From a virus: 64,000 bases of DNA. The notes under the pieces are model-generated. The model saw nothing but the letters and a program-made list of their open reading frames with translations, did no database searches and was not told where the DNA came from. The position numbers and the translations under genes are program-made. The DNA lies in IMG/VR virus record IMGVR_UViG_3300023179_007063, positions 1 through 64,000 of that record, one strand, 5' to 3'. Shown here piece after piece: positions 1 to 64,000 of this stretch (within the stretch, counting starts at the first letter, position 1; each line of letters opens with the position of its first letter).

Positions 1-372
1 AATGCTCAGTACGTCGAGACGTTGAGAGCTAGGACCGTCTACGAGAACGAAGTCGATGCTGTGAAGAGACAAGATCTGACGAACGTCCTCATCACTCTCA
101 TACCTTTTCACAGTATGTTGCTTGTTGGATTGCTTAGAAACGCAGACCTGACACGTCGACCAACGAGGATCGTCCTCTAGGGACACGATCTGTAACACCT
201 CCGGCATGGAGTGAAAGAGGGGTGTAGAAGAGATTCCCATACCGTGTTCCAGCACACTGACCGGTGAAGTGAAACATCTCAACAACTCAGTTACTAGAGG
301 TGCGTGAGTAGCCACTCTGACAGACTTATCGTGACTTCTAGATGCATTTCCTCTACTGTTAGGTCCATTCAT
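1..372 (-). CDS. Methyltransferase-like protein, partial (runs off left edge)
   Basis: The frame opens at ATG 372 (complement) and stays open for 124 codons to the window edge, so the C-terminus is missing. The ATG overlaps the stop of the upstream endonuclease gene in an ATGA arrangement, the normal coupling in this genome. Residues 42-51 (EHGMGISSTP) look like a glycine-containing SAM-binding loop, and 107-115 (DFVLVDGPS) like the acidic motif after a later strand of class I methyltransferases or related Rossmann enzymes. The substrate cannot be inferred. It could also be another Rossmann enzyme. The gene is certain enough from the open frame and the coupling; the function is tentative. Confidence 0.6.
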   Translation of the reverse strand, partial: MNGPNSRGNASRSHDKSVRVATHAPLVTELLRCFTSPVSVLEHGMGISSTPLFHSMPEVLQIVSLEDDPRWSTCQVCVSKQSNKQHTVKRYESDEDVRQILSLHSIDFVLVDGPSSQRLDVLSI

Positions 373-1244
373 GCCTCATACATATCACTCTCCTCGAACA
401 ACACGGCGAACTTCATGCCCCTCTCCCTACAAAATGTCTCCGCCGCCGCCCACTTGGCCTCGTCCACCTCGTCGTGTCGACCCTTCACCTCGTAGAGGAC
501 TCTGTCGTCGGGAGCGTAGAAGTCGGGAACGTAGGTGCGTTGGGAGCCGTCTGGATGGGTGTAGGGGATGGTGATGCCGTGTGCCTTCGTGACCTTGTAG
601 CCACGGGCGACTGCAGCCTCGAGGAAGGACGTCTCCCAGGAGGAATGCATGAACTCCTCTTGCCCCGTGAAGGGATTGAGGATCCACTGCGTCTTGAAGG
701 GAGCTTGGGGACCGATGAGGCCGGCTTCGAGGAGCTTGACCGCACGGTCTGCAGCTTCCTTGCGGAGGAGAGCCGCGAAGGGTGACGTTGACCAGAAGCG
801 ATGTACACCTTCCCTTCTTTTCTGACGTAAAGAAGGATCTTTTACATAGCTCATCTTTTGAGCTTCACTATTTGCTTTGCTGTATTCGGGGGTCTTCATC
901 ATCTCTCGAAGCTTGTCACCGTGCTTTTCCCAACGCTTCTTTGACCCCACAGAATAGTTCTTTAATTGCTCTGCTGTTCTTCTAATGCCATATATCGGAG
1001 ATTTATCTCCTGTCTTTCCGTGCATCGGATTGTTGGTTCCGGATGAGGCGCAAGACTTAGAACAGAATCGCGGGAATCCACCCTTCTTATATGACAGCTT
1101 AGAACCACACTGGCATGTGGGCCAAATACCTGTATATTCGTGCTTCACAAGATAGTCGGTATAGGTGAGGCTGTGCGTCTTGAGGTGATAGCTCAGAGCG
1201 TTCTGAGCAGAGCATTCATGTCCACACTCTTTACAGGCGATCAT
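369..1244 (-). CDS. Free-standing homing endonuclease (zinc finger + NUMOD3 + PD-(D/E)XK-like)
   Basis: A 291-residue protein if translation starts at ATG 1244, just before a CxxC finger (MIACKECGHE); the frame is open further upstream but would have to cross the MCP terminator. Order: N-terminal C2H2-like finger, a second Cys cluster (CQCGS, FCSKSC), a NUMOD3-like DNA-binding segment (NNPMHGKTGDKSPIYG), a basic helical linker, and a C-terminal nuclease domain with SSWE, IPY, YVPDF and YEVKGR motifs of a PD-(D/E)XK/Vsr-like fold. Such proteins cut phage DNA and spread themselves by recombination. It sits directly downstream of the major capsid gene, a typical insertion place. The C-terminal half is more GC-rich than the N-terminal half. 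Its nuclease resembles those at 20425-20826 and 20827-21804. Confidence 0.82.
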   Translation of the reverse strand: MIACKECGHECSAQNALSYHLKTHSLTYTDYLVKHEYTGIWPTCQCGSKLSYKKGGFPRFCSKSCASSGTNNPMHGKTGDKSPIYGIRRTAEQLKNYSVGSKKRWEKHGDKLREMMKTPEYSKANSEAQKMSYVKDPSLRQKRREGVHRFWSTSPFAALLRKEAADRAVKLLEAGLIGPQAPFKTQWILNPFTGQEEFMHSSWETSFLEAAVARGYKVTKAHGITIPYTHPDGSQRTYVPDFYAPDDRVLYEVKGRHDEVDEAKWAAAETFCRERGMKFAVLFEESDMYEA

Positions 1245-1302
1245 GTAGATAAGTATACATGGTAACTTGTGACTTGTATACAGAATGATGCTTAAAACAG
1301 AA

Positions 1303-1324
1303 GAGGCCACCTTTCGGCGGCCTC
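1303..1324 (-). terminator. Rho-independent terminator after the major capsid gene
   Basis: Read on the minus strand, this is a 9-bp stem (GAGGCCGCC / GGTGGCCTC, one G-T wobble) closed by a GAAA tetraloop and followed by TTCTGTTTT. It lies 28 bases beyond the MCP stop codon, so it would end the strongly expressed capsid transcript before the endonuclease gene. Confidence 0.85.
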
Positions 1325-1351
1325 CCTGTTAACCTAGATGGTTAGTTGTGA

Positions 1352-3223
1352 TTATATCACGTTCATGTCGAGTACCGTCACGGTTCCGTAGAAGTCCGAA
1401 CGGACCATCTTCTTACCGTACCGAGTCATGACGCCCTTACGCGGGGTGAAGTCCTCGGGTGCGAAGATCGTGGGGGTCACGATGAGTGGCACGTAGGGTG
1501 AGTAGACGTAGCCCGTCTCGAGGTAGGAGCCGCCCTTGTAGCCGACGAGGATCTTGTTACGTGGGAAGTAGGGATCCTTGTAGACTGTGAAGCGGTTCGA
1601 CAGGGTTCCGATTGCCTCTGCACCGATGGTGAAGGGCGAAGCGACCTGTCCCTCGCCGTCGATCGAGAACTTGGGCTTGTAGAGCACCGAGGCCTCGAGG
1701 ATCGTGGCGACGTCGGGTGAGGTGACCATGAAGTTGGCGGATCCACGGAGTGTCTTCCTGTGGATGGTGTTCGCCACGTCGATGATCGTCTCGATGAGGG
1801 TCTCATACCACTCACGGACGGTGCCGGTGAACTGGGGTCCGATCTGGAGGGAGTTCGACAGAGACTGACGAGCTCCTGTGACCTTGTTCACGAAGCGGCC
1901 GGGTGAGCGGCTCCAGTAGTAGTTGGCTCCGTTGGCCTGGGAGACGAGGTCGTTGAGGATCTCGCGGTCGATCTCGAGAGCGATCTGCTCAGAGAGGATC
2001 GAGGTGAGCTCCACCTCAGCGTCCATCGAGTGATAGGCGTTGAGGTCCTGTGCCAACTCGGGGCTCCACTTCGCGCGGAGCTTCCTGGTCTCGGCTGTGA
2101 TCGAGATTGCCTCGATCTTGATGTCGATCTCAGGAATGACGGGCTGTGGGGTCGCTCCGAAGTCAGACTCGAAGGAGGGGACCGTCACTGTTGCGCCGCT
2201 GTTGGAGTCGACCGAGAGAGCCGTCGAGAGGACGGTGGTGACCTTACCTGCGCCGGCTGTGAGAACCGAGAGGCCGTTTGCACCCTTGAGAAGGAGCTGA
2301 ACCGTGTCTCCGTTGAGTGCGTCAGGAACGAAGCCTCCACCGGTGGTGAAGAAGCCGCGCTTGTTGAGGCGACGGAGGTTGAGGACGTTGGTTCCGCCCT
2401 GGTATGAGGGGCCCCATGCTGTTGCGTTGCCACCGAAACCGCTAAAGACGGCGATCTGCTCGACGGCGAGGAGGTCTGTTCCTGAAGGAAGAGCCGACGT
2501 GGGAACATAGACGAAGATCGCGTCGAGGGCGTTGCCGGCAAGGTCGTTCTCGACCTGGCTGTCGAAGTCAGCGAAGCGAGCATTGGAACCGCTGAACATC
2601 GTGTCGGATGAGATAACGAGGCCGTTGGTCCATGTGGTGCCGTTTGCGCCGCCGTATGAGCCGGAGTAGACCGATCCTGCGGCGAAGTTCAACGATGTGG
2701 TTGAACCTGTGACGCGGGAGTAGCCGGAGCCCACGAGGTCATACATACCACCAGTTGCGAGAGATCCGCTCTGGACGCCCTTGCCGGTGGGGTTGTTATA
2801 GATGGACTGTCCCTTGGTGTAGGTGGAGTTCGAATCTCCCGCGGCCTGGCCTACGTTGCTGCCGTAGGTGTAGTCGAGGTAGAAGATGAGGCCCGAGGGG
2901 AGCGACATCGGCTGGATCGAGACGAGCTCGTTGGCGACGAGGCCACCGAACACGCGGCGAACGATTGGGAAGGCGATGTTGCTGAATCCCTGGATCTGTC
3001 CGGAGCCGGCGAGGTTACCACCACCGGAGGAGAGAGCGTTGGACTCCTTGAGGACCTGAGCTGCCTGGTTCTCCAGGAGCTGTGACATCATCTCACGCTT
3101 CTGGCCATCGAGGCCACGAAGTAGGCCAGTGCGGCTCCACTTCTCCGTGAGGCGGGCGCGCTCAGCACCGACGTGCTTCTCGCGAATGCCCTGTGCGAGT
3201 TGTTCAAGACTAAAATGCTTCAT
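1352..3223 (-). CDS. 23: Major capsid protein, T4 gp23 family
   Basis: A 623-residue precursor. The N-terminal approximately 65 residues are charged and helical, then come QGFSNIAFPIVRRVFGGL and IQPMSLPSGLIFYLDY, which are typical of gp23-like capsid proteins; the conserved C-terminal part includes ETRKLRAKWSPELAQDL and EREILND-type segments. It forms the hexameric head lattice on the scaffold and is trimmed by the prohead protease; LKE|S at residues 58-61 is a good match to the L/I-x-E cleavage rule. It is about 100 residues longer than T4 gp23, with a Gly/Ser/Thr-rich extra region around 150-330. A purine-rich ribosome site (CGGAGAA) precedes ATG 3223. The scaffold gene is immediately upstream and a strong terminator immediately downstream. 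Confidence 0.95.
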   Translation of the reverse strand: MKHFSLEQLAQGIREKHVGAERARLTEKWSRTGLLRGLDGQKREMMSQLLENQAAQVLKESNALSSGGGNLAGSGQIQGFSNIAFPIVRRVFGGLVANELVSIQPMSLPSGLIFYLDYTYGSNVGQAAGDSNSTYTKGQSIYNNPTGKGVQSGSLATGGMYDLVGSGYSRVTGSTTSLNFAAGSVYSGSYGGANGTTWTNGLVISSDTMFSGSNARFADFDSQVENDLAGNALDAIFVYVPTSALPSGTDLLAVEQIAVFSGFGGNATAWGPSYQGGTNVLNLRRLNKRGFFTTGGGFVPDALNGDTVQLLLKGANGLSVLTAGAGKVTTVLSTALSVDSNSGATVTVPSFESDFGATPQPVIPEIDIKIEAISITAETRKLRAKWSPELAQDLNAYHSMDAEVELTSILSEQIALEIDREILNDLVSQANGANYYWSRSPGRFVNKVTGARQSLSNSLQIGPQFTGTVREWYETLIETIIDVANTIHRKTLRGSANFMVTSPDVATILEASVLYKPKFSIDGEGQVASPFTIGAEAIGTLSNRFTVYKDPYFPRNKILVGYKGGSYLETGYVYSPYVPLIVTPTIFAPEDFTPRKGVMTRYGKKMVRSDFYGTVTVLDMNVI

Positions 3224-3261
3224 TTTGTTCTCCGTATCAAAGTTGGGTTAGTTGTGTTGTT

Positions 3262-5349
3262 TCACTTGACGATGCCAGCCAGACGTGCCCAACGATCGGC
3301 TTCGAAGCCCTCGTTGATGTTGTTGGTGGCAGAACGCGTGGGACGAGATGCCGATCCGATCACGCTTGGTGATGCAGACTCCGTGAGATTACGGGGTGCT
3401 GCGGCCGAGAGAGACCTCGTGACGCTCTCGTAAACTAGCTTCACCTCACGCTCAGTGCGTGCCTCATCGAGTCTCTCGATTACCTCTGCCTTTTGGCGCT
3501 TGGTGAGGGACTCATTCTGAAGCAGCTTGTTCGTGAAGAGCAGCTTCGCGTTGAACAGATTCGTCTCTGCCAACTTAGCGCGGAGATTCGAGGTCTCGAC
3601 CGCTGACCTTTTGGCTGCGCCATTGAGGACGCTGCCCTTGCGTGAGCTCGCCTCGGCGAGCATGCCACGTAGCTTGCTAGAACGAGCCACTGACTCGTTG
3701 AACTTGGTTGCGAAGAAGTTGTAGGCCTCCTGCATCTTCTTAGCCTGCTTCTTAGCCTGCTGCTTCTCCTGCATCTTCTTGGCCTGCTGTGCCTTCTTCT
3801 GCTGCTTCTCCTGCATCTTCTTGGCCTGCTGTGCCTTCTTCTTCGCCTCAGTCTGGAGACGATACTCAGCAGCTAGACGGCGACGGAGGCCTTCGACAGT
3901 TGCACCAGGCTGACGCCCCTGCTTGTTAGTGGCAGCGCCTGGTCCTGTTCCCTGAGAGGCAACGTTGCCGCCCATCTGACGGACATCTTCTGCCTCATCC
4001 ATGTCAGCTTCGTCCATGTCAGCTTCGTCCATGTCAGCTTCGTCCATGTCAGCTTCGTCCATGTCAGCTTCATGAGCCTTGGCCTTGGTGTCGTCGTCCT
4101 CGTCCATGCCATATTGGTGCATCGACATCTCATCGACTTCGTCCATGTCATCTTCGTCGAGGTCGTCTGACTCATCTTGCTTCTTGTCAGACTTCTTATC
4201 GGCATCAGCCTCTGTAGTGAGCTCGATGTCGACGAAGGGATCTCCCATATCATCGTCAGCAAACTCATCAGAGACCTCACCTGGTCCGTTACCCCAGGAC
4301 TGTGCCTTGGTCTCATCAGCTTCGCGGAGGGCCTTCATGCGGGCGATCTCGCGACGAAGCATACCTTCATCAATTTCTACGATCGTATCGTTGCTTAGTC
4401 TACGTGATTCCATCTTTTTTTCCTCCGAGTCACCTGACTCATCTGAACTTTCTTCACCCTCATCACTGAGATCGCTGAGATCAAGATCTTCATCTTCATC
4501 TCCACTCTCCTCTTCTCCGCCTTCTTCATCACCAAGGTCGAGATCTTCATCTCCGCCTTCATCACCCTCTTCCTCACCACCTGTGATGAGGTCGACACCA
4601 ATTGAGTCGAGATCGAGGTCATCGGGCATGCCCGTTAGTTTGAGTGTGACGTCACCTTCTAGTAGAGATTTGGATCTGTTGCGCTTCATATTCTGCTCCG
4701 TGAGCTTGTTGAGGGTTGAATAACATCTATTAAGAACATTTTCGTACTTCTTCTTGCCAGGAACATCGCTCATCGACTCCTGAAGCTGTTTATATAGTGA
4801 CTTCGTCTCGTCTACCATCGTCTTGACAGTAGAACCATACGAAGAAGACTCCTTGATGATCTTACTTGCAGCTGCGAGTCTATTGACATCGTCAACTAGC
4901 TTTCTCAAGCTGGACTCGAAACGAAGCTGTGTCGACTTGCTCGAATTAATGAGAGAACCTAGCGCCATTGCTGCTTCTTGGTTTAACTCGTACTCTCCCG
5001 TAGGGGTCTTGAGAGCGTCGAGGTCAAGAGTCAGCTTTCCTTCTTCATCAGGCATCGAGATAGCTTCAGCTGAGGCTGCCGATGATCCCATCTCAGGAGA
5101 GACTGAAAGCGGCATTTCCTCAAAGTCTTCACTTGGAACTTCTGATACCATGGGTTCGTCGTCCAGCAGAAGCTTGTCCTCGTCTCGGACTTCATCTTCC
5201 ATTGCATTTTCACCAAGAAGTTGATTCTCGATGAGGTCTCTGATCCTGGGTGTCACGGCCTCCAAGAGTGCACGCTTAGCGTTATCTTCGGCGACTTCCT
5301 TGAGTTTTTTGACGTCGGCCAACGCCTCTTCGTACAATTGCTTGGTCAT
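3262..5349 (-). CDS. Very large acidic prohead core/scaffold protein
   Basis: A 695-residue, highly charged protein in the position of the T4 gp22 scaffold, between the protease module and the major capsid gene. Order: helical N-terminus; long acidic low-complexity region (DEDLDLSDLSDEGEESSDES type, residues about 255-310); a second acidic region with five DMDEA repeats (about 425-455); basic Lys/Gln/Ala coiled-coil repeats (AKKMQEKQQ, about 500-540); and a helical C-terminus ending FEADRWARLAGIVK, which resembles capsid-contacting scaffold tails. Several L-x-E|A/S/T sites are present (MLAE|AS, LTE|SA), as expected for a core protein digested by the prohead protease. It is far longer than T4 gp22. 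Function is assigned from position and composition. Confidence 0.7.
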   Translation of the reverse strand: MTKQLYEEALADVKKLKEVAEDNAKRALLEAVTPRIRDLIENQLLGENAMEDEVRDEDKLLLDDEPMVSEVPSEDFEEMPLSVSPEMGSSAASAEAISMPDEEGKLTLDLDALKTPTGEYELNQEAAMALGSLINSSKSTQLRFESSLRKLVDDVNRLAAASKIIKESSSYGSTVKTMVDETKSLYKQLQESMSDVPGKKKYENVLNRCYSTLNKLTEQNMKRNRSKSLLEGDVTLKLTGMPDDLDLDSIGVDLITGGEEEGDEGGDEDLDLGDEEGGEEESGDEDEDLDLSDLSDEGEESSDESGDSEEKKMESRRLSNDTIVEIDEGMLRREIARMKALREADETKAQSWGNGPGEVSDEFADDDMGDPFVDIELTTEADADKKSDKKQDESDDLDEDDMDEVDEMSMHQYGMDEDDDTKAKAHEADMDEADMDEADMDEADMDEADMDEAEDVRQMGGNVASQGTGPGAATNKQGRQPGATVEGLRRRLAAEYRLQTEAKKKAQQAKKMQEKQQKKAQQAKKMQEKQQAKKQAKKMQEAYNFFATKFNESVARSSKLRGMLAEASSRKGSVLNGAAKRSAVETSNLRAKLAETNLFNAKLLFTNKLLQNESLTKRQKAEVIERLDEARTEREVKLVYESVTRSLSAAAPRNLTESASPSVIGSASRPTRSATNNINEGFEADRWARLAGIVK
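3760..3843 (-). repeat. Two tandem 42-bp units in the scaffold gene
   Basis: The segments 3760-3801 and 3802-3843 are nearly identical and encode two copies of a 14-residue Lys/Gln-rich coiled-coil unit (core AKKMQEKQQ). The repeat keeps the frame, so copy-number change would lengthen or shorten a coiled coil by two heptads. Confidence 0.85.
3996..4070 (-). repeat. Five tandem 15-bp units encoding acidic DMDEA repeats
   Basis: A 15-base unit containing ATGTCAGCTTCGTCC on the plus strand recurs with starts at 4001, 4016, 4031, 4046 and 4061. On the coding strand it gives ADMDE five times. The near-perfect DNA identity suggests recent expansion by slippage within the frame of the scaffold. Confidence 0.9.
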
Positions 5350-5374
5350 ATGTCTTTCTTCCTAATCTATGCGA

Positions 5375-5383
5375 CTTAAGTAT
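5375..5383 (-). promoter_or_regulatory. Candidate phage promoter element ATACTTAAG
   Basis: The minus-strand sequence ATACTTAAG lies 25 bases before the scaffold start codon. The same ATACTTA core recurs before several minus-strand genes in otherwise short intergenic gaps, at a spacing like the -10-type late promoters of T4-like phages. Assigned by eye only. Confidence 0.35.
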
Positions 5384-5398
5384 TCTAGTTTTGTCTAA

Positions 5399-5890
5399 TT
5401 AAACAGACGACTTGCCCTTTTTGAGATCCTTCCCTATCGGGAAAGATCCAATTGTTGTAGCAGTCGAAGAAGGCGATGTTGTTCCTGCATCAGATACGAA
5501 GTTAGGCTTTACATCTGTCGTAGATATCTTTGGATCAGCGTCCTTGTCAGTACCAGACGTCTTTCCAGCACCAGGGGACGAAAGATCGGGAACGTATGGA
5601 TTGGCAGGATCACCGCTCTGAGACCACTTTACTGTCGTGACATCAGGAGCTCCGCTGAAGTCTTTTGTAACACCGTCTGGGAAGGTGTTGACGTCGATTT
5701 GAGAAAAAGCTACAATCGAGTCTTTGACGAGTTGATCTGCGACGGCAGTGACAGTGTTGCCTGTATAGATGCCACCAGACGCCGACTTATCATTGAACAG
5801 CTTCTTTCTCGTGATGTAACGATCAACAGTTCCGCTGTTCTTATCGATCGGTATGTATGTCGTATATCTTCCTGTTCCGGGTCCGGCCAT
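5399..5890 (-). CDS. Hypothetical virion-type protein
   Basis: A 163-residue protein starting at ATG 5890, chosen because AGGAGA lies just upstream; a TTG seven codons earlier has no such site. It begins with MAGPGTGRYTTYIPID and is rich in Gly, Ser, Thr, Asp and Pro, with a low-complexity middle (residues about 95-150) and a basic tail (GKDLKKGKSSV). No transmembrane segment or catalytic motif is seen. Its place between the prohead protease/portal group and the scaffold suggests a head or connector role, but I do not recognise the family. Confidence 0.7.
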   Translation of the reverse strand: MAGPGTGRYTTYIPIDKNSGTVDRYITRKKLFNDKSASGGIYTGNTVTAVADQLVKDSIVAFSQIDVNTFPDGVTKDFSGAPDVTTVKWSQSGDPANPYVPDLSSPGAGKTSGTDKDADPKISTTDVKPNFVSDAGTTSPSSTATTIGSFPIGKDLKKGKSSV

Positions 5891-5914
5891 GGTAGTATCT
5901 CCTGGTGACAAAAA

Positions 5915-6160
5915 TTAGATTCGGTTTGCGAGGCGGCGCTTCGTTTCAGCGATCTTGACGAGACGCCGACGGAGACGCGTCTCTTCTATCTTAAGCGCCT
6001 TCATGAAGTCGATATGCTTCTCTTTGGCCTTGTCTGTGCCAAGCTCATCAGCATCAAGCTCCTCAGCATCGCTTGCTCTGTCTTCAGTCGTCTCCATGTC
6101 TCCGAACTTGGCGACTTCCTCTTCAATGATTCTACGTAGTAGTCTGCTTGTAAGCTTCAT
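5915..6160 (-). CDS. Small helical protein with N-terminal prohead-targeting-like motif
   Basis: An 81-residue, highly charged helical protein. The start at ATG 6160 is supported by GAGGAAA upstream and by an ATACTTAG element 26 bases away. Its N-terminus (LLRRIIEEEVAKFG) resembles the amphipathic leader of three other proteins in this window (6210-6635, 11761-12069, 17601-18797). The C-terminal half is a Lys/Arg-rich coiled coil (RRRLVKIAETKRR). It may be an internal head or core protein packaged in the prohead, but this is inference from position and leader. Confidence 0.65.
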   Translation of the reverse strand: MKLTSRLLRRIIEEEVAKFGDMETTEDRASDAEELDADELGTDKAKEKHIDFMKALKIEETRLRRRLVKIAETKRRLANRI

Positions 6161-6185
6161 GTGTATTTCCTCGTGGTGCTAATGA

Positions 6186-6193
6186 CTAAGTAT
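6186..6193 (-). promoter_or_regulatory. Candidate phage promoter element ATACTTAG
   Basis: ATACTTAG on the minus strand, 26 bases before the start codon of the 81-residue gene and separated from it by a ribosome-binding sequence. Matches the elements at 5375, 12090 and 14121. Confidence 0.35.
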
Positions 6194-6209
6194 GATGTTA
6201 GAAACAAAA

Positions 6210-6635
6210 TTACTGCTTTGAAGATCCCATGAACGCTAGTTCAGCCCATTTAGCTGCAGCTTCCTCTCCAAATAGCTGCTCAGGATTGGTCTGAGAGACT
6301 ACACGTTCAGCTATGCCTCCACCTACGACGGGTCCTGGTCTATCGTTGTTGAGCATGTTGGGAAGAGTCTTGGCAGCAGTGTCAGCGAAGATAGACTCCA
6401 TGATCTTATTCCCACCAGCTGCATCTTTTATAGCTTCACGAAGGGCGGGAGTAGTCTTTCTTGGAGTTGATGATTCTACGAACATCTGGGATGATGTGGG
6501 CTGTCTCATCACAGTCTTCTGATCGGCAGGGCCCGACATTTTTTGTGTATTGACTGCGCCGCCCATACCTTCGTTGAGTATCTCGATGAGACACTCTTTC
6601 ACGATAGACTTAAGTTCCGACTTTGTCATCTTCAT
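6210..6635 (-). CDS. Hypothetical head-module protein with leader and cleavage-like site
   Basis: A 141-residue protein. It starts with an amphipathic helix followed by ILNE|G (residues about 18-22), which fits the L/I-x-E|G/A/S rule for T4-type prohead protease, so it may be a packaged precursor trimmed on maturation. The remainder is Pro/Thr/Ser-rich with AVNTQKMSGPADQ and a hydrophobic C-terminal helix (AAAKWAELAFMGS). Its ATG overlaps the stop of the peptide deformylase gene (ATGA). No known enzymatic domain is recognised. Confidence 0.68.
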   Translation of the reverse strand: MKMTKSELKSIVKECLIEILNEGMGGAVNTQKMSGPADQKTVMRQPTSSQMFVESSTPRKTTPALREAIKDAAGGNKIMESIFADTAAKTLPNMLNNDRPGPVVGGGIAERVVSQTNPEQLFGEEAAAKWAELAFMGSSKQ

Positions 6636-7123
6636 GTGGTTGCTTCACTCTCTCGAGACGCTGCCTTCACCGGCCTCACAGCAACATCAGTCATAACGAC
6701 TCCGTTGAGGTGATCTATCTCGTGTTGAACTATTCTAGCCTCAAAACTTGTGAAATTCTTCGTGTATGTCTTGCCTGTGACGTCTTGATACTCAACTTCG
6801 ACCGAGACGTGTCGCTTCACCTTGCAGGTCTTGCCAGGAATAGATAGACAGCCCTCGGAGGCGATCTCTGTCTCTCTAGAGCGCCATGTTATTCTTGGAT
6901 TAATGAGCGCATAGCGTGTTGTCAAGTCAGAACCAGCAGACGGGTCCATCACAAGCACGCTCATAGAAACTCCTATCTGAGGTGCAGCCAGTCCAACTCC
7001 TGCAGCTGAAGCCATGCTACCAAACATATCTTCTATCAGGAGAGAGACTGAAGAGTCGAACTTCTCTACTCTTCTAGCTGCTACACGAAGAACAGAATTC
7101 GGATACTCGACGATGGCTTGCAT
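6632..7123 (-). CDS. def: Peptide deformylase
   Basis: A 163-residue metalloenzyme that removes the N-formyl group from nascent proteins. All three family motifs are intact: GVGLAAPQ (residues 42-49), EGCLSIP (90-96, metal-binding Cys92) and QHEIDH (133-138, metal-binding His134 and His138 with catalytic Glu135). The ATG at 7123 is preferred; a GTG six bases earlier overlaps the protease stop and is possible. Length is close to bacterial enzymes. It is embedded in the head-assembly operon between the prohead protease and a small virion-type gene, which suggests it is made late, when formylated virion proteins are produced in bulk. Phage-encoded deformylases are known from marine phages. Confidence 0.95.
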   Translation of the reverse strand: MQAIVEYPNSVLRVAARRVEKFDSSVSLLIEDMFGSMASAAGVGLAAPQIGVSMSVLVMDPSAGSDLTTRYALINPRITWRSRETEIASEGCLSIPGKTCKVKRHVSVEVEYQDVTGKTYTKNFTSFEARIVQHEIDHLNGVVMTDVAVRPVKAASRESEATT

Positions 7124-7125
7124 TA

Positions 7126-7734
7126 TCACTTCTTCGATGACAAGATGTCGTTAACTATCCTGTCGATTCTATCGCTCTTGTTAAAGATCTGACGAAGCTC
7201 GTGCGATTTTATCGTCTTTCCCTCGGGCAGCATGAAGGCACCCGGAGTTGAGGGCTCTGAAACATAGTCCCAACAGATCAGCTGGAAGTCGTCCTGAACT
7301 ACGTGATAATCTCCTTGCTTCTTGGTCGAGCCAACTCCACGTGAAGATATGCCAAGCTTCACTCCGCTTTCGACAAGAGATTGAAGTATCTTGCCGCTAG
7401 GTGTGTCGAGTAGTTCAACAGTTCCATACACGACACCCTTGTCAAGGTATGCTTCTTTGATGACGTGGGAGACATTCTTGAGGTTAACGACAGAAGAGTC
7501 GGGATGATCAAGCTCACCAAGAGCTCTGTTCTCTACAATAAACTTCTGATAGTTTCTAACTTCTCGTTCGAGAACAGAAATCGGATAGATTCTGCCGTTC
7601 TGATTCAAGGTGTCAGCCTTCTGAAGAATTCCCTTCATTACGACTTTTCCGCCGTTCTGGTCGCGTGACTCTTTGATCATTGCCGGGGTGTAGTCAAACA
7701 CCTCGTAAGAGTTGAGTAGCTTGAGATTTTCCAT
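7126..7734 (-). CDS. 21: Prohead core protease, T4 gp21-like
   Basis: A 202-residue serine protease of the herpes-assemblin-like prohead protease group. Visible features are LQKADTLNQNGRIYP near the start, GELDHPDSSVV (catalytic His region, about residues 75-85) and VKLGISSRGVGS (catalytic Ser region, about 125-136). It degrades the scaffold and trims capsid precursors at L/I-x-E sites. The ATG at 7734 has GAGGAG five bases upstream; a GTG at 7740 overlapping the previous stop is less likely. It follows the 285-residue core-position gene and precedes the deformylase. Confidence 0.93.
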   Translation of the reverse strand: MENLKLLNSYEVFDYTPAMIKESRDQNGGKVVMKGILQKADTLNQNGRIYPISVLEREVRNYQKFIVENRALGELDHPDSSVVNLKNVSHVIKEAYLDKGVVYGTVELLDTPSGKILQSLVESGVKLGISSRGVGSTKKQGDYHVVQDDFQLICWDYVSEPSTPGAFMLPEGKTIKSHELRQIFNKSDRIDRIVNDILSSKK

Positions 7735-7736
7735 GT

Positions 7737-8594
7737 TCACTCCTCTGTCTCCAGTTCGTTCTTGAGACGAGAGTACAACATGAAGCGCGTGACAGTCTCA
7801 TCGTTCACTTCTTCTAGGCTCTCAGATAAGAGCTGTTGCTTCGTCTCTATCATCTTGTTGCGGAGATAATCGTTGTGGTTATCCTGCATCACGTAAGTAT
7901 CGATCATCTTCGATAGGTCGCTTTTGATCTCTTCCAGTTTGAGTTGAATAGTTCTTGGATCATCAGAAGCTGCAGATAAGGCATACGCCTTCACAAGTGA
8001 CTTCTGCTGTTCGTTTAGAACACCTGAATATTTCTCGTTCAGTTTCTTAGTCATGACTTTCATCAGTAAACGAGAAGTACCGCCCGTGTCTTCTGTTATA
8101 GTAGAATCGGGTGTCTCAGCTTTCTCAGTAACGAGCCACTTGACAAGATGATCTTCAAACTTTGCAAGAGTTTCAATGTCTTTCTCTTGTGACCGCCATT
8201 CGTTGAGAAGCGTCTGTATCGTAGCAAACGTCCTGTATTCAGAGATCTGCTGATCATAGAACTGATCGTCGTTTAGTGTGTGATTAATTGCTTTTATTAG
8301 AAGAGACTTCTGACGATCAAGCGCTGAAAAGTCGATGGCAGCTGCAGCTGTCTTAGCCTCACGAAGAATCGAACCTGCAACATGTTCACTTGACACCGTC
8401 GTCTTGAACAGTGCGTTCATGATTCGAAACTCTCTATACAGTTCAGTTCCAGGCTTAAAGTGTCGACGAAGAATCTTAAGCGCTGCTGATGACTTCTTCT
8501 TGTCGTTTTCTATCAGAGCTCTCGATATTGTTCTCACCAAGAATTCATAGATGAGAATTGAGTTGCGCTTCTTATTGTGTGCCTTGCTACCCAT
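7737..8594 (-). CDS. Helical protein in prohead core position
   Basis: A 285-residue, almost fully alpha-helical, charged protein located between portal and prohead protease, where T4 carries its small core genes 67 and 68. It has a basic N-terminus (MGSKAHNKKRNS), no Cys cluster, no transmembrane segment and an acidic C-terminus. Sites such as VLNE|Q and LLSE|S might be cut by the protease. I do not recognise the family; an internal core or portal-associated assembly role is inferred from gene order only. Confidence 0.72.
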   Translation of the reverse strand: MGSKAHNKKRNSILIYEFLVRTISRALIENDKKKSSAALKILRRHFKPGTELYREFRIMNALFKTTVSSEHVAGSILREAKTAAAAIDFSALDRQKSLLIKAINHTLNDDQFYDQQISEYRTFATIQTLLNEWRSQEKDIETLAKFEDHLVKWLVTEKAETPDSTITEDTGGTSRLLMKVMTKKLNEKYSGVLNEQQKSLVKAYALSAASDDPRTIQLKLEEIKSDLSKMIDTYVMQDNHNDYLRNKMIETKQQLLSESLEEVNDETVTRFMLYSRLKNELETEE

Positions 8595-8598
8595 TTTT

Positions 8599-11500
8599 TC
8601 AGTCTCCGTCGATTATCAAGTCTGTTTCTTCTGCGTCGTACTCGGACTCACTGAGGACTTTGCGTGAAGATACAAATCCCTCAGCTCCTCTATTTTGAAA
8701 CTTACTGGTCTGTGACATGTTCTTGAGGGCAGACATTACATCGCCTCCAATGCTCGTCTTAATCTTTAACTCGCCAAGCGGATTTCGTAGATAGTTTCTC
8801 GTCCACTCTGCGTCATAGGGATCTTTTAGACGGCTGTTGTCAGTCATCTTCTTGAAGTCTGGCATGTGTGTCTTTGATGGGCCGCTATGACTAATTCTCG
8901 CCCTGTTGTACAGAACTCTGTCGAGCTGTTTCTGAGCCTTGACAGGGACGTCTATGTCGTCAAGTGTCATCTTGACTGGGAAGTCTTCATCGTCATCTCT
9001 GTCGTCTCCTGCTGTAAGCATGTCTAGTTGTGGGTCTTTTTGAAGAACGTCGTCTCCTGCAAAGAGAGATTCTCCGCCCTCTTCGCCTCCCTCTTCAGAG
9101 CCGGATTCTGCCTCTTCACTTTCTTCACCGCCTCCGAACAGGTCTTCTTCGCCCTCTTCGTCTTCCGCAGGCTTGGCGTTCTCAATGGTCTGGTCAACGA
9201 TCTTCTCTTTGAGACGTTGCTCGTCTATCGTTTTGCACTGCTCTTCATTAAGCCCCCAGATCTCCTTTCGGATAAATTCCTTGGACATCTGACCCTCAGG
9301 AGCAGAACCTGCAATTTCGAACTTGGCGCGCCAAAGTTCAAGCTTCTGCTGTTGAGCAACAGTCGACGGATTTGAGAGTCGAAGAACGAAGTTTTGTAAG
9401 TCTTCAGAGTCGAATCCGTGTGCATACAGGTGGATGATTGCTAGCTTGTTGAGTTCTGAGACGACTGTCTTCTGAATGACATTGATTGTTCTAGAAAATC
9501 TGATGTCTTCTTGGGCGAGTGTAGCTTTCGAAGACAAAGCTTCGTCGTATCCGAGATAAGCTCGAGGTATCTTGAGAGCAGCAAACAGCTTCTTCTGAAT
9601 GTATGCTACGTCCTCAACGGCAGCTGTATTCTGTCCACCAGCCAGCGTGTCGATCTTTGTGCCGCTCTCTCCTCCTCGGACTGGTATGAAATAATCTTCG
9701 TCAACAGACAGCGGGTTGTATCTCAGATCAACTCTTCCTGTCTGTCTGTCTATCACTTGGTTTGATCGAAGGTTCTTCCTCTGCTCTTCGACATACATTG
9801 GAACGCTTTCGGGTGGTATGTTTGCTACATCGATGTAGAACACTCTTCTCTCTGGGGCACGGACGACACGATAGACGAGCATCGCGTCCTCGATGAGGAT
9901 CAGCTGTCTCCAGATTCTGCGTGCTGGTTCAATGACAGATGATCCGTATGGAAGGAACATGTCGTTACCGAGAAGACGGAAGTGTGTAACTTCCCAGTTC
10001 TCTAAGGTGCGATTGCCAAGGGTGACCCATCGATAGCGAACCGCCATGGGATCGTTGGGATCGTAGTTCTCTTCCCTCTCTATCTCGTTGACAGGAATTG
10101 GGAATGCGTTGATGACGCCGTGTGTAGGAGACACGTCGTTGTAGAGGAACATGTCACCGTACTTGACGAGGTTACGTACCCAGGAACGTAGGTTGAATTC
10201 GACATTGAGAGTGTTGTAGAAGAGGTCTTCCAAAATCTCTCTGATCTTCTCATTGTCAGAGTAGATGTGAAGGACTCTGCCTTTCTCGTCCTGGGCACAC
10301 GTCTCGTCGGCATATATGTCAAGTGCCGCTGCGAGCTCAGGAGTGTTGTGAGAAATGACAGCATCTGTGGCGAAGTTCTTATAACCGTCAACTGTTAGAT
10401 CGAATAGAGGAATGACACCGTGGTACTCAACAGAGACGACCTTGAGATTGTCATAGGAAGAAGAGAAATCGGTGAAATGTTTATATCCCCTCTCCTTCAG
10501 TCTACCGTCTATTACGTGCGTCGTGGTGTTCAGTAAAGCAGCTAGCTGTCGCTTAGATGTACCCTTAGAGAAAGCTGCGCATATTCTATCAAAGGTTACT
10601 GTCTTGACATATCTGGGATTATTCTCTCCGTTATTATCCCAGCCAGTGTTATGCCAGTCTGGGTTATAAGCTCTCGCAAACGTCTCGAAATTTTCGTATC
10701 CATGCTTTCGAAGCTTACGCTTTATGACGTTTGGATCTGTGTCGAGCACCTCACATATTTTACGAGAGTTGAATCCGACTCTTTCAGCGACCTCGAGGAT
10801 TCTACCGAACGTGATGTCCTTGCGTTCGGCAGGATTGTTCTCGGTCATGAACTTAGAGTGGTTCGCCTTGAATTGCTGAATCCACTCAGAGTTGCGTTCA
10901 GACCACTTGGCACCGTTGAGAATCCTTGAGTGAAGCTCAAGGTGAGCCTTCTCGGTCATGACCTGTAGATTCTCAGGTCTGTTGTCGTGCTTGATGAAGT
11001 TGCAGTGGTGAACAACTTCGTCTTCGGACAGCGGGGATCCCTTCAGCATCTCACCGATGACTCTGTGTTCGGCGACCCAGCCGTTCATCTTAGAGCGACG
11101 GTCCATCGTGTAGATCCAGCGGTAACCATCGCCTTCTTCCTTGCAGCCGTGAAAGAGGTCACGTCGATAGAACGGCATCATCGCGTCGCCAGACTTCAGG
11201 TCTTCTATCTTACAGAAGGTTCCGTCTCTCTTCATGAGGCGGTGGTTTGGTGTGCCGATTATCTTTTGTCCGTTGTCGAAAGTGACCGTGTATGCAACAT
11301 CGACTCGAGTCTGACGGGCTTGTTTTCCGAGAGCGGGGACTATTCGACCGAGGTTGTGGTCGTAAGCGTATACGAGGAATGTGTGTTCCGGATTGCCTTC
11401 ACACTCCTGTGCGAGATTCGATATCGTCCTGTAGCCACCAGGCACTGCGATCTTCGTATCACCGTGTAGGCAATACTCCATCTCGCCGAAATCTTGATAC

Positions 11501-11712
11501 CTCATCAGACGCTCTGAGAGGTTATACGCGTTTGCAGTGATCGTGGCATAAGTCGGCGCCATCGACTTCTGGAAGAGGAGGGCACCGCTGCTCTTTGTCT
11601 TGTCTGCAACTGCTACAGTCGTATCTAGATTACGTAGCTTTCTCTTGACTACGGGTCCACTCTTGAAGAGTCTAGTCAGTTGTTGAAATAGTGTCTTGTC
11701 TTCTTTTGCCAT
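8599..11712 (-). CDS. 20: Portal protein (T4 gp20-like) precursor containing an intein
   Basis: A 1037-residue precursor. Residues 1-80 and 457-1037 are the portal exteins (661 residues after splicing, against 524 in T4); residues 81-456 are an intein. Portal features include TPELAAALDIYADE, RSWVRNLVKYGDMFLYND and PYGSSVIEPARRIWRQL, typical of the gp20 clip/stem region. The portal is the dodecameric DNA channel at the head vertex and the nucleation point of prohead assembly. The spliced C-terminus carries an unusual acidic Gly/Glu-rich stretch (about residues 855-895) and a further approximately 120 residues. Lies between the terminase and protease genes in T4-like order. Confidence 0.95.
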   Translation of the reverse strand: MAKEDKTLFQQLTRLFKSGPVVKRKLRNLDTTVAVADKTKSSGALLFQKSMAPTYATITANAYNLSERLMRYQDFGEMEYCLHGDTKIAVPGGYRTISNLAQECEGNPEHTFLVYAYDHNLGRIVPALGKQARQTRVDVAYTVTFDNGQKIIGTPNHRLMKRDGTFCKIEDLKSGDAMMPFYRRDLFHGCKEEGDGYRWIYTMDRRSKMNGWVAEHRVIGEMLKGSPLSEDEVVHHCNFIKHDNRPENLQVMTEKAHLELHSRILNGAKWSERNSEWIQQFKANHSKFMTENNPAERKDITFGRILEVAERVGFNSRKICEVLDTDPNVIKRKLRKHGYENFETFARAYNPDWHNTGWDNNGENNPRYVKTVTFDRICAAFSKGTSKRQLAALLNTTTHVIDGRLKERGYKHFTDFSSSYDNLKVVSVEYHGVIPLFDLTVDGYKNFATDAVISHNTPELAAALDIYADETCAQDEKGRVLHIYSDNEKIREILEDLFYNTLNVEFNLRSWVRNLVKYGDMFLYNDVSPTHGVINAFPIPVNEIEREENYDPNDPMAVRYRWVTLGNRTLENWEVTHFRLLGNDMFLPYGSSVIEPARRIWRQLILIEDAMLVYRVVRAPERRVFYIDVANIPPESVPMYVEEQRKNLRSNQVIDRQTGRVDLRYNPLSVDEDYFIPVRGGESGTKIDTLAGGQNTAAVEDVAYIQKKLFAALKIPRAYLGYDEALSSKATLAQEDIRFSRTINVIQKTVVSELNKLAIIHLYAHGFDSEDLQNFVLRLSNPSTVAQQQKLELWRAKFEIAGSAPEGQMSKEFIRKEIWGLNEEQCKTIDEQRLKEKIVDQTIENAKPAEDEEGEEDLFGGGEESEEAESGSEEGGEEGGESLFAGDDVLQKDPQLDMLTAGDDRDDDEDFPVKMTLDDIDVPVKAQKQLDRVLYNRARISHSGPSKTHMPDFKKMTDNSRLKDPYDAEWTRNYLRNPLGELKIKTSIGGDVMSALKNMSQTSKFQNRGAEGFVSSRKVLSESEYDAEETDLIIDGD
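10345..11472 (-). mobile_element. Intein with HNH homing endonuclease in the portal protein
   Basis: A 376-residue intein, residues 81-456 of the precursor. The N-terminal junction is EY|CLHGDTKI (nucleophile Cys81), block B is GTPNHRLM (154-161), and the C-terminal junction is AVISHN|T, with the usual His-Asn and Thr as the +1 nucleophile. The endonuclease part has an HNH motif (VVHHCNFIKHDNRPENLQ, about 233-250). Two tandem helix-turn-helix-like modules follow (about 299-349 and 369-420) that resemble each other (FGRILEVAERVGF..., FDRICAAFSKGTS...) and probably bind the homing site. All splicing residues look intact. It is inserted at a conserved position, just before TPELAAALDIYADE. Confidence 0.95.
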
Positions 11713-11760
11713 CTTTTTTGTCGACTCATTGTTCGGAATCGACCCTGCGTGGTCTCTATA

Positions 11761-12069
11761 TTACAGTGTTCCTGCTGACTTAGTTGGCTTAAGTGAAACC
11801 TTCTTGACAGCGCCCGGTTTTGTCGCATCGACGTATTGCATTGGAGAAGCGATGATTCTCTGTAAAGTCTGTTGAATGCTGTCGAGATTACCGCCAAACT
11901 CTGACTTTGATTTCTCAGAAGCTGTCTCTTTGAAAGTCTCCACAGCTTTAAGAAGCTTTGTTGCAGAACTCATCATCTTAGAAGCTGCATCGTGATCTGT
12001 TCCCTCTTTGAGTGAGGCGAGCTCTTCTCGAATAATTGCTTGCAGTCTGTCGATCTTAATCTGGGGCAT
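11761..12069 (-). CDS. Small helical protein with N-terminal prohead-targeting-like motif
   Basis: A 102-residue protein between terminase and portal. ATG 12069 is chosen because AGAGGATC precedes it; an upstream in-frame start lacks this. The N-terminus (LQAIIREELASLKEG) matches the shared amphipathic leader ending in LKE|G, a fit to the prohead protease site. The middle is a coiled coil with Lys/Glu, and the tail is basic (KKVSLKPTKSAG). It could be a small packaged head protein or a terminase partner; the family is not recognised. Confidence 0.68.
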   Translation of the reverse strand: MPQIKIDRLQAIIREELASLKEGTDHDAASKMMSSATKLLKAVETFKETASEKSKSEFGGNLDSIQQTLQRIIASPMQYVDATKPGAVKKVSLKPTKSAGTL

Positions 12070-12087
12070 TGCTGATCCTCTATCACA

Positions 12088-12096
12088 CATAAGTAT
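12088..12096 (-). promoter_or_regulatory. Candidate phage promoter element ATACTTATG
   Basis: ATACTTATG on the minus strand, about 20 bases before the start codon of the 102-residue gene, with the ribosome-binding sequence between. Shares the ATACTTA core with three other elements in this window. Confidence 0.35.
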
Positions 12097-12099
12097 CTA

Positions 12100-13719
12100 T
12101 CATCTAAACAACCATGAAAAATCTGTGACACTAACGTGTTTGACGTCTTCTGGCTTTTTTGCTTTGCCCGCATCTTGCGGTGTAAATCCCATTATTTGTG
12201 GATTTGGAACAGGTCGAACTTGGTTAATACCGCCAGGTAGCTCGTTGATGCCTCTATTGCCACGAGACGTTGCTTTCAGCATGGCATATGCCATCTCTGT
12301 AGCAGAATCGGTCGAGGCGTTCTCACCAACAGATAGCCAGACGGCGATTGCCAGGCTAATGATGAGATCGTCATGTGAGTCTTTCGATGCCATAGCTTTG
12401 GCACCGTTCCAGACGAAAGCCTGCATCTGGTCATATAGGCGCTGTGAGTACGTACGTAGCGTTCCATTTCTAACTACTTCTTCGAGCTTTGCTAGTATTT
12501 GTGCTCTAGACTTTGTCTGTGTTGAAAATCCAGGAATAGCATCTGGGTTGACAGATCTATACTGGAACGGGTCGCCACGGGTGTCAGAGTAGTACAGATG
12601 TGGATAATTATTATCTCTTAGCTTCACGCACGTGAAGTAGCCGAACGTGTTCTGCTCAGGACAAATTAAAGCATTGTTATAGAGTTTGCCGTACTCAATA
12701 AGGAGATCAGCTAGTTTATCAGGCGGTACTTTCCCCATGTACTCTACACAAACTTCACACGTATCATAGTCAACTATGTGAAATGCAGAGAAGTCTGCTG
12801 CATCCCCTCGAGCCACGTCGGCAGAAATGACATACTTTCTATTTTGCTCTGGTTTCTTCCAGGTCCAAATAGCATTTTGAGGTCCGGACTTCTCCATGGG
12901 TGGCTTTATTGTCGATCGAATAGACTCGAGATCACCCGGTTGTAAGAACGTATCACCTGAAGAGACGAAGTCGCACAAGAACTCTTGCGCGACTTGACGC
13001 TTCGTGAGGTTCTTCGTCTCTTTGTTAAACCACGATTGATCGTGCTCAGGATGCACGTCCCAGGGAAGCCGAATAGGATTGAAGTCGTTTGCTCCTGTCT
13101 CTGCTTCGACCCAAAGCTTGTAGTACTGTCCCCCCACACCATTCGGTGTAGACAAGATGATTGCAGAACCACCTGTTGACAGAGTCGGATAGAGAGACGT
13201 CCAAATCTCATCAAAGTCTCTGATGAAAGCAGCCTCGTCCACGATGAGCAAAGCGAGTGCTTCAGAACGTCCGGCATCGGGAGATGTAGGAACTGCAGTG
13301 ATGGTTGAACCGTTTGTGAAACGGATGGACTGTCTGGTTGGCTCGAACTTAGTGAGGAGGAGCCACTGTGGCAGTCCATCCAGCATCGTCTTCACCTTCT
13401 TGATGAAGTTGATTGCAGTGTTGAGTTTGGTAGCGATGATAAGGATGTTCTTGTCCTTCTTGAAGATGGCGTACCAAACGACGTAAGCAGCTGAGACCGT
13501 TGAGAGGCCTAGCTGTCGGGACTTGAGAACGATATTGAATCGGTGTTCTTGAAATTGCCTAACACAGTCGTCTTGAAAATCGTATGTGTCAAATGGTATC
13601 AATCCTCGAAGTTGGTGTTGAATCTTGCAATACTTCTTCATGAAGTAAGAAGGATCCTTACCGCACCGAAGGATCTCAGAGACTTGTGCTTGTCGTGAGA
13701 GAGGAGCAGATGATGTCAT
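12100..13719 (-). CDS. 17: Terminase large subunit, T4 gp17-like
   Basis: A 539-residue packaging motor. The N-terminal ATPase has a Walker A-like loop KSRQLGLST (66-74), Walker B LLIVDEAAF (157-165) and a coupling motif ILSTPNG (about 188-194). The C-terminal RNase H-like nuclease has acidic residues in SADVARGDAADFSAF (about 300), CPEQN (about 352) and SKDSHDDLIISLA (about 456). It docks on the portal, pumps DNA and cuts concatemers. Somewhat shorter than T4 gp17 (610). No intein or intron is seen in it. The 128-residue gene upstream overlaps it by four bases. Confidence 0.96.
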   Translation of the reverse strand: MTSSAPLSRQAQVSEILRCGKDPSYFMKKYCKIQHQLRGLIPFDTYDFQDDCVRQFQEHRFNIVLKSRQLGLSTVSAAYVVWYAIFKKDKNILIIATKLNTAINFIKKVKTMLDGLPQWLLLTKFEPTRQSIRFTNGSTITAVPTSPDAGRSEALALLIVDEAAFIRDFDEIWTSLYPTLSTGGSAIILSTPNGVGGQYYKLWVEAETGANDFNPIRLPWDVHPEHDQSWFNKETKNLTKRQVAQEFLCDFVSSGDTFLQPGDLESIRSTIKPPMEKSGPQNAIWTWKKPEQNRKYVISADVARGDAADFSAFHIVDYDTCEVCVEYMGKVPPDKLADLLIEYGKLYNNALICPEQNTFGYFTCVKLRDNNYPHLYYSDTRGDPFQYRSVNPDAIPGFSTQTKSRAQILAKLEEVVRNGTLRTYSQRLYDQMQAFVWNGAKAMASKDSHDDLIISLAIAVWLSVGENASTDSATEMAYAMLKATSRGNRGINELPGGINQVRPVPNPQIMGFTPQDAGKAKKPEDVKHVSVTDFSWLFR

Positions 13720-14102
13720 GTAATCTCAACAGTCATTCTCCTGAGATAGTACGCTGTTCTCTTGGGATTGTGAACGTTGAAGCCGATTATCTCCAACGAG
13801 TCTGTAGTATCAGCTTCCTTGAGGGATATTGTGTCCCCACACAGGTCCTTATAGACCTTCTTTATGAGGCTTAAGTGTGAGTCGATTATCTTGAGCGAGT
13901 CTTCCTCGCATGCTTGACGCATCTTGATCATCTCTTTTTCAGCAACGAAGTTGATGATTTGACGAAATGTGACTTGGAGTCTGTCTGCACCGAGAAGCGT
14001 CATCTTGACTGAACTCGAAGCCATCAAGGGCGTAGATGACCGTCCCCAAGTCGTGTCGATTGCCTGCCCAAGCGCATTGTAGTCTATCTTCTTATCAGCC
14101 AT
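13716..14102 (-). CDS. Hypothetical protein coupled to terminase
   Basis: A 128-residue mixed alpha/beta protein whose stop overlaps the terminase start (ATGA), so the two are translationally coupled. It contains WGRSSTPLMASSSVKMTLLG and a helical middle with charged residues (VAEKEMIKMRQACEEDS). The position directly before the large terminase is where T4 has the small terminase gene 16, but no helix-turn-helix is evident and no similarity to gp16 is recognised, so the role remains unknown. An ATACTTAG element lies about 19 bases before the ATG. Confidence 0.7.
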   Translation of the reverse strand: MADKKIDYNALGQAIDTTWGRSSTPLMASSSVKMTLLGADRLQVTFRQIINFVAEKEMIKMRQACEEDSLKIIDSHLSLIKKVYKDLCGDTISLKEADTTDSLEIIGFNVHNPKRTAYYLRRMTVEIT

Positions 14103-14120
14103 TTTTGAACTCCCGTGATT

Positions 14121-14128
14121 CTAAGTAT
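14121..14128 (-). promoter_or_regulatory. Candidate phage promoter element ATACTTAG
   Basis: Minus-strand ATACTTAG, 19 bases before the start of the 128-residue gene that leads into terminase, with a GGGAG ribosome-binding sequence between. The preceding bases read GATTT, so the extended element resembles an A/T-rich late promoter. Confidence 0.35.
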
Positions 14129-14131
14129 AAA

Positions 14132-14425
14132 TCACGCCTGTGTAGTTCTTGTCTTAATCTCCGAGTCGACTTCCTGTTGTGAAGGACGCCAGCCTGATTC
14201 CCATTCTTTTGCACGTGGATAAGCCCACTTTGCAGCACACTTGTCGCAGCAGCCAAACTTTCTATGTGCACCCTCATCATAAAGAGATGTAAGAGCAAAG
14301 CGACACAGTGGACATAACATTGGCGTGTAGTCTGATCGAGATTTCGGTACGATGATAGAAAATCCCGAGGAGTGTTGTGCAATTAGTCTATCATCCAAAT
14401 AGTCTGACCACTTCAAGTCTTTCAT
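14132..14425 (-). CDS. Small zinc-ribbon protein
   Basis: A 97-residue protein with two Cys pairs, CPLC (about residue 38) and CCDKC (about 60), the pattern of a zinc ribbon, followed by a Trp-rich segment (KWAYPRAKEWESGWRPSQ). Start and stop of neighbours overlap as TAATG with the Mre11-Rad50 fusion gene. DNA- or RNA-binding is plausible for such ribbons, but no specific family is recognised. Confidence 0.72.
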   Translation of the reverse strand: MKDLKWSDYLDDRLIAQHSSGFSIIVPKSRSDYTPMLCPLCRFALTSLYDEGAHRKFGCCDKCAAKWAYPRAKEWESGWRPSQQEVDSEIKTRTTQA

Positions 14426-17400
14426 TAGTGCACTACCTTCGAGTCTTTCTCATGCTTCGTTATCTCTATGACATGATCAGCAGCGTCCTTAATACCGTCG
14501 ACATGCGTGATGACCACTATAGTTCTAAAGTAGCTCTTCAATGATGTTAACAATCGATTACAAGACTCTACGCCTGCAGAGTCAAGAGTACCAAAGCCCT
14601 CGTCGACTACGAATATGTCCGGTTTAGGCAGCGATGACACGTTTGAGAGAGCTACACGAAGTGCTATCGAGGCTACAGTCTTCTCCATGCCACTGCACAG
14701 CTCGACTATTCTTCGAGAGTCTCCGTAGTTGATATAAATCTCAAGTGCATCTGAGTCTTCTTCGTTCTCTAGCTCTATCGTGAAGTCAACTATTCCTTGA
14801 AGTATCTTGGAAACCTCGGCATTTATGATTGGTAGCTGCGTCCTTGTGATGACGAACGGTATACCCTTCTTGGAGAATGCTGTCGTTAGAAGCTCTTGAA
14901 GTCGCATCTTATTTAGAAGAGAATCTCTCTGAGACTTCTCCTCTTCAAGCTGTTCGAGTTTTGCACGTGCAGTTCCACACGCTAGAAGATCATCTGATTT
15001 CTGAGAGTCAAGTGTCTTGATACTTCTGTTGAGATGATCTATCTCTGAACGGATTCTAACGACCTCTGCGCTCTCTTTTGAGACAAGCGCGGCAGCGAGA
15101 TTCACCATCTGATGCTGTGCTTCTTCGAGAAGCTTCTTACAAGACTCACATGAAGATCTAGTCTTCTCCAGCTGTGTCTCTCTCTTTGAGATCTCTAGCT
15201 GCAACTTCGCTAGGAGAACCGTAGCTTTTTCGTGCTTCTCTAGTTTGTCATCGACAGAATCGTCACGAAGACTAGTTATTGCATCCTGAGCGGACTTGAG
15301 AGCTTCTTCTGCCTTCTTCGTCTTCTTGTCTTGTGAGACGACCTTGTCTTTAAGCGCATATGCATCTTTGATGAACTTGCACGTAGGATAGTCGTCACCG
15401 CAGGGAACTTCATCAAGAATCTTCAAGGACTTCTTTTGACTGATTAGCAAGGTCGTCTCTCTGTCAAAAGCATGCTTAAGTTCCACAATGGATGCTTGTA
15501 AGGAAGCGACAGCGTCTCTTTTCTTCTTCAGCGCATCTATATCGATGACGTCTAGAACTGTTTGTACTGACTCAACCTTCTGTTGCAGAGCGGCGATCTC
15601 ATCTTCGCAAGCTTCGATGGTTTTTGAAAACTCATCAGACTGATCCTGGAGCTTGATAAGTTTTAATCTGTGAGCATCGACATCAGCTTGTGTCACGGGC
15701 TTTGCATTATGTTTTGAAAGCTCGTCACGAAGAAGTGCCAGCTTCGTTTGTGACTCATTGATGAGAAGTGTGTTCTCGTCAATCCGCTTCTTCAGAGACT
15801 GACTGAGGTCTTCGTTTGCGGAGCGGGCTGAATCCCAATCCCTCTCAGGAAAATTCTTGAGTTGTGACTTCAGGCCATTAAGGTCTTTGTTTGCAGCATC
15901 ATACATCTTGTCAAAGATGTCTAGATCTAAGAACCGCGAAAGTACTGCACGTCTCTTAGTCGATCCCTGAGACATGAAGGGATTAGCCTCTCCTTGTGCT
16001 GACAAGGATGTCATCAGAAAGTCTTCAGGAGATCCTATGAGTGATCTAATGGTCTTCTCGGTATCGTTCCTCTGTTCACCGCAAAGGTCGTCTAGCTCTC
16101 CATCCTCTCTCATGCGAAAGAGATTAAGAGCTGTGGATGCAGAAACTACTCCCTTCTTGTTCGTTGACTTAGAAGTCTGTCTCTCGATGACATAGGACGT
16201 GCCGTTGTGTGTAAGGACTGCTCGAGAAGAGCAATAGTCTTTCCTGACATTACAGACGTAGATGTTCTTCATGGGACCTCGGTCTGTCGTATTGAAGAGT
16301 GAATACATCAACGTTCCAACGATCGAAGACTTACCCGTTCTGTTTGGTCCAAATATGCCAACGATGCCGCTGAGCTTATCGAAGTCGACAGAGTTGCCCT
16401 CACCGTAGATAAACATGTTATCCCACATGAGATGGTTGAGCGACCATTTGGCACCACGAGCCAACTCTTCACCGCCAGAAGCCGAAGACAGGTAAGATTT
16501 GATTAGAGAGGTAGCTGATGATATGTCAGAATCGGTCAGCTTCTCGCCACCGTGGTGGTCCTTGAATAACTTCACTAGAGTGTCTGTGGATCGAAGATCG
16601 GTCTTGACTATCTTCGCGGCGCCTACTTCAGCTGTAGATCTGTCTATCACAACGTCTGACTTGTAGGTGACCTCAGCTGCAGATAGACGCGTCTTCAACA
16701 TCTCTGACAACCTGTGAACGTCGTCTTGAGAAACTTGAACGTCTGACTTGATTCTAAACCTGCTTCCTTTAGGATGCTTCTGAGCTTGTGCGAATGTGCT
16801 CTGCACATCATTGACCCACTGAACTGTCACGTAGGGTCGAAGGTTTGGTATCTCTCTGAAGGAGACTGACCACTCCTTGCTAGTTTCGATATTCCATAGA
16901 AGGTAACCGTGGACTAATTCTTCTGCATAGTTCTGCTGAATCAGAGTGCCAGGGTAGCACATAGTGGCGCGACCTTCTCTGGTGGTGAGATCCTGGCGCT
17001 TGTGAATGTCTCCCAGTAGCGTGAAGTCGTAGTCTTTAAAGAAGTCTGTCCGAAGTCCATCCTCGACAGCCCAGTCCGACTCTGTCTTTGATCCCCAAAC
17101 CGGTCCGTGATAGCATGCAATGTTCACGTCGCCCGCAACAGGTTTCACACTCTCCCATCCCTCCTCATCGAAGAGGGAGAAGACACACAGGTTGACGCCC
17201 GAGGCGATAGGATACACACCTGACCTCTTGTAGAGGTGCACGTTGGGGTCACCCAGGGCGTCCACAATGGGAGAGACGGCGTCCTGTCGTGACGCATTGA
17301 CGAGATTACCGTCATGATTGCCAAGGATGAGGTGGACGGGAGCGACACGGGACATCTCCCTCAACCACCACGTGAGGAGGTCGATGTACTCAGGAGAGAT

Positions 17401-17559
17401 GCCAGTTGTCTTCGTGTGGAAGATGTCACCGCCCACGAAGATGTGGTCTACGCCCTGTGCCTCACAGTCGTCAACGAAGGCCTTGAAGGCGTGTCTGTAC
17501 TCATCGTGACGTGACAGCGAACGGATGTGTATGTCCGCGGTGTGGGCAATTTTAACCAT
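14425..17559 (-). CDS. Single-chain Mre11-Rad50 (gp47-gp46 / SbcD-SbcC) fusion
   Basis: A 1044-residue protein from ATG 17559 (a TTG seven codons upstream is less likely). Residues 1-330 are an Mre11/gp47-type phosphoesterase with all metal motifs (HTADIHIRS, VGGDIFH, LGNHDG, CYHGPV, LLGDIHKRQ). From about residue 395 a Rad50/gp46 ABC ATPase follows: Walker A FGPNRTGKSS (about 402), long coiled coil with two Cys pairs (CGDDYPTC at about 719 and CESC at about 804, one of which is probably the zinc hook), signature LCSGMEKTVAS and Walker B FVVDEGFGTLDS (about 982). In T4 and bacteria these are separate genes. The protein should process DNA ends for recombination-dependent replication. Confidence 0.95.
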   Translation of the reverse strand: MVKIAHTADIHIRSLSRHDEYRHAFKAFVDDCEAQGVDHIFVGGDIFHTKTTGISPEYIDLLTWWLREMSRVAPVHLILGNHDGNLVNASRQDAVSPIVDALGDPNVHLYKRSGVYPIASGVNLCVFSLFDEEGWESVKPVAGDVNIACYHGPVWGSKTESDWAVEDGLRTDFFKDYDFTLLGDIHKRQDLTTREGRATMCYPGTLIQQNYAEELVHGYLLWNIETSKEWSVSFREIPNLRPYVTVQWVNDVQSTFAQAQKHPKGSRFRIKSDVQVSQDDVHRLSEMLKTRLSAAEVTYKSDVVIDRSTAEVGAAKIVKTDLRSTDTLVKLFKDHHGGEKLTDSDISSATSLIKSYLSSASGGEELARGAKWSLNHLMWDNMFIYGEGNSVDFDKLSGIVGIFGPNRTGKSSIVGTLMYSLFNTTDRGPMKNIYVCNVRKDYCSSRAVLTHNGTSYVIERQTSKSTNKKGVVSASTALNLFRMREDGELDDLCGEQRNDTEKTIRSLIGSPEDFLMTSLSAQGEANPFMSQGSTKRRAVLSRFLDLDIFDKMYDAANKDLNGLKSQLKNFPERDWDSARSANEDLSQSLKKRIDENTLLINESQTKLALLRDELSKHNAKPVTQADVDAHRLKLIKLQDQSDEFSKTIEACEDEIAALQQKVESVQTVLDVIDIDALKKKRDAVASLQASIVELKHAFDRETTLLISQKKSLKILDEVPCGDDYPTCKFIKDAYALKDKVVSQDKKTKKAEEALKSAQDAITSLRDDSVDDKLEKHEKATVLLAKLQLEISKRETQLEKTRSSCESCKKLLEEAQHQMVNLAAALVSKESAEVVRIRSEIDHLNRSIKTLDSQKSDDLLACGTARAKLEQLEEEKSQRDSLLNKMRLQELLTTAFSKKGIPFVITRTQLPIINAEVSKILQGIVDFTIELENEEDSDALEIYINYGDSRRIVELCSGMEKTVASIALRVALSNVSSLPKPDIFVVDEGFGTLDSAGVESCNRLLTSLKSYFRTIVVITHVDGIKDAADHVIEITKHEKDSKVVH

Positions 17560-17600
17560 ACTGAATGATTGTATGCCCAAGCAGAGAAAAGTTCAATATG

Positions 17601-18797
17601 TCAAGTACGCGCGAGAGTAGATAGTGCCTCTTCGCCCGCTGCAACGGTCTTTCCAAGGTTAGCAATCTCTCCGGCTTCTTTGCTAGCATGTCCAACGACA
17701 TGTCCTGCTGTGTGTGCCACATCACTCACAGAAACTCCGACCTCTTTTGCAGCAGATAGAAATTCGTGGACGCTCTCAAGAACTTCATCAGCAGCCTCCC
17801 AGAGTATAGCGACAACGACGACGAACTTGAAAGCCTTCAAGGCGGCGTCTCTAGTCTCTCTATCATTCTTAAACTCTTCAAATGAAAGAGGCTTTTCTGA
17901 AGCAGCCATCAGAGCATCGACTTGACGTCCCTTCTTCTGCAAGAATTTTTCAATTCTACCTTCTTTCTCCGGAGCATTCTTTGCCTTCTCTCTCTTCTCT
18001 TTGAAGGTAGGTATTGCTTCTTGTGCTGCTTTGTCCAATTTGTTATCTAAGCTCATGGTTAGCATGAAGGCTCGATACGCAGCGTACTGCAAAGGTAGCG
18101 GAAAGAGTATCTTGTCTGTTATGAACTTCTCTATCTTTTCAACAGCATGTTCGGCTTTTTCAAAGAGATCATGAAGACCTTCTAGACCCAGCATCTTAGC
18201 AAGTTTAGCTGAAAGCTTAAAGCCAAACTCGAAGATGCCGCATATTCCAACGAATATCTTTATGGAAGATACCCAGACTGATATGGGATCTACAAACTCA
18301 ACAAGTAGTTGTTCGTTGAGTGAAGCACGCTCAGACTTCTGTAGAGCCTCTTCTTCTGAAAGAATGAAAAACATCTTGAACTCTTCAAGACTGAAGCTTT
18401 CTTTGACAGAAGCGCCTGACTTAGCTAACTTACTCACGTTGCCCTTGTTGACAGTTGCAAGAGCAGATGTGGCGTCAGAAAGAAGAGGTGACTGGGAAAC
18501 GATGTCCTTAAGGGACGCACCACCCTCCTGCTTCTCGAGGAACTTAAGAACTGGGTTAGACTTCTCGTGAAGCTCCCTCAGCTTTTGAAGAGATCCCTTG
18601 AGCTTCTCGAGCAACTGGTCTGCCTTCTCGGCAATTGCTTTCTTTGCTTTGTCACCTAACTTCTTGAAAGGAGCTTTGAGAGAATCGATGAGTCCTTCGT
18701 CAAGTATGCCTTCATTCATCAAGTGTTCTCTTGCGAGCTCGTCTCTAATGAGCTTGCGAAGCTTTGCTTCTGTGATGGCAGAACGTGACTTTGGCAT
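17601..18797 (-). CDS. Helical, Lys/Ala-rich protein with prohead-targeting-like leader and membrane-like segment
   Basis: A 398-residue helical protein. The N-terminus (LRKLIRDELAREHLMNEG) matches the leader shared by other head-module proteins here and holds two consecutive cleavage-like sites (MNE|G, LDE|G). Residues about 15-75 are amphipathic and basic (KLGDKAKKAIAEK). A hydrophobic stretch (VWVSSIKIFVGICGIFEFGF, about 172-191) and a second one (VVVVAILWEAADEVL, about 326-340) could contact membrane or pack in a bundle. It may be an internal virion protein injected with DNA; this is inference only. Confidence 0.65.
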   Translation of the reverse strand: MPKSRSAITEAKLRKLIRDELAREHLMNEGILDEGLIDSLKAPFKKLGDKAKKAIAEKADQLLEKLKGSLQKLRELHEKSNPVLKFLEKQEGGASLKDIVSQSPLLSDATSALATVNKGNVSKLAKSGASVKESFSLEEFKMFFILSEEEALQKSERASLNEQLLVEFVDPISVWVSSIKIFVGICGIFEFGFKLSAKLAKMLGLEGLHDLFEKAEHAVEKIEKFITDKILFPLPLQYAAYRAFMLTMSLDNKLDKAAQEAIPTFKEKREKAKNAPEKEGRIEKFLQKKGRQVDALMAASEKPLSFEEFKNDRETRDAALKAFKFVVVVAILWEAADEVLESVHEFLSAAKEVGVSVSDVAHTAGHVVGHASKEAGEIANLGKTVAAGEEALSTLART

Positions 18798-18818
18798 GCA
18801 CCTAAATATTGACAGAGT

Positions 18819-19802
18819 CTAAATCTTGAGAGAAAACTGGGAGGCACGCTGTAGCTTTGTTAGAATGCTTGACTCCCACGTAGGCTCAGTAGCATCTTTC
18901 AAGGCAGACTCAATCTCGCTTCGAGACATGCTTCCAGGATCTCCCCATGGTCGGATGTCGACTACCTTGACATCGATGTTGTACTCCTGAAGCTTCTTGG
19001 AGATCTTCGGGGTCTTTGAGTGCCACATATCACCGTCGAGTGCCAGCCAGACAGGTGTGCCATTTAGAAGAATCTTGTTGAAGAGCTCGTGACGTTCATC
19101 TAGATCTGATCCTAAGAGAGCCGTAGTGTTATCTGGGCATTTCACAAGATCGAAGGGCCCTTCAACGAGCATCAGTCTCTTTGACCAGTCAATATTAATC
19201 TCATTGAAGACGATCGGGTTCTTATCGACATCGGGATTGTCGTACTTTGGCTTTCTATCCTTATCGATCGCTCGTGCCGTATAGTAGTTGAGTTTTCCTT
19301 CTACGTCAAAGGACGGCATGATGACACGACGCTTCCACCTTGCATCACCAGATATGCCAAACTTGAAATACCAGGCATCTCTATCGTCCAGTCCCCTAGA
19401 ATACACATATCGCCACATAGCCTTGACGTCAGGATCACCTTCGGACGCAAGGGCGAGGAGTTGAAAGTCGCTTGGAAGCTCAAGGCGCTTCTCTTCGACT
19501 TTTTCTCCTGTGATGAGCTGGTTGCTGCTGTCGAGGCCGCCAAACACCTCTCTGTACTTGATCAGTTGAGATTCTGTTCCGTATTTGCGTATGAGAGGAG
19601 CAAGTGATCGAGCTTTGAAGCCGCACACCCAACAGTGGCACCTGTCGTCAGCCGTGAGGATTGCCAATTTCTTTTTTGTAGGATCTGACGGTGCACATAT
19701 GGGACATCGGACGTCGAAGTTTCGACCGTTCTTGGCAAGATGGCCCTTGCCAAAGACTGACTCAATGAAAGTCAACTTATCTGTGATGGAATGTATTCCC
19801 AC
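18819..19802 (-). CDS. DNA primase (DnaG/gp61-type)
   Basis: A 327-residue primase. The N-terminal zinc-binding domain has CPIC (33-36) and CHCWVC (55-60); the TOPRIM catalytic domain has MLVEGPFDLVKC (about 212) and VWLALDGDMWHSK (about 246), with metal-binding Asp residues. It would make RNA primers for lagging-strand synthesis. Translation probably starts at GTG 19802, since no ATG lies between it and the zinc finger. The neighbour upstream is the RuvC-like gene; both are in the replication segment. Similar in size to T4 gp61 (342). Confidence 0.93.
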   Translation of the reverse strand: MGIHSITDKLTFIESVFGKGHLAKNGRNFDVRCPICAPSDPTKKKLAILTADDRCHCWVCGFKARSLAPLIRKYGTESQLIKYREVFGGLDSSNQLITGEKVEEKRLELPSDFQLLALASEGDPDVKAMWRYVYSRGLDDRDAWYFKFGISGDARWKRRVIMPSFDVEGKLNYYTARAIDKDRKPKYDNPDVDKNPIVFNEINIDWSKRLMLVEGPFDLVKCPDNTTALLGSDLDERHELFNKILLNGTPVWLALDGDMWHSKTPKISKKLQEYNIDVKVVDIRPWGDPGSMSRSEIESALKDATEPTWESSILTKLQRASQFSLKI

Positions 19803-19814
19803 AGAGTAATGATA

Positions 19815-20390
19815 TTATACTCTTGCAGGAGTGTTCACAAGAAAAGCTGCACGTGCGATCACGTATGCATCTGTCATGTCTCTCGAAGCATCGATAGGCT
19901 GACCGCTCTTCTTCGTCGGCCACACGATGTGCTTCAAGTCGTTCTCAGACATGTGTTTGAAGACCTGCTCTTTGTGGCTCAGCCCAGCGACCGCAGTCTT
20001 CTGTAGCTTTACACCTGATAGCTTTCTTGCTGATGCTGCAGAGATGTAAGTGGGATCGACGTTGAAGAGGGATCTACCGATGTACGAGACGATCCCATTG
20101 AATCTCATCAATGTCGTGATAGTAGAGGCGGAAGACATACCCTTGGAAAATCCCAAGAGAGGTTCTTCAAGTGCAAAGATTGCAGGAGTTTCACCCATCT
20201 CGGTTACGTGTCGTAGAAGCTCTCCTCTGACCCTGTCTGCCTTATCGAAGAAAGTATTGCACTTCTTGAAGTCGATGTAGTCAATTCTTGTGATGTGAGA
20301 ACCCATAGCGTCGGGAGGTATGTCTGCATCGATTACGCAGACCCCAGTGCAAGACGTAGAAACATCGAGTCCAAGAACTAGTTTTGACAC
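19815..20390 (-). CDS. RuvC-like Holliday-junction resolvase/nuclease
   Basis: A 191-residue RNase H-fold nuclease with LGLDVSTSCTG at residues 6-16 (first catalytic Asp), FALEEPLLG (about 90, second acidic residue) and ASRDMTDAYVIA (about 170, C-terminal acidic pair). Start is GTG 20390. Such enzymes in T4-like phages of this type replace or complement gp49 in resolving branched DNA before packaging. It is next to the primase and the gp4-like nuclease. Confidence 0.88.
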   Translation of the reverse strand: MSKLVLGLDVSTSCTGVCVIDADIPPDAMGSHITRIDYIDFKKCNTFFDKADRVRGELLRHVTEMGETPAIFALEEPLLGFSKGMSSASTITTLMRFNGIVSYIGRSLFNVDPTYISAASARKLSGVKLQKTAVAGLSHKEQVFKHMSENDLKHIVWPTKKSGQPIDASRDMTDAYVIARAAFLVNTPARV

Positions 20391-20424
20391 AAAGAAAAGG
20401 TACGACGGTGGGGACGTAGGTAAA

Positions 20425-20826
20425 TCACAGAAGTCCCAGGGACTTCATCTCAACTTCCGTTATGATCTTGTATGTGTAGCCCATCTTGTCGCACCAGCTC
20501 TGTGCTGCAACAGCCTTCTTCTTCACTGCCGCCTGTTCTAGCTTTCGCTTTGGCTTCACTTCCAGCACTTCTACATGACCGTCAGAGAAAGTCACCGTAA
20601 AGTCTGGGTAATACCTTCGGATCTTTTTAGTTCGAATATTGGAGATGTACTCTATGACGGTTTGCTCATAAGACCAAGTCGACACGTCTATGAGAGAGTC
20701 CAGGTAGACCATCATCTTCTCCTCCCAGCCGCTGCGATACTTGCACACTTGACCTGTTTTCGTGGAAGTGTATTCGCCACGGTGGTAGTGACCTTTCCTT
20801 TTTCGCTTCTTCTTAGGTCTGGGCAT
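20425..20826 (-). CDS. 4: Head-completion nuclease, T4 gp4-like
   Basis: A 133-residue protein with a very basic N-terminus (MPRPKKKRKRKGHYHRGEY), then RSGWEEKMMVYLD, an IEYI-type strand, RRYYPDFTVTFSDG and LEVKPKRKL: the pattern of gp4-type head-completion proteins with a PD-(D/E)XK-like nuclease core (Glu of WEEK, Asp of PDF, Glu-Lys of EVK). In T4 gp4 acts late in head completion. It starts right after the stop of the homing endonuclease gene (TGAATG). Its C-terminus (EMKSLGLL) and core are clearly related to that neighbour. Confidence 0.8.
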   Translation of the reverse strand: MPRPKKKRKRKGHYHRGEYTSTKTGQVCKYRSGWEEKMMVYLDSLIDVSTWSYEQTVIEYISNIRTKKIRRYYPDFTVTFSDGHVEVLEVKPKRKLEQAAVKKKAVAAQSWCDKMGYTYKIITEVEMKSLGLL

Positions 20827-21804
20827 TCAGAGAATTCCCATCTGCTTGAGCTCATCTTTGGTTAGTATCTTGTATTCAGAGATTTTCTCTGATTCACAGA
20901 ATTTGATTGCGGCTTCAGTTTTTAGCTGGCATGCGCGTGTCGACACAAGCTCTCTGGGCTTGATCTCCCAGATCTCTTTTCTTCCGTCCACATATTCCAC
21001 AAGGAAGTCGGGAACGTACCAGCGTTTCTTATTCTCATAGTAGTACGGTATTCTTAGACACTCATAGTTCCAAGTGGTGACGTCATTGTTGAAATCGAGA
21101 TGTTTCATCGTCTCTCGTTCCCACGAGGACCTAAACCTGTGTTCTCTTTCGGTCTTGATAGACTTACGGTCTCCGCAAGCGTGATTATTCTTTCCGTATT
21201 CCTTCAATGTCCCATCGATCATCTTCCTCGTGCGAGTCTCAGACATCTTGTCTTTCGACTCCTCTGTGTGGTTCTTTCCGAACATCCCATTCTTCTCTCC
21301 GACGGGAGGATTGAGATGCTTCATCTCTCTGAGGTGAGCCTTCGTCTCTTCGGTATGATGCTGTCCCTTGAAATTAGGAGTCCACCCAGATTGGGACATC
21401 CGATGACGAACATCTTCACGTATCTTCTGCCATGACGCTTCTGTGTGCATCGCTGACGTGTTCTGTGCATAGAGCTCGGGATGCGAAGACCTGTATGTGC
21501 CATAACAATTTCTACTGCAGGTCTTTCCCCATTTTCTCTCTCCGCCGATCTTTCGTATTCTCATCGACTTTCCACATGAAAGACACGAAGACTCGATGAC
21601 CTCTGCGCCGTAGCCACCAACTCCTCCTCTGTGTGAATAGTGGCACTTCAGGGAACAGAAATGTGTCGGGGAATCATGCGTTGACTTGAGCCATTTCCTC
21701 TCGAACATGACTCCACATCCGTCACATTTGAGGACGAGAGCACGTGGAGGATTACCTGTTGCCTTGGCGTGTTTACGTGGTAGATCTTTGATTTCGACGA
21801 CCAT
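20827..21804 (-). CDS. Homing endonuclease with gp4-like nuclease domain
   Basis: A 325-residue protein. Two Cys-rich zinc modules (CDGCGVMFERKW, CSLKC, CLSCGK, CSRNC; residues about 25-110) are followed by NUMOD3-like repeats (GEKNGMFGKNHTEESKDKMS, about 165-185) and a C-terminal nuclease domain: RSSWERETMKHLD, YVPDFLVEYVDG, EIKPRE, ending ELKQMGIL. The nuclease aligns along its whole length with the gp4-like protein encoded immediately downstream. It is a free-standing mobile endonuclease inserted next to, and probably sharing ancestry with, a head gene. No good ribosome site is seen before ATG 21804. Confidence 0.85.
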   Translation of the reverse strand: MVVEIKDLPRKHAKATGNPPRALVLKCDGCGVMFERKWLKSTHDSPTHFCSLKCHYSHRGGVGGYGAEVIESSCLSCGKSMRIRKIGGERKWGKTCSRNCYGTYRSSHPELYAQNTSAMHTEASWQKIREDVRHRMSQSGWTPNFKGQHHTEETKAHLREMKHLNPPVGEKNGMFGKNHTEESKDKMSETRTRKMIDGTLKEYGKNNHACGDRKSIKTEREHRFRSSWERETMKHLDFNNDVTTWNYECLRIPYYYENKKRWYVPDFLVEYVDGRKEIWEIKPRELVSTRACQLKTEAAIKFCESEKISEYKILTKDELKQMGIL

Positions 21805-21832
21805 GTAGATACATATCTAATTGGTGCTAAAC

Positions 21833-24397
21833 CTACCAGTCAAAAGCTACCTTGAAGAGGATCTTATCGGGCTCACGCTTTATGATGGGCTGCGCTAGTT
21901 TGGCTTTTGCGACAACGTTCATGTTCTCATCATGGAAGTACATGCCGCTGATGTAGACGAAGCTGTCCTTATCGTTTGGATTGCTTGAGGCTTTTAGAGT
22001 GTCTTTATTGTCTATGTAAGACTGGTTGGACGAGGAATTTAACAGACTCTGTGGTGCTAGTATCTCATACTTGGTGCTGTAGACGTGCTTGATACCTTTG
22101 AACTCTATCTCATAGCTGTCTTTACCAAAGAAGTTGAGGTGTGGGTTCTTGATGAGAACGAGTCCCTCGTTGTAGAAGATGTTACCGACAGTGTTCTGCT
22201 TGTTTGTAGGAGTATTCGAGTCGTCTCTGTAGAGACCTCCAAAGCCGTCGTCCCTGAGAGTTATCCCGATTCTACCGTACGATCCTGACAAGCTTGAGTC
22301 TCGTATCACGAAAGTTCCTGGGCTTATCTTGTTACCGTAGTAGAGGTTGCTGATGTTAAATATCGTGATCTGATCGGATGAGGGATCTTGCAGTCGCTTG
22401 TAGATCGTCAAGGGCACGCCCTTTTGAACACCCCTGTCGCCAGGCCAGTCACTTCCTTCTCCAGCTGTAAAGCCGGCGAGGTATTTCTTATAGGCGTTGA
22501 CTGCAGCTCCTGGCTGATATCCAGGATTCTCTGGTGTGGGGCCGATTATCTGCTGTTGAAAATCTTCATAAGTGGCATTCTCATCGTCAGAAAGAGACCG
22601 ACCTGTTCGAGCAGACTCCGTGACGAGGTTGTCGAGACTTATCTTCGTCTCGTCAAAGTAGCCGTACTGGTCTACGAACTTATTGAGAAGCTTCTCGTGA
22701 CGTAGTATCTCATAGTTGGGGCTGTACATACCGTCGTCACAGGGAAGAATTGTCAGGTTTCTCTTTCGTGCTTTTTGATCGTTATAGACGAAGTAGTTTG
22801 CCTCAAGCGCGTCTGTGGTGTAGTCGATAACCGAGGCAGTGAGGTGAAGAAGACGAGGAAATCTATTGCTAGCGAAGTCTTTAACAAAGTTCTCTAGATT
22901 TATGTAGTGTCCACCGACTCCGAACGCCATGGATACATTGAAGGGATCGTCAGTTGTTCCATTGAAAGCATAGAAGGGCGTCTGCAAGACACCGCCGCCT
23001 GATCCGTCTCCAATGTCTCTTCGGATTGGAGTGTCTTCTACGAAGTACGGCGGTAGGTAGAATGCTATGTCTCTCTCGTAGATAGCTTCAGATCCCGGCC
23101 CTGTTGAACTCGTAGCAAATACTTCAACATTCGACATGTAGTATCTACGAATCATTAGATCGTGGATCTCTGCCTTGAGAGGATGTCTAAAGTATGTGTG
23201 ATCAGGATCGGGTGCCTCTTCAGATGTCAGTGCAACAACTCCATCTCTCAAAGAGTTGTTTGCAGAAAAGAAGTACTCCTGACTTGCACTTCCTGTATTA
23301 TATCCTTCATAGAAATTACCAACGCATAGTACGCTTGGGTCTTTTCTTGGAAAAGTGTATGTTTTCGGTGTAATAGAGCCGGAAGGAACGACAAAATAGC
23401 CCTTGTTCTGTCCGTCAATGACGAAAGATCCTGTTCCATTATTGATAAGGTTTGTTCCCCACCTAACGACGACGTGGTGCCAGTTGTTCCACGTTAGGCT
23501 GTTGTCATCAGAGAGAAATACGAGGTCTCTTGGGTACGGACCAGGAATTACAGATGAGGGCGTATAGTCTGCACTATGACTCAACTGTAGCTGAAGCCTA
23601 AATCCTACAGGAAGCCCATTGTGGTCTTTGAGAGAGCCTGTCACGAGTGACAGAGCATAGCTAGAAGATAAGTGAAATATCGTCCCAGCTTTGAAGTGAC
23701 CAAAGTCAATGTCGTCCCTATTGTAGCGGGGATTTATGTGAAAATCAAAGCTGAAAGAACCAGACAGACAGTAGCTTCCTGATGCTCTACCAGCTGCGGC
23801 AACACTTGTGTCGGAAATGTTTGGAAACAACAGAACTGAAGAAGTCGGAACGAGTTGCGTATAGACGACCGAATTTCCTGGGCCGAGAGAGGAAGAACCT
23901 ACACTAAAGAAGTTAAGTGAGTGATAGTTGTTATATGACCAGTCGAGATTTGAATACTGATGTCGATAGAAATCAAATAAGTTATTCTTGATGATGTTCT
24001 TCGTTAGCGTATTTCGAGTCAGCTTAGGCGTCGGTGTGATTCTCGTTATCTCTAGAACTTGGTTTGGCTTCGTCGGAGTCGACTTGACAAGGTCGAAGTA
24101 CTGAGACATCACCGATGATATATCTTTAGACCCTCCAGAGCTACGTCTGTTTCTGGCACTCGTCAAGATGTTCTGATACTGAGTATCAAAGTTGCTGTCT
24201 GCTACTGGGTCTGGTTTGTCGTTAGTATCATCGAAGACTCTTCTGTAAGATGTTGTCTCTTTCTCCACGGAAGACAGGCGCGAGAAGACTTTTACAGAGC
24301 CATCGACACCGATGGAACTTGAGGTGAAGGTCCTGTATGGTGTCGTGACTATTGTTGATGTCTCAAAGCTGTCTGAGCTTACGTTTATTACAGACAT
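21833..24397 (-). CDS. Large structural protein with LamG/concanavalin-like domain
   Basis: An 854-residue protein, AAGGAG ribosome site before ATG 24397. Residues about 205-360 look like a LamG/concanavalin fold (SGSFSFDFHINPRY, NNWHHVVVRWGTN, GSFVIDGQNKGYF), which often binds glycans. The C-terminus (YISGMYFHDENMNVVAKAKL, then QPIIKREPDKILFKVAFDW) resembles that of the next gene at 24425-25735. No signal peptide. In position it opens a seven-gene run of large structural proteins, probably baseplate, tail-tip or fibre parts. The exact T4 counterpart is not recognisable. Confidence 0.75.
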   Translation of the reverse strand: MSVINVSSDSFETSTIVTTPYRTFTSSSIGVDGSVKVFSRLSSVEKETTSYRRVFDDTNDKPDPVADSNFDTQYQNILTSARNRRSSGGSKDISSVMSQYFDLVKSTPTKPNQVLEITRITPTPKLTRNTLTKNIIKNNLFDFYRHQYSNLDWSYNNYHSLNFFSVGSSSLGPGNSVVYTQLVPTSSVLLFPNISDTSVAAAGRASGSYCLSGSFSFDFHINPRYNRDDIDFGHFKAGTIFHLSSSYALSLVTGSLKDHNGLPVGFRLQLQLSHSADYTPSSVIPGPYPRDLVFLSDDNSLTWNNWHHVVVRWGTNLINNGTGSFVIDGQNKGYFVVPSGSITPKTYTFPRKDPSVLCVGNFYEGYNTGSASQEYFFSANNSLRDGVVALTSEEAPDPDHTYFRHPLKAEIHDLMIRRYYMSNVEVFATSSTGPGSEAIYERDIAFYLPPYFVEDTPIRRDIGDGSGGGVLQTPFYAFNGTTDDPFNVSMAFGVGGHYINLENFVKDFASNRFPRLLHLTASVIDYTTDALEANYFVYNDQKARKRNLTILPCDDGMYSPNYEILRHEKLLNKFVDQYGYFDETKISLDNLVTESARTGRSLSDDENATYEDFQQQIIGPTPENPGYQPGAAVNAYKKYLAGFTAGEGSDWPGDRGVQKGVPLTIYKRLQDPSSDQITIFNISNLYYGNKISPGTFVIRDSSLSGSYGRIGITLRDDGFGGLYRDDSNTPTNKQNTVGNIFYNEGLVLIKNPHLNFFGKDSYEIEFKGIKHVYSTKYEILAPQSLLNSSSNQSYIDNKDTLKASSNPNDKDSFVYISGMYFHDENMNVVAKAKLAQPIIKREPDKILFKVAFDW

Positions 24398-24424
24398 GCA
24401 TCTCCTTTAGAGACTTGGCGACCA

Positions 24425-25735
24425 TCAGAAGTCAAGTCTGACTCTAAAAGTGAGATCTCTGCTTGAGTTCTTCTCTACGGGTCGACTGAGCTTGGCAACA
24501 GCAACTAGTACGTCTTCAGAGTCATACAGTCCTATTGTTGTGACATAAGAGAATGCGTCTTGTAGGTCTGAAGGAACTCTAGTGTCGTTTATAGACAAGA
24601 CTCCAGTTGAGTCGTAGTATGTCGGATTTGAAGAGTAGTTGAAGAGATCTGGTGTCGCTCTACAGAATATCAAGCTTGAGTTGATGTTGGTAACATTCTG
24701 GAATGTGATGGCTGTCTGTCCAGGAATATTAGATTGTCCGCCGAATCTCGCCGTACAAATGTGATCAACTATGTTATCAATGCTCGCTGAGACCAAGAAG
24801 TCTGGTATGAACTTTGAAGTCTTATATGTCTCTGTTCCAGGTCCGCCGAGGACTGTGGTTCCATTCGGTTCTCTCATAGCCGAGATAGTGCCTGACATAA
24901 ATTGAGATCCTGATGTAACTTTTGCCAAGTCGAAAACTGCAACTCCTGCATCATAGAACATCAGACCGACTGCGCGAGACGTGGCAGCAGCATCAACCAG
25001 GTAAGAGAACATTCCACCTTGAGCAAAGTATCTTGAAGCCTCTCCTCCACCGACGTCTGTATAGATGACAGATCCTGATGAGTAGTCGTTTCCGGCTATG
25101 TTTTGGACTCCGTCTTGGTCGAGAGAGGGTGGATATGAAAGCTGAGCATCAGTGTTTCCAGTTTTGCTGACGAACGAAGCTGTCTGATAGAACCGCATTG
25201 CGAACGTCTCTCTCTTGATCTGATCTCGTGCGAACAGACGTTTGAAAGCCATGAACATCGCTGCGTCGATCTTGTCTTCGTTCTGGTTTGCCAGTACATT
25301 ATTGGCATCAACAGGGAGTGAGAAGGTCTGATTTCTATCTCCAAGAAGTATCTGTGCAAATTGACTGTAGATGTCTGTCTTCTCCCTCATCATGAGCGAG
25401 CTGCTGGGATACAGATATTTTCCGTAAGTGTCTGGTGCACTTGACTTTGCTTTGTCTGCAATGCCATTTGTGATTACTGTGGGAGGAGCAATTCCAACAG
25501 TTATGTCAAACATAGGATTTGCAGACTGTAGCGTGAAATCGTTGTCATAGACTGTCTGAAACAGAGACGAAGTGACACCGGGTCCGATTCCACCTGTCAC
25601 GAACACCTGATATTTTCTGCGTGAGATAGAGGCGCTAATGTCTGTCTGTGGAACATCGATAAGCTGGTTCAAGAAGGACCGACGGCTAGCTATTGATCCG
25701 TTACCTGCTGTACTTAAGTCTGCGTAGATTGTCAT
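24425..25735 (-). CDS. Structural protein sharing C-terminal module with its neighbour
   Basis: A 436-residue protein, rich in Ser, Thr and Asn, with no membrane segment. The end (GLYDSEDVLVAVAKLSRPV, then RDLTFRVRLDF) matches the C-terminal module of the 854-residue protein downstream of it in transcription order. Internal segments such as PPTVITNGIADKAKS and SLMMREKTDIYSQFAQILLG suggest a baseplate or tail-associated protein. Assignment is from context; the family is not named here. Confidence 0.72.
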   Translation of the reverse strand: MTIYADLSTAGNGSIASRRSFLNQLIDVPQTDISASISRRKYQVFVTGGIGPGVTSSLFQTVYDNDFTLQSANPMFDITVGIAPPTVITNGIADKAKSSAPDTYGKYLYPSSSLMMREKTDIYSQFAQILLGDRNQTFSLPVDANNVLANQNEDKIDAAMFMAFKRLFARDQIKRETFAMRFYQTASFVSKTGNTDAQLSYPPSLDQDGVQNIAGNDYSSGSVIYTDVGGGEASRYFAQGGMFSYLVDAAATSRAVGLMFYDAGVAVFDLAKVTSGSQFMSGTISAMREPNGTTVLGGPGTETYKTSKFIPDFLVSASIDNIVDHICTARFGGQSNIPGQTAITFQNVTNINSSLIFCRATPDLFNYSSNPTYYDSTGVLSINDTRVPSDLQDAFSYVTTIGLYDSEDVLVAVAKLSRPVEKNSSRDLTFRVRLDF

Positions 25736-25756
25736 TGATTTGTCTCTCTGCTGCTT

Positions 25757-26524
25757 TTAAGTGTTCTGTCTTATCGATATCTTGAAAGTACTACTTATGC
25801 TCGTGTCACCTGCAGACCTGACAGTCACGTAGGTGTCTACTTGTCTTGAAGTACCGGCTGTTGTCGTCTTCTTGCCATAGATGCTTAGTGTAGTGGAATC
25901 TAGCGGAACACTCGTTAGCTTGAACTGAACAGTCTCAGCAGCAGTCTGCGGTGTTGCGGTGTAGATGAACGTCTGTGTCAAGTTAGGATCGTCTTCGGCA
26001 GCCGAAGTTCTCGCAGCTCCGACAGTGCCATACGTAGCATTATCCGTGGAGATAGTCAAGAATCTAGTAGGAACGATGATGTCATAAGTCTTCTGAGCTC
26101 TAGTCGAACCGGTCGAAGTCGAAATGTTTGTATTGCCATTATACTTCAGCTGCACAACGACTGTCAAGATGTTTGTACCGCCTTGCGAAGTAGTGTCGAT
26201 GAGCTGAGACTGACCCGTCTGTAGCGCAAGCGTTACAGACTTCGTTGTGTCGAAAGTCTGTGCTGTGTCAGCTCTTGAATAAAGTCTATACTTTAAAGCG
26301 ATATTCTGATTTGTGCTAGCTTCGAAGATGGGCGTGTTCTTCTCTATCTTCTCTTTTCCAACAGCGCGACCGTATTTCTTTATGATTGTATAGTCGACTT
26401 CATCGTCTCCGAGAGCAAACTTCGTGATACTGAGCGACTTGTTCTGAGACAGCTTGCTGCGACCAGCATCTGTAAGAACGGCGTCAAGTATCAAGTTGTT
26501 AGTTGAGTGGTCGAGTAGTCCCAT
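25757..26524 (-). CDS. Structural protein with N-terminal module shared with 35134-36663
   Basis: A 255-residue protein beginning MGLLDHSTNNLILDAVLTDA, GRSKLSQNKSLSITKFALGDDEVDY. The pattern LD....VIDAV.T..GR..LS......D..V.Y recurs at the start of the 509-residue protein at 35134-36663, which brackets the structural block. The rest is Thr/Ser-rich beta with an Ig-like character (TFKISIRQ at the end). A TATAAT hexamer lies 23 bases upstream of the start on the minus strand (26552-26547). Likely tail or baseplate component. Confidence 0.72.
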   Translation of the reverse strand: MGLLDHSTNNLILDAVLTDAGRSKLSQNKSLSITKFALGDDEVDYTIIKKYGRAVGKEKIEKNTPIFEASTNQNIALKYRLYSRADTAQTFDTTKSVTLALQTGQSQLIDTTSQGGTNILTVVVQLKYNGNTNISTSTGSTRAQKTYDIIVPTRFLTISTDNATYGTVGAARTSAAEDDPNLTQTFIYTATPQTAAETVQFKLTSVPLDSTTLSIYGKKTTTAGTSRQVDTYVTVRSAGDTSISSTFKISIRQNT

Positions 26525-26618
26525 TGTGATTCCTCTGATACGTTCAATTATACGATCTGATGCAAAACTAGACTAATATCTTGGAATGTAACTCGATAAG
26601 AAGACGCATAAAGGATCA

Positions 26619-28412
26619 TCAAGGCGACACTTCGATCTTTACTTGTTGGACTTTCTGATTGTCCAGATTGATCAGCTGATAGACGTAGTAAGATTTGTTG
26701 TTGTCTGCTGTTTGTGTCTTGGTCTTGATGGTGTTTATGACGTTGTTCTTCGAGTCTTCAATAGATAAGCAGTCAGGAGACAGGTAAAGTGTCATCTTCT
26801 TCGTTTGGCCGCTGTTCTCGTCTTCGACATAAGACGCATCTTTGAAGATGTTCTTCTCGAGAGTTAGATTGGGGTATTGGCGTGGAGACCCAGACGAAGC
26901 AACGTGCTGTATGACAGGCCGATTCTTGTAGGGATCAAATGTTACCCTGTACTGAGCTGAGTAGTTAGACACCATTCCATGAGCGTCGACAGCGCCGACT
27001 GCATAGATGAAGTCAGGCTCATTCTGGTAGAATTGTGTGTCTATTGAGAAGTCTTCGTCGATGTGATAACTGACCTCTCTGCCGGATGGGTCGTATTTGA
27101 CTAAATCAGACAGGCCCAAATCGACGACTGCTTTCATATCATTGGAGTCTGTCTTCTCACCCGATAAGTATCTCTTGCCATCCACTCCGGTAATAGAGTC
27201 ATCGAAGCCATACTGTGCAACAAGCTCAAAGGGATGCATGATGCTATCTCTTCTGAAGACTTGGTACTGTTTTATGTCTCTCTGTTTGTATGTAGGAGTG
27301 TTCCACGATATTCTTAGATTGTTTCTCTCATAGTCATAGTTAAAATTCAAAGTGTCAGGAGGGGGCGGAGGAGAATACTCAAAGCACTCTACAGACTTTG
27401 AGACGGGATGTGAGCTTACATATAGAGTCGACGGGTTAGCATCTCCGTCAAGATAAGCTGTAATGCGGGCAACAGATCTTACAGAGTAAAGATAGCTTGT
27501 TCCATATAAAGCGTCTTTATCTATCATAGAAGAAGTCTGTGGACCTTCTATGTAGAATGTCTTGAGACGAACTAATGCAGATGAAGTAACTCTAAACTTA
27601 TCGACGATATATCCAACAATAGTGTCAGAAGCCTGAGGTGTGGACGCTTCGGCTGGGACACTCAGCCTATCAGACTTGTTATTTTTGACGCTATTAAGAA
27701 ATTTGACCGACTGGGCATCAGACAGAGACGGAGTCGTCCTAAAGAAGTCGGTAAATACATCTGACTTTATCTTCATATTGATGGAAAGATCATCGGCAGC
27801 TACGCTCAGAATACTCGAGTCAGATGAAGTAGAGATTTGCTTTCCGTCAGCGTCTAAGAACTGTAGTCCTAGGTTGCTATAGGGTAGATTGAAGAGGTAA
27901 GAATGAGCGCGTCTGATGGCATCTATCTGTGCTTTTTGATCAGCTTCGACTTTCGGATCCGTGCTTAGTGAACTAAAATTATTTGAATACTCTTGAAGGA
28001 CTAGCTTAGATAAGTCTGACAAGCTAGACCCGATAGTTCCAATCTCGCTTGCAGTCGTCTCAAGATCATTAGAAGACTGTAGGACGTGTGAGACGTCCGA
28101 GAAAGTTCTCGGTAGATAGCCTATTTGTGTTAGGTCGTCTTGCGAGAAGATACCTGGGCTTGATGATGCATCAGCTAGACGCTTGTTTGCATCTGTTACT
28201 GTATACGTGTATCCTTTTGGCGTGTTCCATGAGATACTGACGTACCTCGAAATTCTAGATAAATCGGTTCCTGCAGGAGAAGAGTCAGGATTTATTCTCT
28301 CGTCTTTTACGTAGTAGTTGTACACAAAGTCAACATTTAAGCCCGTGACGCTTGGGACTTCTGCGCTGTAGACGGAGTCAGATATATCTGATTCTTGAGG
28401 TACTGACGACAT
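26619..28412 (-). CDS. Structural protein with fibronectin-III-like domains
   Basis: A 597-residue protein. Two FN3-like units are suggested: residues about 20-75 (VTGLNVDFVYNYYV ... YVSISWNTPKGYTY) and about 345-450 (PPPPDTLNFNYDYE, LRISWNTPTYKQRDIKQYQV, FRRDS). FN3-type modules in phage tails often bind surface carbohydrate. The C-terminus is beta-rich (YYVYQLINLDNQKVQQVKIE). The gene lies in the structural block and is followed 16 bases upstream by the 1279-residue gene. I cannot assign it to a named T4 protein. Confidence 0.72.
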   Translation of the reverse strand: MSSVPQESDISDSVYSAEVPSVTGLNVDFVYNYYVKDERINPDSSPAGTDLSRISRYVSISWNTPKGYTYTVTDANKRLADASSSPGIFSQDDLTQIGYLPRTFSDVSHVLQSSNDLETTASEIGTIGSSLSDLSKLVLQEYSNNFSSLSTDPKVEADQKAQIDAIRRAHSYLFNLPYSNLGLQFLDADGKQISTSSDSSILSVAADDLSINMKIKSDVFTDFFRTTPSLSDAQSVKFLNSVKNNKSDRLSVPAEASTPQASDTIVGYIVDKFRVTSSALVRLKTFYIEGPQTSSMIDKDALYGTSYLYSVRSVARITAYLDGDANPSTLYVSSHPVSKSVECFEYSPPPPPDTLNFNYDYERNNLRISWNTPTYKQRDIKQYQVFRRDSIMHPFELVAQYGFDDSITGVDGKRYLSGEKTDSNDMKAVVDLGLSDLVKYDPSGREVSYHIDEDFSIDTQFYQNEPDFIYAVGAVDAHGMVSNYSAQYRVTFDPYKNRPVIQHVASSGSPRQYPNLTLEKNIFKDASYVEDENSGQTKKMTLYLSPDCLSIEDSKNNVINTIKTKTQTADNNKSYYVYQLINLDNQKVQQVKIEVSP

Positions 28413-28427
28413 TTTGTTGTCTCTCTG

Positions 28428-31400
28428 TTATGAAGGTGTGTAGGGTTTGACTGCAACAAAGTATTCGTTAAGAGAGATGCTGTTTGGAGAGGCGGGTGTC
28501 TTATAGTAGAGCCCCGTGCTATCTATTATGATAAATTTGCTATCTATGACATCGGCAATTTTTGATGCTCTTTCATTAGCATTGCTGCTCGGGAAAGACG
28601 CCGCTAAGTCGACTTGAAAGTCTTCAGGATCGACTATTACGTTGAAGACTCTGTCGTACTTCTTGGCAAAGAGTGCTCTTCGTTGAAACTCTATGCCGTC
28701 GAGCATTGCAGTTTCGTAACTTGAGAAGAAAGTGTCAAGAGAGCTATCGCGCTGAGTGATTCCGGAGTTTTTGTTCGATTGATCAAGGTAAGGGCTGCCA
28801 GGATAGAGGTTGCCGAAATGCCAGAACCTACTGTCGTCTATTCTTGCATCAGTAAACCATCTCACATACTGCTCGAGCAAGAAGCTTCTTGAGTGGTTGA
28901 GGTATACGTCTCTACCTATGTTTGTTCCGGCAGGAAAAGAGTCGTCGTTTGCATCATATACCTGGTATATTTTTGACGTACCGTCTTCTTGCATAATACG
29001 ACTCGGTATGCTCTGTAGCAAGCTTGTTACGTCGGATCTCATAGACTGGTTTGACCAGTTAGATAGAACTCTCGTAGGAAAACGATTGAGTTGAAAGACA
29101 TATTCTCGTGGCTTAAATAACAAGCCTGGCAGTCTGAGATCTGAATAGTAGACTAAGATCTTGATGAGCTGTCTAGTCTTTCTCTCTTCGATATAGTCTA
29201 GGCTCCTGCTGTCAGTGTAATTCATCACGTTGTCGATCAAACCTGGGGGTATTCCAATCGTGAGTATCTTTTTATCATGTCCACTGTTTGGACGGAATTC
29301 TGAGGTGTTAAAGAAAGACTCTAGAGAAGAGAAAGAGACGTGTTCGATATCACTTGCTGCGAGGAACTTGTATCGGTCGGAAGTTATATTTGCAAATGAC
29401 GGCTTAGTACTAAGCCTCGTTATGCTGTCGTTGTCTATTCCGTATCTGTCAGACAGCTCCTCAAGGCACTCCAGCTGCATCTTGAGCTGATACTTGGTGA
29501 AACTCTTAGCTATTCTGTTGAGCTTATCACTGTCATTGAGTCCGAGATTATCGTATGCACTCTTTATCGTAGAGATGTAATCAGAAGCTTCACCGGATGT
29601 CAAGTCTCTCTTTATTTTTGTAGTCAGTCCTCTCAAATAGTTTAGATAGTTTGAATACATGTCGAGGCTCTGCTGCATGTACTCACTCTCCCCAGAAAGA
29701 ATAGAAGATATACTATCTTTTATTGTTGGAGTAATTTTTTCGTTGACTATTGAATATCCGGTGAGTAGAGACGTAGAAGTTTTTTCTTCTATTAAGAAAT
29801 ATGAGTTCACACTATCATTTGTTGAAATGACACTCTTCAAGACTTCTGGACAGAGTGTGCTCGTGCACGCAAGAAGAACATCAAAGAATGCCATCAATAC
29901 GACTAAGAAGTCTGTTCCCGTGTAAGATGTGCTGTTCCTATACGTACTTAGTAATGAGCTAGCCAGTTTATTCATAACTGTTGCCCAAGCATTTCCTACA
30001 CCGCTTCTCTTGCTCAGAAACTTCTGGTTAAACCCGACAAAGCCGATACGTGACAGAAGCCTTCTACTTGAGTAGTCATCAATAAGAACATCTGAATCGT
30101 GGTGCATGTCACTGTTTTCAACGCCAAGGTTCGAAGTCGGTCGGTTCCCATTCGAGTCGGGTACGAAGATTCCGCCGTTCGTCGTCGTGACGAAGATGGG
30201 CGAAGTCGTGCCGTCCAAATTCGGGACGGATACAGTCTTAGAAATATGAGAAATAAAGTAAAGATGCTGCAGTTTTTCAAGAGAGCTTGTTAGCTTTTTT
30301 GATACTACTTCAAGAGCATCGTCTGAGACTCCTAGCGCAGCCCCCAATGTCCAGGCAAACAACGTGGACTTTAAATAGTCGTATTGAGATTTTGCCGAAT
30401 ATTCTGTGGCTTCTCCAATAGCCAGCTTTGCTAGCATGCAGGCCGACCTAATTCCAGACTGGTTTCCGGAAATATCGGGGTTCAAGTCGCTAGCAGGAGA
30501 CTTTGGACTAGATGGGTCATTAGTGTCGGCAGGACTGTCTGCCTCTAGTAAGCTTCTGTCTAGAACAAGCTTCTTCTTGTCGACATCGTCTTGTCTTATG
30601 ATACTTGAGTACAAGTTTGATACAGGTTGAAGCGCGTCATAGATGTACTCGACAACTGAAGAAAGAGCATAGTAGTCAGTATTTCCGTAGATTAATCCGT
30701 CGTCTCTGGGGATGGCTGTCTGGGGCGGGAATGTCTGTCTGATGATGCCTAGCGACTTTATAGCTGCATCAAGAGAGCTGTTGAGACCATCGACTCTAGA
30801 CGTGTTGAAACCTGTTGCGTTCGTAGAATCATTTGGTCTGAAATTTGCGTCGACGTAGAATGAAGATCCTGCATTTATGTAGCTTGTAGGTGCTTGGGGA
30901 TCTGTGAGTGCAGTTGTATTCTCAAAGGTGAGTATGTTGTAGTTAGTCCCACCAATTGGTGCCGTTCTCTTAGAAGTGTTAAAGAGAGTCGTTTGTTGAC
31001 TTGTGTCTCGAGAAGAGAAACTTGTTACTATTTGAGAAGATGGACTTCCAATAAGTTTTTCCCACAGGCTTGTGCTGTTATCTCCGCCTAGAGAGACAGA
31101 AAATCCATAGTCAGAAAGATCGTTAACACTCTCTACCATCTTAGAGTAGTTGATTTCTCTCACAACAGCATTTATGGCACAAGCAATGTTTCTGTGATTT
31201 TCTTTGTCAGAATTCAATACTAGTTGAAGTGAATTTCCTTTATAGTCTGCGTATACGCTTTTGTATGCTTCTTTAATAGGATTTATGATATGTGCATCGA
31301 TACTGCTGTCATTCGACTGTTCGTACAAATCACCAATGCTAGATAAAGAAAATTGTAGAAGCGTTTGAGAAGCTGCGGAAGCTTGTGATTGTGGCTGCCC

Positions 31401-32267
31401 TTGAGATTTCAAGAGTTTACCATTTATAGCAGTAATTTGTGTTTGCGAAGAAGGCAATGTTCCAAGTCTGTATCGATAAGATTCTATTGTATCTGTTCCG
31501 TCAGCGTCGAGGAGATTGTCTGGGGCTGTTAGACTACCGGCGTCTCTCGAGCCGGCGATGCTTCGAACTGCTGACTTACTTCCATTGGATAGAAAGTGTG
31601 AAGAGAATATCAAGTCTTTCTTCATCTCGATCAGTGACTGTTGCCACAATTTAGTTGAAAGAAATGATTCAATTACACTGCTACCATCTGAAGCCTTCTT
31701 ATCGAAACCCTTGTGCTTAAGATAGTCAACAAAAGGATTGCTAGTGACCCCGTTGGTGTCGGAAATGCTGTAGTTTCTTATAGATAAGGCTCTTGATACT
31801 TCTAAAGAGTCTTTAAGCGCAGTAGATATGAAGGACTTGTCAACTTGCGAAGCGCTTAATATGAATCCGACGTTAGAATTAACGTACTTTTGGGCTGTTG
31901 TGCTAGCTGATAGCTTTTTAGAAGTTAAGTTGGTAGTTATCGACTTGGCAACTTCTTTAATGTAAAGAGCATCATGAGTCGAATTAGGTCTACCGTCTTC
32001 TCCATATATCGGAATGAAGTCAGCTGATAGAATTATCTGAGGAGCTGAGGCAGTTGATGTCAGATCCTCGCTGCCAATTACAGGGGCAGGGGGTGGAGAA
32101 ACATCGGGTGCAGGTGAAGGAGGTGGTGGTTTTATTGGGTCCGCAAGAGATGTCGCGGCGGTAGACAGGGTTAGCACCCGTCGGACTAAATCAGCACTAG
32201 ACAATCCTTCAGTCTGAAGGGGCTGAGAAGCGAGAGCTCCCGTGCTGTACTCTATAGGATTAGACAT
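28428..32267 (-). CDS. 1279-residue structural protein, unknown family
   Basis: The largest single-domain-run protein of the block. The N-terminus has a proline-rich linker (IKPPPPSPAPDVSPPPAPV, about residues 45-63) and the rest is mostly helical, Ser/Asp-rich with many Leu. No Cys clusters, transmembrane segments, Walker motifs or known catalytic motifs are visible. Its size and position between FN3-like proteins suggest a baseplate, tail fibre or tape-associated part. Spacing to the flanking genes is 6-15 bases, so it is in the same operon. Function unknown. Confidence 0.68.
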   Translation of the reverse strand: MSNPIEYSTGALASQPLQTEGLSSADLVRRVLTLSTAATSLADPIKPPPPSPAPDVSPPPAPVIGSEDLTSTASAPQIILSADFIPIYGEDGRPNSTHDALYIKEVAKSITTNLTSKKLSASTTAQKYVNSNVGFILSASQVDKSFISTALKDSLEVSRALSIRNYSISDTNGVTSNPFVDYLKHKGFDKKASDGSSVIESFLSTKLWQQSLIEMKKDLIFSSHFLSNGSKSAVRSIAGSRDAGSLTAPDNLLDADGTDTIESYRYRLGTLPSSQTQITAINGKLLKSQGQPQSQASAASQTLLQFSLSSIGDLYEQSNDSSIDAHIINPIKEAYKSVYADYKGNSLQLVLNSDKENHRNIACAINAVVREINYSKMVESVNDLSDYGFSVSLGGDNSTSLWEKLIGSPSSQIVTSFSSRDTSQQTTLFNTSKRTAPIGGTNYNILTFENTTALTDPQAPTSYINAGSSFYVDANFRPNDSTNATGFNTSRVDGLNSSLDAAIKSLGIIRQTFPPQTAIPRDDGLIYGNTDYYALSSVVEYIYDALQPVSNLYSSIIRQDDVDKKKLVLDRSLLEADSPADTNDPSSPKSPASDLNPDISGNQSGIRSACMLAKLAIGEATEYSAKSQYDYLKSTLFAWTLGAALGVSDDALEVVSKKLTSSLEKLQHLYFISHISKTVSVPNLDGTTSPIFVTTTNGGIFVPDSNGNRPTSNLGVENSDMHHDSDVLIDDYSSRRLLSRIGFVGFNQKFLSKRSGVGNAWATVMNKLASSLLSTYRNSTSYTGTDFLVVLMAFFDVLLACTSTLCPEVLKSVISTNDSVNSYFLIEEKTSTSLLTGYSIVNEKITPTIKDSISSILSGESEYMQQSLDMYSNYLNYLRGLTTKIKRDLTSGEASDYISTIKSAYDNLGLNDSDKLNRIAKSFTKYQLKMQLECLEELSDRYGIDNDSITRLSTKPSFANITSDRYKFLAASDIEHVSFSSLESFFNTSEFRPNSGHDKKILTIGIPPGLIDNVMNYTDSRSLDYIEERKTRQLIKILVYYSDLRLPGLLFKPREYVFQLNRFPTRVLSNWSNQSMRSDVTSLLQSIPSRIMQEDGTSKIYQVYDANDDSFPAGTNIGRDVYLNHSRSFLLEQYVRWFTDARIDDSRFWHFGNLYPGSPYLDQSNKNSGITQRDSSLDTFFSSYETAMLDGIEFQRRALFAKKYDRVFNVIVDPEDFQVDLAASFPSSNANERASKIADVIDSKFIIIDSTGLYYKTPASPNSISLNEYFVAVKPYTPS

Positions 32268-32273
32268 GGATGT

Positions 32274-35123
32274 TTACTCTATAATTGTAGCAAATTGTAT
32301 CTGTTCAGACAGTTTAAAACCAGAATCATTAAAGAAGCCATCGTCTGGCGATACGAGAATTTGATTCGAATAGGCCGTTTTGTCTATCGTGAGATCTTCT
32401 AATATCGGTATCACACAGTAATAGACGTATCCTAGGTCTGCGTTTGGGTCTGTAATTCCTGTCGGTCCCATTGGCGATAAGTAGTCATAGATGAAAGTAT
32501 CGTTCGTCTTTCCTACGAATTTCCTGACGCCATTTCGACCATTGACTTGCTTGAATACTAAGAAAGAATCGTAAAAAACTTTGGGATTACTTGTCTGTCT
32601 TACAATGCTGTTAGCTATCGATACGTCCCAACTTACCTTTACAGCTTCTCTGGTAAGTCTCAGGGCTCTTACACTTGTCACGTCCGCGTATATAGAAGCA
32701 GCATCGATGACGTAAGAAGGAACTTGAGTTATTGGTGTCCAGGTCTCAAAGCTGTCATATATGAGCGGATTGTTGTTGTCATCTTCTGGGTATGTCGTAG
32801 ACGTATTTACGACTTTAGGATTGTTCCACTTGATGGGTGTGTAGAAATACTCCGACTTACCGTCGTCTTTCTTCCCAACGGTGATGTACTTCTCTAGAGC
32901 AGACAGTGGATCTTTAATGTAAGTAAAGACTTGATACTCGTATCTATCTGACGTGACAGCAGGTGGTATAGACTTCTTGCTTCTGGTGTCTGCTGCATCT
33001 CTGAAATTTGCTGTCTCTGTATTACCTGAAGTGATGTATGGAAACGAGTATCTCTCTCCCGTCCTAAGGTTTGTTCGAACCACCTCATGTACTATCAGAA
33101 AGTCGTACAAATCTGATGGTTTATTGACAATACTTGTAGTATCTATCCCTGACATCGACGTGTTGTTCTGTATCGCTTCCTTGACAACTGACCTTGAGTC
33201 GGTATCGTTCAAAGAAGTAGTAATATCAAAAGATATGTCACGTGTACCATCAACGTTGATGGTTGAAGAAGCTGAGCCTTGATCTATTGTAACAGACTTA
33301 ACCGACTTGGCCAATCCTTCGACGTCTCTGTGCGGAGTTCTAATCGTTGCAATGTTAGAAACTGTTAGAAGTGCACCAGATAAATCGTGTAAATATGCAT
33401 TGTATTCTAGGTAGCCTTTGCCAGCCAATGAGCTTACATCGTCTGCCACAGTTAGACTTCCCGCTGTCTTTGAGTCAGTAGTTCCACTATATACAACGAC
33501 TCTAGACGAAGCCCGTGTAATCTCAGGATATGCGTCTGTCACTGAGGTCTCCGGAAATGACCTTCGCTTGATGACTAATTTTGCATCGCTTGGAATTCCA
33601 TACACGTTTATGGTAACACTGTTACCCATAGCAGAAGCTCGAGAGTAAGAAGGAACTATTACTAGCTCAGAGAAGTAAGAGTACCCGCGGCCGACGACAA
33701 AGTCTCTGTATTTCTTCGACTCTTGCCCTTTGTCGTCGACTGCTATTACTCTAACTAAGCCTAGCTGTGTTTTGATACTATAGAGGCCGCTTTGCTTATT
33801 TTGAAGTGATCCTACAAACTCATATCGAGCACCTGCAGCTGCTTTTCCAAGGGACTTCACATACACATTGAACTTAGAGACTCTGCTGCTTTCTCTCTGA
33901 AAATATTTTGACGACTGATACGGGCTTCGCTTTGCTAGTCCATCGACAGATATTGAAAAAATACTCTTGTCTTGTGCGGGATATGAAAGACTTGCATTCG
34001 GCTCATACTGCATAGACTCGAAAGAATCTATTAGACTGTCTAGCGACACATCGATGGACTTTTTCTGTGTATACGGTTTGTTTCCGCTCGTGATTGGCTT
34101 TCCTGGTGCTTGATTCCAGGCGTATACTGAAATTCTATAAGTACTTGACTTATTTGGTATCTTGACTCCTGAGACAACAAGAGATATATCGACTTTTTGT
34201 TTAACGTTCTTGCCGATAACGACATTGTACCTGTCGTCATAGGGTCCATCAGGCGAGTCGACAAAGCAGTATTTTGTCATTCCACTGAGAACTCTGTTGT
34301 TTCTTGTCAAAGCTCTAAAAGAATTAAGCATGCCGAGGTCGTAAGCCGTGCTTACACCATAAGTCATGTTCATGACTTGAGATGGCGAAGCGTCTACTGG
34401 GCTGGGGGACTCAAGAGTTGCTTTGTTGAGCTCTATCGCTGTGCTATCTTTGAGACTAAAAGACACCTGAGGTCTGAATGGTGTCTGGTCTACGCTGTTG
34501 ATTGTTGGTCTCGTAGGAGAGATCAGACTCTGAGCAAAGTTATTAGAAGTTGTTACTAGCCTTGGAGATGTCCAATAACTGACAGATGCGTCTCTGACAG
34601 TGTTCCTTATGTCGTAATTGCTTTCATGGACTGTCTCGTACTTTTTATCAAGTACTTCGGCGCCTGCAAGAGCTCTCTTTAGCAGCTTTTCCCGTCCCGG
34701 GCTACCAGAAGCAGTCTCATATATCCCCTGGTATGTATCCGATAGACCTTGCTGCTTCAAAGAGTTGGCATCGTGAGTTGCAAGAATGCTATTTGCGGCC
34801 GCGGCCGCAACCTTATTTATCTGCACCTCTCGGGGCGTGAGACGTCTCTCTATCTTAAGCGTCACATTCGTGAAACAGAGGTTTGTAGGTGGGTTTATTG
34901 GGTCATGGTCGATTCTTCCGACATCTTTTATCGGTTGACCTTCATTGTAATAGTAGTAACCATTCCACAAAAAATTATAGCTTGGTACTTTGAAGCTCAC
35001 GTCAAGGTCGACAGTCTGTAGCGTCTCATCGTAGTCTCTGATACTGAGAGCAGTTTCTTCGCTCATCTCTATCGCGCCGTGATTAGTAGCTGAGTCTTTG
35101 CTGTTCTTTATGCTGCTTGTCAT
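32274..35123 (-). CDS. Large structural protein with repeated beta (FN3-like) modules
   Basis: A 949-residue protein with recurring beta-sandwich-like segments: STYRISVYAWNQAPGKP (about residue 335), FNVYVKSLGKAAAGARYEFV (about 430), VKVSWDVSIANSIVRQT (about 850) and FLVFKQVNG. An Ala-rich helix (KVAAAAANSIL, about 105) contains a run of five alanines encoded by a GCGGCCGC-containing sequence. Likely a fibre or baseplate protein contacting the host. No catalytic motif seen. Eleven bases separate it from the 509-residue gene. Confidence 0.7.
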   Translation of the reverse strand: MTSSIKNSKDSATNHGAIEMSEETALSIRDYDETLQTVDLDVSFKVPSYNFLWNGYYYYNEGQPIKDVGRIDHDPINPPTNLCFTNVTLKIERRLTPREVQINKVAAAAANSILATHDANSLKQQGLSDTYQGIYETASGSPGREKLLKRALAGAEVLDKKYETVHESNYDIRNTVRDASVSYWTSPRLVTTSNNFAQSLISPTRPTINSVDQTPFRPQVSFSLKDSTAIELNKATLESPSPVDASPSQVMNMTYGVSTAYDLGMLNSFRALTRNNRVLSGMTKYCFVDSPDGPYDDRYNVVIGKNVKQKVDISLVVSGVKIPNKSSTYRISVYAWNQAPGKPITSGNKPYTQKKSIDVSLDSLIDSFESMQYEPNASLSYPAQDKSIFSISVDGLAKRSPYQSSKYFQRESSRVSKFNVYVKSLGKAAAGARYEFVGSLQNKQSGLYSIKTQLGLVRVIAVDDKGQESKKYRDFVVGRGYSYFSELVIVPSYSRASAMGNSVTINVYGIPSDAKLVIKRRSFPETSVTDAYPEITRASSRVVVYSGTTDSKTAGSLTVADDVSSLAGKGYLEYNAYLHDLSGALLTVSNIATIRTPHRDVEGLAKSVKSVTIDQGSASSTINVDGTRDISFDITTSLNDTDSRSVVKEAIQNNTSMSGIDTTSIVNKPSDLYDFLIVHEVVRTNLRTGERYSFPYITSGNTETANFRDAADTRSKKSIPPAVTSDRYEYQVFTYIKDPLSALEKYITVGKKDDGKSEYFYTPIKWNNPKVVNTSTTYPEDDNNNPLIYDSFETWTPITQVPSYVIDAASIYADVTSVRALRLTREAVKVSWDVSIANSIVRQTSNPKVFYDSFLVFKQVNGRNGVRKFVGKTNDTFIYDYLSPMGPTGITDPNADLGYVYYCVIPILEDLTIDKTAYSNQILVSPDDGFFNDSGFKLSEQIQFATIIE

Positions 35124-35133
35124 CGATTATCCG

Positions 35134-36663
35134 TCATAGGTTCGTAGACTGCTGAGAATAAATCAGAGTAAACATGTTGATGAATACTGATGTGTTCATC
35201 TTATCCAATAGTCGCTTGCCTAAAAAGAAGACGCGTAAGTTCGTTCCATCTGGTGACTTTATGCTTCCGTAGTCGACCATGTCAAGCTTGTTAACAGTGT
35301 GTACTGTTCCATCAGATACGACTTCGAAAAACTGGCCGAGAAGTCTATTTCCAAGAGAGGTCTGGTCGAAAGTTATCGATGACTTGCTAGAAGGTCCGTA
35401 CTTATCTAGCCTAGATTTCAGGCCGCCGTCTCCTGTAAACTGCATCGGTGTGTTTCTACCAAATGCTGGGTAATTTCCTAGTAGATAGCTGCTAGCGAGT
35501 GTTGCAACTTCGGAAACGGGACTATCGAGTAGTGCTGGGATGTCAGTCTTGCTGTACTCTCTCGATGTTAGCTTCTTGAATTTTGCTCTAAGCGATCCTT
35601 CATCTGTCTTCAAGATCGGCGGCAAGTATCGATACTCGGGCAAGTTACTAAACTTATCGTCTAAAAATATCGAAGGTGATATGTCGACATCACTTCTTTC
35701 AATGGCAGACTTATACGCAGGAGGTATGTTACTTAGTGAGAAAGAAACGGTATTAGATGACAGAGTAAAATTCTGATCGTTCTTCTGAAAGTCTATGGAG
35801 GCCAAAGTCTTAAGTCCCAAGAAGTTGTCAAAAGAAGCCGTAAGTTGGCCAGAAATCTGTGACAAGAATTCGTCTCCGACTATCTGTTCCTCAACTCTTC
35901 TACCTCCTGAGACAGTATCGAGGAGTGAGAACTGATCAGATTTAAGCTGCCCGAGATATTGAAGATTGATGTTGCCTAGACCTGGATAGTCGAAGAAGAC
36001 GTAGCTTCCCTGGGTGGTCGTGAAGATCTTGGGTCCTGCACCTGTGGATGCAGACATGGCATTTATTGCATTGCTGATTCTAGTAGCAACAACGTCGGAT
36101 GACGGATCGTCTGAGACACCTATCGTGGAAATATACGGGCCGTTTCCCGGAAATGTGTTTGCTGGGTCTTCAAAAGTCAGAGGTATGCGGCTAAAGGGAT
36201 CGAAAAATATACTAGCGGTGACACCGCCAACTGGATCTGAATATATGAATCCGTCAGATGTAGAATATTCAACGCTCTTAATGGGGGTTGTTAACAGTCG
36301 AGGCTTGTACTGATACTCTGAAGTCAACATCTCTCCGCCAACAAAATTTCCGACAGTGAAAGCACTCTTCATCGAAGGCATAGCATTGCTGAAGACAGAA
36401 GCGTCGGGATTGATAGACTTAATTCCTCCACCGCGTGTGTCTGTCTCAAACACGATCCTGTCTTGAGGAAGATTGCATGCCTCGAGATAGATCTTTCCTG
36501 CAGGATCAATGTGACCATCAGCAGCGTCTGGCTGGTAGACGACGTCGGCATCTGTAAATGTCACGTACTTTATCTGAAAACGGTCTTCCGAAAGCTGTCG
36601 CCTTCCCTCGACAGTGAAGACCGCATCGATTACACGTGACTTTGGATCTAAGATTCCGCTCAT
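35134..36663 (-). CDS. Structural protein with VIDAVFT N-terminal module
   Basis: A 509-residue protein starting SGILDPKSRVIDAVFTVEGR, RQLSEDRFQIKYVTFTDADVVY; this N-terminal module matches the start of the 255-residue protein at 25757-26524. The body is Ser/Asp/Gly-rich and beta-like with no recognised enzymatic motif. It is the first gene of the structural operon in transcription order, preceded by GAAGAGAG. Presumed virion component; which substructure is unknown. Confidence 0.72.
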   Translation of the reverse strand: MSGILDPKSRVIDAVFTVEGRRQLSEDRFQIKYVTFTDADVVYQPDAADGHIDPAGKIYLEACNLPQDRIVFETDTRGGGIKSINPDASVFSNAMPSMKSAFTVGNFVGGEMLTSEYQYKPRLLTTPIKSVEYSTSDGFIYSDPVGGVTASIFFDPFSRIPLTFEDPANTFPGNGPYISTIGVSDDPSSDVVATRISNAINAMSASTGAGPKIFTTTQGSYVFFDYPGLGNINLQYLGQLKSDQFSLLDTVSGGRRVEEQIVGDEFLSQISGQLTASFDNFLGLKTLASIDFQKNDQNFTLSSNTVSFSLSNIPPAYKSAIERSDVDISPSIFLDDKFSNLPEYRYLPPILKTDEGSLRAKFKKLTSREYSKTDIPALLDSPVSEVATLASSYLLGNYPAFGRNTPMQFTGDGGLKSRLDKYGPSSKSSITFDQTSLGNRLLGQFFEVVSDGTVHTVNKLDMVDYGSIKSPDGTNLRVFFLGKRLLDKMNTSVFINMFTLIYSQQSTNL

Positions 36664-36720
36664 TTAGTCTCAGACTCTCTTCATATTCAAATATACGTCG
36701 ATGAGCGAGGCGTGACCGCT

Positions 36721-38103
36721 TTATAGAATCTTAGATGCAAGCGTTGCGAGGTCGCTTCTCTCTCCCTTGAGGAGAGTGATGTGTCCTGCAATGTCGTATT
36801 CTTTGAACTTTTCAACGGCATAGGTAAGTCCATTGGTGAAAGTGTCAACATGAACGTTGTCGATCTGCTCGATGTCTCCTGTCAGAACTATCTTCGTTCC
36901 TTCACCGGCACGTGTGATGATCGTCTTGAGTTCGTGCAGCGTCAAGTTCTGAGCCTCGTCAATCACTATGAAAGCGTTTGGAATAGACCTACCACGAATG
37001 AAAGATATGGCCTCGATCTCTAGTAGACCTCTTGACTGTAGAAGCTCAAGGTAGGGATCATGAAATCCAGTAGCACCTTCCTCTGTCTTCTTCTTTCTAA
37101 TATTCTTATTCTTTCGTGAGGCACCAAGCAAGAATTCGAGACTGTCTCGTATCGGAGAGATCCAAGGCTCCATCTTTTCTTCCAGCGTACCAGGTAGGAA
37201 TCCGATGTCTCTACCGACAGGCTGAACAGGGCGTGACACGATTAACTTCTGATATCTCTGCTGATCGCCGATCGACTCAAGCTGCTCGAGTCCTGCGGCC
37301 ATTGCAATCAGAGTCTTGCCACAACCTGCACGACCTGTGAGAGTCACGAGTTTGACGTCTGGGTCCATCAGAAGATCGATAGAGAACTTCTGCTCTTTGT
37401 TCCTAGGGAATAAGCCAAAGACTTTTTCGATCTTTTTCAAGGGCATCAGACGCCCATTCTGAAAGCGAGCTAGAGCTGAGCTATTTGTGTTACCTTCACC
37501 ATCGACGTTCTTGAGGACTACTATCTCATTCGGTAGAACACACTTGTCTGTGACGATCGTAGCTTCAGGACAGATACCTGCATAGAAGTCTTCGATGACG
37601 CTAAGGTCCGTAATGATAACTTTTACGCCCGTATACAGCGTCTCTGTACTGTCCGCTACTTTCATAGAAAGGTAGTCTTGAGCAGATATTCCAAGGGCAG
37701 AGCACTTTATTCGAACGTTGATGTCCTTGGACACGAGGATGACGTTGGGATCAACGTTCTTCCTGTATCCATCGACAAATCCAAGAATCATGTTATCAAC
37801 GGACGTCGTTGACTTCAGCTCTGGTGGGAGACCCATGGTGTACTCGGGGCCAGATGACAATATTCTAAGAATTCCACCGGAAGGAAGCTTCACACCTATG
37901 ACAGCGTCGCGTCCTGCAAAGAGGTCATCCAGAGACCGATTGACTTCTCTGCAGTTTCTACCAATTTCGTCCGATCTGCTCTTGTGTTTGTCTAGCTCTT
38001 CAAGTACCAACATCGGAACGATGAGGTTATTGTCTTGAAAGTTATTGAGACACTTAGGATCACTGAGAAGGACATTCGTGTCCAAGATGAAAGTTTTTGT
38101 CAT
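36721..38103 (-). CDS. phoH: PhoH-family ATPase with N-terminal PIN domain
   Basis: A 460-residue protein. Residues 1-150 form a PIN ribonuclease domain (FILDTNVLL with Asp8, VLEELDKHK with acidic pair at about 35, SKDINVRIKC at about 125). Residues about 235-460 form a PhoH ATPase: TGRAGCGKT (256-264, Walker A), FIVIDEAQNL (Walker B, about 394), VLTGDIEQID. This is the PIN-PhoH arrangement known in bacteria as PhoH2-like, with RNA unwinding and cleavage activity; many phage PhoH proteins lack the PIN part. It could act in RNA turnover during infection. It is transcribed divergently from the sigma-like gene at 38164. Confidence 0.93.
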   Translation of the reverse strand: MTKTFILDTNVLLSDPKCLNNFQDNNLIVPMLVLEELDKHKSRSDEIGRNCREVNRSLDDLFAGRDAVIGVKLPSGGILRILSSGPEYTMGLPPELKSTTSVDNMILGFVDGYRKNVDPNVILVSKDINVRIKCSALGISAQDYLSMKVADSTETLYTGVKVIITDLSVIEDFYAGICPEATIVTDKCVLPNEIVVLKNVDGEGNTNSSALARFQNGRLMPLKKIEKVFGLFPRNKEQKFSIDLLMDPDVKLVTLTGRAGCGKTLIAMAAGLEQLESIGDQQRYQKLIVSRPVQPVGRDIGFLPGTLEEKMEPWISPIRDSLEFLLGASRKNKNIRKKKTEEGATGFHDPYLELLQSRGLLEIEAISFIRGRSIPNAFIVIDEAQNLTLHELKTIITRAGEGTKIVLTGDIEQIDNVHVDTFTNGLTYAVEKFKEYDIAGHITLLKGERSDLATLASKIL

Positions 38104-38163
38104 GAATTATGAGACGTCTTTGAACAAGAAGATCTCTAAGCACAATTATACCATCTAACACCG

Positions 38164-38433
38164 ATGAGTACTGACAAAATAGGAAAGAAGCATCTACCCG
38201 TTGTAACGGGAGTCAAGTGTTATGAGGCTGTTGACAGACAAGGCTTGCCTTGCATGAGAAAGACATGTCAACAGTGGATCGAATATCCACAGGAGAAGAA
38301 CTGTGTAGTGCTAACAACACAAAAAGGCCCACTGACCTTGCGAGAGATTGGCAAGATCTATGGACTCACTAGAATGAGAATCTGTCAGATTGAAAAGAAT
38401 GTCTATCAGAAGATAAAGAAGCACATTCTTTAA
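38164..38433 (+). CDS. Orphan sigma-70 region 4-like DNA-binding protein
   Basis: An 89-residue protein on the plus strand in the middle of a minus-strand block. The C-terminal 35 residues (PLTLREIGKIYGLTRMRICQ and following) form a helix-turn-helix like sigma-70 region 4 (..LREIG..LG.t..RI.QI...). The N-terminal half has Cys19, Cys30, Cys35 and Cys47, which might bind zinc. There is no region 2, so it cannot be a complete sigma factor and may bind promoter DNA, modify host polymerase or act as an accessory regulator. The start ATG 38164 follows A/T-rich divergent DNA (38104-38163). It overlaps tail-to-tail by four bases with the gene at 38430. Confidence 0.8.
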   Translation: MSTDKIGKKHLPVVTGVKCYEAVDRQGLPCMRKTCQQWIEYPQEKNCVVLTTQKGPLTLREIGKIYGLTRMRICQIEKNVYQKIKKHIL

Positions 38434-38804
38434 GCAGACTTCTTGCCAAACTTCTTCTTTGGCTTGTCTTGAGCAACTTCAGTCGGCTCATGCGTCTCTG
38501 GTTGCACGGCTTCTAACTCAGAGGTCGTCTCGGTGATAGTTGCGGCTGTTGATTCTTCGACTTGTACTTGAAGATCAGGTACTGTTACTTCGACTTTTTC
38601 TTCGCCTATTTTAACAACAGGCGGCGTTTGTGCAGAAATATTTTTTATCTCTGTAGCAATCTCTACTTTTTCTTCAGCAGAAGTCGAAAGAATAGCCTTT
38701 TGCTTGAGAGGCACAAGTCCGCTCTTTCCTGCGACATATGCCGCTTTGGGATCGAGATTCTTCTGTGCTAACTCTCTTAGTATCATCTGGTGTTGTCTGC
38801 TCAT
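38430..38804 (-). CDS. Hypothetical acidic protein with basic tail
   Basis: A 124-residue protein from ATG 38804, with AGGAGA about 13 bases upstream; an earlier in-frame start would lie in the terminator. The N-terminus is helical (SRQHQMILRELAQKNLDPKAA), the middle is Val/Glu/Thr-rich and probably disordered, and the tail is basic (KPKKKFGKKSA). No domain recognised. It converges with the sigma-like gene, and a terminator hairpin separates it from the Hc1-like gene. Confidence 0.65.
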   Translation of the reverse strand: MSRQHQMILRELAQKNLDPKAAYVAGKSGLVPLKQKAILSTSAEEKVEIATEIKNISAQTPPVVKIGEEKVEVTVPDLQVQVEESTAATITETTSELEAVQPETHEPTEVAQDKPKKKFGKKSA

Positions 38805-38835
38805 AATTGTATGTATCTCCTGGCTGCAAATATAG

Positions 38836-38873
38836 AACGAGACCCAGCATGCCAAGAAGCATGGGGTCTCGTT
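38836..38873 (-). terminator. Terminator-like hairpin after the Hc1-like gene
   Basis: A near-perfect stem: AACGAGACCC pairs with GGGTCTCGTT, extended by CATGC/GCATG across a small bulge, around a six-base loop. On the minus strand it starts three bases after the stop codon at 38877 and is followed by CTATATTTG, a weak T-rich tail. Probably an intrinsic terminator or an mRNA-stabilising 3-prime hairpin. Confidence 0.7.
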
Positions 38874-38876
38874 GTG

Positions 38877-39086
38877 TCACTTCTCTGTCTTGTTAGCCTT
38901 GTCCGTCTCAAGGGTGAGCTTGACAAGCTCCTTGGCAACGCCTTGAAGGTGGCGAAGACCCTTGCGTGCGCGTACGCCGGCAGCTGCTACGCCCTTCTCA
39001 CCATTCTTCAAGACGTCAACCTCAAGAGCCTCTACGAGAGACTTGAGCTCAGACCACTTTGTAAGTACAACACTTGAATCACTCAT
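38877..39086 (-). CDS. Histone H1-like (Hc1-type) small DNA-binding protein
   Basis: A 69-residue, strongly helical, Lys/Ala/Val-rich protein with WSELKSLVEALEVDVLKNGE and AAAGVRARKGLRHLQ. The arrangement LK.LVE.LE.DV.KN..G.AAAGVRARKGLR is like bacterial/chlamydial Hc1-type histone-like proteins and small proteins common in marine phages. It may coat or compact phage DNA or bind nucleic acid generally. AGGAGG is well placed before ATG 39086, and a strong hairpin follows, so it is probably abundantly expressed as a single-gene message. Confidence 0.68.
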   Translation of the reverse strand: MSDSSVVLTKWSELKSLVEALEVDVLKNGEKGVAAAGVRARKGLRHLQGVAKELVKLTLETDKANKTEK

Positions 39087-39138
39087 TTGAAAGATAAACC
39101 TCCTGCAGGAAATGTAACACAGGCATTAAAGGAGTAAA

Positions 39139-39166
39139 CTATCACTTCACAACTATCACTTCACAA
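39139..39166. repeat. Perfect 14-bp tandem duplication over the helicase stop codon
   Basis: The plus-strand 14-mer CTATCACTTCACAA occurs twice in tandem (39139-39152 and 39153-39166). On the minus strand it covers the last two sense codons and the stop of the DinG-like gene, so the duplication regenerates a second copy of the stop region in the 3-prime untranslated DNA. Confidence 0.9.
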
Positions 39167-40808
39167 ATGAGGCTTTAAAGTCTTCTGGAAACATGTGAAT
39201 GCTTCTTGTATAGAACTTGTCCCAATCAGAGTCCAAGATGTAGGAAACAGCATGATCTTTCTCATTCCTAATAGACCTACCGAAAGACTGAATGACTGAC
39301 TTTGCAGTCATATATGGATACCATGACTTATTCTTATCCATTCGCTTCTTGATCACTAGATCTCCTAGGTAAGGAAACGGAACCTTACACAAGATCTGAA
39401 ATCTGGATGCATCGTCGGATAGATCTACGCCCTCCATCATTGATGGGCTCAAGAGAACAGTGTGTTCGGAAGATTCGACATGCTTTCGGAGAACTTCGTC
39501 TCTATTGTTAGAGTCGTGTGTTAGAAGCCTGTTCGACCTAACGTTGTCGATCAGATACTTTGCAACTTTATAGTTTGTCGAATGGATGATGCCCTTCTCG
39601 GCCGGATGCTTATTAAGCAACATCTTGACAGCCTCAGCCAGGACAGGAAGTGTCTTGTCGATGTTGTCCTTTGACATGCTTCCTACGGGTATGTAATGGA
39701 TGGGTCGATTCTCAACAGGAAACGGTGAAGGCATTCGAAGGTAGGCGACTTCATCTGTGGGTAACCCAATGGACTTACAAAACACATCCTTGTCGACAAC
39801 AGTGGCCGACATTAACAAGACTCTTGCTCCGCTCTTGAAGAACACAGACGTACTATAAGGGCCTACATCGATGGGCTTAAACTCGAATTTTCGTGCTCCT
39901 CTTCTGTTGCCTTCCTGCGGATATGCAATGTTCATCACCCAGTTGTCATCTCTGTAGACTTCGATGAACTGCTCTACCTTACCAATGTGCTTCTCAAGCA
40001 TCTCTGCTTGCTTCGAGAACTCTCCGTATCCTTCAATGTCGCCTGATAGCTTTGCCAGGTTCTTGTCGAGGTCCTTCGCATACTTGTTGAGACTCTTCTT
40101 ATAGCCTGCTCGAATCCATTCGAACACTGCGGACTGTGAGTCAAGCTTTGGAACCTTACACTTCAAGACGTCGCGAGCAAACTTTTCAGAGAATGTGACC
40201 TCTACGAACTTACCAAGTTCTGTCTCTGTATTGTGGCATTCATCAACTACGAGCAGGGCTCGAGGTTCAAGTTTTCCTGCATACGTTGTCTCTGCAAGAA
40301 AATAAGAGAAATTGGTGATAGAGATAGGTGACTCAATAAAGTCTTGCTTTTCTAGAGCATATAGACAGCTGGTCTTACACTTCTTCTGAAACTCTGTTCC
40401 GTTTAGCTGCTTTCCTAGCTGTGCAAGTACTCTTCGCGACTGTCCGCAAGACTGATCAGTGTAAAACTGACACTTATAGTTAGAAGAAGACTTGATGGTT
40501 CGTATCAGATTCTTACCTGAGGCTGGACCGAAGTCATCCATGTACTGCTCTTGTAGAATCTTCTGTGTCGTGATGACGTATGCACCTGTCATTAATTCTC
40601 CGTCTGCATTCCTAACAGACGGAGCGTGCGCTTCCATGTATCTTGCTACTGTAATACCGATAGCAGACTTGCCGAGTCCAGTACCTGCTTCTAGTAGAAC
40701 GTACTTCTTTCCACTCTCATAGGCATCGATAGCAAACTCGATTGCTCGACGTTGCTGGTCTCTCATCTTTGTGAAGGGAAAATATTGGTCGTATTTGTGA
40801 AGCGGCAT
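39156..40808 (-). CDS. DinG/XPD-like superfamily 2 helicase
   Basis: A 550-residue helicase: Walker A LLEAGTGLGKSAIG (38-51), DECH box LLVVDECHN (about 188), motif VI-like SVIQSFGRSIRNEKD (about 512), and HSTNYKVA/SPSMMEGVDLS motifs between. Four cysteines (KCQFYTDQSC, KKCKTSC; about residues 113-146) lie in the position of the iron-sulfur cluster of the XPD/DinG family. It probably unwinds DNA or R-loops/G-quadruplex structures during replication or repair. ATG 40808 is the first codon; GTCCTCCTG before it gives little Shine-Dalgarno signal. No frameshift. Confidence 0.92.
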   Translation of the reverse strand: MPLHKYDQYFPFTKMRDQQRRAIEFAIDAYESGKKYVLLEAGTGLGKSAIGITVARYMEAHAPSVRNADGELMTGAYVITTQKILQEQYMDDFGPASGKNLIRTIKSSSNYKCQFYTDQSCGQSRRVLAQLGKQLNGTEFQKKCKTSCLYALEKQDFIESPISITNFSYFLAETTYAGKLEPRALLVVDECHNTETELGKFVEVTFSEKFARDVLKCKVPKLDSQSAVFEWIRAGYKKSLNKYAKDLDKNLAKLSGDIEGYGEFSKQAEMLEKHIGKVEQFIEVYRDDNWVMNIAYPQEGNRRGARKFEFKPIDVGPYSTSVFFKSGARVLLMSATVVDKDVFCKSIGLPTDEVAYLRMPSPFPVENRPIHYIPVGSMSKDNIDKTLPVLAEAVKMLLNKHPAEKGIIHSTNYKVAKYLIDNVRSNRLLTHDSNNRDEVLRKHVESSEHTVLLSPSMMEGVDLSDDASRFQILCKVPFPYLGDLVIKKRMDKNKSWYPYMTAKSVIQSFGRSIRNEKDHAVSYILDSDWDKFYTRSIHMFPEDFKASFVK

Positions 40809-40853
40809 CAGGAGGACACTACAGTGATGTTGGACAAGATTACACTCATAGCT

Positions 40854-41465
40854 TCATGAGTTATCGCCAATGATCTTATCAACTATGCCCAGTCTTATAG
40901 CCTCCTGCGGCTGTATGTAGACGTCATGACCAACTTTCATGAGTCTCTCTATCTCGTGCCTAGATGATCCCGTCTCCTTCACAATCGCTTCTATCATCTG
41001 GTTCTGTTGACGCTTCATCTCTTTCGTGTCATTTATCACCTCAAAGATGTTTCCGCCGGCGCCGCCGCTGACAGGATGGACCATGAGACGCGCAGATCTT
41101 CCTATCATCCTGTGCCCCTTGGCACCAGATGCTAGCAAGAGAACACCGGCAGACATCACTTTGCCCAATGCGACCGTATGAATCGGGCATGGTAAAAACT
41201 TGATCGTATCGTAAAGAGTAAACATCTCATCAACAGAACCGCCGTATGTCGAGATGATGAGATGAATCGGCTTGTTGTTCTGTGATGCAAGGTGAAGAAG
41301 CTGTGCTACGACGATCGTGATTGACTGCTCATTGACGTCTCCCGCCAAGACTACAATCCGTGCAGTGTCACCCGAAGCGATGTGCTGTATCTGAACACCC
41401 TCGGGACCTTCATTGTGTCCAGGCGATCGCCTCTTCGCTTCTATCGTAGCTGATGATCTTCCCAT
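40854..41465 (-). CDS. clpP: ClpP-like serine protease
   Basis: A 203-residue protease. The catalytic triad is visible: Ser105 in GKVMSAGVLLLASG, His130 in ARLMVHPVSGG, Asp181 in VGHDVYIQPQEA. The first oxyanion-strand segment is LIISTYGGSVDEM (69-81). Length and layout match bacterial ClpP, which forms a double heptamer and works with a ClpX/ClpA unfoldase; no phage unfoldase is in the window, so it may use the host one. The N-terminal approximately 20 residues are polar and unlike typical ClpP. The start overlaps the preceding stop as TAATG. Confidence 0.93.
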   Translation of the reverse strand: MGRSSATIEAKRRSPGHNEGPEGVQIQHIASGDTARIVVLAGDVNEQSITIVVAQLLHLASQNNKPIHLIISTYGGSVDEMFTLYDTIKFLPCPIHTVALGKVMSAGVLLLASGAKGHRMIGRSARLMVHPVSGGAGGNIFEVINDTKEMKRQQNQMIEAIVKETGSSRHEIERLMKVGHDVYIQPQEAIRLGIVDKIIGDNS

Positions 41466-41734
41466 TACACAATCTCCTGTTCAGGGTCTGGTGGGGTTTC
41501 TTCCGAGAAGACTCTCGACACAAACATGTCTTTTCCCTTCAAGTCTGATATGAATTTTGTCACAGATTTCATCTCTTCGACGTTCTCGATCTCAAGAGAC
41601 AGTAGATGAATTATCAGCCATCTCTGTCTATCATTGATGCCGAACATGTTAATCTCTCTGACGATCTGTCGAGCTGCATTGTTGTCAGCAGCCAACTTCT
41701 CAGAAGCTGTCTGACCAAAAAACTCAGTGCTCAT
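41465..41734 (-). CDS. Hypothetical small protein upstream of clpP
   Basis: An 89-residue acidic helical protein (NNAARQIVREINMFGINDRQ; tail SEETPPDPEQEIV). It overlaps both neighbours (ATGA with the 156-residue gene, TAATG with clpP), so it is in the same operon. No motif recognised. An adaptor or regulator of the phage ClpP would be a guess from coupling only. Confidence 0.65.
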   Translation of the reverse strand: MSTEFFGQTASEKLAADNNAARQIVREINMFGINDRQRWLIIHLLSLEIENVEEMKSVTKFISDLKGKDMFVSRVFSEETPPDPEQEIV

Positions 41735-42201
41735 AGTATGACTACCTCTTCTCTTGCAAAGGACTCAACTTTAAAGAAAGTCTCACTCATAATGACGGCG
41801 TACTTGCCTTGCTTCACTCCTGCATCTTCTTCTTGAGCAAGCAGTATGAAGTTTCCCCACTGCTTGTTCTCCAAGATAAACTTTGCCTGCTCCCAGACTG
41901 ATGTGTCGACGTTGTTTCTCTCTAAGATGTCAACTAAGTTTGATGGCAGACCAATTTTTATGTCTTCTATCGTTAAGATCGAAGACATGTTCTCTCGACC
42001 GGTCATTATAGTCGACGTGCATATGTCTGTGATCTTGTGTATGACACCACAGTTGTTACACTGCGCAAACTTAGAAACTACTGTATCGTCATCGTTGATG
42101 ACAGAAAAAACTATGAATCTGTGTGCTGGGGGATCGACTCGTCCCTTGAACGTCGGCAAGACGCATCGACATTTAATGAGATGTCGCTGACCTCGAGCCA
42201 T
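41731..42201 (-). CDS. Hypothetical zinc-binding protein
   Basis: A 156-residue protein with an N-terminal metal-binding pattern: CRC at residues 11-13 and CNNCG at about 48-52, possibly with Cys61. The C-terminal half is mixed alpha/beta (VWEQAKFILENKQWGNFILL). No family recognised. Coupled by overlaps to both neighbours in the operon of clpP and the GroEL-like gene. Confidence 0.68.
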   Translation of the reverse strand: MARGQRHLIKCRCVLPTFKGRVDPPAHRFIVFSVINDDDTVVSKFAQCNNCGVIHKITDICTSTIMTGRENMSSILTIEDIKIGLPSNLVDILERNNVDTSVWEQAKFILENKQWGNFILLAQEEDAGVKQGKYAVIMSETFFKVESFAREEVVIL

Positions 42202-42461
42202 TACTTGTTTTTCGCCGTCTTGGATACGGTCTTGTGCTCTGAGACGATGTGATTATCAACTGACTTCTGAAAGACACGAATTGCCTTCTGATATCCCTCT
42301 CCAGCTGAAATTGAAACTAAGTTGACCAGCTTTGATAGCTGATCTTCTCTTATGTCTATTAGACCCGTCTTCGATGCTGTTATGAGGTTGTTGCTTATTG
42401 TGTCTTTCACGCTGTCGATTATCAGCTTGGTGTCGTGTACAATCTTATCGGAGGTCTTCAT
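42201..42461 (-). CDS. Hypothetical small helical protein
   Basis: An 86-residue protein, mostly helical and Ser/Lys/Ile-rich (HDTKLIIDSVKDTISNNLIT; DQLSKLVNLVSISAGEGYQKA). The basic tail is KTVSKTAKNK. TAATG overlap with the next gene. No homologue recognised; possibly a small DNA- or protein-binding factor. Confidence 0.62.
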   Translation of the reverse strand: MKTSDKIVHDTKLIIDSVKDTISNNLITASKTGLIDIREDQLSKLVNLVSISAGEGYQKAIRVFQKSVDNHIVSEHKTVSKTAKNK

Positions 42462-42496
42462 AGCACAATAGTAGGTCTATAGTCAACAGTGTAAAC

Positions 42497-43639
42497 TTAG
42501 ACGATCGCTGTACAGCTTTCTATTGTCGACATGAAGTGTTCATAGTGGCGCTTAGCTACTTCTGTTGCATCTTCTCTACACAGAAGAGCATGGCTCAGCC
42601 ATCGAATGACTTCGTCGAATTTCTGACGAGTTGCTTCATACATTGCGTCGTTCGATAGATAGATCGTGACGTGCGAAGACGTGAGAGATCGATATCTCTT
42701 GGAGAGAATGCTCTCTATCTCAGGTCGATCTTGTATCATCTTCTTTAAGTTCTGAACGTGATCTTCGACTCTCTGCGCTGTACGTCTGTTCTTTATCACA
42801 ACAGCAGCATCACGAATTGATATCTCATCTACTGCAGGTGATTTCTTCATGTCTATTGCAGACATTAAGTCCCCCTTAAGACTCGATGTGACGTCTGTAC
42901 CACATACGACTGCGATGTCTACCATGGTGTTTGCATTATCGACATCGAAAGGCACTCTTATCGGTATGATCTTGAATATGCCCCTGTCATTGTTGACCTT
43001 GATGGTATTCAGAACATCATCAGATAGTCCCCTAACGAAGAGCATGCACGTCTCTTTGTTCTCGGCAAGATACTCAAGAATGTGATGAATTTCACTGATG
43101 TTTTCTACGTAACCATCGATGCAAAGAACTGTTGCATTCCTATAAAGACCGGTCTGTTTTAGCAGCACAGGCAAGCTAAATACGTATCCATCCGTGGCTT
43201 CTACAAATGAAGCTAGTGATCTGGATTTTACAACAGACAATTTACCGGTGAGAGAAGACATGTCACATGCTAAAAGAAACATGTCGACCTCTCTCTTTCG
43301 AAGTCCTACGAAGAATAGTTTTTCTTCTATTCTATCCCGAGTAATGCCATTTATGGCATTTATGGCATTTATGGCATTTGATTCATAAGGTGCACCAGCT
43401 ACAAGCTTGAGTAACTGAATGCCGGCTCCGGCCGACGTCGTCTCTGCTTTCGAAGCATATGCTAGAAGCGTTTGATAGACCCCTGCTGTGCTTTTGTCTC
43501 TGTATTTCTTATCAAAGAATATCTGTAATCTACTTCTAAGACGTAAATTGTCACCTTCTACTGAAAGTGCAGACGTGACAGATTTTGAATTTTCTATGAA
43601 GCTTCTAATTTCTTGTAGCGACGCTTCTACTTTGTTCAC
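42497..43639 (-). CDS. Divergent GroEL-like protein: apical and intermediate domains, no ATPase motif
   Basis: A 380-residue protein (GTG start at 43639). Residues about 168-255 follow the GroEL apical domain closely: VLCIDGYVENISEIHHILEY (GroEL: LL.D.KISNI.EMLPVLEAV), LNTIKVNNDRGIFKIIPIRV (GroEL: [20 protein letters not shown]), and DIAVVCGTDVTS (DIA.LTGG.VIS). Residues 285-362 match the GroEL segment from RV.QIR through the intermediate domain. The nucleotide loop GDGTTT of GroEL is replaced around residues 65-80 (ASKAETTSAGAGIQLLKLVA), and the C-terminal equatorial half is missing altogether, so ring formation and ATP hydrolysis like GroEL look impossible. It might act as a substrate- or GroES-binding adaptor with the host chaperonin. 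In the clpP operon. Confidence 0.82.
   Translation of the reverse strand: MNKVEASLQEIRSFIENSKSVTSALSVEGDNLRLRSRLQIFFDKKYRDKSTAGVYQTLLAYASKAETTSAGAGIQLLKLVAGAPYESNAINAINAINGITRDRIEEKLFFVGLRKREVDMFLLACDMSSLTGKLSVVKSRSLASFVEATDGYVFSLPVLLKQTGLYRNATVLCIDGYVENISEIHHILEYLAENKETCMLFVRGLSDDVLNTIKVNNDRGIFKIIPIRVPFDVDNANTMVDIAVVCGTDVTSSLKGDLMSAIDMKKSPAVDEISIRDAAVVIKNRRTAQRVEDHVQNLKKMIQDRPEIESILSKRYRSLTSSHVTIYLSNDAMYEATRQKFDEVIRWLSHALLCREDATEVAKRHYEHFMSTIESCTAIV
43346..43381 (-). repeat. Four tandem 9-bp units (ATGGCATTT) in the GroEL-like gene
   Basis: The plus-strand unit TGCCATTTA/TGGCATTTA recurs four times, encoding repeated Asn-Ala-Ile (residues 88-97) on the coding strand. The repeat is in frame, so change in copy number adds or removes three residues at the end of the region that replaces the GroEL equatorial domain. 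Confidence 0.85.
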
Positions 43640-43676
43640 TCATCTATCATACGACAAATCTGTGTATTGAACAAGA

Positions 43677-44195
43677 TCACATGTGCTTCTCAATCCAATT
43701 GAAGATGAGCGTAATTGCTCCTCCGCCCAGGGCTACTACTATCCACTTGATGATCGATCCAGCCTGATCTTTTGATCTTGTAAGATGGTCGACGGTCTTT
43801 TCTAGCTGAACTATCTTGTCAGCATTATCATCGACATTTTGCTCGTGCTTCGTGTCTGACTTTTCTTGGTGTTTCTTCCATTCAGTAAGCTCTGCTAGCT
43901 TCTGTGACGTCTCACCGTGTTGTTGAGCGTTTTCAATCTTAGCAGCTCCGATCTTGGCAAAGATTCCATCGATAGGATCGTAGATCGAGTCGTGTATCTT
44001 GTCGACTTTTGTGACTATTTGTCCCTGGCATTGCTCGATTTTATCAATCTTGAATAGAAGAGTATCAAATCCACCGTTGAGAGCTGCGCTAGACGTTATC
44101 TTTCGCTGAATCTCCTCGAGCAGCTCTGACTCTTTCTTTTGTTCTATCTTCTGGTTCGTAACTGCAATAGGACGAACAGAAAGTCTTTTTGCCAT
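43677..44195 (-). CDS. Coiled-coil protein with C-terminal membrane anchor
   Basis: A 172-residue protein from ATG 44195, placed by GGAG seven bases upstream. Residues 18-145 are a charged coiled coil (KKESELLEEIQRKI; ADKIVQLEKTVDHLTRS), followed by a single hydrophobic helix (IIKWIVVALGGGAITLIFNW, about 148-167) and a short charged end. The layout is like phage XhlA-type or spanin/holin-helper proteins, but no lysin is nearby. It might anchor a coiled coil to the membrane during lysis or virion entry. It is divergent from the glycan cluster. Confidence 0.68.
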   Translation of the reverse strand: MAKRLSVRPIAVTNQKIEQKKESELLEEIQRKITSSAALNGGFDTLLFKIDKIEQCQGQIVTKVDKIHDSIYDPIDGIFAKIGAAKIENAQQHGETSQKLAELTEWKKHQEKSDTKHEQNVDDNADKIVQLEKTVDHLTRSKDQAGSIIKWIVVALGGGAITLIFNWIEKHM

Positions 44196-44279
44196 GTACA
44201 TTCTCCGGGCGACTAAGTAGATTCCTCTCTTAAATAGTAAGAATTTTAAGTCTTAAAGAAAAAATAGGAATTCAGAGAA
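44196..44279. promoter_or_regulatory. Divergent intergenic region between the two transcription blocks
   Basis: This 84-base A/T-rich gap separates the minus-strand block from the plus-strand glycan cluster, so promoters for both directions are expected here. It contains a minus-strand CTACTTAG, one base from the ATACTTAG element found elsewhere, and plus-strand inverted repeats TTTAAG-T-CTTAAA. No canonical -35/-10 pair is convincing. Confidence 0.35.
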
Positions 44280-46295
44280 ATGGCAAATTTCAGAGACGCA
44301 GTGTTCGTAGATCCGAACAAATTAATACGCGATGATGCAGATATCATATTTGTTTCCGATCTTTTTGAAGAAGACTACGTCGGCGGTGCAGAGCTGACAA
44401 CTGAAGCTCTCATCCAGGAATCTCCCTACAAAATTCAGAAATTGCACTCAAGAGATGTGAAGTTAGCTCACCTGTCACAAGGCGTAGCTAAAACGTGGCT
44501 CTTCGGAAATTTCTCACAGATTAATCCCGAGCTAATCCCCAGCATCATTGCGAACCTTAAGTACTCGGTCTTAGAGTACGACTACAAGTATTGCAAGTAT
44601 AGATCACCAGAGAAGCATGAAGCATCTACTGGTGATAAGTGTGACTGCCAGAACAACCTATCGGGAAAGCTGGTCTCTGCTTTCTATTACGGTTCATTGT
44701 GCATGTGGTGGATGTCAGAGAAGCAGAAGCAAAGATATCTGGAACTGTTTCCGTTCTTGTCTGAGAAAGACAACATCGTACTATCTAGTGTATTTTCAAA
44801 AAATACTCTGGGCACCATCCAGATCCTACGAACAGCTGCTTCAAAGAACGAACGTAAGGGCTGGGTTGTCCTTGGTTCTGACTCTTGGGTAAAGGGGGCA
44901 GAGGCTGCCAAGAAGTGGTGCGAAGACAACGGCAAAGATGCTCAAGTCATTTGGAACTTGAGATACGATGAGACGCTAGCTAAGCTTGCAGCAGCTGAGG
45001 GTTTTGTTTATCTGCCAGCCGGCGCAGACACTTGTCCTCGAATGGTCATCGAAGCGAAGTTGCTAGGATGTAAGCTCGAGCTGAATGACAACGTTCAGCA
45101 CAGAGACGAAGAGTGGTTTGCAACCGACGACATCGACAGCATTCACGACTATCTATATGCAGCTCCTACAACTTTCTGGAACGTGATTCGACACCTCATG
45201 GATAAGAAGCCGACGATCTCAGGCTACACAACGACATACAACTGCGTAACACAAGGTTATCCGTTCGAGCAGAGCATCAGGTCCATGATGCAGTTCTGTG
45301 ATGAGGTATGCGTAGTCGATGGAGGATCTACTGATGAGACACCCGAGAAGCTCTTTCAGCTTCAGATGGAGAACAGCGGTCTAGACGGCAAAGGTCGAGA
45401 AGACTTCATGCTTAGTATGGAGACCGGTCCCGATGGGATCAAACTTCGAGATGCTATGGAAAAGCTCAATGAGATTTCCAAGGTCAAGGTCAAGTTCATT
45501 GCTAGAGACTGGTCACATCCACGTCATGCTGTGTTCGATGGCATGCAGAAGGCCGAGGCTAGGAAGATGTGCATGGGAGAGTTCTGCTGGCAGATGGATT
45601 CCGATGAGATAGTGCACGAAGACGACTTCTCGAAGGTGTCTGACTTGTGTAGCAAGATGCCTAAGAACGTTGATCTTATATCGCTCCCTGTCGTCGAGTA
45701 TTGGGGCGGCTCTGAAAAAGTTCGTGTCGACATACAGCCCTGGAAGTGGCGTCTCAGCAGAAACCAGTCGTACATAACTCACGGAATTCCCGTAGAGCTA
45801 CGTGCCAAAGATGGAAATGGAGACGTCTATGCTTCGAGTGGAACAGACGGTTGTGATCTGATCCACACAGAGTCAGGAGAACGTATACCGCACCTTACTT
45901 TCCACAACGAAGACTCTGAAAAGTTGAGGCTAGCTGCTATGTCAGGCAACGCCGCAGCACTCAAGCAGTATGAGACGTGGTTCAATGCCGTCGTAGAAAA
46001 CTTACCGGGCGTACACCACTATTCTTGGTTTGACATTCCCAGAAAGATGAGACTCTATCGTGACTACTGGACACGTCACTGGAACTCTCTGTTCAACAAG
46101 TCTCTCGAAGACACTGCAGAGACGAACATGATGTTTGATCTACCTTGGGCTGAAGTGACAGAAGAGATGATCGAGGCCCGTGCGAAAGAACTAGCAGAAA
46201 AGACGGGAGGTTGGATCTGGCATCAGAAGTGGAATGGTCAGAATATACCTTCGATCAAGTGCGGTAGAAGTCAACCAAATCTAATGGCTCTTTGA
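44280..46295 (+). CDS. Two-domain glycosyltransferase (GT-B-like + GT2)
   Basis: A 671-residue fusion. The N-terminal approximately 310 residues look like a GT-B-type transferase with the end motif GFVYLPAGADTCPRMVIEAK (about 245-265), the common EAkxLG sugar-nucleotide site of GT1/GT4. From about 318 a GT2-type GT-A domain begins (SGYTTTYNCVTQGYPFEQSI, VCVVDGGSTDET at about 345-356, WQMDSDEIVHE at about 438-448 with a DxD motif), followed by a C-terminal module with AMSGNAAALKQYETWFNAV. First gene of the plus-strand cluster; likely adds two sugars in glycan assembly. No signal peptide. Confidence 0.88.
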   Translation: MANFRDAVFVDPNKLIRDDADIIFVSDLFEEDYVGGAELTTEALIQESPYKIQKLHSRDVKLAHLSQGVAKTWLFGNFSQINPELIPSIIANLKYSVLEYDYKYCKYRSPEKHEASTGDKCDCQNNLSGKLVSAFYYGSLCMWWMSEKQKQRYLELFPFLSEKDNIVLSSVFSKNTLGTIQILRTAASKNERKGWVVLGSDSWVKGAEAAKKWCEDNGKDAQVIWNLRYDETLAKLAAAEGFVYLPAGADTCPRMVIEAKLLGCKLELNDNVQHRDEEWFATDDIDSIHDYLYAAPTTFWNVIRHLMDKKPTISGYTTTYNCVTQGYPFEQSIRSMMQFCDEVCVVDGGSTDETPEKLFQLQMENSGLDGKGREDFMLSMETGPDGIKLRDAMEKLNEISKVKVKFIARDWSHPRHAVFDGMQKAEARKMCMGEFCWQMDSDEIVHEDDFSKVSDLCSKMPKNVDLISLPVVEYWGGSEKVRVDIQPWKWRLSRNQSYITHGIPVELRAKDGNGDVYASSGTDGCDLIHTESGERIPHLTFHNEDSEKLRLAAMSGNAAALKQYETWFNAVVENLPGVHHYSWFDIPRKMRLYRDYWTRHWNSLFNKSLEDTAETNMMFDLPWAEVTEEMIEARAKELAEKTGGWIWHQKWNGQNIPSIKCGRSQPNLMAL

Positions 46296-46308
46296 GAGAA
46301 GGAACCTA

Positions 46309-47034
46309 ATGAAAATTATAGACATAAGGAAGAAGCTTGAAGAATTGGGAACAAGTGTCTCAAGCATTCCACTTGGAGATTTTGACTATATTGGAAAATT
46401 TACAGCAGAAAGAATGAGAGATAGGGGGTCAGATCTCTATAACAAAGTAGGGGCCTTCTATAGATCGAATTACGAAAGAGGAATTTTGATCAGTACTCTT
46501 ATCAAGACCTATAAGATTGAGTCAGTTTTAGAGATAGGTTTTGGTAGAGGATATTCTACCTTCTGTGCTGCAAAAACATTTGATGAGCTTGGTATACAAG
46601 GGAAGATACACACAATTGATCCTAATTTCGATCAAAACCTAATTCAGAGTCTAAAAAGTGTATTTCCTCAAAAATGGTTCAGCTATATAACTTTTATGAA
46701 TGGAACATCAAGAGATGTTCTTCCATCTATTAGAGAAGAATATGATCTCATATACATCGATGGAGACCACTCATATGAGGGAACAAAATTTGACTGGGAG
46801 ATGACTAAAAACAAGTGGAAAAAGTGTCTTCTATTTGATGACTATCATCTACCAACAAAGAACGACCCGGGAATTCAATGCAGAGAATTGATCGATACTA
46901 TCGAAGATCCTTCAAAAGAATTGATCATAGGAGATAGAAGAATATTCTTTGATGATAGAAGACTACCTGACGATAAGATAGACTACGGTCAAGTCCTATT
47001 GACAAAACAGGGAATCATTAGCAATGACTGGTAA
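46309..47034 (+). CDS. Class I SAM-dependent methyltransferase
   Basis: A 241-residue protein with motif I VLEIGFGRGYSTF (about 73-85), an acidic residue at IHTIDPNF (about 106), and DLIYIDGDHSYEG (about 146-158) and LLFDDYH (about 172-178), the pattern of Methyltransf_24-type sugar methyltransferases. Notably more AT-rich than its neighbours, suggesting separate acquisition. Overlaps the next gene by 11 bases. Likely methylates a sugar or a glycan intermediate. Confidence 0.85.
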   Translation: MKIIDIRKKLEELGTSVSSIPLGDFDYIGKFTAERMRDRGSDLYNKVGAFYRSNYERGILISTLIKTYKIESVLEIGFGRGYSTFCAAKTFDELGIQGKIHTIDPNFDQNLIQSLKSVFPQKWFSYITFMNGTSRDVLPSIREEYDLIYIDGDHSYEGTKFDWEMTKNKWKKCLLFDDYHLPTKNDPGIQCRELIDTIEDPSKELIIGDRRIFFDDRRLPDDKIDYGQVLLTKQGIISNDW

Positions 47035-47749
47035 TAGATTCGTGTTTGTGTGTCCAATGTTTAATGCATCCAAGACGCTTGAGAGACTTTTACACTCACT
47101 CTATGGACAGTCATACGAAGACTGGAAAATCATTATACTAGATGACGTTTCAGACAAGAACGATTCTATGCGTTGCAACGAGATTATCTACTCGTTTAGA
47201 AATTTCGGCTACGGCAAGATCAAGATCATTCACAACTCAGAGAAGAAGTGGGAAGTTGCAAATGTTCTTCATGGCATCTCGATGTGCGATGATAACGACA
47301 TCGTCTGCAGGATAGATGCTGATGACTGGTTGACCGATCTGGATGCGCTAGCAATCATAGACTCGACCTATCAACAGACAGGATGTGATGCTCTTTGGAC
47401 TGCTCATCGGTGGAGCTTTAGCGACAAGAACATCAGCGGTCCCATGCCTGAAGATGCTGATCCTTATGTGTTTCCTTGGGTTTCAAGTCATCTGAAGACG
47501 TTTCGAAAGAGCCTCATCAATGACGTCAAAGACGAGAACTTTAGAGGGGAAGATGGCAACTACATTCGTAGAGCCGGCGATCAAGCAATCTATCTTCCCG
47601 TTCTCAAGAAAGCAAAGAAACGCTTGTTCTTACCGCGAGTGATGTACCACTATACTATCAAAGACGTCCCAGAGACCTATCAAACTGATGACGCCAGGTT
47701 TCAGAGAGACGAAGCTGTCTTCTTGAGGAAAAGGGGTTACATAGAATGA
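47024..47749 (+). CDS. GT2-family glycosyltransferase
   Basis: A 241-residue GT-A transferase: FVCPMFNASKTLERLLHSLY at the start, IILDDVSDKND (about 36-46), and DDNDIVCRIDADDWL (about 88-102) with a DxD metal site; LWTAHRW and GDQAIYLPVLKK occur later. No transmembrane helix, so soluble or peripheral. Overlaps the preceding methyltransferase by 11 bases and the next gene by 4. Confidence 0.92.
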   Translation: MTGNRFVFVCPMFNASKTLERLLHSLYGQSYEDWKIIILDDVSDKNDSMRCNEIIYSFRNFGYGKIKIIHNSEKKWEVANVLHGISMCDDNDIVCRIDADDWLTDLDALAIIDSTYQQTGCDALWTAHRWSFSDKNISGPMPEDADPYVFPWVSSHLKTFRKSLINDVKDENFRGEDGNYIRRAGDQAIYLPVLKKAKKRLFLPRVMYHYTIKDVPETYQTDDARFQRDEAVFLRKRGYIE

Positions 47750-48114
47750 AATCTACCGTAAACGAAACGATTACAAAGCTTCTGGTAGAGAGGTTGCAGT
47801 GGAGGAAAGAACAAAAGCTTGACACGTCTACCTGCTCAGAGATATACCAAGACATCTTCTTTACTCTTTCTGAGATAGTGAAAGAGGCTAACACGCCGCT
47901 TAGCAATGAGTCAGTGAACCTGCTGTCGCAAATGTACTATGACAGTGTGACAGTACAGACGTCATCAGGTCCCATGGAGCTAGATCCTAACATCTTCACC
48001 CAGCGTGCCAAGATAGAAAATATCCCAACAAAGGAGCTAGCTCTTCTTGCTACGATGATGAATGGAACACCCTATGGCGACATCTTCGTCGGTGCTGTCA
48101 AGAGGCGGTCTTGA
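47746..48114 (+). CDS. Hypothetical helical protein in glycan cluster
   Basis: A 122-residue helical protein (KLLVERLQWRKEQKLDTSTC; LALLATMMNGTPYGD). Overlaps at both ends (ATGA with the GT2 gene, TTGA with the next), so co-translated with the transferases. No catalytic motif. Possibly a small subunit or regulator; function unknown. Confidence 0.62.
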   Translation: MKSTVNETITKLLVERLQWRKEQKLDTSTCSEIYQDIFFTLSEIVKEANTPLSNESVNLLSQMYYDSVTVQTSSGPMELDPNIFTQRAKIENIPTKELALLATMMNGTPYGDIFVGAVKRRS

Positions 48115-49052
48115 AGGTACACGTCGACAATGTCGACCCAGCATCAAGAAGTGGTCCTAACTCTTTTGCATTTCGACTAACAACAGAGCTTGTCAAGCGA
48201 GGTCACACTGTCGCTCTAGACAGTGGAAAAGATGCAGACGTCTCTCTCATTTTCATAGAGCCTTCGGGAAGACAACTTGCAAAGCGAACAGTACAACGTC
48301 TAGATGGAATATGGTTTGCACCTGACGAGTTCCACCACAAGAATTCAAACATCAAGCAGATTTATCACCAAGCTGACCATGTCATATGGCAGTCTCAGTT
48401 TGACAGAAACATGACGACTACCTGGTGGGGTTCTCCTCGAGAGGGTTCAGTTGTCTCAAACGGCGCCTCAAACAGTTACAAGAAGTTTGACGCTGTAGAG
48501 GCTCAGATGGGTCTCCTCAGAGAGAAACACGAGAAGATCTTCGTGTGTTCTGCGAACTGGCATCCTCAGAAGAGACTGAAGGACAACATCCGTCTCTTTC
48601 GACACCTCAAGACCCACTATCCCACAGCGTGTCTCATTGTCATGGGATCTAACGGACACAACGGTGGCGAGTCTGACGTGTACGTAGTGGGAAACCAGCC
48701 TCACGATGTGTGCATGCAAGTCTTCGAAGCATCGGACTGGATGTTACACCTCGCGTGGCTAGACCACTGTCCCAACACCGTAGTAGAGTCCCTGTCCGTA
48801 GGAACACCAGTCATCTGCACAGAAGACGGAGGAACACGAGAGATTGTGGGAGACTATGGCATTGTCCTTCGCGAAGACGTGAAGTACAACTACGAGCTGA
48901 AAGACTACGACTCGCCCCCTCCTATTGACGTGACACAGGTAGGTATCCTACCATCGAAGAACGACCTGGGTGACCACCCAGACTTATCGATAGAAACAAG
49001 TGCAAGTAACTACATTAGAATATTCGAAGATTTACTAAAGAAGATACCATGA
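48111..49052 (+). CDS. GT4-family glycosyltransferase
   Basis: A 313-residue GT-B protein starting at TTG 48111 (TTGA overlap). Features: NVDPASRSGPNSFAFRLTTE near the start, FVCSANWHPQKRLKDNIRLF (about 143-162), and a C-terminal donor site HLAWLDHCPNTVVESLSVGT PVICTEDGG (about 217-246), with the E-x7-E-like arrangement of GT4. Next gene starts within its stop region (49049). Confidence 0.9.
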   Translation: MKVHVDNVDPASRSGPNSFAFRLTTELVKRGHTVALDSGKDADVSLIFIEPSGRQLAKRTVQRLDGIWFAPDEFHHKNSNIKQIYHQADHVIWQSQFDRNMTTTWWGSPREGSVVSNGASNSYKKFDAVEAQMGLLREKHEKIFVCSANWHPQKRLKDNIRLFRHLKTHYPTACLIVMGSNGHNGGESDVYVVGNQPHDVCMQVFEASDWMLHLAWLDHCPNTVVESLSVGTPVICTEDGGTREIVGDYGIVLREDVKYNYELKDYDSPPPIDVTQVGILPSKNDLGDHPDLSIETSASNYIRIFEDLLKKIP

Positions 49053-49945
49053 ACAAAGTCTACGTTCTACCACCTCGAGAAGATTGGATTGTTGACAGGT
49101 TTGTCAAAGAGTGGAATGAAGACAACTCCGACATTAGTGTGCATCACCCGAAAGATGCACAAGTTGTGTGGCTACTAGCAGACTGGTGTTGGGAGCGACT
49201 CTGGAGAAGTGGTGCGCTGAAAGACAAGAAGGTGATCACAACTGTGCACCACATAGTACCAGAGAAATTCGGACATCAGCAACGCCAAGAGTTCGATGTA
49301 AGAGACAAGATCACAACTGCGTATCACGTCTATAACGAGAGGACACTAGACTTTATTCGTCCGATGACAGACAAGCCCGTACACTTCATCAAATACTGGG
49401 CAAATCAGAAAATCTGGAATGTAACTGAGTCGAAGTCAGAACTGCGCAAGAAGTACGACATACCTGAAGATGGTGTGAAAGTAATTGGATCATTTCAGAG
49501 AGACACTGAGGGTCACGATCTCAAGAGTCCAAAGCTGGAGAAAGGTCCCGATCTTTTTGCTGACTACGTAGGAAAGCTGGCGGAGAAACCCTTCGTTCTA
49601 CTTGCAGGCTGGAGAAGACAATACGTGATCAGTCGCCTAGAGACTATGGGCATTCCTTACAAGTACTTCGAAAGGCCCGATCAAAGCACAGTCAACGAGC
49701 TTTATCAGTGCTTGGACTTGTATGTTGTTTCAGCTAGACACGAAGGAGGTCCACAGTCACTCATCGAATGTGGACTTACTAATGTACCTGTCATCTCAAC
49801 TCCCGTTGGAATTGCCGAACAAGTTCTACCGAGCAGTGCGATAAATGTCGATCTCGCAAAAGCAGAACCTGCAATACCCGATGTCGACAGTTGGAAACTG
49901 CCAGACGGCTATTTGCTGTATAGAAAGCTGATAAATTCTCTCTAG
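49049..49945 (+). CDS. GT4-like glycosyltransferase
   Basis: A 298-residue transferase-like protein. The donor-side motif is DLYVVSARHEGGPQSLIECG (about 224-243), LTNVPVISTPVG. The N-terminus has VVWLLADWCWERLWRS, similar to other short phage glycosyltransferases. ATGA overlap with the preceding gene. Its stop is followed by a small hairpin and then by the carbamoyltransferase-like remnant. Confidence 0.85.
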   Translation: MNKVYVLPPREDWIVDRFVKEWNEDNSDISVHHPKDAQVVWLLADWCWERLWRSGALKDKKVITTVHHIVPEKFGHQQRQEFDVRDKITTAYHVYNERTLDFIRPMTDKPVHFIKYWANQKIWNVTESKSELRKKYDIPEDGVKVIGSFQRDTEGHDLKSPKLEKGPDLFADYVGKLAEKPFVLLAGWRRQYVISRLETMGIPYKYFERPDQSTVNELYQCLDLYVVSARHEGGPQSLIECGLTNVPVISTPVGIAEQVLPSSAINVDLAKAEPAIPDVDSWKLPDGYLLYRKLINSL

Positions 49946-49972
49946 AGTGTGGTACCTTATGTCAAGGTACAC

Positions 49973-50109
49973 ATGAAGATAGCAGGTATTTGGTCAGGTC
50001 ACGATTGCTCGTATTGCATACTTGATTCCGGAAAACCGGTTGCTTCTTGGGAACCAACATCGACTATTTATACTTTCCCGAGTACAACAAGATCTTGAGG
50101 AGAAAGTGA
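49973..50109 (+). pseudogene. Remnant of a carbamoyltransferase-like gene
   Basis: ATG 49973 opens MKIAGIWSGHDCSYCILDSG, followed by KPVAS, very like the start of NodU/CmcH-type carbamoyltransferases, but the frame stops at 50096-50098 after 41 codons, whereas family members exceed 400 residues. Two frames over, TNIDYLYFPEYNKILRRK reads to a TGA at 50107-50109 that overlaps the next gene's GTG start as GTGA, the usual coupling in this operon. This looks like both ends of a gene joined out of frame by an internal deletion. A hairpin (49948-49973, stem GTACCTT/AAGGTAC) precedes the ATG. Confidence 0.62.
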
Positions 50110-51038
50110 AAGTCTTCTTCAACAGACACCTGAGGCGTACACCCTGGGGAGGTGGAGTCCATTTTGCTACTGGTCTAGCTGACTACTTGGAGCATAATGG
50201 ACACAAAGCAACAACTGAGTACGAAGATGACGTCGATGTCATTCTAATGTTAGACCCCCGAGATGACGAAGGTTTCGGAAGAGTAGAACATCTGATATCT
50301 TACAAAAAACATCTTCGAGAAAAGGGCAGAAATGTAAAAGTAGTTCACAGGATAAACGATACTGACGTAGCAAGAGGAACAAATTTCCTAGTCGACCTCA
50401 ACATCAAGGCAAATTCGGCTATAGCTGATGAGACTGTCTTCATAAGCTCGTGGTTGAAAAACCACTATGAAGACAGAGGATTTAGTCGAAATAGCAGCGT
50501 CATAACAAATGGTTGCAATCAAAAGTGGTTTTACCCGAGGTCAACAAACAGCATAGAAGGCCCAGTTAGAGTAGTCACACATCACTGGTCGGACAACTAC
50601 AACAAGGGATTTGATGCATACATTGAGCTTGATAAGCAGCTTTCTCATAGAAGCGACATAGAATTTACATACGTCGGAAGATACTTCAAAGGCTACGCAC
50701 CTACAAATACAAAAATCATACAGCCTCTATATGGAATGCCACTAGCGGATGAGCTTAGAAAGCACGACGTGTATCTAACAGCAGCACGCTGGGAAGCGTG
50801 TGGAATGCATCACATCGAAGCTTCTTCTTGCGGCCTACCCGTAGTATATCACAGAGACGGAGGAGGCATCAATGAAGTCTGTGAATCACACGGAATTCAA
50901 TTCGAAGACCCGTCCAGAGTGTGCGATGTCATCTTAGAAGCCTTTAAACAACGCATCGAGCTATCTTCAAAAATTGCATACGAAAAGCTAGACAGTGATC
51001 AAGTAAATGCAATGTACTTGAAGGTGCTGTCAGTATGA
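50106..51038 (+). CDS. GT4-like glycosyltransferase
   Basis: A 310-residue GT-B protein. GTG 50106 is the likely start, giving MKVFFNRHLRRTPWGGGVHF, with AGGAG directly upstream; reading open upstream is the overlapping remnant gene. Donor-site features are VYLTAARWEACGMHHIEASS (about residue 220-239), CGLPVVYHRDGG. RINDTDVARGTNFLVDLNIK is a middle acceptor-domain segment. Very similar layout to phage mannosyl/glucosyltransferases. Four-base overlaps at both ends. Confidence 0.9.
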   Translation: MKVFFNRHLRRTPWGGGVHFATGLADYLEHNGHKATTEYEDDVDVILMLDPRDDEGFGRVEHLISYKKHLREKGRNVKVVHRINDTDVARGTNFLVDLNIKANSAIADETVFISSWLKNHYEDRGFSRNSSVITNGCNQKWFYPRSTNSIEGPVRVVTHHWSDNYNKGFDAYIELDKQLSHRSDIEFTYVGRYFKGYAPTNTKIIQPLYGMPLADELRKHDVYLTAARWEACGMHHIEASSCGLPVVYHRDGGGINEVCESHGIQFEDPSRVCDVILEAFKQRIELSSKIAYEKLDSDQVNAMYLKVLSV

Positions 51039-51973
51039 AGATCATTGCCATAACTCCTGATAGAAAGAGAGACTATACAACAGAGCTCACACTGGAGGGT
51101 CTTAGAGATCTAGGTTGCAATGTAATCGTATCAGATGCAGGAAATGGCATAGAAGAAGCTGCATCCGAAGAGTCGATACTTGAAACTCACGATGCAGACG
51201 CTGTCATAGCTTTCTTTGGTAAAGTTAGAGGAAATAGACCTCCGAAGTATCATCTCCTAGACGATCTAAAGAAGAGATACAAGACAGCCTACATCGATGG
51301 GAGCGAGTGGACATGTACAGGTTATCCAAGTGAAGGTCAGATGTCTGACTCTTTGTCAAAGCCAGAGAGGCGAAGAGGTCATCCTTGGATTAATCAGCAC
51401 ATGAAAGACATCACAGATTTCTACTATAAGAGAGAGTGTTATCCACAAGATCTCGAAGAAGGAATCATTCCGCTTCCATTTTGTCTATCAAGTCGACACA
51501 TATCTGAGACAGTCAATAAAGACATAGACGTTATGTGTGTTTTTGGTCACAGTCTAACAGGTATGAGAAGAGAAGTAGTTCAAGAGTGCATGAATCTCAG
51601 AAGCAAGACTTCGTACAACATAGTAATAGCCGACAATTTAGATTCTCTCACTTATAGAAGCGTACTGTCTAGATCTAAAATTGTCATCGACGCCTGGGGA
51701 GGCGGAGACACCTGTGACAGATTCTTCGAAGCCATAGGCTCGGGCGCGTGCTGTCTATATCAGAGATACAATGTAGTAGTTGAGAATCCTTTCAGTGATT
51801 TCGAAAATGCTGTTTCGTATTGGGATACATCCACCTTGATAGACAGACTATCGATGCTGTTATCTTCCCCAGAGATTAGTAGGTTGATAGGTGAAAATGG
51901 AAAACACCACGCCATGAAATACCATACAGCGGCTATAAGAGCACAAAAAATACTCAACAATTTTCAGGTGTAG
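51035..51973 (+). CDS. Glycosyltransferase, CgeB/GT-B-like
   Basis: A 312-residue protein with a GT-B C-terminal half: VLSRSKIVIDAWGGGDTCDR (about residues 207-226), FFEAIGSGACCLYQRY and VSYWDTSTLIDRLSMLLSSP, as in CgeB-like and DUF3880-type transferases. The N-terminus is MKIIAITPDRKRDYTTELTL. The sugar is unknown. Overlaps the preceding stop by four bases. Confidence 0.82.
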   Translation: MKIIAITPDRKRDYTTELTLEGLRDLGCNVIVSDAGNGIEEAASEESILETHDADAVIAFFGKVRGNRPPKYHLLDDLKKRYKTAYIDGSEWTCTGYPSEGQMSDSLSKPERRRGHPWINQHMKDITDFYYKRECYPQDLEEGIIPLPFCLSSRHISETVNKDIDVMCVFGHSLTGMRREVVQECMNLRSKTSYNIVIADNLDSLTYRSVLSRSKIVIDAWGGGDTCDRFFEAIGSGACCLYQRYNVVVENPFSDFENAVSYWDTSTLIDRLSMLLSSPEISRLIGENGKHHAMKYHTAAIRAQKILNNFQV

Positions 51974-51976
51974 ACA

Positions 51977-52867
51977 ATGATTACATTTTGTGGATTTTCT
52001 TATAGAAGCTCTGGAATAATACGCGGAATGCAATTATCAGACCGCATAGAAGGATCTGATTTCCTCGATGTTGACAGATTGTCGGGTGCAAGACCAAAGA
52101 ACGACATCATCATCTACGTTAGAAAGTTTGATCCTGCCCATGCAAATTTCTGTAAGTCGATGGGTCTCAAAGTAGGATTTGACGTTGCAGATAACCCAGT
52201 AACAGATTTCTTATATGGAAGAGTGAAGAAAGACGACTTCGTCAGATACACACATCAATCAATAGACTTCTACATCGTCAATAATGACATTATGTTGAAT
52301 GAGATGAAGAAAGTGACTGACAAGCCCGTTTATGTCATTCCTCACCACAATTGCAACTTCTTGAAGAAGCACAATATGCTAAAAGGCAGACCGAAGAGAC
52401 TCGGCTACGTCGGCTTGCCAGAGCAGACAATACACGAAGATAGCATGATCAGTCTTTGCAAAAAGCTAGACGTTAGCTTCACATCTCAGGATGTGACTAG
52501 TCACGATCAGCTAGATGAAGCATTCTCTAAGATAGACATAGGAATCGTCTACTTCGACAGAGATGATTCAAAGAGTGAATATCAGAGCAAGATCTTGCGC
52601 TACAAGCCTGCAACCAAGCTTAGCAATTTTCAGAGCTACGGAATTCCAACAGTCTGTCTTCCTTACGAGAGTTTCAAGCAATTTGGAGGAGGAAAGAATG
52701 TATTCGTTGACAGCTTTGAAGATCTTGAAAATGCTGTTGAACGTCTAGTCAAAGATGAAGAAGCTTACTCTAGCCTAGCAAGCGAGTCTCTCGTACAAGG
52801 AGAATCTCTGCATATTGAAAAAGTTGTAGATTACTACCACGGCATAGCGAAAGATTTAGAGACATGA
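51977..52867 (+). CDS. Glycosyltransferase-like protein
   Basis: A 296-residue protein with RLGYVGLPEQTIHEDSM (about 137-153), SKIDIGIVYFD and the donor-side segment PATKLSNFQSYGIPTVCLPY (about residues 212-231). It resembles GT-B transferases without a firm family. Ends by a four-base overlap with the oxygenase gene. Confidence 0.75.
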   Translation: MITFCGFSYRSSGIIRGMQLSDRIEGSDFLDVDRLSGARPKNDIIIYVRKFDPAHANFCKSMGLKVGFDVADNPVTDFLYGRVKKDDFVRYTHQSIDFYIVNNDIMLNEMKKVTDKPVYVIPHHNCNFLKKHNMLKGRPKRLGYVGLPEQTIHEDSMISLCKKLDVSFTSQDVTSHDQLDEAFSKIDIGIVYFDRDDSKSEYQSKILRYKPATKLSNFQSYGIPTVCLPYESFKQFGGGKNVFVDSFEDLENAVERLVKDEEAYSSLASESLVQGESLHIEKVVDYYHGIAKDLET

Positions 52868-53631
52868 GAAATGTTGTGAATTTGCTTGACGAGAAGAGTC
52901 TAAAAGAATCTTTTAGGGGCGCAGCTCCGTTCGACCATATAGTCATTGACAACTTTCTTCAAGAGAGCTTTGCTACTGACCTAGCCAACACATTTCCAGG
53001 CGTAAAAGATCACGTCTGGTGGGTATATGACAATCCGCTTGAGAGAAAGTTAGCATTCAACGACATATCACGACTACCTGCCTGTTTTTCACAATTCTTC
53101 TCTTGCGTAAACGGAGTAGAGTTCGTATCGTGGCTATCTAGAGTCACAGGGATCGAAAACTTAAGGTCTGACTCTTCTCTTAGGGGTGGAGGCCTTCATT
53201 ACATAAGAAAGGGTGGAAAGCTCGACGTACATCAAGACTTCAACATACACAAAGAGATTAACATGCTTCGAAAGGTTAACTTGATAGTCTATCTAAACGA
53301 AGCTTGGGATGAAAGTTGGGGAGGGCATCTAGAGCTTTGGGACAAAGATATGACTCGTCTGTGTCAAAGAATCGCTCCCATCTTCAACAGAGCAGTCATA
53401 TTCCGAACAGACACCGAATCGAACCACGGGCATCCACACCCTCTACAGTGCCCAGAAGATAGAGGAAGAATGTCATTAGCTACGTACTACTACGTAGAAG
53501 ACAAGAATATTGACACCATACCCTATAAGTCCACCGTCTACAAGAAGCTCCCAGGTGAAGATGACAGCTTAGACGAGCTAAGAATTAAAAGAAGCGAGGG
53601 TCGTCTAGCAAACATCACTTCAGGCAAATGA
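52864..53631 (+). CDS. 2-oxoglutarate/Fe(II)-dependent dioxygenase
   Basis: A 255-residue enzyme with the iron triad: His123 and Asp125 in LDVHQDFN and His188 in SNHGHPHPL, plus Arg202 in GRMSLATYYY for 2-oxoglutarate. FDHIVIDNFL at the start is common in prolyl-4-hydroxylase-like members. In a glycan cluster it may hydroxylate a sugar or lipid, or a protein side chain for glycosylation. Four-base overlaps with both neighbours. Confidence 0.92.
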   Translation: MRNVVNLLDEKSLKESFRGAAPFDHIVIDNFLQESFATDLANTFPGVKDHVWWVYDNPLERKLAFNDISRLPACFSQFFSCVNGVEFVSWLSRVTGIENLRSDSSLRGGGLHYIRKGGKLDVHQDFNIHKEINMLRKVNLIVYLNEAWDESWGGHLELWDKDMTRLCQRIAPIFNRAVIFRTDTESNHGHPHPLQCPEDRGRMSLATYYYVEDKNIDTIPYKSTVYKKLPGEDDSLDELRIKRSEGRLANITSGK

Positions 53632-54371
53632 GAAGACACATGACAAATAACGTCGCAATTGTCACATATACTACTTCTAAATACTCAGACGTTTGGGACA
53701 TGCATTTCGGTCAGCTAACAAGGCATGCTGCGAGCTTGAAAAGCTATGCATTCTCCGACAGGCTTTCTCGAGATGCATGGAAACACACCAAACACACACT
53801 TGTAACATACGAAGACAGCGATCCATACTGGAAGCAGTACACTACGTGTCTCAAGAGCATCGAAGAAGACTTTGTCATCTATTCACAAGAAGACTTCATA
53901 TTGTTTGCAGATGTAGACTATGCTGCTCTGAATAGGTACAGAGATTTCTTGTCGAATACAAACTATGACTATGTACGTCTAATTAGATGCGGATATTCAA
54001 CACCGCTTGACAGACCAGTGCAGGAAGACATCTATGAGGTCGACATGAGCACGAATGATGCATTCTCCATGCAGGCAACGATGTGGAAGAAGTCATCGAT
54101 AGACAAGTTGTATAGACATGTCAAATCAGAGAAGTGGCTGGAGTCAGAATCGTGGAACTCAGGTGCTCGTGAGATTGGTATAAAAGGAACGCTTGTCTAC
54201 AACGGTGAGAGAAAGATTGGAGCATTCCATTACGACTCTATCGTGTATCCTTATGTCTGCACTGCAATCAACAGAGGAAAATGGAATGTTGATCAATATC
54301 CAGATGTAATGAGCGAAATGTTTACGAAGTACAATATAGATCCTTCAGTCAGGGGTATTAGAGTTAGATGA
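53628..54371 (+). CDS. GT-A-like glycosyltransferase-related protein
   Basis: A 247-residue protein. VAIVTYTTSKYSDVW starts the fold and EEDFVIYSQEDFILFADVDY (about 83-102) resembles an acidic nucleotide-sugar site. ATG 53628 overlaps the oxygenase stop (ATGA); an ATG four codons later (MTNNVAIVTY) is an alternative start. No membrane segment. Specificity unknown. Confidence 0.72.
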   Translation: MRRHMTNNVAIVTYTTSKYSDVWDMHFGQLTRHAASLKSYAFSDRLSRDAWKHTKHTLVTYEDSDPYWKQYTTCLKSIEEDFVIYSQEDFILFADVDYAALNRYRDFLSNTNYDYVRLIRCGYSTPLDRPVQEDIYEVDMSTNDAFSMQATMWKKSSIDKLYRHVKSEKWLESESWNSGAREIGIKGTLVYNGERKIGAFHYDSIVYPYVCTAINRGKWNVDQYPDVMSEMFTKYNIDPSVRGIRVR

Positions 54372-55165
54372 AGATCTATAGCTTAGTATTCGACTACAAT
54401 TTGTCGAAGATGAAAGGGACAGGTCGTCCATGGGCTGAAACTGCTTATAAGAACAAGGACTTCATCTTTTCATACTCAGCAGCTTCAATTGCAACATTTC
54501 TTCATCACAACCCACATCTTCCATACGAGATCCTTACAGACGATGTGTACTTGCTCATCAGAAAACTCGATGAATATGCAGTAGATACTCACAACTTGAC
54601 CATCACAGATGCAAGAAGCCTAATCAGTGAGTGGACTTCACACTGGTACTGCTTCTGGCCTCTCATAAAGTCTTTTGACTATTTTGCAAGAGAGTCGAAT
54701 CAAGGTGTCTTGAAGCTTGACAACGACTTGACTTGCTTGAAACCCATAGACGATCTTCTTAAACATGATGGTGCAATTGTCTGGAAGCGGGAGAGAAATT
54801 GTAGCGACGGTCGCGAGTACTGGGGTGAGAAGTATGCAGCTAAGCGGGCATTTGGAACAGACAACTTTTCAATCTACAACACAGGAACGTGGGGCGTCTC
54901 ATCTCAACACGTAGAATCAGCTCACTCCATACCCGATCTATGCGAGAAGATGATATCCGTCGATGTCACCGATATCTCCAGATTTCCAGAAACACCAGAA
55001 GTAAGAACTAAAGTCTTTAACACTAGCGATCAAGTATCTAATTGCTATTATCTAAGCTACAACGATATTCCTGTTATAGAATCTAAGGCATGGTTCGAAC
55101 ACCATTGCTATGGACATGATGCAAAAGCACAGTGCATAGAGAGAGCCGTGCGTCTAAAGAAATGA
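54368..55165 (+). CDS. GT-A-like glycosyltransferase
   Basis: A 265-residue protein with KLDNDLTCLKPIDDLL (about residues 117-132) as the DxD metal/nucleotide-sugar motif, preceded by TSHWYCFWPLIKSFDYF, and FNTGTWG-like FSIYNTGTWGVSSQH (about 164-178) on the acceptor side. Similar to short phage transferases of the glycogenin/DUF6734 type. Overlaps both neighbours by four bases. Confidence 0.78.
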   Translation: MKIYSLVFDYNLSKMKGTGRPWAETAYKNKDFIFSYSAASIATFLHHNPHLPYEILTDDVYLLIRKLDEYAVDTHNLTITDARSLISEWTSHWYCFWPLIKSFDYFARESNQGVLKLDNDLTCLKPIDDLLKHDGAIVWKRERNCSDGREYWGEKYAAKRAFGTDNFSIYNTGTWGVSSQHVESAHSIPDLCEKMISVDVTDISRFPETPEVRTKVFNTSDQVSNCYYLSYNDIPVIESKAWFEHHCYGHDAKAQCIERAVRLKK

Positions 55166-55788
55166 GAATTATCAAGCAAAAAGAATTCAATGAACCTTCT
55201 AGAAGAGTAGGGCCAAAAAAAGACGAATGCTACTACTTGAAGGCGTTATACAGCACACTTGTTCATTTTCGACCAAAAGTATGTCTAGAGATAGGCACAC
55301 ATACGGGAAAATCTTCTCGAGTTTTTCAGAAATACTTTGATGATTACATGCCCGACGGATTGTTAATTACATGCGACATCAAAAAGTATGTTGATCTCTC
55401 AAGTCTTAAAAATGTAAGACAGATCATAGTATCACATCACATACCAGATATTGATCGACTTCACAATGTAGATTCAGCGAGTCTTGTATTCAACGACAAA
55501 GAGTCAACAAAGACCAATATAGATCTCATAAAGAAAGAGTCTCAGTTGTACGACTTTGCATTCATTGATGGCGATCACACTAGAATCTCATTCCTAAAAG
55601 ATTTGGAAATATGCGAGTCTGTGCTGTCTCATCCTATGAACATTCTGATAGATGACACGAAAGAACCTGTACACGAATGCAAATCTGTGTATGAAAATGA
55701 GATAAGAAAATCGAGTCTATACGAATGTTATGACTTTGAAGACTGGGATGTATTTGTTGGATGCTCTTTAATAAAGAGAAGGTCATAA
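55162..55788 (+). CDS. Class I SAM-dependent methyltransferase-like
   Basis: A 208-residue protein from ATG 55162 (ATGA overlap with the previous stop). Motif I is VCLEIGTHTGKSSRVF (about 38-53) and the acidic motif is YDFAFIDGDHTR (about 132-143), with ILIDDTKEPVHE after it. Noticeably AT-rich compared with the transferases before it. Probably a sugar or acceptor O-methyltransferase; the substrate is unknown. Confidence 0.82.
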   Translation: MRIIKQKEFNEPSRRVGPKKDECYYLKALYSTLVHFRPKVCLEIGTHTGKSSRVFQKYFDDYMPDGLLITCDIKKYVDLSSLKNVRQIIVSHHIPDIDRLHNVDSASLVFNDKESTKTNIDLIKKESQLYDFAFIDGDHTRISFLKDLEICESVLSHPMNILIDDTKEPVHECKSVYENEIRKSSLYECYDFEDWDVFVGCSLIKRRS

Positions 55789-55791
55789 GAA

Positions 55792-56355
55792 ATGGGAAGT
55801 CTAGATAAGAACGTTCTTGCAAGCATATTGAATAGTCACAACGCAGCTTTAGAAGACTTCCCAATTTTTATAGAGACGGGAACTCATTTAGGTACGACTA
55901 GCGCAAGGATGAGTTCACTTTTTAGAGAAGTTCACACAATTGAGATATCCGATCTTTATTACGAAGAATCGAAAAAGTCGCTTAATAGACTACAGAACGT
56001 AAAAACTTATTTGGGTGATTGCGTAGATTTGCTTCCGTCGATACTTTCATCTTGTGTTGGAAATACAGTCTTTTGGCTTGATGGTCACTGGTCTGGCGGG
56101 ACGACGGGGAGAGGTAAAGATGATTGTCCTGTTCTCGATGAATGCAAAATAATAAACAACTATTTGAGTCAAACATGTTCTAAGTCTATCATAGTAATCG
56201 ACGACTATAGACTGTTTGGTGAAATAAAAGAACACAATTGGAAGAACATCACCGTCAATAATATCAGATCGATCTTTCCAATTGAAAAGATTCGTACTGA
56301 TATGATTAACAATAAGGTCGACTGCTACAGCATCTGTGTCTCTTACGAGAAATAA
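55792..56355 (+). CDS. Methyltransferase-like protein
   Basis: A 187-residue protein with FIETGTHLGTTSARM (about 26-40) as a SAM loop, VHTIEISDLYYEESK (about 46-60) and VFWLDGHWSGGTTGRGKDD (about 92-110). Shorter than canonical methyltransferases and AT-rich like its neighbour at 55162. It may act with the epimerase that follows immediately. Confidence 0.75.
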   Translation: MGSLDKNVLASILNSHNAALEDFPIFIETGTHLGTTSARMSSLFREVHTIEISDLYYEESKKSLNRLQNVKTYLGDCVDLLPSILSSCVGNTVFWLDGHWSGGTTGRGKDDCPVLDECKIINNYLSQTCSKSIIVIDDYRLFGEIKEHNWKNITVNNIRSIFPIEKIRTDMINNKVDCYSICVSYEK

Positions 56356-57360
56356 ATGCATACCAATAACAATCATATGAAAAAAGCGCTTGTTTGTGGA
56401 GCAGGTGGATTCATAGGATCACACCTCGTGAAGTGTCTCAAGAGAGAGGGATACTGGGTGAGAGGCGTTGATCTAAAACACCCAGAATATTCTTCTACAG
56501 CAGCTGATGAGTTTGTCATTGGAGATTTGAGAGATTTGTCTACTGTGGTTTCTGTCTTACACACAGATACTTCTTGGGGCAGGGGATTTGACGAGGTGTA
56601 TCAGCTAGCCGCAGATATGGGTGGAGCAGGTTATATCTTTACGGGTGAAAACGACTCCAATGTGATGCACAACTCCGCAACAATCAACCTTAATGTCGTT
56701 TCCTCAGTAGTCAAATTCAAGGTGATGCCCCGTGTCTTCTACTCCTCATCAGCTTGCATGTACCCAGCTTACAATCAAGAAGATCCTGAGAACCCAAAGT
56801 GCAGTGAAGAGTCAGCTTACCCAGCAGCTCCGGACAGTGAGTACGGCTGGGAGAAGCTCTTCAGTGAGCGCTTATATCTTGCGCACTCAAGAAACTTCGG
56901 TCTCCAAGTTCGAATTGCCAGATATCACAACATTTTCGGGCCAGAAGGAACCTGGAGGGGTGGCAAAGAGAAAGCTCCTGCAGCGATTTGTAGAAAGGTG
57001 GCAGAAGCAAAAGACGGTGATGAAATTGAGGTGTGGGGTGACGGTCAGCAGACCCGATCTTTCCTCTACATCGATGAATGTGTAGAAGGAACTCGAAAGC
57101 TCATGGACTCTAATTTCGAAGGACCTGTCAACATTGGATCCGATGAGATGATCAAGATACAAGATCTTGTGAAGATGGTAGCATCGTTGGCTGGGAAAGA
57201 TATTCGCATCAAGAATGTTACGGGACCCATAGGCGTCCGTGGAAGAAACTCAGACAACAAGCTAATCGAAGAGAAGCTTTGTTGGAAACCTACATCATCG
57301 TTGAAAGATGGCATCGTCAAGACTTATGAATGGATATTGAATCAAGCAAGCAAGTCATAG
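56356..57360 (+). CDS. GDP-mannose 3,5-epimerase-like NAD-dependent epimerase
   Basis: A 334-residue extended SDR enzyme. Rossmann loop GAGGFIGSHL (about 16-25), VYQLAADMGGAGYIF (about 84-98), SSSACMYP (about 130-137), YGWEK (about 164-168; YxxxK), GRNSDNKLIEEK and REKAPAA-like KEKAPAAICRKVAEAK. The blocks HNIFGPEGTWRGGKEKAPAA and GPIGVRGRNSDNKLI are characteristic of GDP-mannose 3,5-epimerase, which makes GDP-L-galactose. The start could be ATG 56356 or ATG 56377 (MKKALVCGAGG). Phage copies suggest an altered or extra surface sugar. Confidence 0.9.
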   Translation: MHTNNNHMKKALVCGAGGFIGSHLVKCLKREGYWVRGVDLKHPEYSSTAADEFVIGDLRDLSTVVSVLHTDTSWGRGFDEVYQLAADMGGAGYIFTGENDSNVMHNSATINLNVVSSVVKFKVMPRVFYSSSACMYPAYNQEDPENPKCSEESAYPAAPDSEYGWEKLFSERLYLAHSRNFGLQVRIARYHNIFGPEGTWRGGKEKAPAAICRKVAEAKDGDEIEVWGDGQQTRSFLYIDECVEGTRKLMDSNFEGPVNIGSDEMIKIQDLVKMVASLAGKDIRIKNVTGPIGVRGRNSDNKLIEEKLCWKPTSSLKDGIVKTYEWILNQASKS

Positions 57361-57362
57361 AA

Positions 57363-58043
57363 ATGATATGCTACATTCACTATATGATCTCGAATGATCC
57401 TGACAGATCAGATCAAATTTTCAGAGAGATATACGACAGGTTGCAATCTTCATCACTTTTACAGAAGCTCTCTGATGTAAAAATTGTAACTGTAGGAAAC
57501 CACAAATCTCTAAAAACAAACTTTGGCGAGTATGAAAAAGCTCAACAAGTAGATCACAAAGAAAACGTCTTTGAGTACGAGTTTCCAACTCTCTCTAGAG
57601 TATACCAAGATGCACAACTTCTAGACGGCGACACTCCCATCTTGTATCTTCATCTAAAAGGAGCTTCAAAGCCCAAGAATCACTCTGATGATTCTTGGAG
57701 AGAAAGAATGATGGTCGGCGTTCTGGATAAACATGTAGAATGTCTTGAAAGTTTGCAGAATATCAGAGTCGTAGGCATCGATCTAGCTCGAGTAAAAATG
57801 AACGACGGAGAGACATGCCCTGCATATACGGGAAATTTCTGGTGGTCATCTGCAAGACACCTATCGTCACTACCCGACCCATCAGTTGAAAGCATTAAGA
57901 AGTCACATGGACATCTAGTAAAGAGTAGAACCAGCAAGAATCCGTCATCTCCGCGTGGCGATAATCACAGATACCTTGCAGAATTTTGGGTTTGCATGAA
58001 CAATCTTGATAATCCTGCTGGTCTAAGTGTACTATCGGTCTAA
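57363..58043 (+). CDS. Glycosyltransferase-related protein (YLHLKGAS-type)
   Basis: A 226-residue protein from ATG 57363 (two bases after the epimerase stop; earlier codons overlap that gene). Contains PILYLHLKGASKPKNHSDDS and the segment CPAYTGNFWWSSARHLSSLP, seen in a group of phage and bacterial glycosyltransferase-like proteins. The reaction is unknown. TAATG overlap with the next gene. Confidence 0.72.
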   Translation: MICYIHYMISNDPDRSDQIFREIYDRLQSSSLLQKLSDVKIVTVGNHKSLKTNFGEYEKAQQVDHKENVFEYEFPTLSRVYQDAQLLDGDTPILYLHLKGASKPKNHSDDSWRERMMVGVLDKHVECLESLQNIRVVGIDLARVKMNDGETCPAYTGNFWWSSARHLSSLPDPSVESIKKSHGHLVKSRTSKNPSSPRGDNHRYLAEFWVCMNNLDNPAGLSVLSV

Positions 58044-59011
58044 TGATCACATTTTTTGGTCTGAATGATAGAGATCACATACAAGAATTCCAACACCGCT
58101 TGTTGGAAAGAAATGTTGGTCCTGATAGCGTGCATGACAAAAGTCTATCTACAGAATCCATAGGAAGAAATCTTTCTGCCTTCGTGTGGCAAGAAGATGG
58201 AAAAAGACTGCTCGTAATACTAGACGTCGACGACGGTAGCGGAGGAACACCTGCCGACTGTAAGATAGTCTGGCCGTCTTACAACAACATACTTCATCGT
58301 TATAGACCTCACGACGTAATGGTGTTGAAGTCACAGGTTCATCCCGTAGATGAGTACAATCAGTTCTATCCATTCAAAGAAGACGTTCTACCCATAGGTG
58401 TTTTTAGCAACAAAATAAAAGACGTCTTCAGTATGAGAGAGAAATTTGCACCTGTCACAAAAGACATCGACGTCTTTTTTGCGGGCGGTCTCAAGCATTC
58501 AAAGAACAGACCATATGCTTGGCCCAAGAATAGAGACATCAAGAGATGGTGGTCAGGAGCATCTGTCAGGGGATACGACAAGCTCTTAGAGATAAGAGAG
58601 AATAGAAGGGACATAAAATTCGAGCTATTCGACGAATCTGTATCACCAGATGACTTTTACAATCTCGTGAGAAGAAGCAAAATATGCATCGATCTACCCG
58701 GTGTCGGTCTTTCTTCAAGAAAATTCTATGAATTCATGGTTTTTGGTAAGTGCGTTTTGTCGCTTAGACAGCAACTCACGCCCTGGGAATGCCAAGAGAA
58801 CGTTCACTATAGATCAATGGGAGAAGATCTAGACTTCGAAACGCTAGAAAGTGAAATAGACAACCTCTTGAGATCAGATGAATCACGAATTGCAATAGAA
58901 GAGAATGTTCGATCGATAGAGACACAACTCACACTTGAACACATGATCACAAGAGCTGAAAGATCTATAAGAGAAAAAGCTAAAAATGCAACCCAAAGAC
59001 TCACGTACTAA
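58043..59011 (+). CDS. Glycosyltransferase-like (exostosin/GT47-like)
   Basis: A 322-residue protein. IDVFFAGGLKHSKNRPYAWP (about 140-159) and RRSKICIDLPGVGLSSRKFY (about 208-227), EFMVFGKCVLSL resemble the donor site of GT47/exostosin-like and CgeB-like transferases. It overlaps the next gene by 26 bases, unusual for this cluster. Sugar unknown. Confidence 0.78.
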   Translation: MITFFGLNDRDHIQEFQHRLLERNVGPDSVHDKSLSTESIGRNLSAFVWQEDGKRLLVILDVDDGSGGTPADCKIVWPSYNNILHRYRPHDVMVLKSQVHPVDEYNQFYPFKEDVLPIGVFSNKIKDVFSMREKFAPVTKDIDVFFAGGLKHSKNRPYAWPKNRDIKRWWSGASVRGYDKLLEIRENRRDIKFELFDESVSPDDFYNLVRRSKICIDLPGVGLSSRKFYEFMVFGKCVLSLRQQLTPWECQENVHYRSMGEDLDFETLESEIDNLLRSDESRIAIEENVRSIETQLTLEHMITRAERSIREKAKNATQRLTY

Positions 59012-59765
59012 CACAGTTGGAATTCTAGGGTTTGGAGAGATAGGTCGCGCTCTACACGAGGTTTATGCTTTAAGTAGCAAAAGCTTCAATGTCAAAGTCA
59101 AGGACTTAGAGAGAGATGACGGTCTGGTCGACTTAGATGTGCTAAACATAGCATTGCCCTTTAACGACTCTTTTGATTTCATTCGGACCGTTGAAGAGGC
59201 TGCAATTCTCTCTGGGTCAAAGATTGTAATCATTCACTCTACAGTACCTGTAGGCACAACAAAGAAGCTGAAGCAGTCACTAACGTCTGCAGCGGTTTGT
59301 CACTCACCCTGCAGGGGAGTTCATCCGAATCTCTTCGAAGGAATTATGACTTTCGAGAAAATCATCGGAGCTACTTCGCAAGAAGATGCGCGCTTGGCGT
59401 CTATCCATCTTGAAGAGCTAGGAATTAAGACGCGTATTTGTACCAATTCAGAGACTACTGAGTTAGCAAAGCTACTAGACACGACGTATTACGGTCTATG
59501 CATTGCATTTCATGGCGAGGCTGCTAAAGCATGTGAGAAGCTTGGAGCCGACTTCGAAGATGTCATGACTTCATACAACACAACATACAATGAAGGCTAC
59601 ACAAAACTAGGAAAGAAGAATGTAGTTAGACCAGTACTACATGCACCTACTAACGGCATTGGCGGACATTGCGTGGTTCAAAATGCTGAACTGTTAAAGA
59701 AGCAAATTGAGTCCGACGTATTAGATTTGATTATCTCATACAAGAAAGCTAATCAGCATGAGTAA
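58986..59765 (+). CDS. Short UDP-sugar dehydrogenase-family protein (first of a tandem pair)
   Basis: A 259-residue Rossmann protein: VGILGFGEIGRALHEVY (NAD loop), HSTVPVGTTKKLK (about 88-100) and GIGGHCVVQNAE (about 226-237), the latter matching the catalytic-Cys motif GxGGHCxP/xN of UDP-glucose/GDP-mannose dehydrogenases. It lacks the C-terminal UDP-binding domain and is about 150 residues short. Overlaps the next family member by 8 bases. It may work as a heteromeric pair with it or have drifted to another reductase role. Confidence 0.8.
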   Translation: MQPKDSRTNTVGILGFGEIGRALHEVYALSSKSFNVKVKDLERDDGLVDLDVLNIALPFNDSFDFIRTVEEAAILSGSKIVIIHSTVPVGTTKKLKQSLTSAAVCHSPCRGVHPNLFEGIMTFEKIIGATSQEDARLASIHLEELGIKTRICTNSETTELAKLLDTTYYGLCIAFHGEAAKACEKLGADFEDVMTSYNTTYNEGYTKLGKKNVVRPVLHAPTNGIGGHCVVQNAELLKKQIESDVLDLIISYKKANQHE

Positions 59766-60693
59766 GTCAATTGCAGTTATTGGTCAAGGATTCGTCGGCG
59801 GGTCTCTCACCACAGTATTTTCTGAGAGAAACTTTGAAGTCTATGCCTATGACAAAGCAGGCAACTACGCAACGGGAGCCTGGAGAAGCGGCGAAGACGG
59901 AACGAGACTGCCACAAAGGCCAACATCCATCAAAGACCTAGTTGAACTTTGTGAATCAAAAGAAAACTTTTCCAACGTCTACTTCGTGTGTCTTCCGACT
60001 CCCATGTACGAGGACGGCTCGGCGGACCTCAGAATAGTGGAAGGAGTGCTAGAGGAGTTAGCATCTGTCCCTGGTGAGAGGATCGCAGTTGTCAAGTCCA
60101 CAGTTCCACCTGGTTCTACAGAGAAGTGGAACGAGGCGTTCGGACCTCGAGGTCTCCACGTGGTCTTCAACCCAGAGTTCCTCACAGAAGCCAACGCGCT
60201 TGATGACATGCGCAACCAGAACCGCATCATCCTCGGCGGACCTCGTCCTTGGATCAACGAAGTAAAGCAAGTCTTCCAGACTGCATTCCCGAAGGTTCCA
60301 CTAATCAAAACGTCTAGCACTACGGCTGAAATGGTGAAGTACATGACCAACAACTTCCTCACCGTCAAGGTAGCCTTCGCTAACGAGATGGCACAGATCT
60401 GCGAGGCTCTAGACAAATCCGGTCTAAATGTGGACTATGACAAGGTGGTCGAATATGCGAAGTACGACAGGCGCCTAGGAGAGAGTCACTGGAGTGTACC
60501 TGGCCCTGACGGCGATCGAGGTTTCGGAGGCCACTGCTTTCCGAAGGACATTAATGCTATGATCAGAGTTGCAGAGAGTTTAGACGTGTGCCCCTTAGTC
60601 CTACAATCTGCATGGAACAAGAACAGAGAGGTCAGAAAAGACCTAGACTGGGAGAAGCAAGTAGGTCGCGCTGTCTCCAAGAAAACCTGTTAA
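59758..60693 (+). CDS. UDP-glucose/GDP-mannose dehydrogenase family, C-terminally shortened
   Basis: A 311-residue protein: SIAVIGQGFVGGSLTTVFSE (NAD fold), VCLPTPMYEDGSADLR (about 82-97), VKSTVPPGSTEKW (about 113-125), FNPEFLTEANALDD (about 137-150) and GDRGFGGHCFPKDINAM (about 257-273, catalytic Cys and Lys). These are the diagnostic motifs of nucleotide-sugar dehydrogenases that make UDP-glucuronate or GDP-mannuronate. The C-terminal domain is missing (typical length 390-430). The paralogous gene before it overlaps by 8 bases; a PD-(D/E)XK nuclease gene follows 36 bases later. Confidence 0.9.
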   Translation: MSKSIAVIGQGFVGGSLTTVFSERNFEVYAYDKAGNYATGAWRSGEDGTRLPQRPTSIKDLVELCESKENFSNVYFVCLPTPMYEDGSADLRIVEGVLEELASVPGERIAVVKSTVPPGSTEKWNEAFGPRGLHVVFNPEFLTEANALDDMRNQNRIILGGPRPWINEVKQVFQTAFPKVPLIKTSSTTAEMVKYMTNNFLTVKVAFANEMAQICEALDKSGLNVDYDKVVEYAKYDRRLGESHWSVPGPDGDRGFGGHCFPKDINAMIRVAESLDVCPLVLQSAWNKNREVRKDLDWEKQVGRAVSKKTC

Positions 60694-60729
60694 TTGAACT
60701 GTTGAGTCTCTGCACTGTATGGTCTTACA

Positions 60730-61545
60730 ATGCAAGACAAGTCGTCCTTCGAGATTCTTCCGACAGGAAAGCCGCACGTTTCTTTCTCTGAAGTGAAACA
60801 GTGGAAGGAGTGCTCCTTCCGACACCACCTCGTTCACGTCAAGAAGCTCGATGTCTTCAAGCCTTCACCCGTGCTAGAGTTCGGTACTGCAGTACACGCG
60901 GCGTGCGAGGACTACCTGTTGACACGCGTCATGAAGGTAGAGATCGCACACGCAGCGATACAGGACGCCTGGAAGAAGAACGAAAATATCGAAGAATTCA
61001 ACGAGCGTTCCCTCAATGAGGCGCTCAGAGATTCTTCTGCCATACTCTCTGAGGTCCCGGCGTTCCTCGATGAGACCTTTCCCGAGTGGACCGTGGTGGA
61101 CGCTGAACACGAACTCTATGAGTCCATCGAGGGTCATCCGCACGCCTTCAAGGGATTCATCGACGGAGTCATCAAGGCGAAGGGCAAGAAGGGAGAGGAC
61201 CTCTACTGGATCCTCGACTGGAAGACCTCTGCGCGAGGCTGGTTCCGCGAGAAGCGGTCAGACGACATGGTGAAGGCGCAGTTGGCGCTCTACAAGAACT
61301 TCTGGCACAAGAAGAATCCCCAGGTCCCGTTCAAGGACATCCGTTGCGGTTTCGTCATCCTCAAGAAGAGTGGTAAGCCTGGTACTCACTGTGAACTCTT
61401 CACCGTTCCCATGGGTGAGGTCCCCATCACGCGGTCGCTCAAGGTGGTGAGTAACATGATCGCATCTGTCAAGCGGGGCATGTCAATCAAGAACAAGAGT
61501 TCATGCACGTACTGTGAGTTCCGAGAGACAGAACACTGTCCGTAA
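60730..61545 (+). CDS. RecB/Cas4-like PD-(D/E)XK nuclease
   Basis: A 271-residue nuclease of the PDDEXK_1 type: FSEVKQWKECSFRHHLVHV (about 18-36), EFGTAVHAACEDYLL (about 55-69), FKGFIDGVI (about 139-147, metal Asp), LDWKTS (about 161-166, Glu/Asp-x-Lys) and QLALYKNFW (about 184-192). C-terminal cysteines (CTYCEF, HC) recall the Fe-S cluster of AddB/Cas4 relatives. GC-rich compared with the neighbours. Its role in a glycan cluster is unclear; it may be a recombination nuclease that landed here. Confidence 0.9.
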   Translation: MQDKSSFEILPTGKPHVSFSEVKQWKECSFRHHLVHVKKLDVFKPSPVLEFGTAVHAACEDYLLTRVMKVEIAHAAIQDAWKKNENIEEFNERSLNEALRDSSAILSEVPAFLDETFPEWTVVDAEHELYESIEGHPHAFKGFIDGVIKAKGKKGEDLYWILDWKTSARGWFREKRSDDMVKAQLALYKNFWHKKNPQVPFKDIRCGFVILKKSGKPGTHCELFTVPMGEVPITRSLKVVSNMIASVKRGMSIKNKSSCTYCEFRETEHCP

Positions 61546-61612
61546 TACTTCAGCGTTGTTTCATTTCATGAGATAGTTCTTATAGAATTATCGACACTGC
61601 AATCCTGAAAGT

Positions 61613-63301
61613 ATGAGTCCAATTTTTTCCATCATGTCAAAAATGCATGCCCACGAGATATGGACAAACGATGCAAAAAGACTGGAAACAATTGCTTCGA
61701 TAGGGTATAGAATCCTCGTCATACGGGAGAGCGAATACAAGAATGGATCTTGGGTTGATAAGCTCGACCGATGGCTGGAGGAAAATGGAAAAGAAAAAGA
61801 TATTGATACTGTCAGACCATCCGTGAACGACCACAGCTCAGCGGATGTAAAATTGGGTGAATTGCTGGAAACTCGTGGGATAGACACCACAGCGTGACTG
61901 GAAACGGTGAGCGCGAAGGTCAAAAAGTCTTACTATACGACAATCAGCAGCCAAGCTCCTAAGGAGAAATTCTGGAGAAGGTTCAGAGACTACGGTTAGC
62001 CTAAATCAAAAAGACACGGCAATGATCCGACAGCGCCCAACACCAAATCAAGTATGGTGATGATATAGTCCAAAACTTTTTGTAAAGTGAGCACCTCCGG
62101 AGTAGGCACACAGGCCCGATGGCTTGTATCAGGTCTGATAGAAACAGGCAAGTATTCGTTCAGATGCTTCGGCGGAGCGATTAAGCATGACAACTACGAT
62201 ACGGTCGTAGTCAACCCTGACTTCATCATCAAGCCTACAAACGGCTTCGGTGATAGAAATCTTCTACGCAAGACGCTGGCTCAGGTGAAGCCTGATGCCC
62301 TGATGCTGTTTACTGACCCACGTTTCTTCATGTGGGTCTGGGAGATGGAGGACGAGATCCACCAGATGTGCCCAATCGTCTATTGGCACTTGTGGGACAA
62401 TCCTCCCTGGCCTGAGTTCAATCGTCACATCTATGAGTCGACCGACCTCGTCAACTGCATCAACTATCCGACATACAAGATGGTACACGAGAGGTTCCCA
62501 GAGAAGACAAACTACATTCCTCACGCTGTTCCCGAAGATCTATACAAGCCGCTTCCGAAAGAAGACGTTAGGAAGTTCAAAGCAGCGCTCTTAGGCAATG
62601 AAAAGGTCGACCACTTTACGCCGATGTACGTCAGTCGTAATGCGAGGAGAAAAGTTCCGAGCGACATCATAGAGTCGTGGAAGATTTTCTTGGATGACCT
62701 TGAGGCAAAGTACGGCCACAGGAAGGCGACTCTGATCCTCCACACAGACCCACTTGATCAAGAGGGAACAAATTTATTTATGCTTGTCGACCTCTTTGGC
62801 GTGAAAGACAACGTCGTCTTCTCCAAGGAGAGAATAGGCTTCCAGGAGATGAGCACCCTCTACAACGTTTGCGACTGTGTCGTCAACCGGTCTATGAATG
62901 AGGGCTTCGGTCTACCTGTTCTAGAGTCGATTCTATGTGGCAAGCCGCCGATAGTTGTGAAGACAGGCGGTTTGACACGACAGGTATACGACGATGAGAC
63001 AGGTGAAAAATACGGTATCGGTCTGGACCCTGAAGTTCGAACTCTCGCTGGTAATCACTTCGTTCCCTACATCTATGAAGACTTCGTGTCTCACAAGACT
63101 TTCGCAAATGCATTCATGGAGATGTATGAACTCGGTCCTGAGGGGAGAGCGGCACTTGGCAACAAGGCAAGAGAGAGAGCGAAGAAAGAGTATAATCTCA
63201 AGAAAGTCGTCTCTGACTGGGACAACACTCTCGATTCAACGATCTCTAGGTGGAGAGATGATAGAAAGTCCTTCGACAGATGGAGCAAGATAGAACTATG
63301 A
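61613..63301 (+). CDS. GT4 glycosyltransferase, split by a group I intron
   Basis: Two exons: 61613-61637 (MSPIFSIM plus one base) and 62088-63301, giving a 412-residue protein after splicing (MSPIFSIM-L-STSGVGTQAR). Exon 2 alone, from a GTG at 62087, lacks the N-terminal strand that GT4 enzymes need. Family features: SGVGTQARWLVSGLIETGKY, MWVWEMEDEIHQ (about 89-100), and the donor site VNRSMNEGFGLPVLESILCG (about 274-293). ATGA overlap with the next gene at the C-terminus. Splicing needs to be tested by RT-PCR; if exon 1 is wrong, translation would start at GTG 62087. Confidence 0.85.
61638..62087 (+). ncRNA. Group I intron with intron-core elements P, Q, R and S
   Basis: A 450-base intron. 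P1: exon CAUGU (61633-61637) pairs with internal guide GCAUG (61645-61649), with a U-G pair at the splice site and a loop CAAAAAU. Core: P AATTGCTGGAAAC (about 61859-61871), Q CAATCAGCAGCCAAGC (61941-61956), R GTTCAGAGACTA (61981-61992) and S GATATAGTCC (62062-62071); GACTA of R pairs with TAGTC of S to make P7. P6-type hairpin CTCCTAAGGAG lies between Q and R. The 3-prime end is set at G62087 because this restores the glycosyltransferase frame. It encodes a Vsr-like endonuclease remnant before the core. Confidence 0.88.
61646..61897 (+). pseudogene. C-terminal remnant of a Vsr-like intron homing endonuclease
   Basis: Inside the intron the frame continuing from exon 1 reads HAHEIWTNDAKRLETIASIG, YRILVIRESEYKNG, KLDRWLEENGKEKD: the C-terminal half of EDxHD/Vsr-type homing endonucleases (W..D..R...L...GYRvLVI.E.E). 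The catalytic N-terminal half (D and H motifs) is missing, so it is probably inactive. The 3-prime end overlaps the P element of the core. It shows that the intron once carried its own homing nuclease. Confidence 0.72.
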
Positions 63302-64000
63302 GCACCACCACTCTTAAGAAATCAGTACTTCTCCGCGGACCGCTTCTGACTCAGTCAGGTTACGGAGTCCATGCACGACAGATCGCGGCTTGGGCGATAG
63401 GAAGAGACGACTTCGAAGTGCAAGTACAAGCTACTCCGTGGGGTGAAACTCCGTGGATCATAGACGAAAGCGCTTGTGGTGGTCTCATCAGAAGCATCAT
63501 GGAAAGGACAGTCGACCCAGGAAATAAGCTGTACGACATCACAGTACAGATTCAACTACCGAATGAGTGGAATCCATCGCTAGGTCGATTCAACATTGGC
63601 GTCACGGCAGCAGTAGAGACTGACACGTGCCACCCATCCTGGCCAGAATATTGCAACAAAATGTCAGCTGTGGTTGTTCCATCAGAGCATGCAAAGAGCT
63701 GCCTGTTGTCATCTGGTAAGATCACAGTCCCGATCCTAGTGATACCCGAAGCTTACAACGATGCAATCGTTGCCGCCGAGAAGACACACATCGATGAAGT
63801 CAAGTTCTCAACACCTTTCAACTTCTTAGTCTTCGGTCAGATGACAGGCAGCAATCCAGAGAATGACAGGAAGAACCTCTTCTACACTGTCAAGTGGTTC
63901 TGTGAGGCGTTCAAAGATAACCAGGAAGTAGGCCTGGTCTTGAAGACTAATATGGGAAGAAACACAAAGCTCGATAGACGACTCGTGACTAACTTGTTGC
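63298..64000 (+). CDS. GT4-like glycosyltransferase, partial (runs off right edge)
   Basis: ATG 63298 overlaps the preceding stop (ATGA) and the frame is open for 234 codons to the window edge. LRGPLLTQSGYGVHARQIAA is the N-terminal acceptor strand with a GYG loop; NIGVTAAVETDTCHPSWPEY, AVVVPSEHAKSCLLSSG and FNFLVFGQMTGSNPENDRKN follow, as in GT4 phage transferases. The donor site is beyond the window. Confidence 0.85.
   Translation, partial: MSTTTLKKSVLLRGPLLTQSGYGVHARQIAAWAIGRDDFEVQVQATPWGETPWIIDESACGGLIRSIMERTVDPGNKLYDITVQIQLPNEWNPSLGRFNIGVTAAVETDTCHPSWPEYCNKMSAVVVPSEHAKSCLLSSGKITVPILVIPEAYNDAIVAAEKTHIDEVKFSTPFNFLVFGQMTGSNPENDRKNLFYTVKWFCEAFKDNQEVGLVLKTNMGRNTKLDRRLVTNLL

Follow-up and report, generated by a model that had tools for sequence, protein, structure and literature searches.

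A group I intron in a phage glycosyltransferase gene is probably part of a collaborative-homing-type unit whose endonuclease gene has decayed

Phage group I introns typically interrupt genes for polymerase, ribonucleotide reductase or terminase (PMC3984707), and a 2025 paper describes their preference for nucleotide-synthesis and DNA-metabolism genes (PMC12350094). In collaborative homing, known from cyanophage S-PM2 with its psbA intron and F-CphI, from T3/T7-like phages and from the terminase intron of ICP1, the homing endonuclease gene (HEG) lies outside the intron and beside the interrupted gene; F-CphI uses an Endo VII motif, and the adjacent HEG of ICP1 is a T5orf172 gene (PMC6083498, PMC10448857). 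The phage locus analyzed here resembles these systems in that its HEG is outside the intron and adjoins the N-terminal exon, as it does in ICP1. It differs from them in its nuclease, apparently a Vsr-like enzyme and neither Endo VII nor T5orf172, in its host gene, a glycosyltransferase (GT), and in the overlap of the HEG frame with exon 1 and the intron. With typical phage group I introns it shares the Rfam family and a conserved position in a protein-coding gene, but not the kind of host; the papers that we searched, largely open-access ones, yielded no report of a GT gene as a group I intron host. Our overall reading, which we hold with a probability of roughly 0.87, is that a 263-nt intron forms the right-hand part of a collaborative-homing-type unit composed of HEG, exon 1 and intron, and that the HEG is dead in this phage.

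The DNA that we analyzed (the window, 64,000 nt) belongs to a virus contig of 97,087 bases that carries genes for a major head protein and for SbcC-like, PhoH-like and helicase proteins. It contains a group I intron: cmscan returned one match, at 61747-62090 on the plus strand (RF00028, 77.2 bits, E 7.2e-18), which exceeds the gathering score of 50. The covariance-model search thus confirms the group I core that a first-pass annotation had recognized from the sequence alone, and the P7 pairing and the 3' splice site (62087|62088) proposed at that time hold as well. Since the core is real, the question reduces to where the intron begins. Downstream, the frame of GT exon 2 is intact over about 404 codons, and the next gene (63280-63999), which overlaps the end of the GT gene, encodes a second glycosyltransferase-like protein (phrog_2170, 4.5e-8).

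To place the 5' boundary we relied on relatives of the GT, 16 close ones at first and then the best 80 of 491 from a profile search, some of them on the same contigs. The protein is uninterrupted in 72 of these 80 and starts with M..KKTILxLSDHPL-STSGVGTQ or a close variant. A search of the window's own genome with this intronless N-terminus matched at 61785, where the DNA ATGGAAAAGAAAAAGATATTGATACTGTCAGACCATCCGT encodes MEKKKILILSDHP and the first base of a Leu codon. Because the first exon of the intronless homologues is present at 61785-61824, the intron occupies 61825-62087, between splice sites at 61824|61825 and 62087|62088, in codon 14 of the GT gene. Joining 61824 to 62088 produces an uninterrupted 417-residue protein that is colinear with its homologues, and removal of the intron restores the GT frame MEKKKILILSDHPLSTSGVGTQ seen in intronless copies. 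Identification of exon 1 at this position rules out an exon that is missing or trans-spliced from elsewhere in the genome, as well as a candidate P1 (AUAGU/GCUAU) at the start of the HEG in L009, a contig with the same intron. Distinct intron-bearing loci are few, namely the window, L009, L070, L051/L058, L054/L055 and L076/L078; contig ends cut L054/L055 and L070 inside the intron.

Two other placements of the 5' end were weighed. The first-pass annotation had put the splice site at 61637, behind an exon reading MSPIFSIM, with an intron of about 450 nt that enclosed the remains of the HEG. A 5-bp P1-like helix with a U.G pair (CAUGU/GCAUG) can be drawn at that site and the joint is in frame, but this arrangement is very improbable. 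The N-termini of intronless homologues do not match MSPIFSIM: none of the 72 uninterrupted proteins (from the best 80 of 491 relatives) has such a start, and all 72 begin in the manner of KTILxLSDHPL. MSPIFSIM instead aligns to HEG residues HCNPDKYKSDFFHHIKKMCAYDIW of L009 and is part of the HEG relic of the window, and exon 1, P1 and P10, at 61785-61847, are conserved in L009, L051 and L078. The splice site therefore lies about 190 bases further along, the intron is correspondingly shorter, and the relic is a neighboring gene upstream of exon 1 whose reading frame merely extends across exon 1 into the start of the intron. The broader interpretation in that annotation, a group I intron in a GT gene together with the remains of an EDxHD/Vsr-like endonuclease, survives these changes to its 5' site, exon 1 and length. 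We give equally little credence to the placement implied by the Rfam alignment, in which cmscan aligned a P1-like hairpin at 61747-61769 and the intron would extend for about 333 nt from 61757. L009 does not preserve that hairpin, and Rfam picks another site there; the splice would fuse HEG codons to the GT; and the placement is contradicted by the conserved P1/P10 and exon 1, the model merely filling P1 with a nearby hairpin.

With the boundaries at 61825 and 62087, the expected RNA elements fall into place (Table 1). P1 comprises 7 bp including the U.G pair at the 5' splice site, a perfect 5-bp P10 directly precedes its 3' strand, P7 has 5 bp, and omega-G (G62087) is present. Every pair of P3, P4, P5, P7 and P8 forms in all relatives that have letters on both sides, with one compensatory pair in each of three helices: U-A to C-G in P3 (L051), G-C to A-U in P5 (L009, L078) and C-G to U-A in P8 (L051). 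P1 and P10 do not vary from one intron-bearing copy to the next and hence provide no covariation. The 40-odd nucleotides that separate P7 from P3 would fit a P7.1/P7.2 extension of subgroup IA. The minimum free energy of the intron gave no signal, being no lower than that of shuffled sequence (z -0.32), and did not enter the argument. The intron should self-splice from the mRNA to yield MEKKKILILSDHPLSTSGVGTQ. A non-splicing fossil, with the GT either broken or starting at the GTG at 62087, would accord with the dead HEG next door and with the presence of that start codon at the intron end; we nevertheless regard it as improbable, as the core helices are all intact with compensatory changes among relatives, exon 1 retains its frame, start codon and sequence, and exon 2 remains open.

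Table 1. Features of the intron unit and its neighbors in the window
Feature	Position	Strand	Basis or remark
PD-(D/E)XK exonuclease gene, left neighbor	60730..61545	+	Pfam PF12705 4.8e-18
Decayed HEG, only C-terminal part (L009 residues ~220-340)	61546..61897	+	tblastn; DNA alignment, 11-nt gap
Shine-Dalgarno-like GGAGG for GT	61777..61781	+	within HEG codons (WLEEN); also in L009, L078
GT exon 1, MEKKKILILSDHP plus first base of Leu codon	61785..61824	+	intronless homologues M..KKTILxLSDHPL
P1 5' strand CAUCCGU (exon 1); U of U.G pair at 61824	61818..61824	+	
Group I intron, 263 nt, ends in omega-G at 62087	61825..62087	+	RF00028; exon match, P1, P10
P10 strand GCUCA; partner exon 2 UGAGC 62088-62092	61836..61840	+	
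P1 3' strand / internal guide sequence GCGGAUG	61841..61847	+	
P3 5' strand UUGGGUG; partner CGCCCAA 62034-62040	61853..61859	+	
P4 5' strand UGCUGG; partner UCAGCA 61944-61949	61863..61868	+	
P5 5' strand UCGUG; partner UACGA 61936-61940	61873..61877	+	
P7 5' strand GACUA; partner UAGUC 62066-62070	61988..61992	+	
P8 5' strand CACCA; partner UGGUG 62055-62059	62041..62045	+	
GT exon 2, Glycos_transf_1 family	62088..63301	+	Pfam PF00534 2.4e-12; phrog_2170 6.5e-19

A full-length form of the HEG occurs in L009, where the gene encodes 340 residues (ORF 618-1637, stop 1638-1640) upstream of the same intron. It begins 36 nt past the exonuclease stop, its body lies upstream of exon 1 (1528-1567), and its end crosses exon 1 in another frame and stops 73 nt into the intron (1568-1822). 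The predicted protein has zinc-ribbon-like cysteines near its N-terminus and a NUMOD3 motif (PF07460, 2.7e-6), and relatives of its C-terminal domain in Aeromonas phages carry the annotation VSR endonuclease (38.9% over 88 aa). An AlphaFold model of the nuclease domain (pLDDT 86) gave weak top three PDB matches (E 0.07-0.15, prob 0.82-0.92), these being E. coli Vsr twice (1vsr, 1cw0) and then the I-Bth0305I catalytic domain (3r3p); a phmmer search of the HEG against PDB returned chance matches only. E, D, GDYWH and IWxxD are conserved in L009 and in two HEG relatives, L107 and L064, the residue order of EDxHD being read from the motif name. The product is a candidate Vsr-like homing endonuclease of EDxHD type. 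I-Bth0305I and other EDxHD enzymes couple a Vsr-like catalytic domain to NUMOD-type DNA-binding parts (PMC3943268), a layout that the L009 protein may share; unlike I-Bth0305I, the HEG described here is encoded outside the intron and carries N-terminal zinc-ribbon-like cysteine repeats, and the similarity between the two is weak.

The window retains a remnant of this gene. Positions 61589-61894 match L009 HEG residues 238-340 (62% over 103 aa, 1.4e-37, tblastn), in agreement with the C-terminal Vsr-like sequence noticed earlier in this region, and 61546-61662 correspond to residues 220-262 in a different frame. The N-terminal two thirds are deleted, the frame is broken and VIWE has become VIRE, so that the catalytic domain is not intact. 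The relic lies upstream of exon 1, and its frame continues across that exon and ~73 nt into the intron. Within its codons is the GGAGG that precedes the GT ATG by 3 nt, a spacing shorter than usual. To the first-pass annotation the homing nuclease seemed lost, which holds for the window copy and not for relatives that retain the gene, namely L009 and, as far as its contig reaches, L022.

Other loci preserve further degrees of decay. The relic in L078 corresponds to residues 266-340, whereas L051 and L058 keep about the last 40 residues only and have a stop that overlaps the GT start codon; because the L051 relic finishes there, not every copy of the gene extends into the intron. All relics have kept the right edge, and their left edge lies just beyond the exonuclease stop. 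Directly upstream of intronless GTs we found a full-length HEG relative in L107 (38% over 289 aa), a decayed one in L064 and, in L084, an ORF that shares only the N-terminal part of the HEG; this type of HEG therefore occupies the junction independently of the intron. The L084 ORF (1708-2457) joins the N-terminal zinc-ribbon region to a different C-terminal part, which may be a sign of domain swapping among HEGs.

Evidence for mobility comes from L009, which has HEG and intron, and the intronless L010, contigs from two metagenomes. Outside one patch, a single base differs between them in 21.9 kb. On the left they are 99.1% identical over the 112 nt that L010 has, up to the exonuclease stop codon; homology is lost directly past that codon and restarts exactly at exon 2. 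In between, L009 carries 1,243 nt (HEG, exon 1 and intron) where L010 has 104 nt. After the intron there are 88 differences in the first 1,315 nt (6.7%), then 1 in 2,875 nt, then 18,988 identical nt. The two contigs thus make up a near-isogenic natural pair, with and without the unit, bordered by a conversion-like tract, albeit one drawn from metagenome assemblies; both begin near the site, so an assembly join could conceivably lie behind the contrast. From the L010 metagenome, contig L022 breaks off within a HEG identical to that of L009, as would be expected if intron-bearing and empty alleles coexist there. Intron copies are 84-91% identical to one another versus 62-66% for their GT exon 2, and on the GT tree the intron state must have changed at least 4 times. 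At the level of sequence comparison, then, the intron, the exon boundaries, the order of the unit and its decay are all apparent, as is horizontal replacement of HEG, exon 1 and intron together in L009.

Ordinary phage recombination might also have spread the HEG and the intron side by side, their adjacency being due to chance and collaborative homing playing no part. Phage genomes often recombine into mosaics, the HEG has only a presumed cleavage site, and HEG relatives are found without the intron too. We consider this explanation unlikely, as a HEG or relic abuts exon 1 wherever an intron-bearing locus extends far enough in the 5' direction (the window, L009, L078 and L051/L058), and the replaced tract in L009 is short and includes the junction.

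Exon 1 itself travels with the HEG-intron element. In L009 it is identical at 40/40 positions to exon 1 of the intron-bearing L078 and at 33/40 to that of the window, versus 24/40 for its near-twin L010. At its end L009 reads CATCCGT where L010 reads CATCAAT. CATCCGT recurs in only 2 of 53 intronless alleles, and 38 of the 53 do not end in the T on which the U.G pair depends. Since the HEG lies beyond exon 1, joint transfer of HEG and intron would swap in a fitting exon 1. It is conceivable, at somewhat less than even odds, that the intron is an obligate exon-carrying unit, that is, that transfer of HEG plus intron must replace exon 1 and the start region of the recipient. If so, the intron would gain a fitting P1 partner even in alleles in which it would otherwise splice poorly; by hypothesis, the placement of the HEG was selected so that a fitting exon comes with the intron.

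Together, these comparisons suggest a unit that works like collaborative homing. Its order is a putative Vsr-like HEG, exon 1 with its ribosome-binding site, and the intron; the HEG follows the exonuclease gene and precedes exon 1, and where complete it reads through exon 1 into the intron. The endonuclease would cleave alleles that lack the intron, close to where the exons join, and repair of the break would copy HEG, exon 1 and intron together. The window copy would no longer drive homing, because the N-terminal two thirds of its HEG are gone and its frame is broken. The intron presumably persists because it still splices, and the HEG tail plausibly because it holds the ribosome-binding site of the next gene. 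The nrdB intron of T4 contains a dead endonuclease inside the intron; in the window, by contrast, the decayed gene is the outside one. The two cases are alike in that an intron with a defunct endonuclease would rely for its spread on another endonuclease, which for the nrdB intron with its defunct I-TevIII is the trans-acting mobE (PMC2988022).

Further intervening elements were seen in this phage and its relatives. A 2014 review placed all phage group I introns then known in protein genes (PMC3984707). Outside the window, the same phage has a second group I intron (G000:C1:85825-86067, minus strand; L017 1501-1743; RF00028, 87.8 bits), which interrupts a tRNA anticodon loop. Its removal in the U.G/omega-G register gives the loop CUCAUAA with anticodon CAU, and the ARAGORN register gives Gln(CTG). 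It resembles the 228-nt intron at 36/37 of a tRNA-Met(CAU) in a Klebsiella jumbo phage (OU509535.1; L113 1502-1803; ARAGORN with introns allowed), and in related Klebsiella phages, for example Muenster (L112), sequence that matches it lies unannotated between tRNA genes. Near the GT intron unit of L078, the upstream nucleotide-sugar dehydrogenase gene (about 198-1219) is apparently interrupted by an intein-like C-terminal end (...GIVVHN/CFPKD, the slash marking the junction), which adjoins a separate endonuclease-like ORF.

Our findings place a group I intron, patchily spread, in a phage GT family, whereas known hosts are mostly nucleotide- and DNA-metabolism genes. The loci display natural stages of a homing cycle, from the empty site through HEG without intron and the full unit to units with a decayed HEG, and L009 and L010 allow the states before and after insertion to be compared in near-isogenic DNA, where a conversion-like tract can be measured. 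Lastly, the layout of the unit suggests a way in which an intron may escape dependence on the exon sequence of its recipient.
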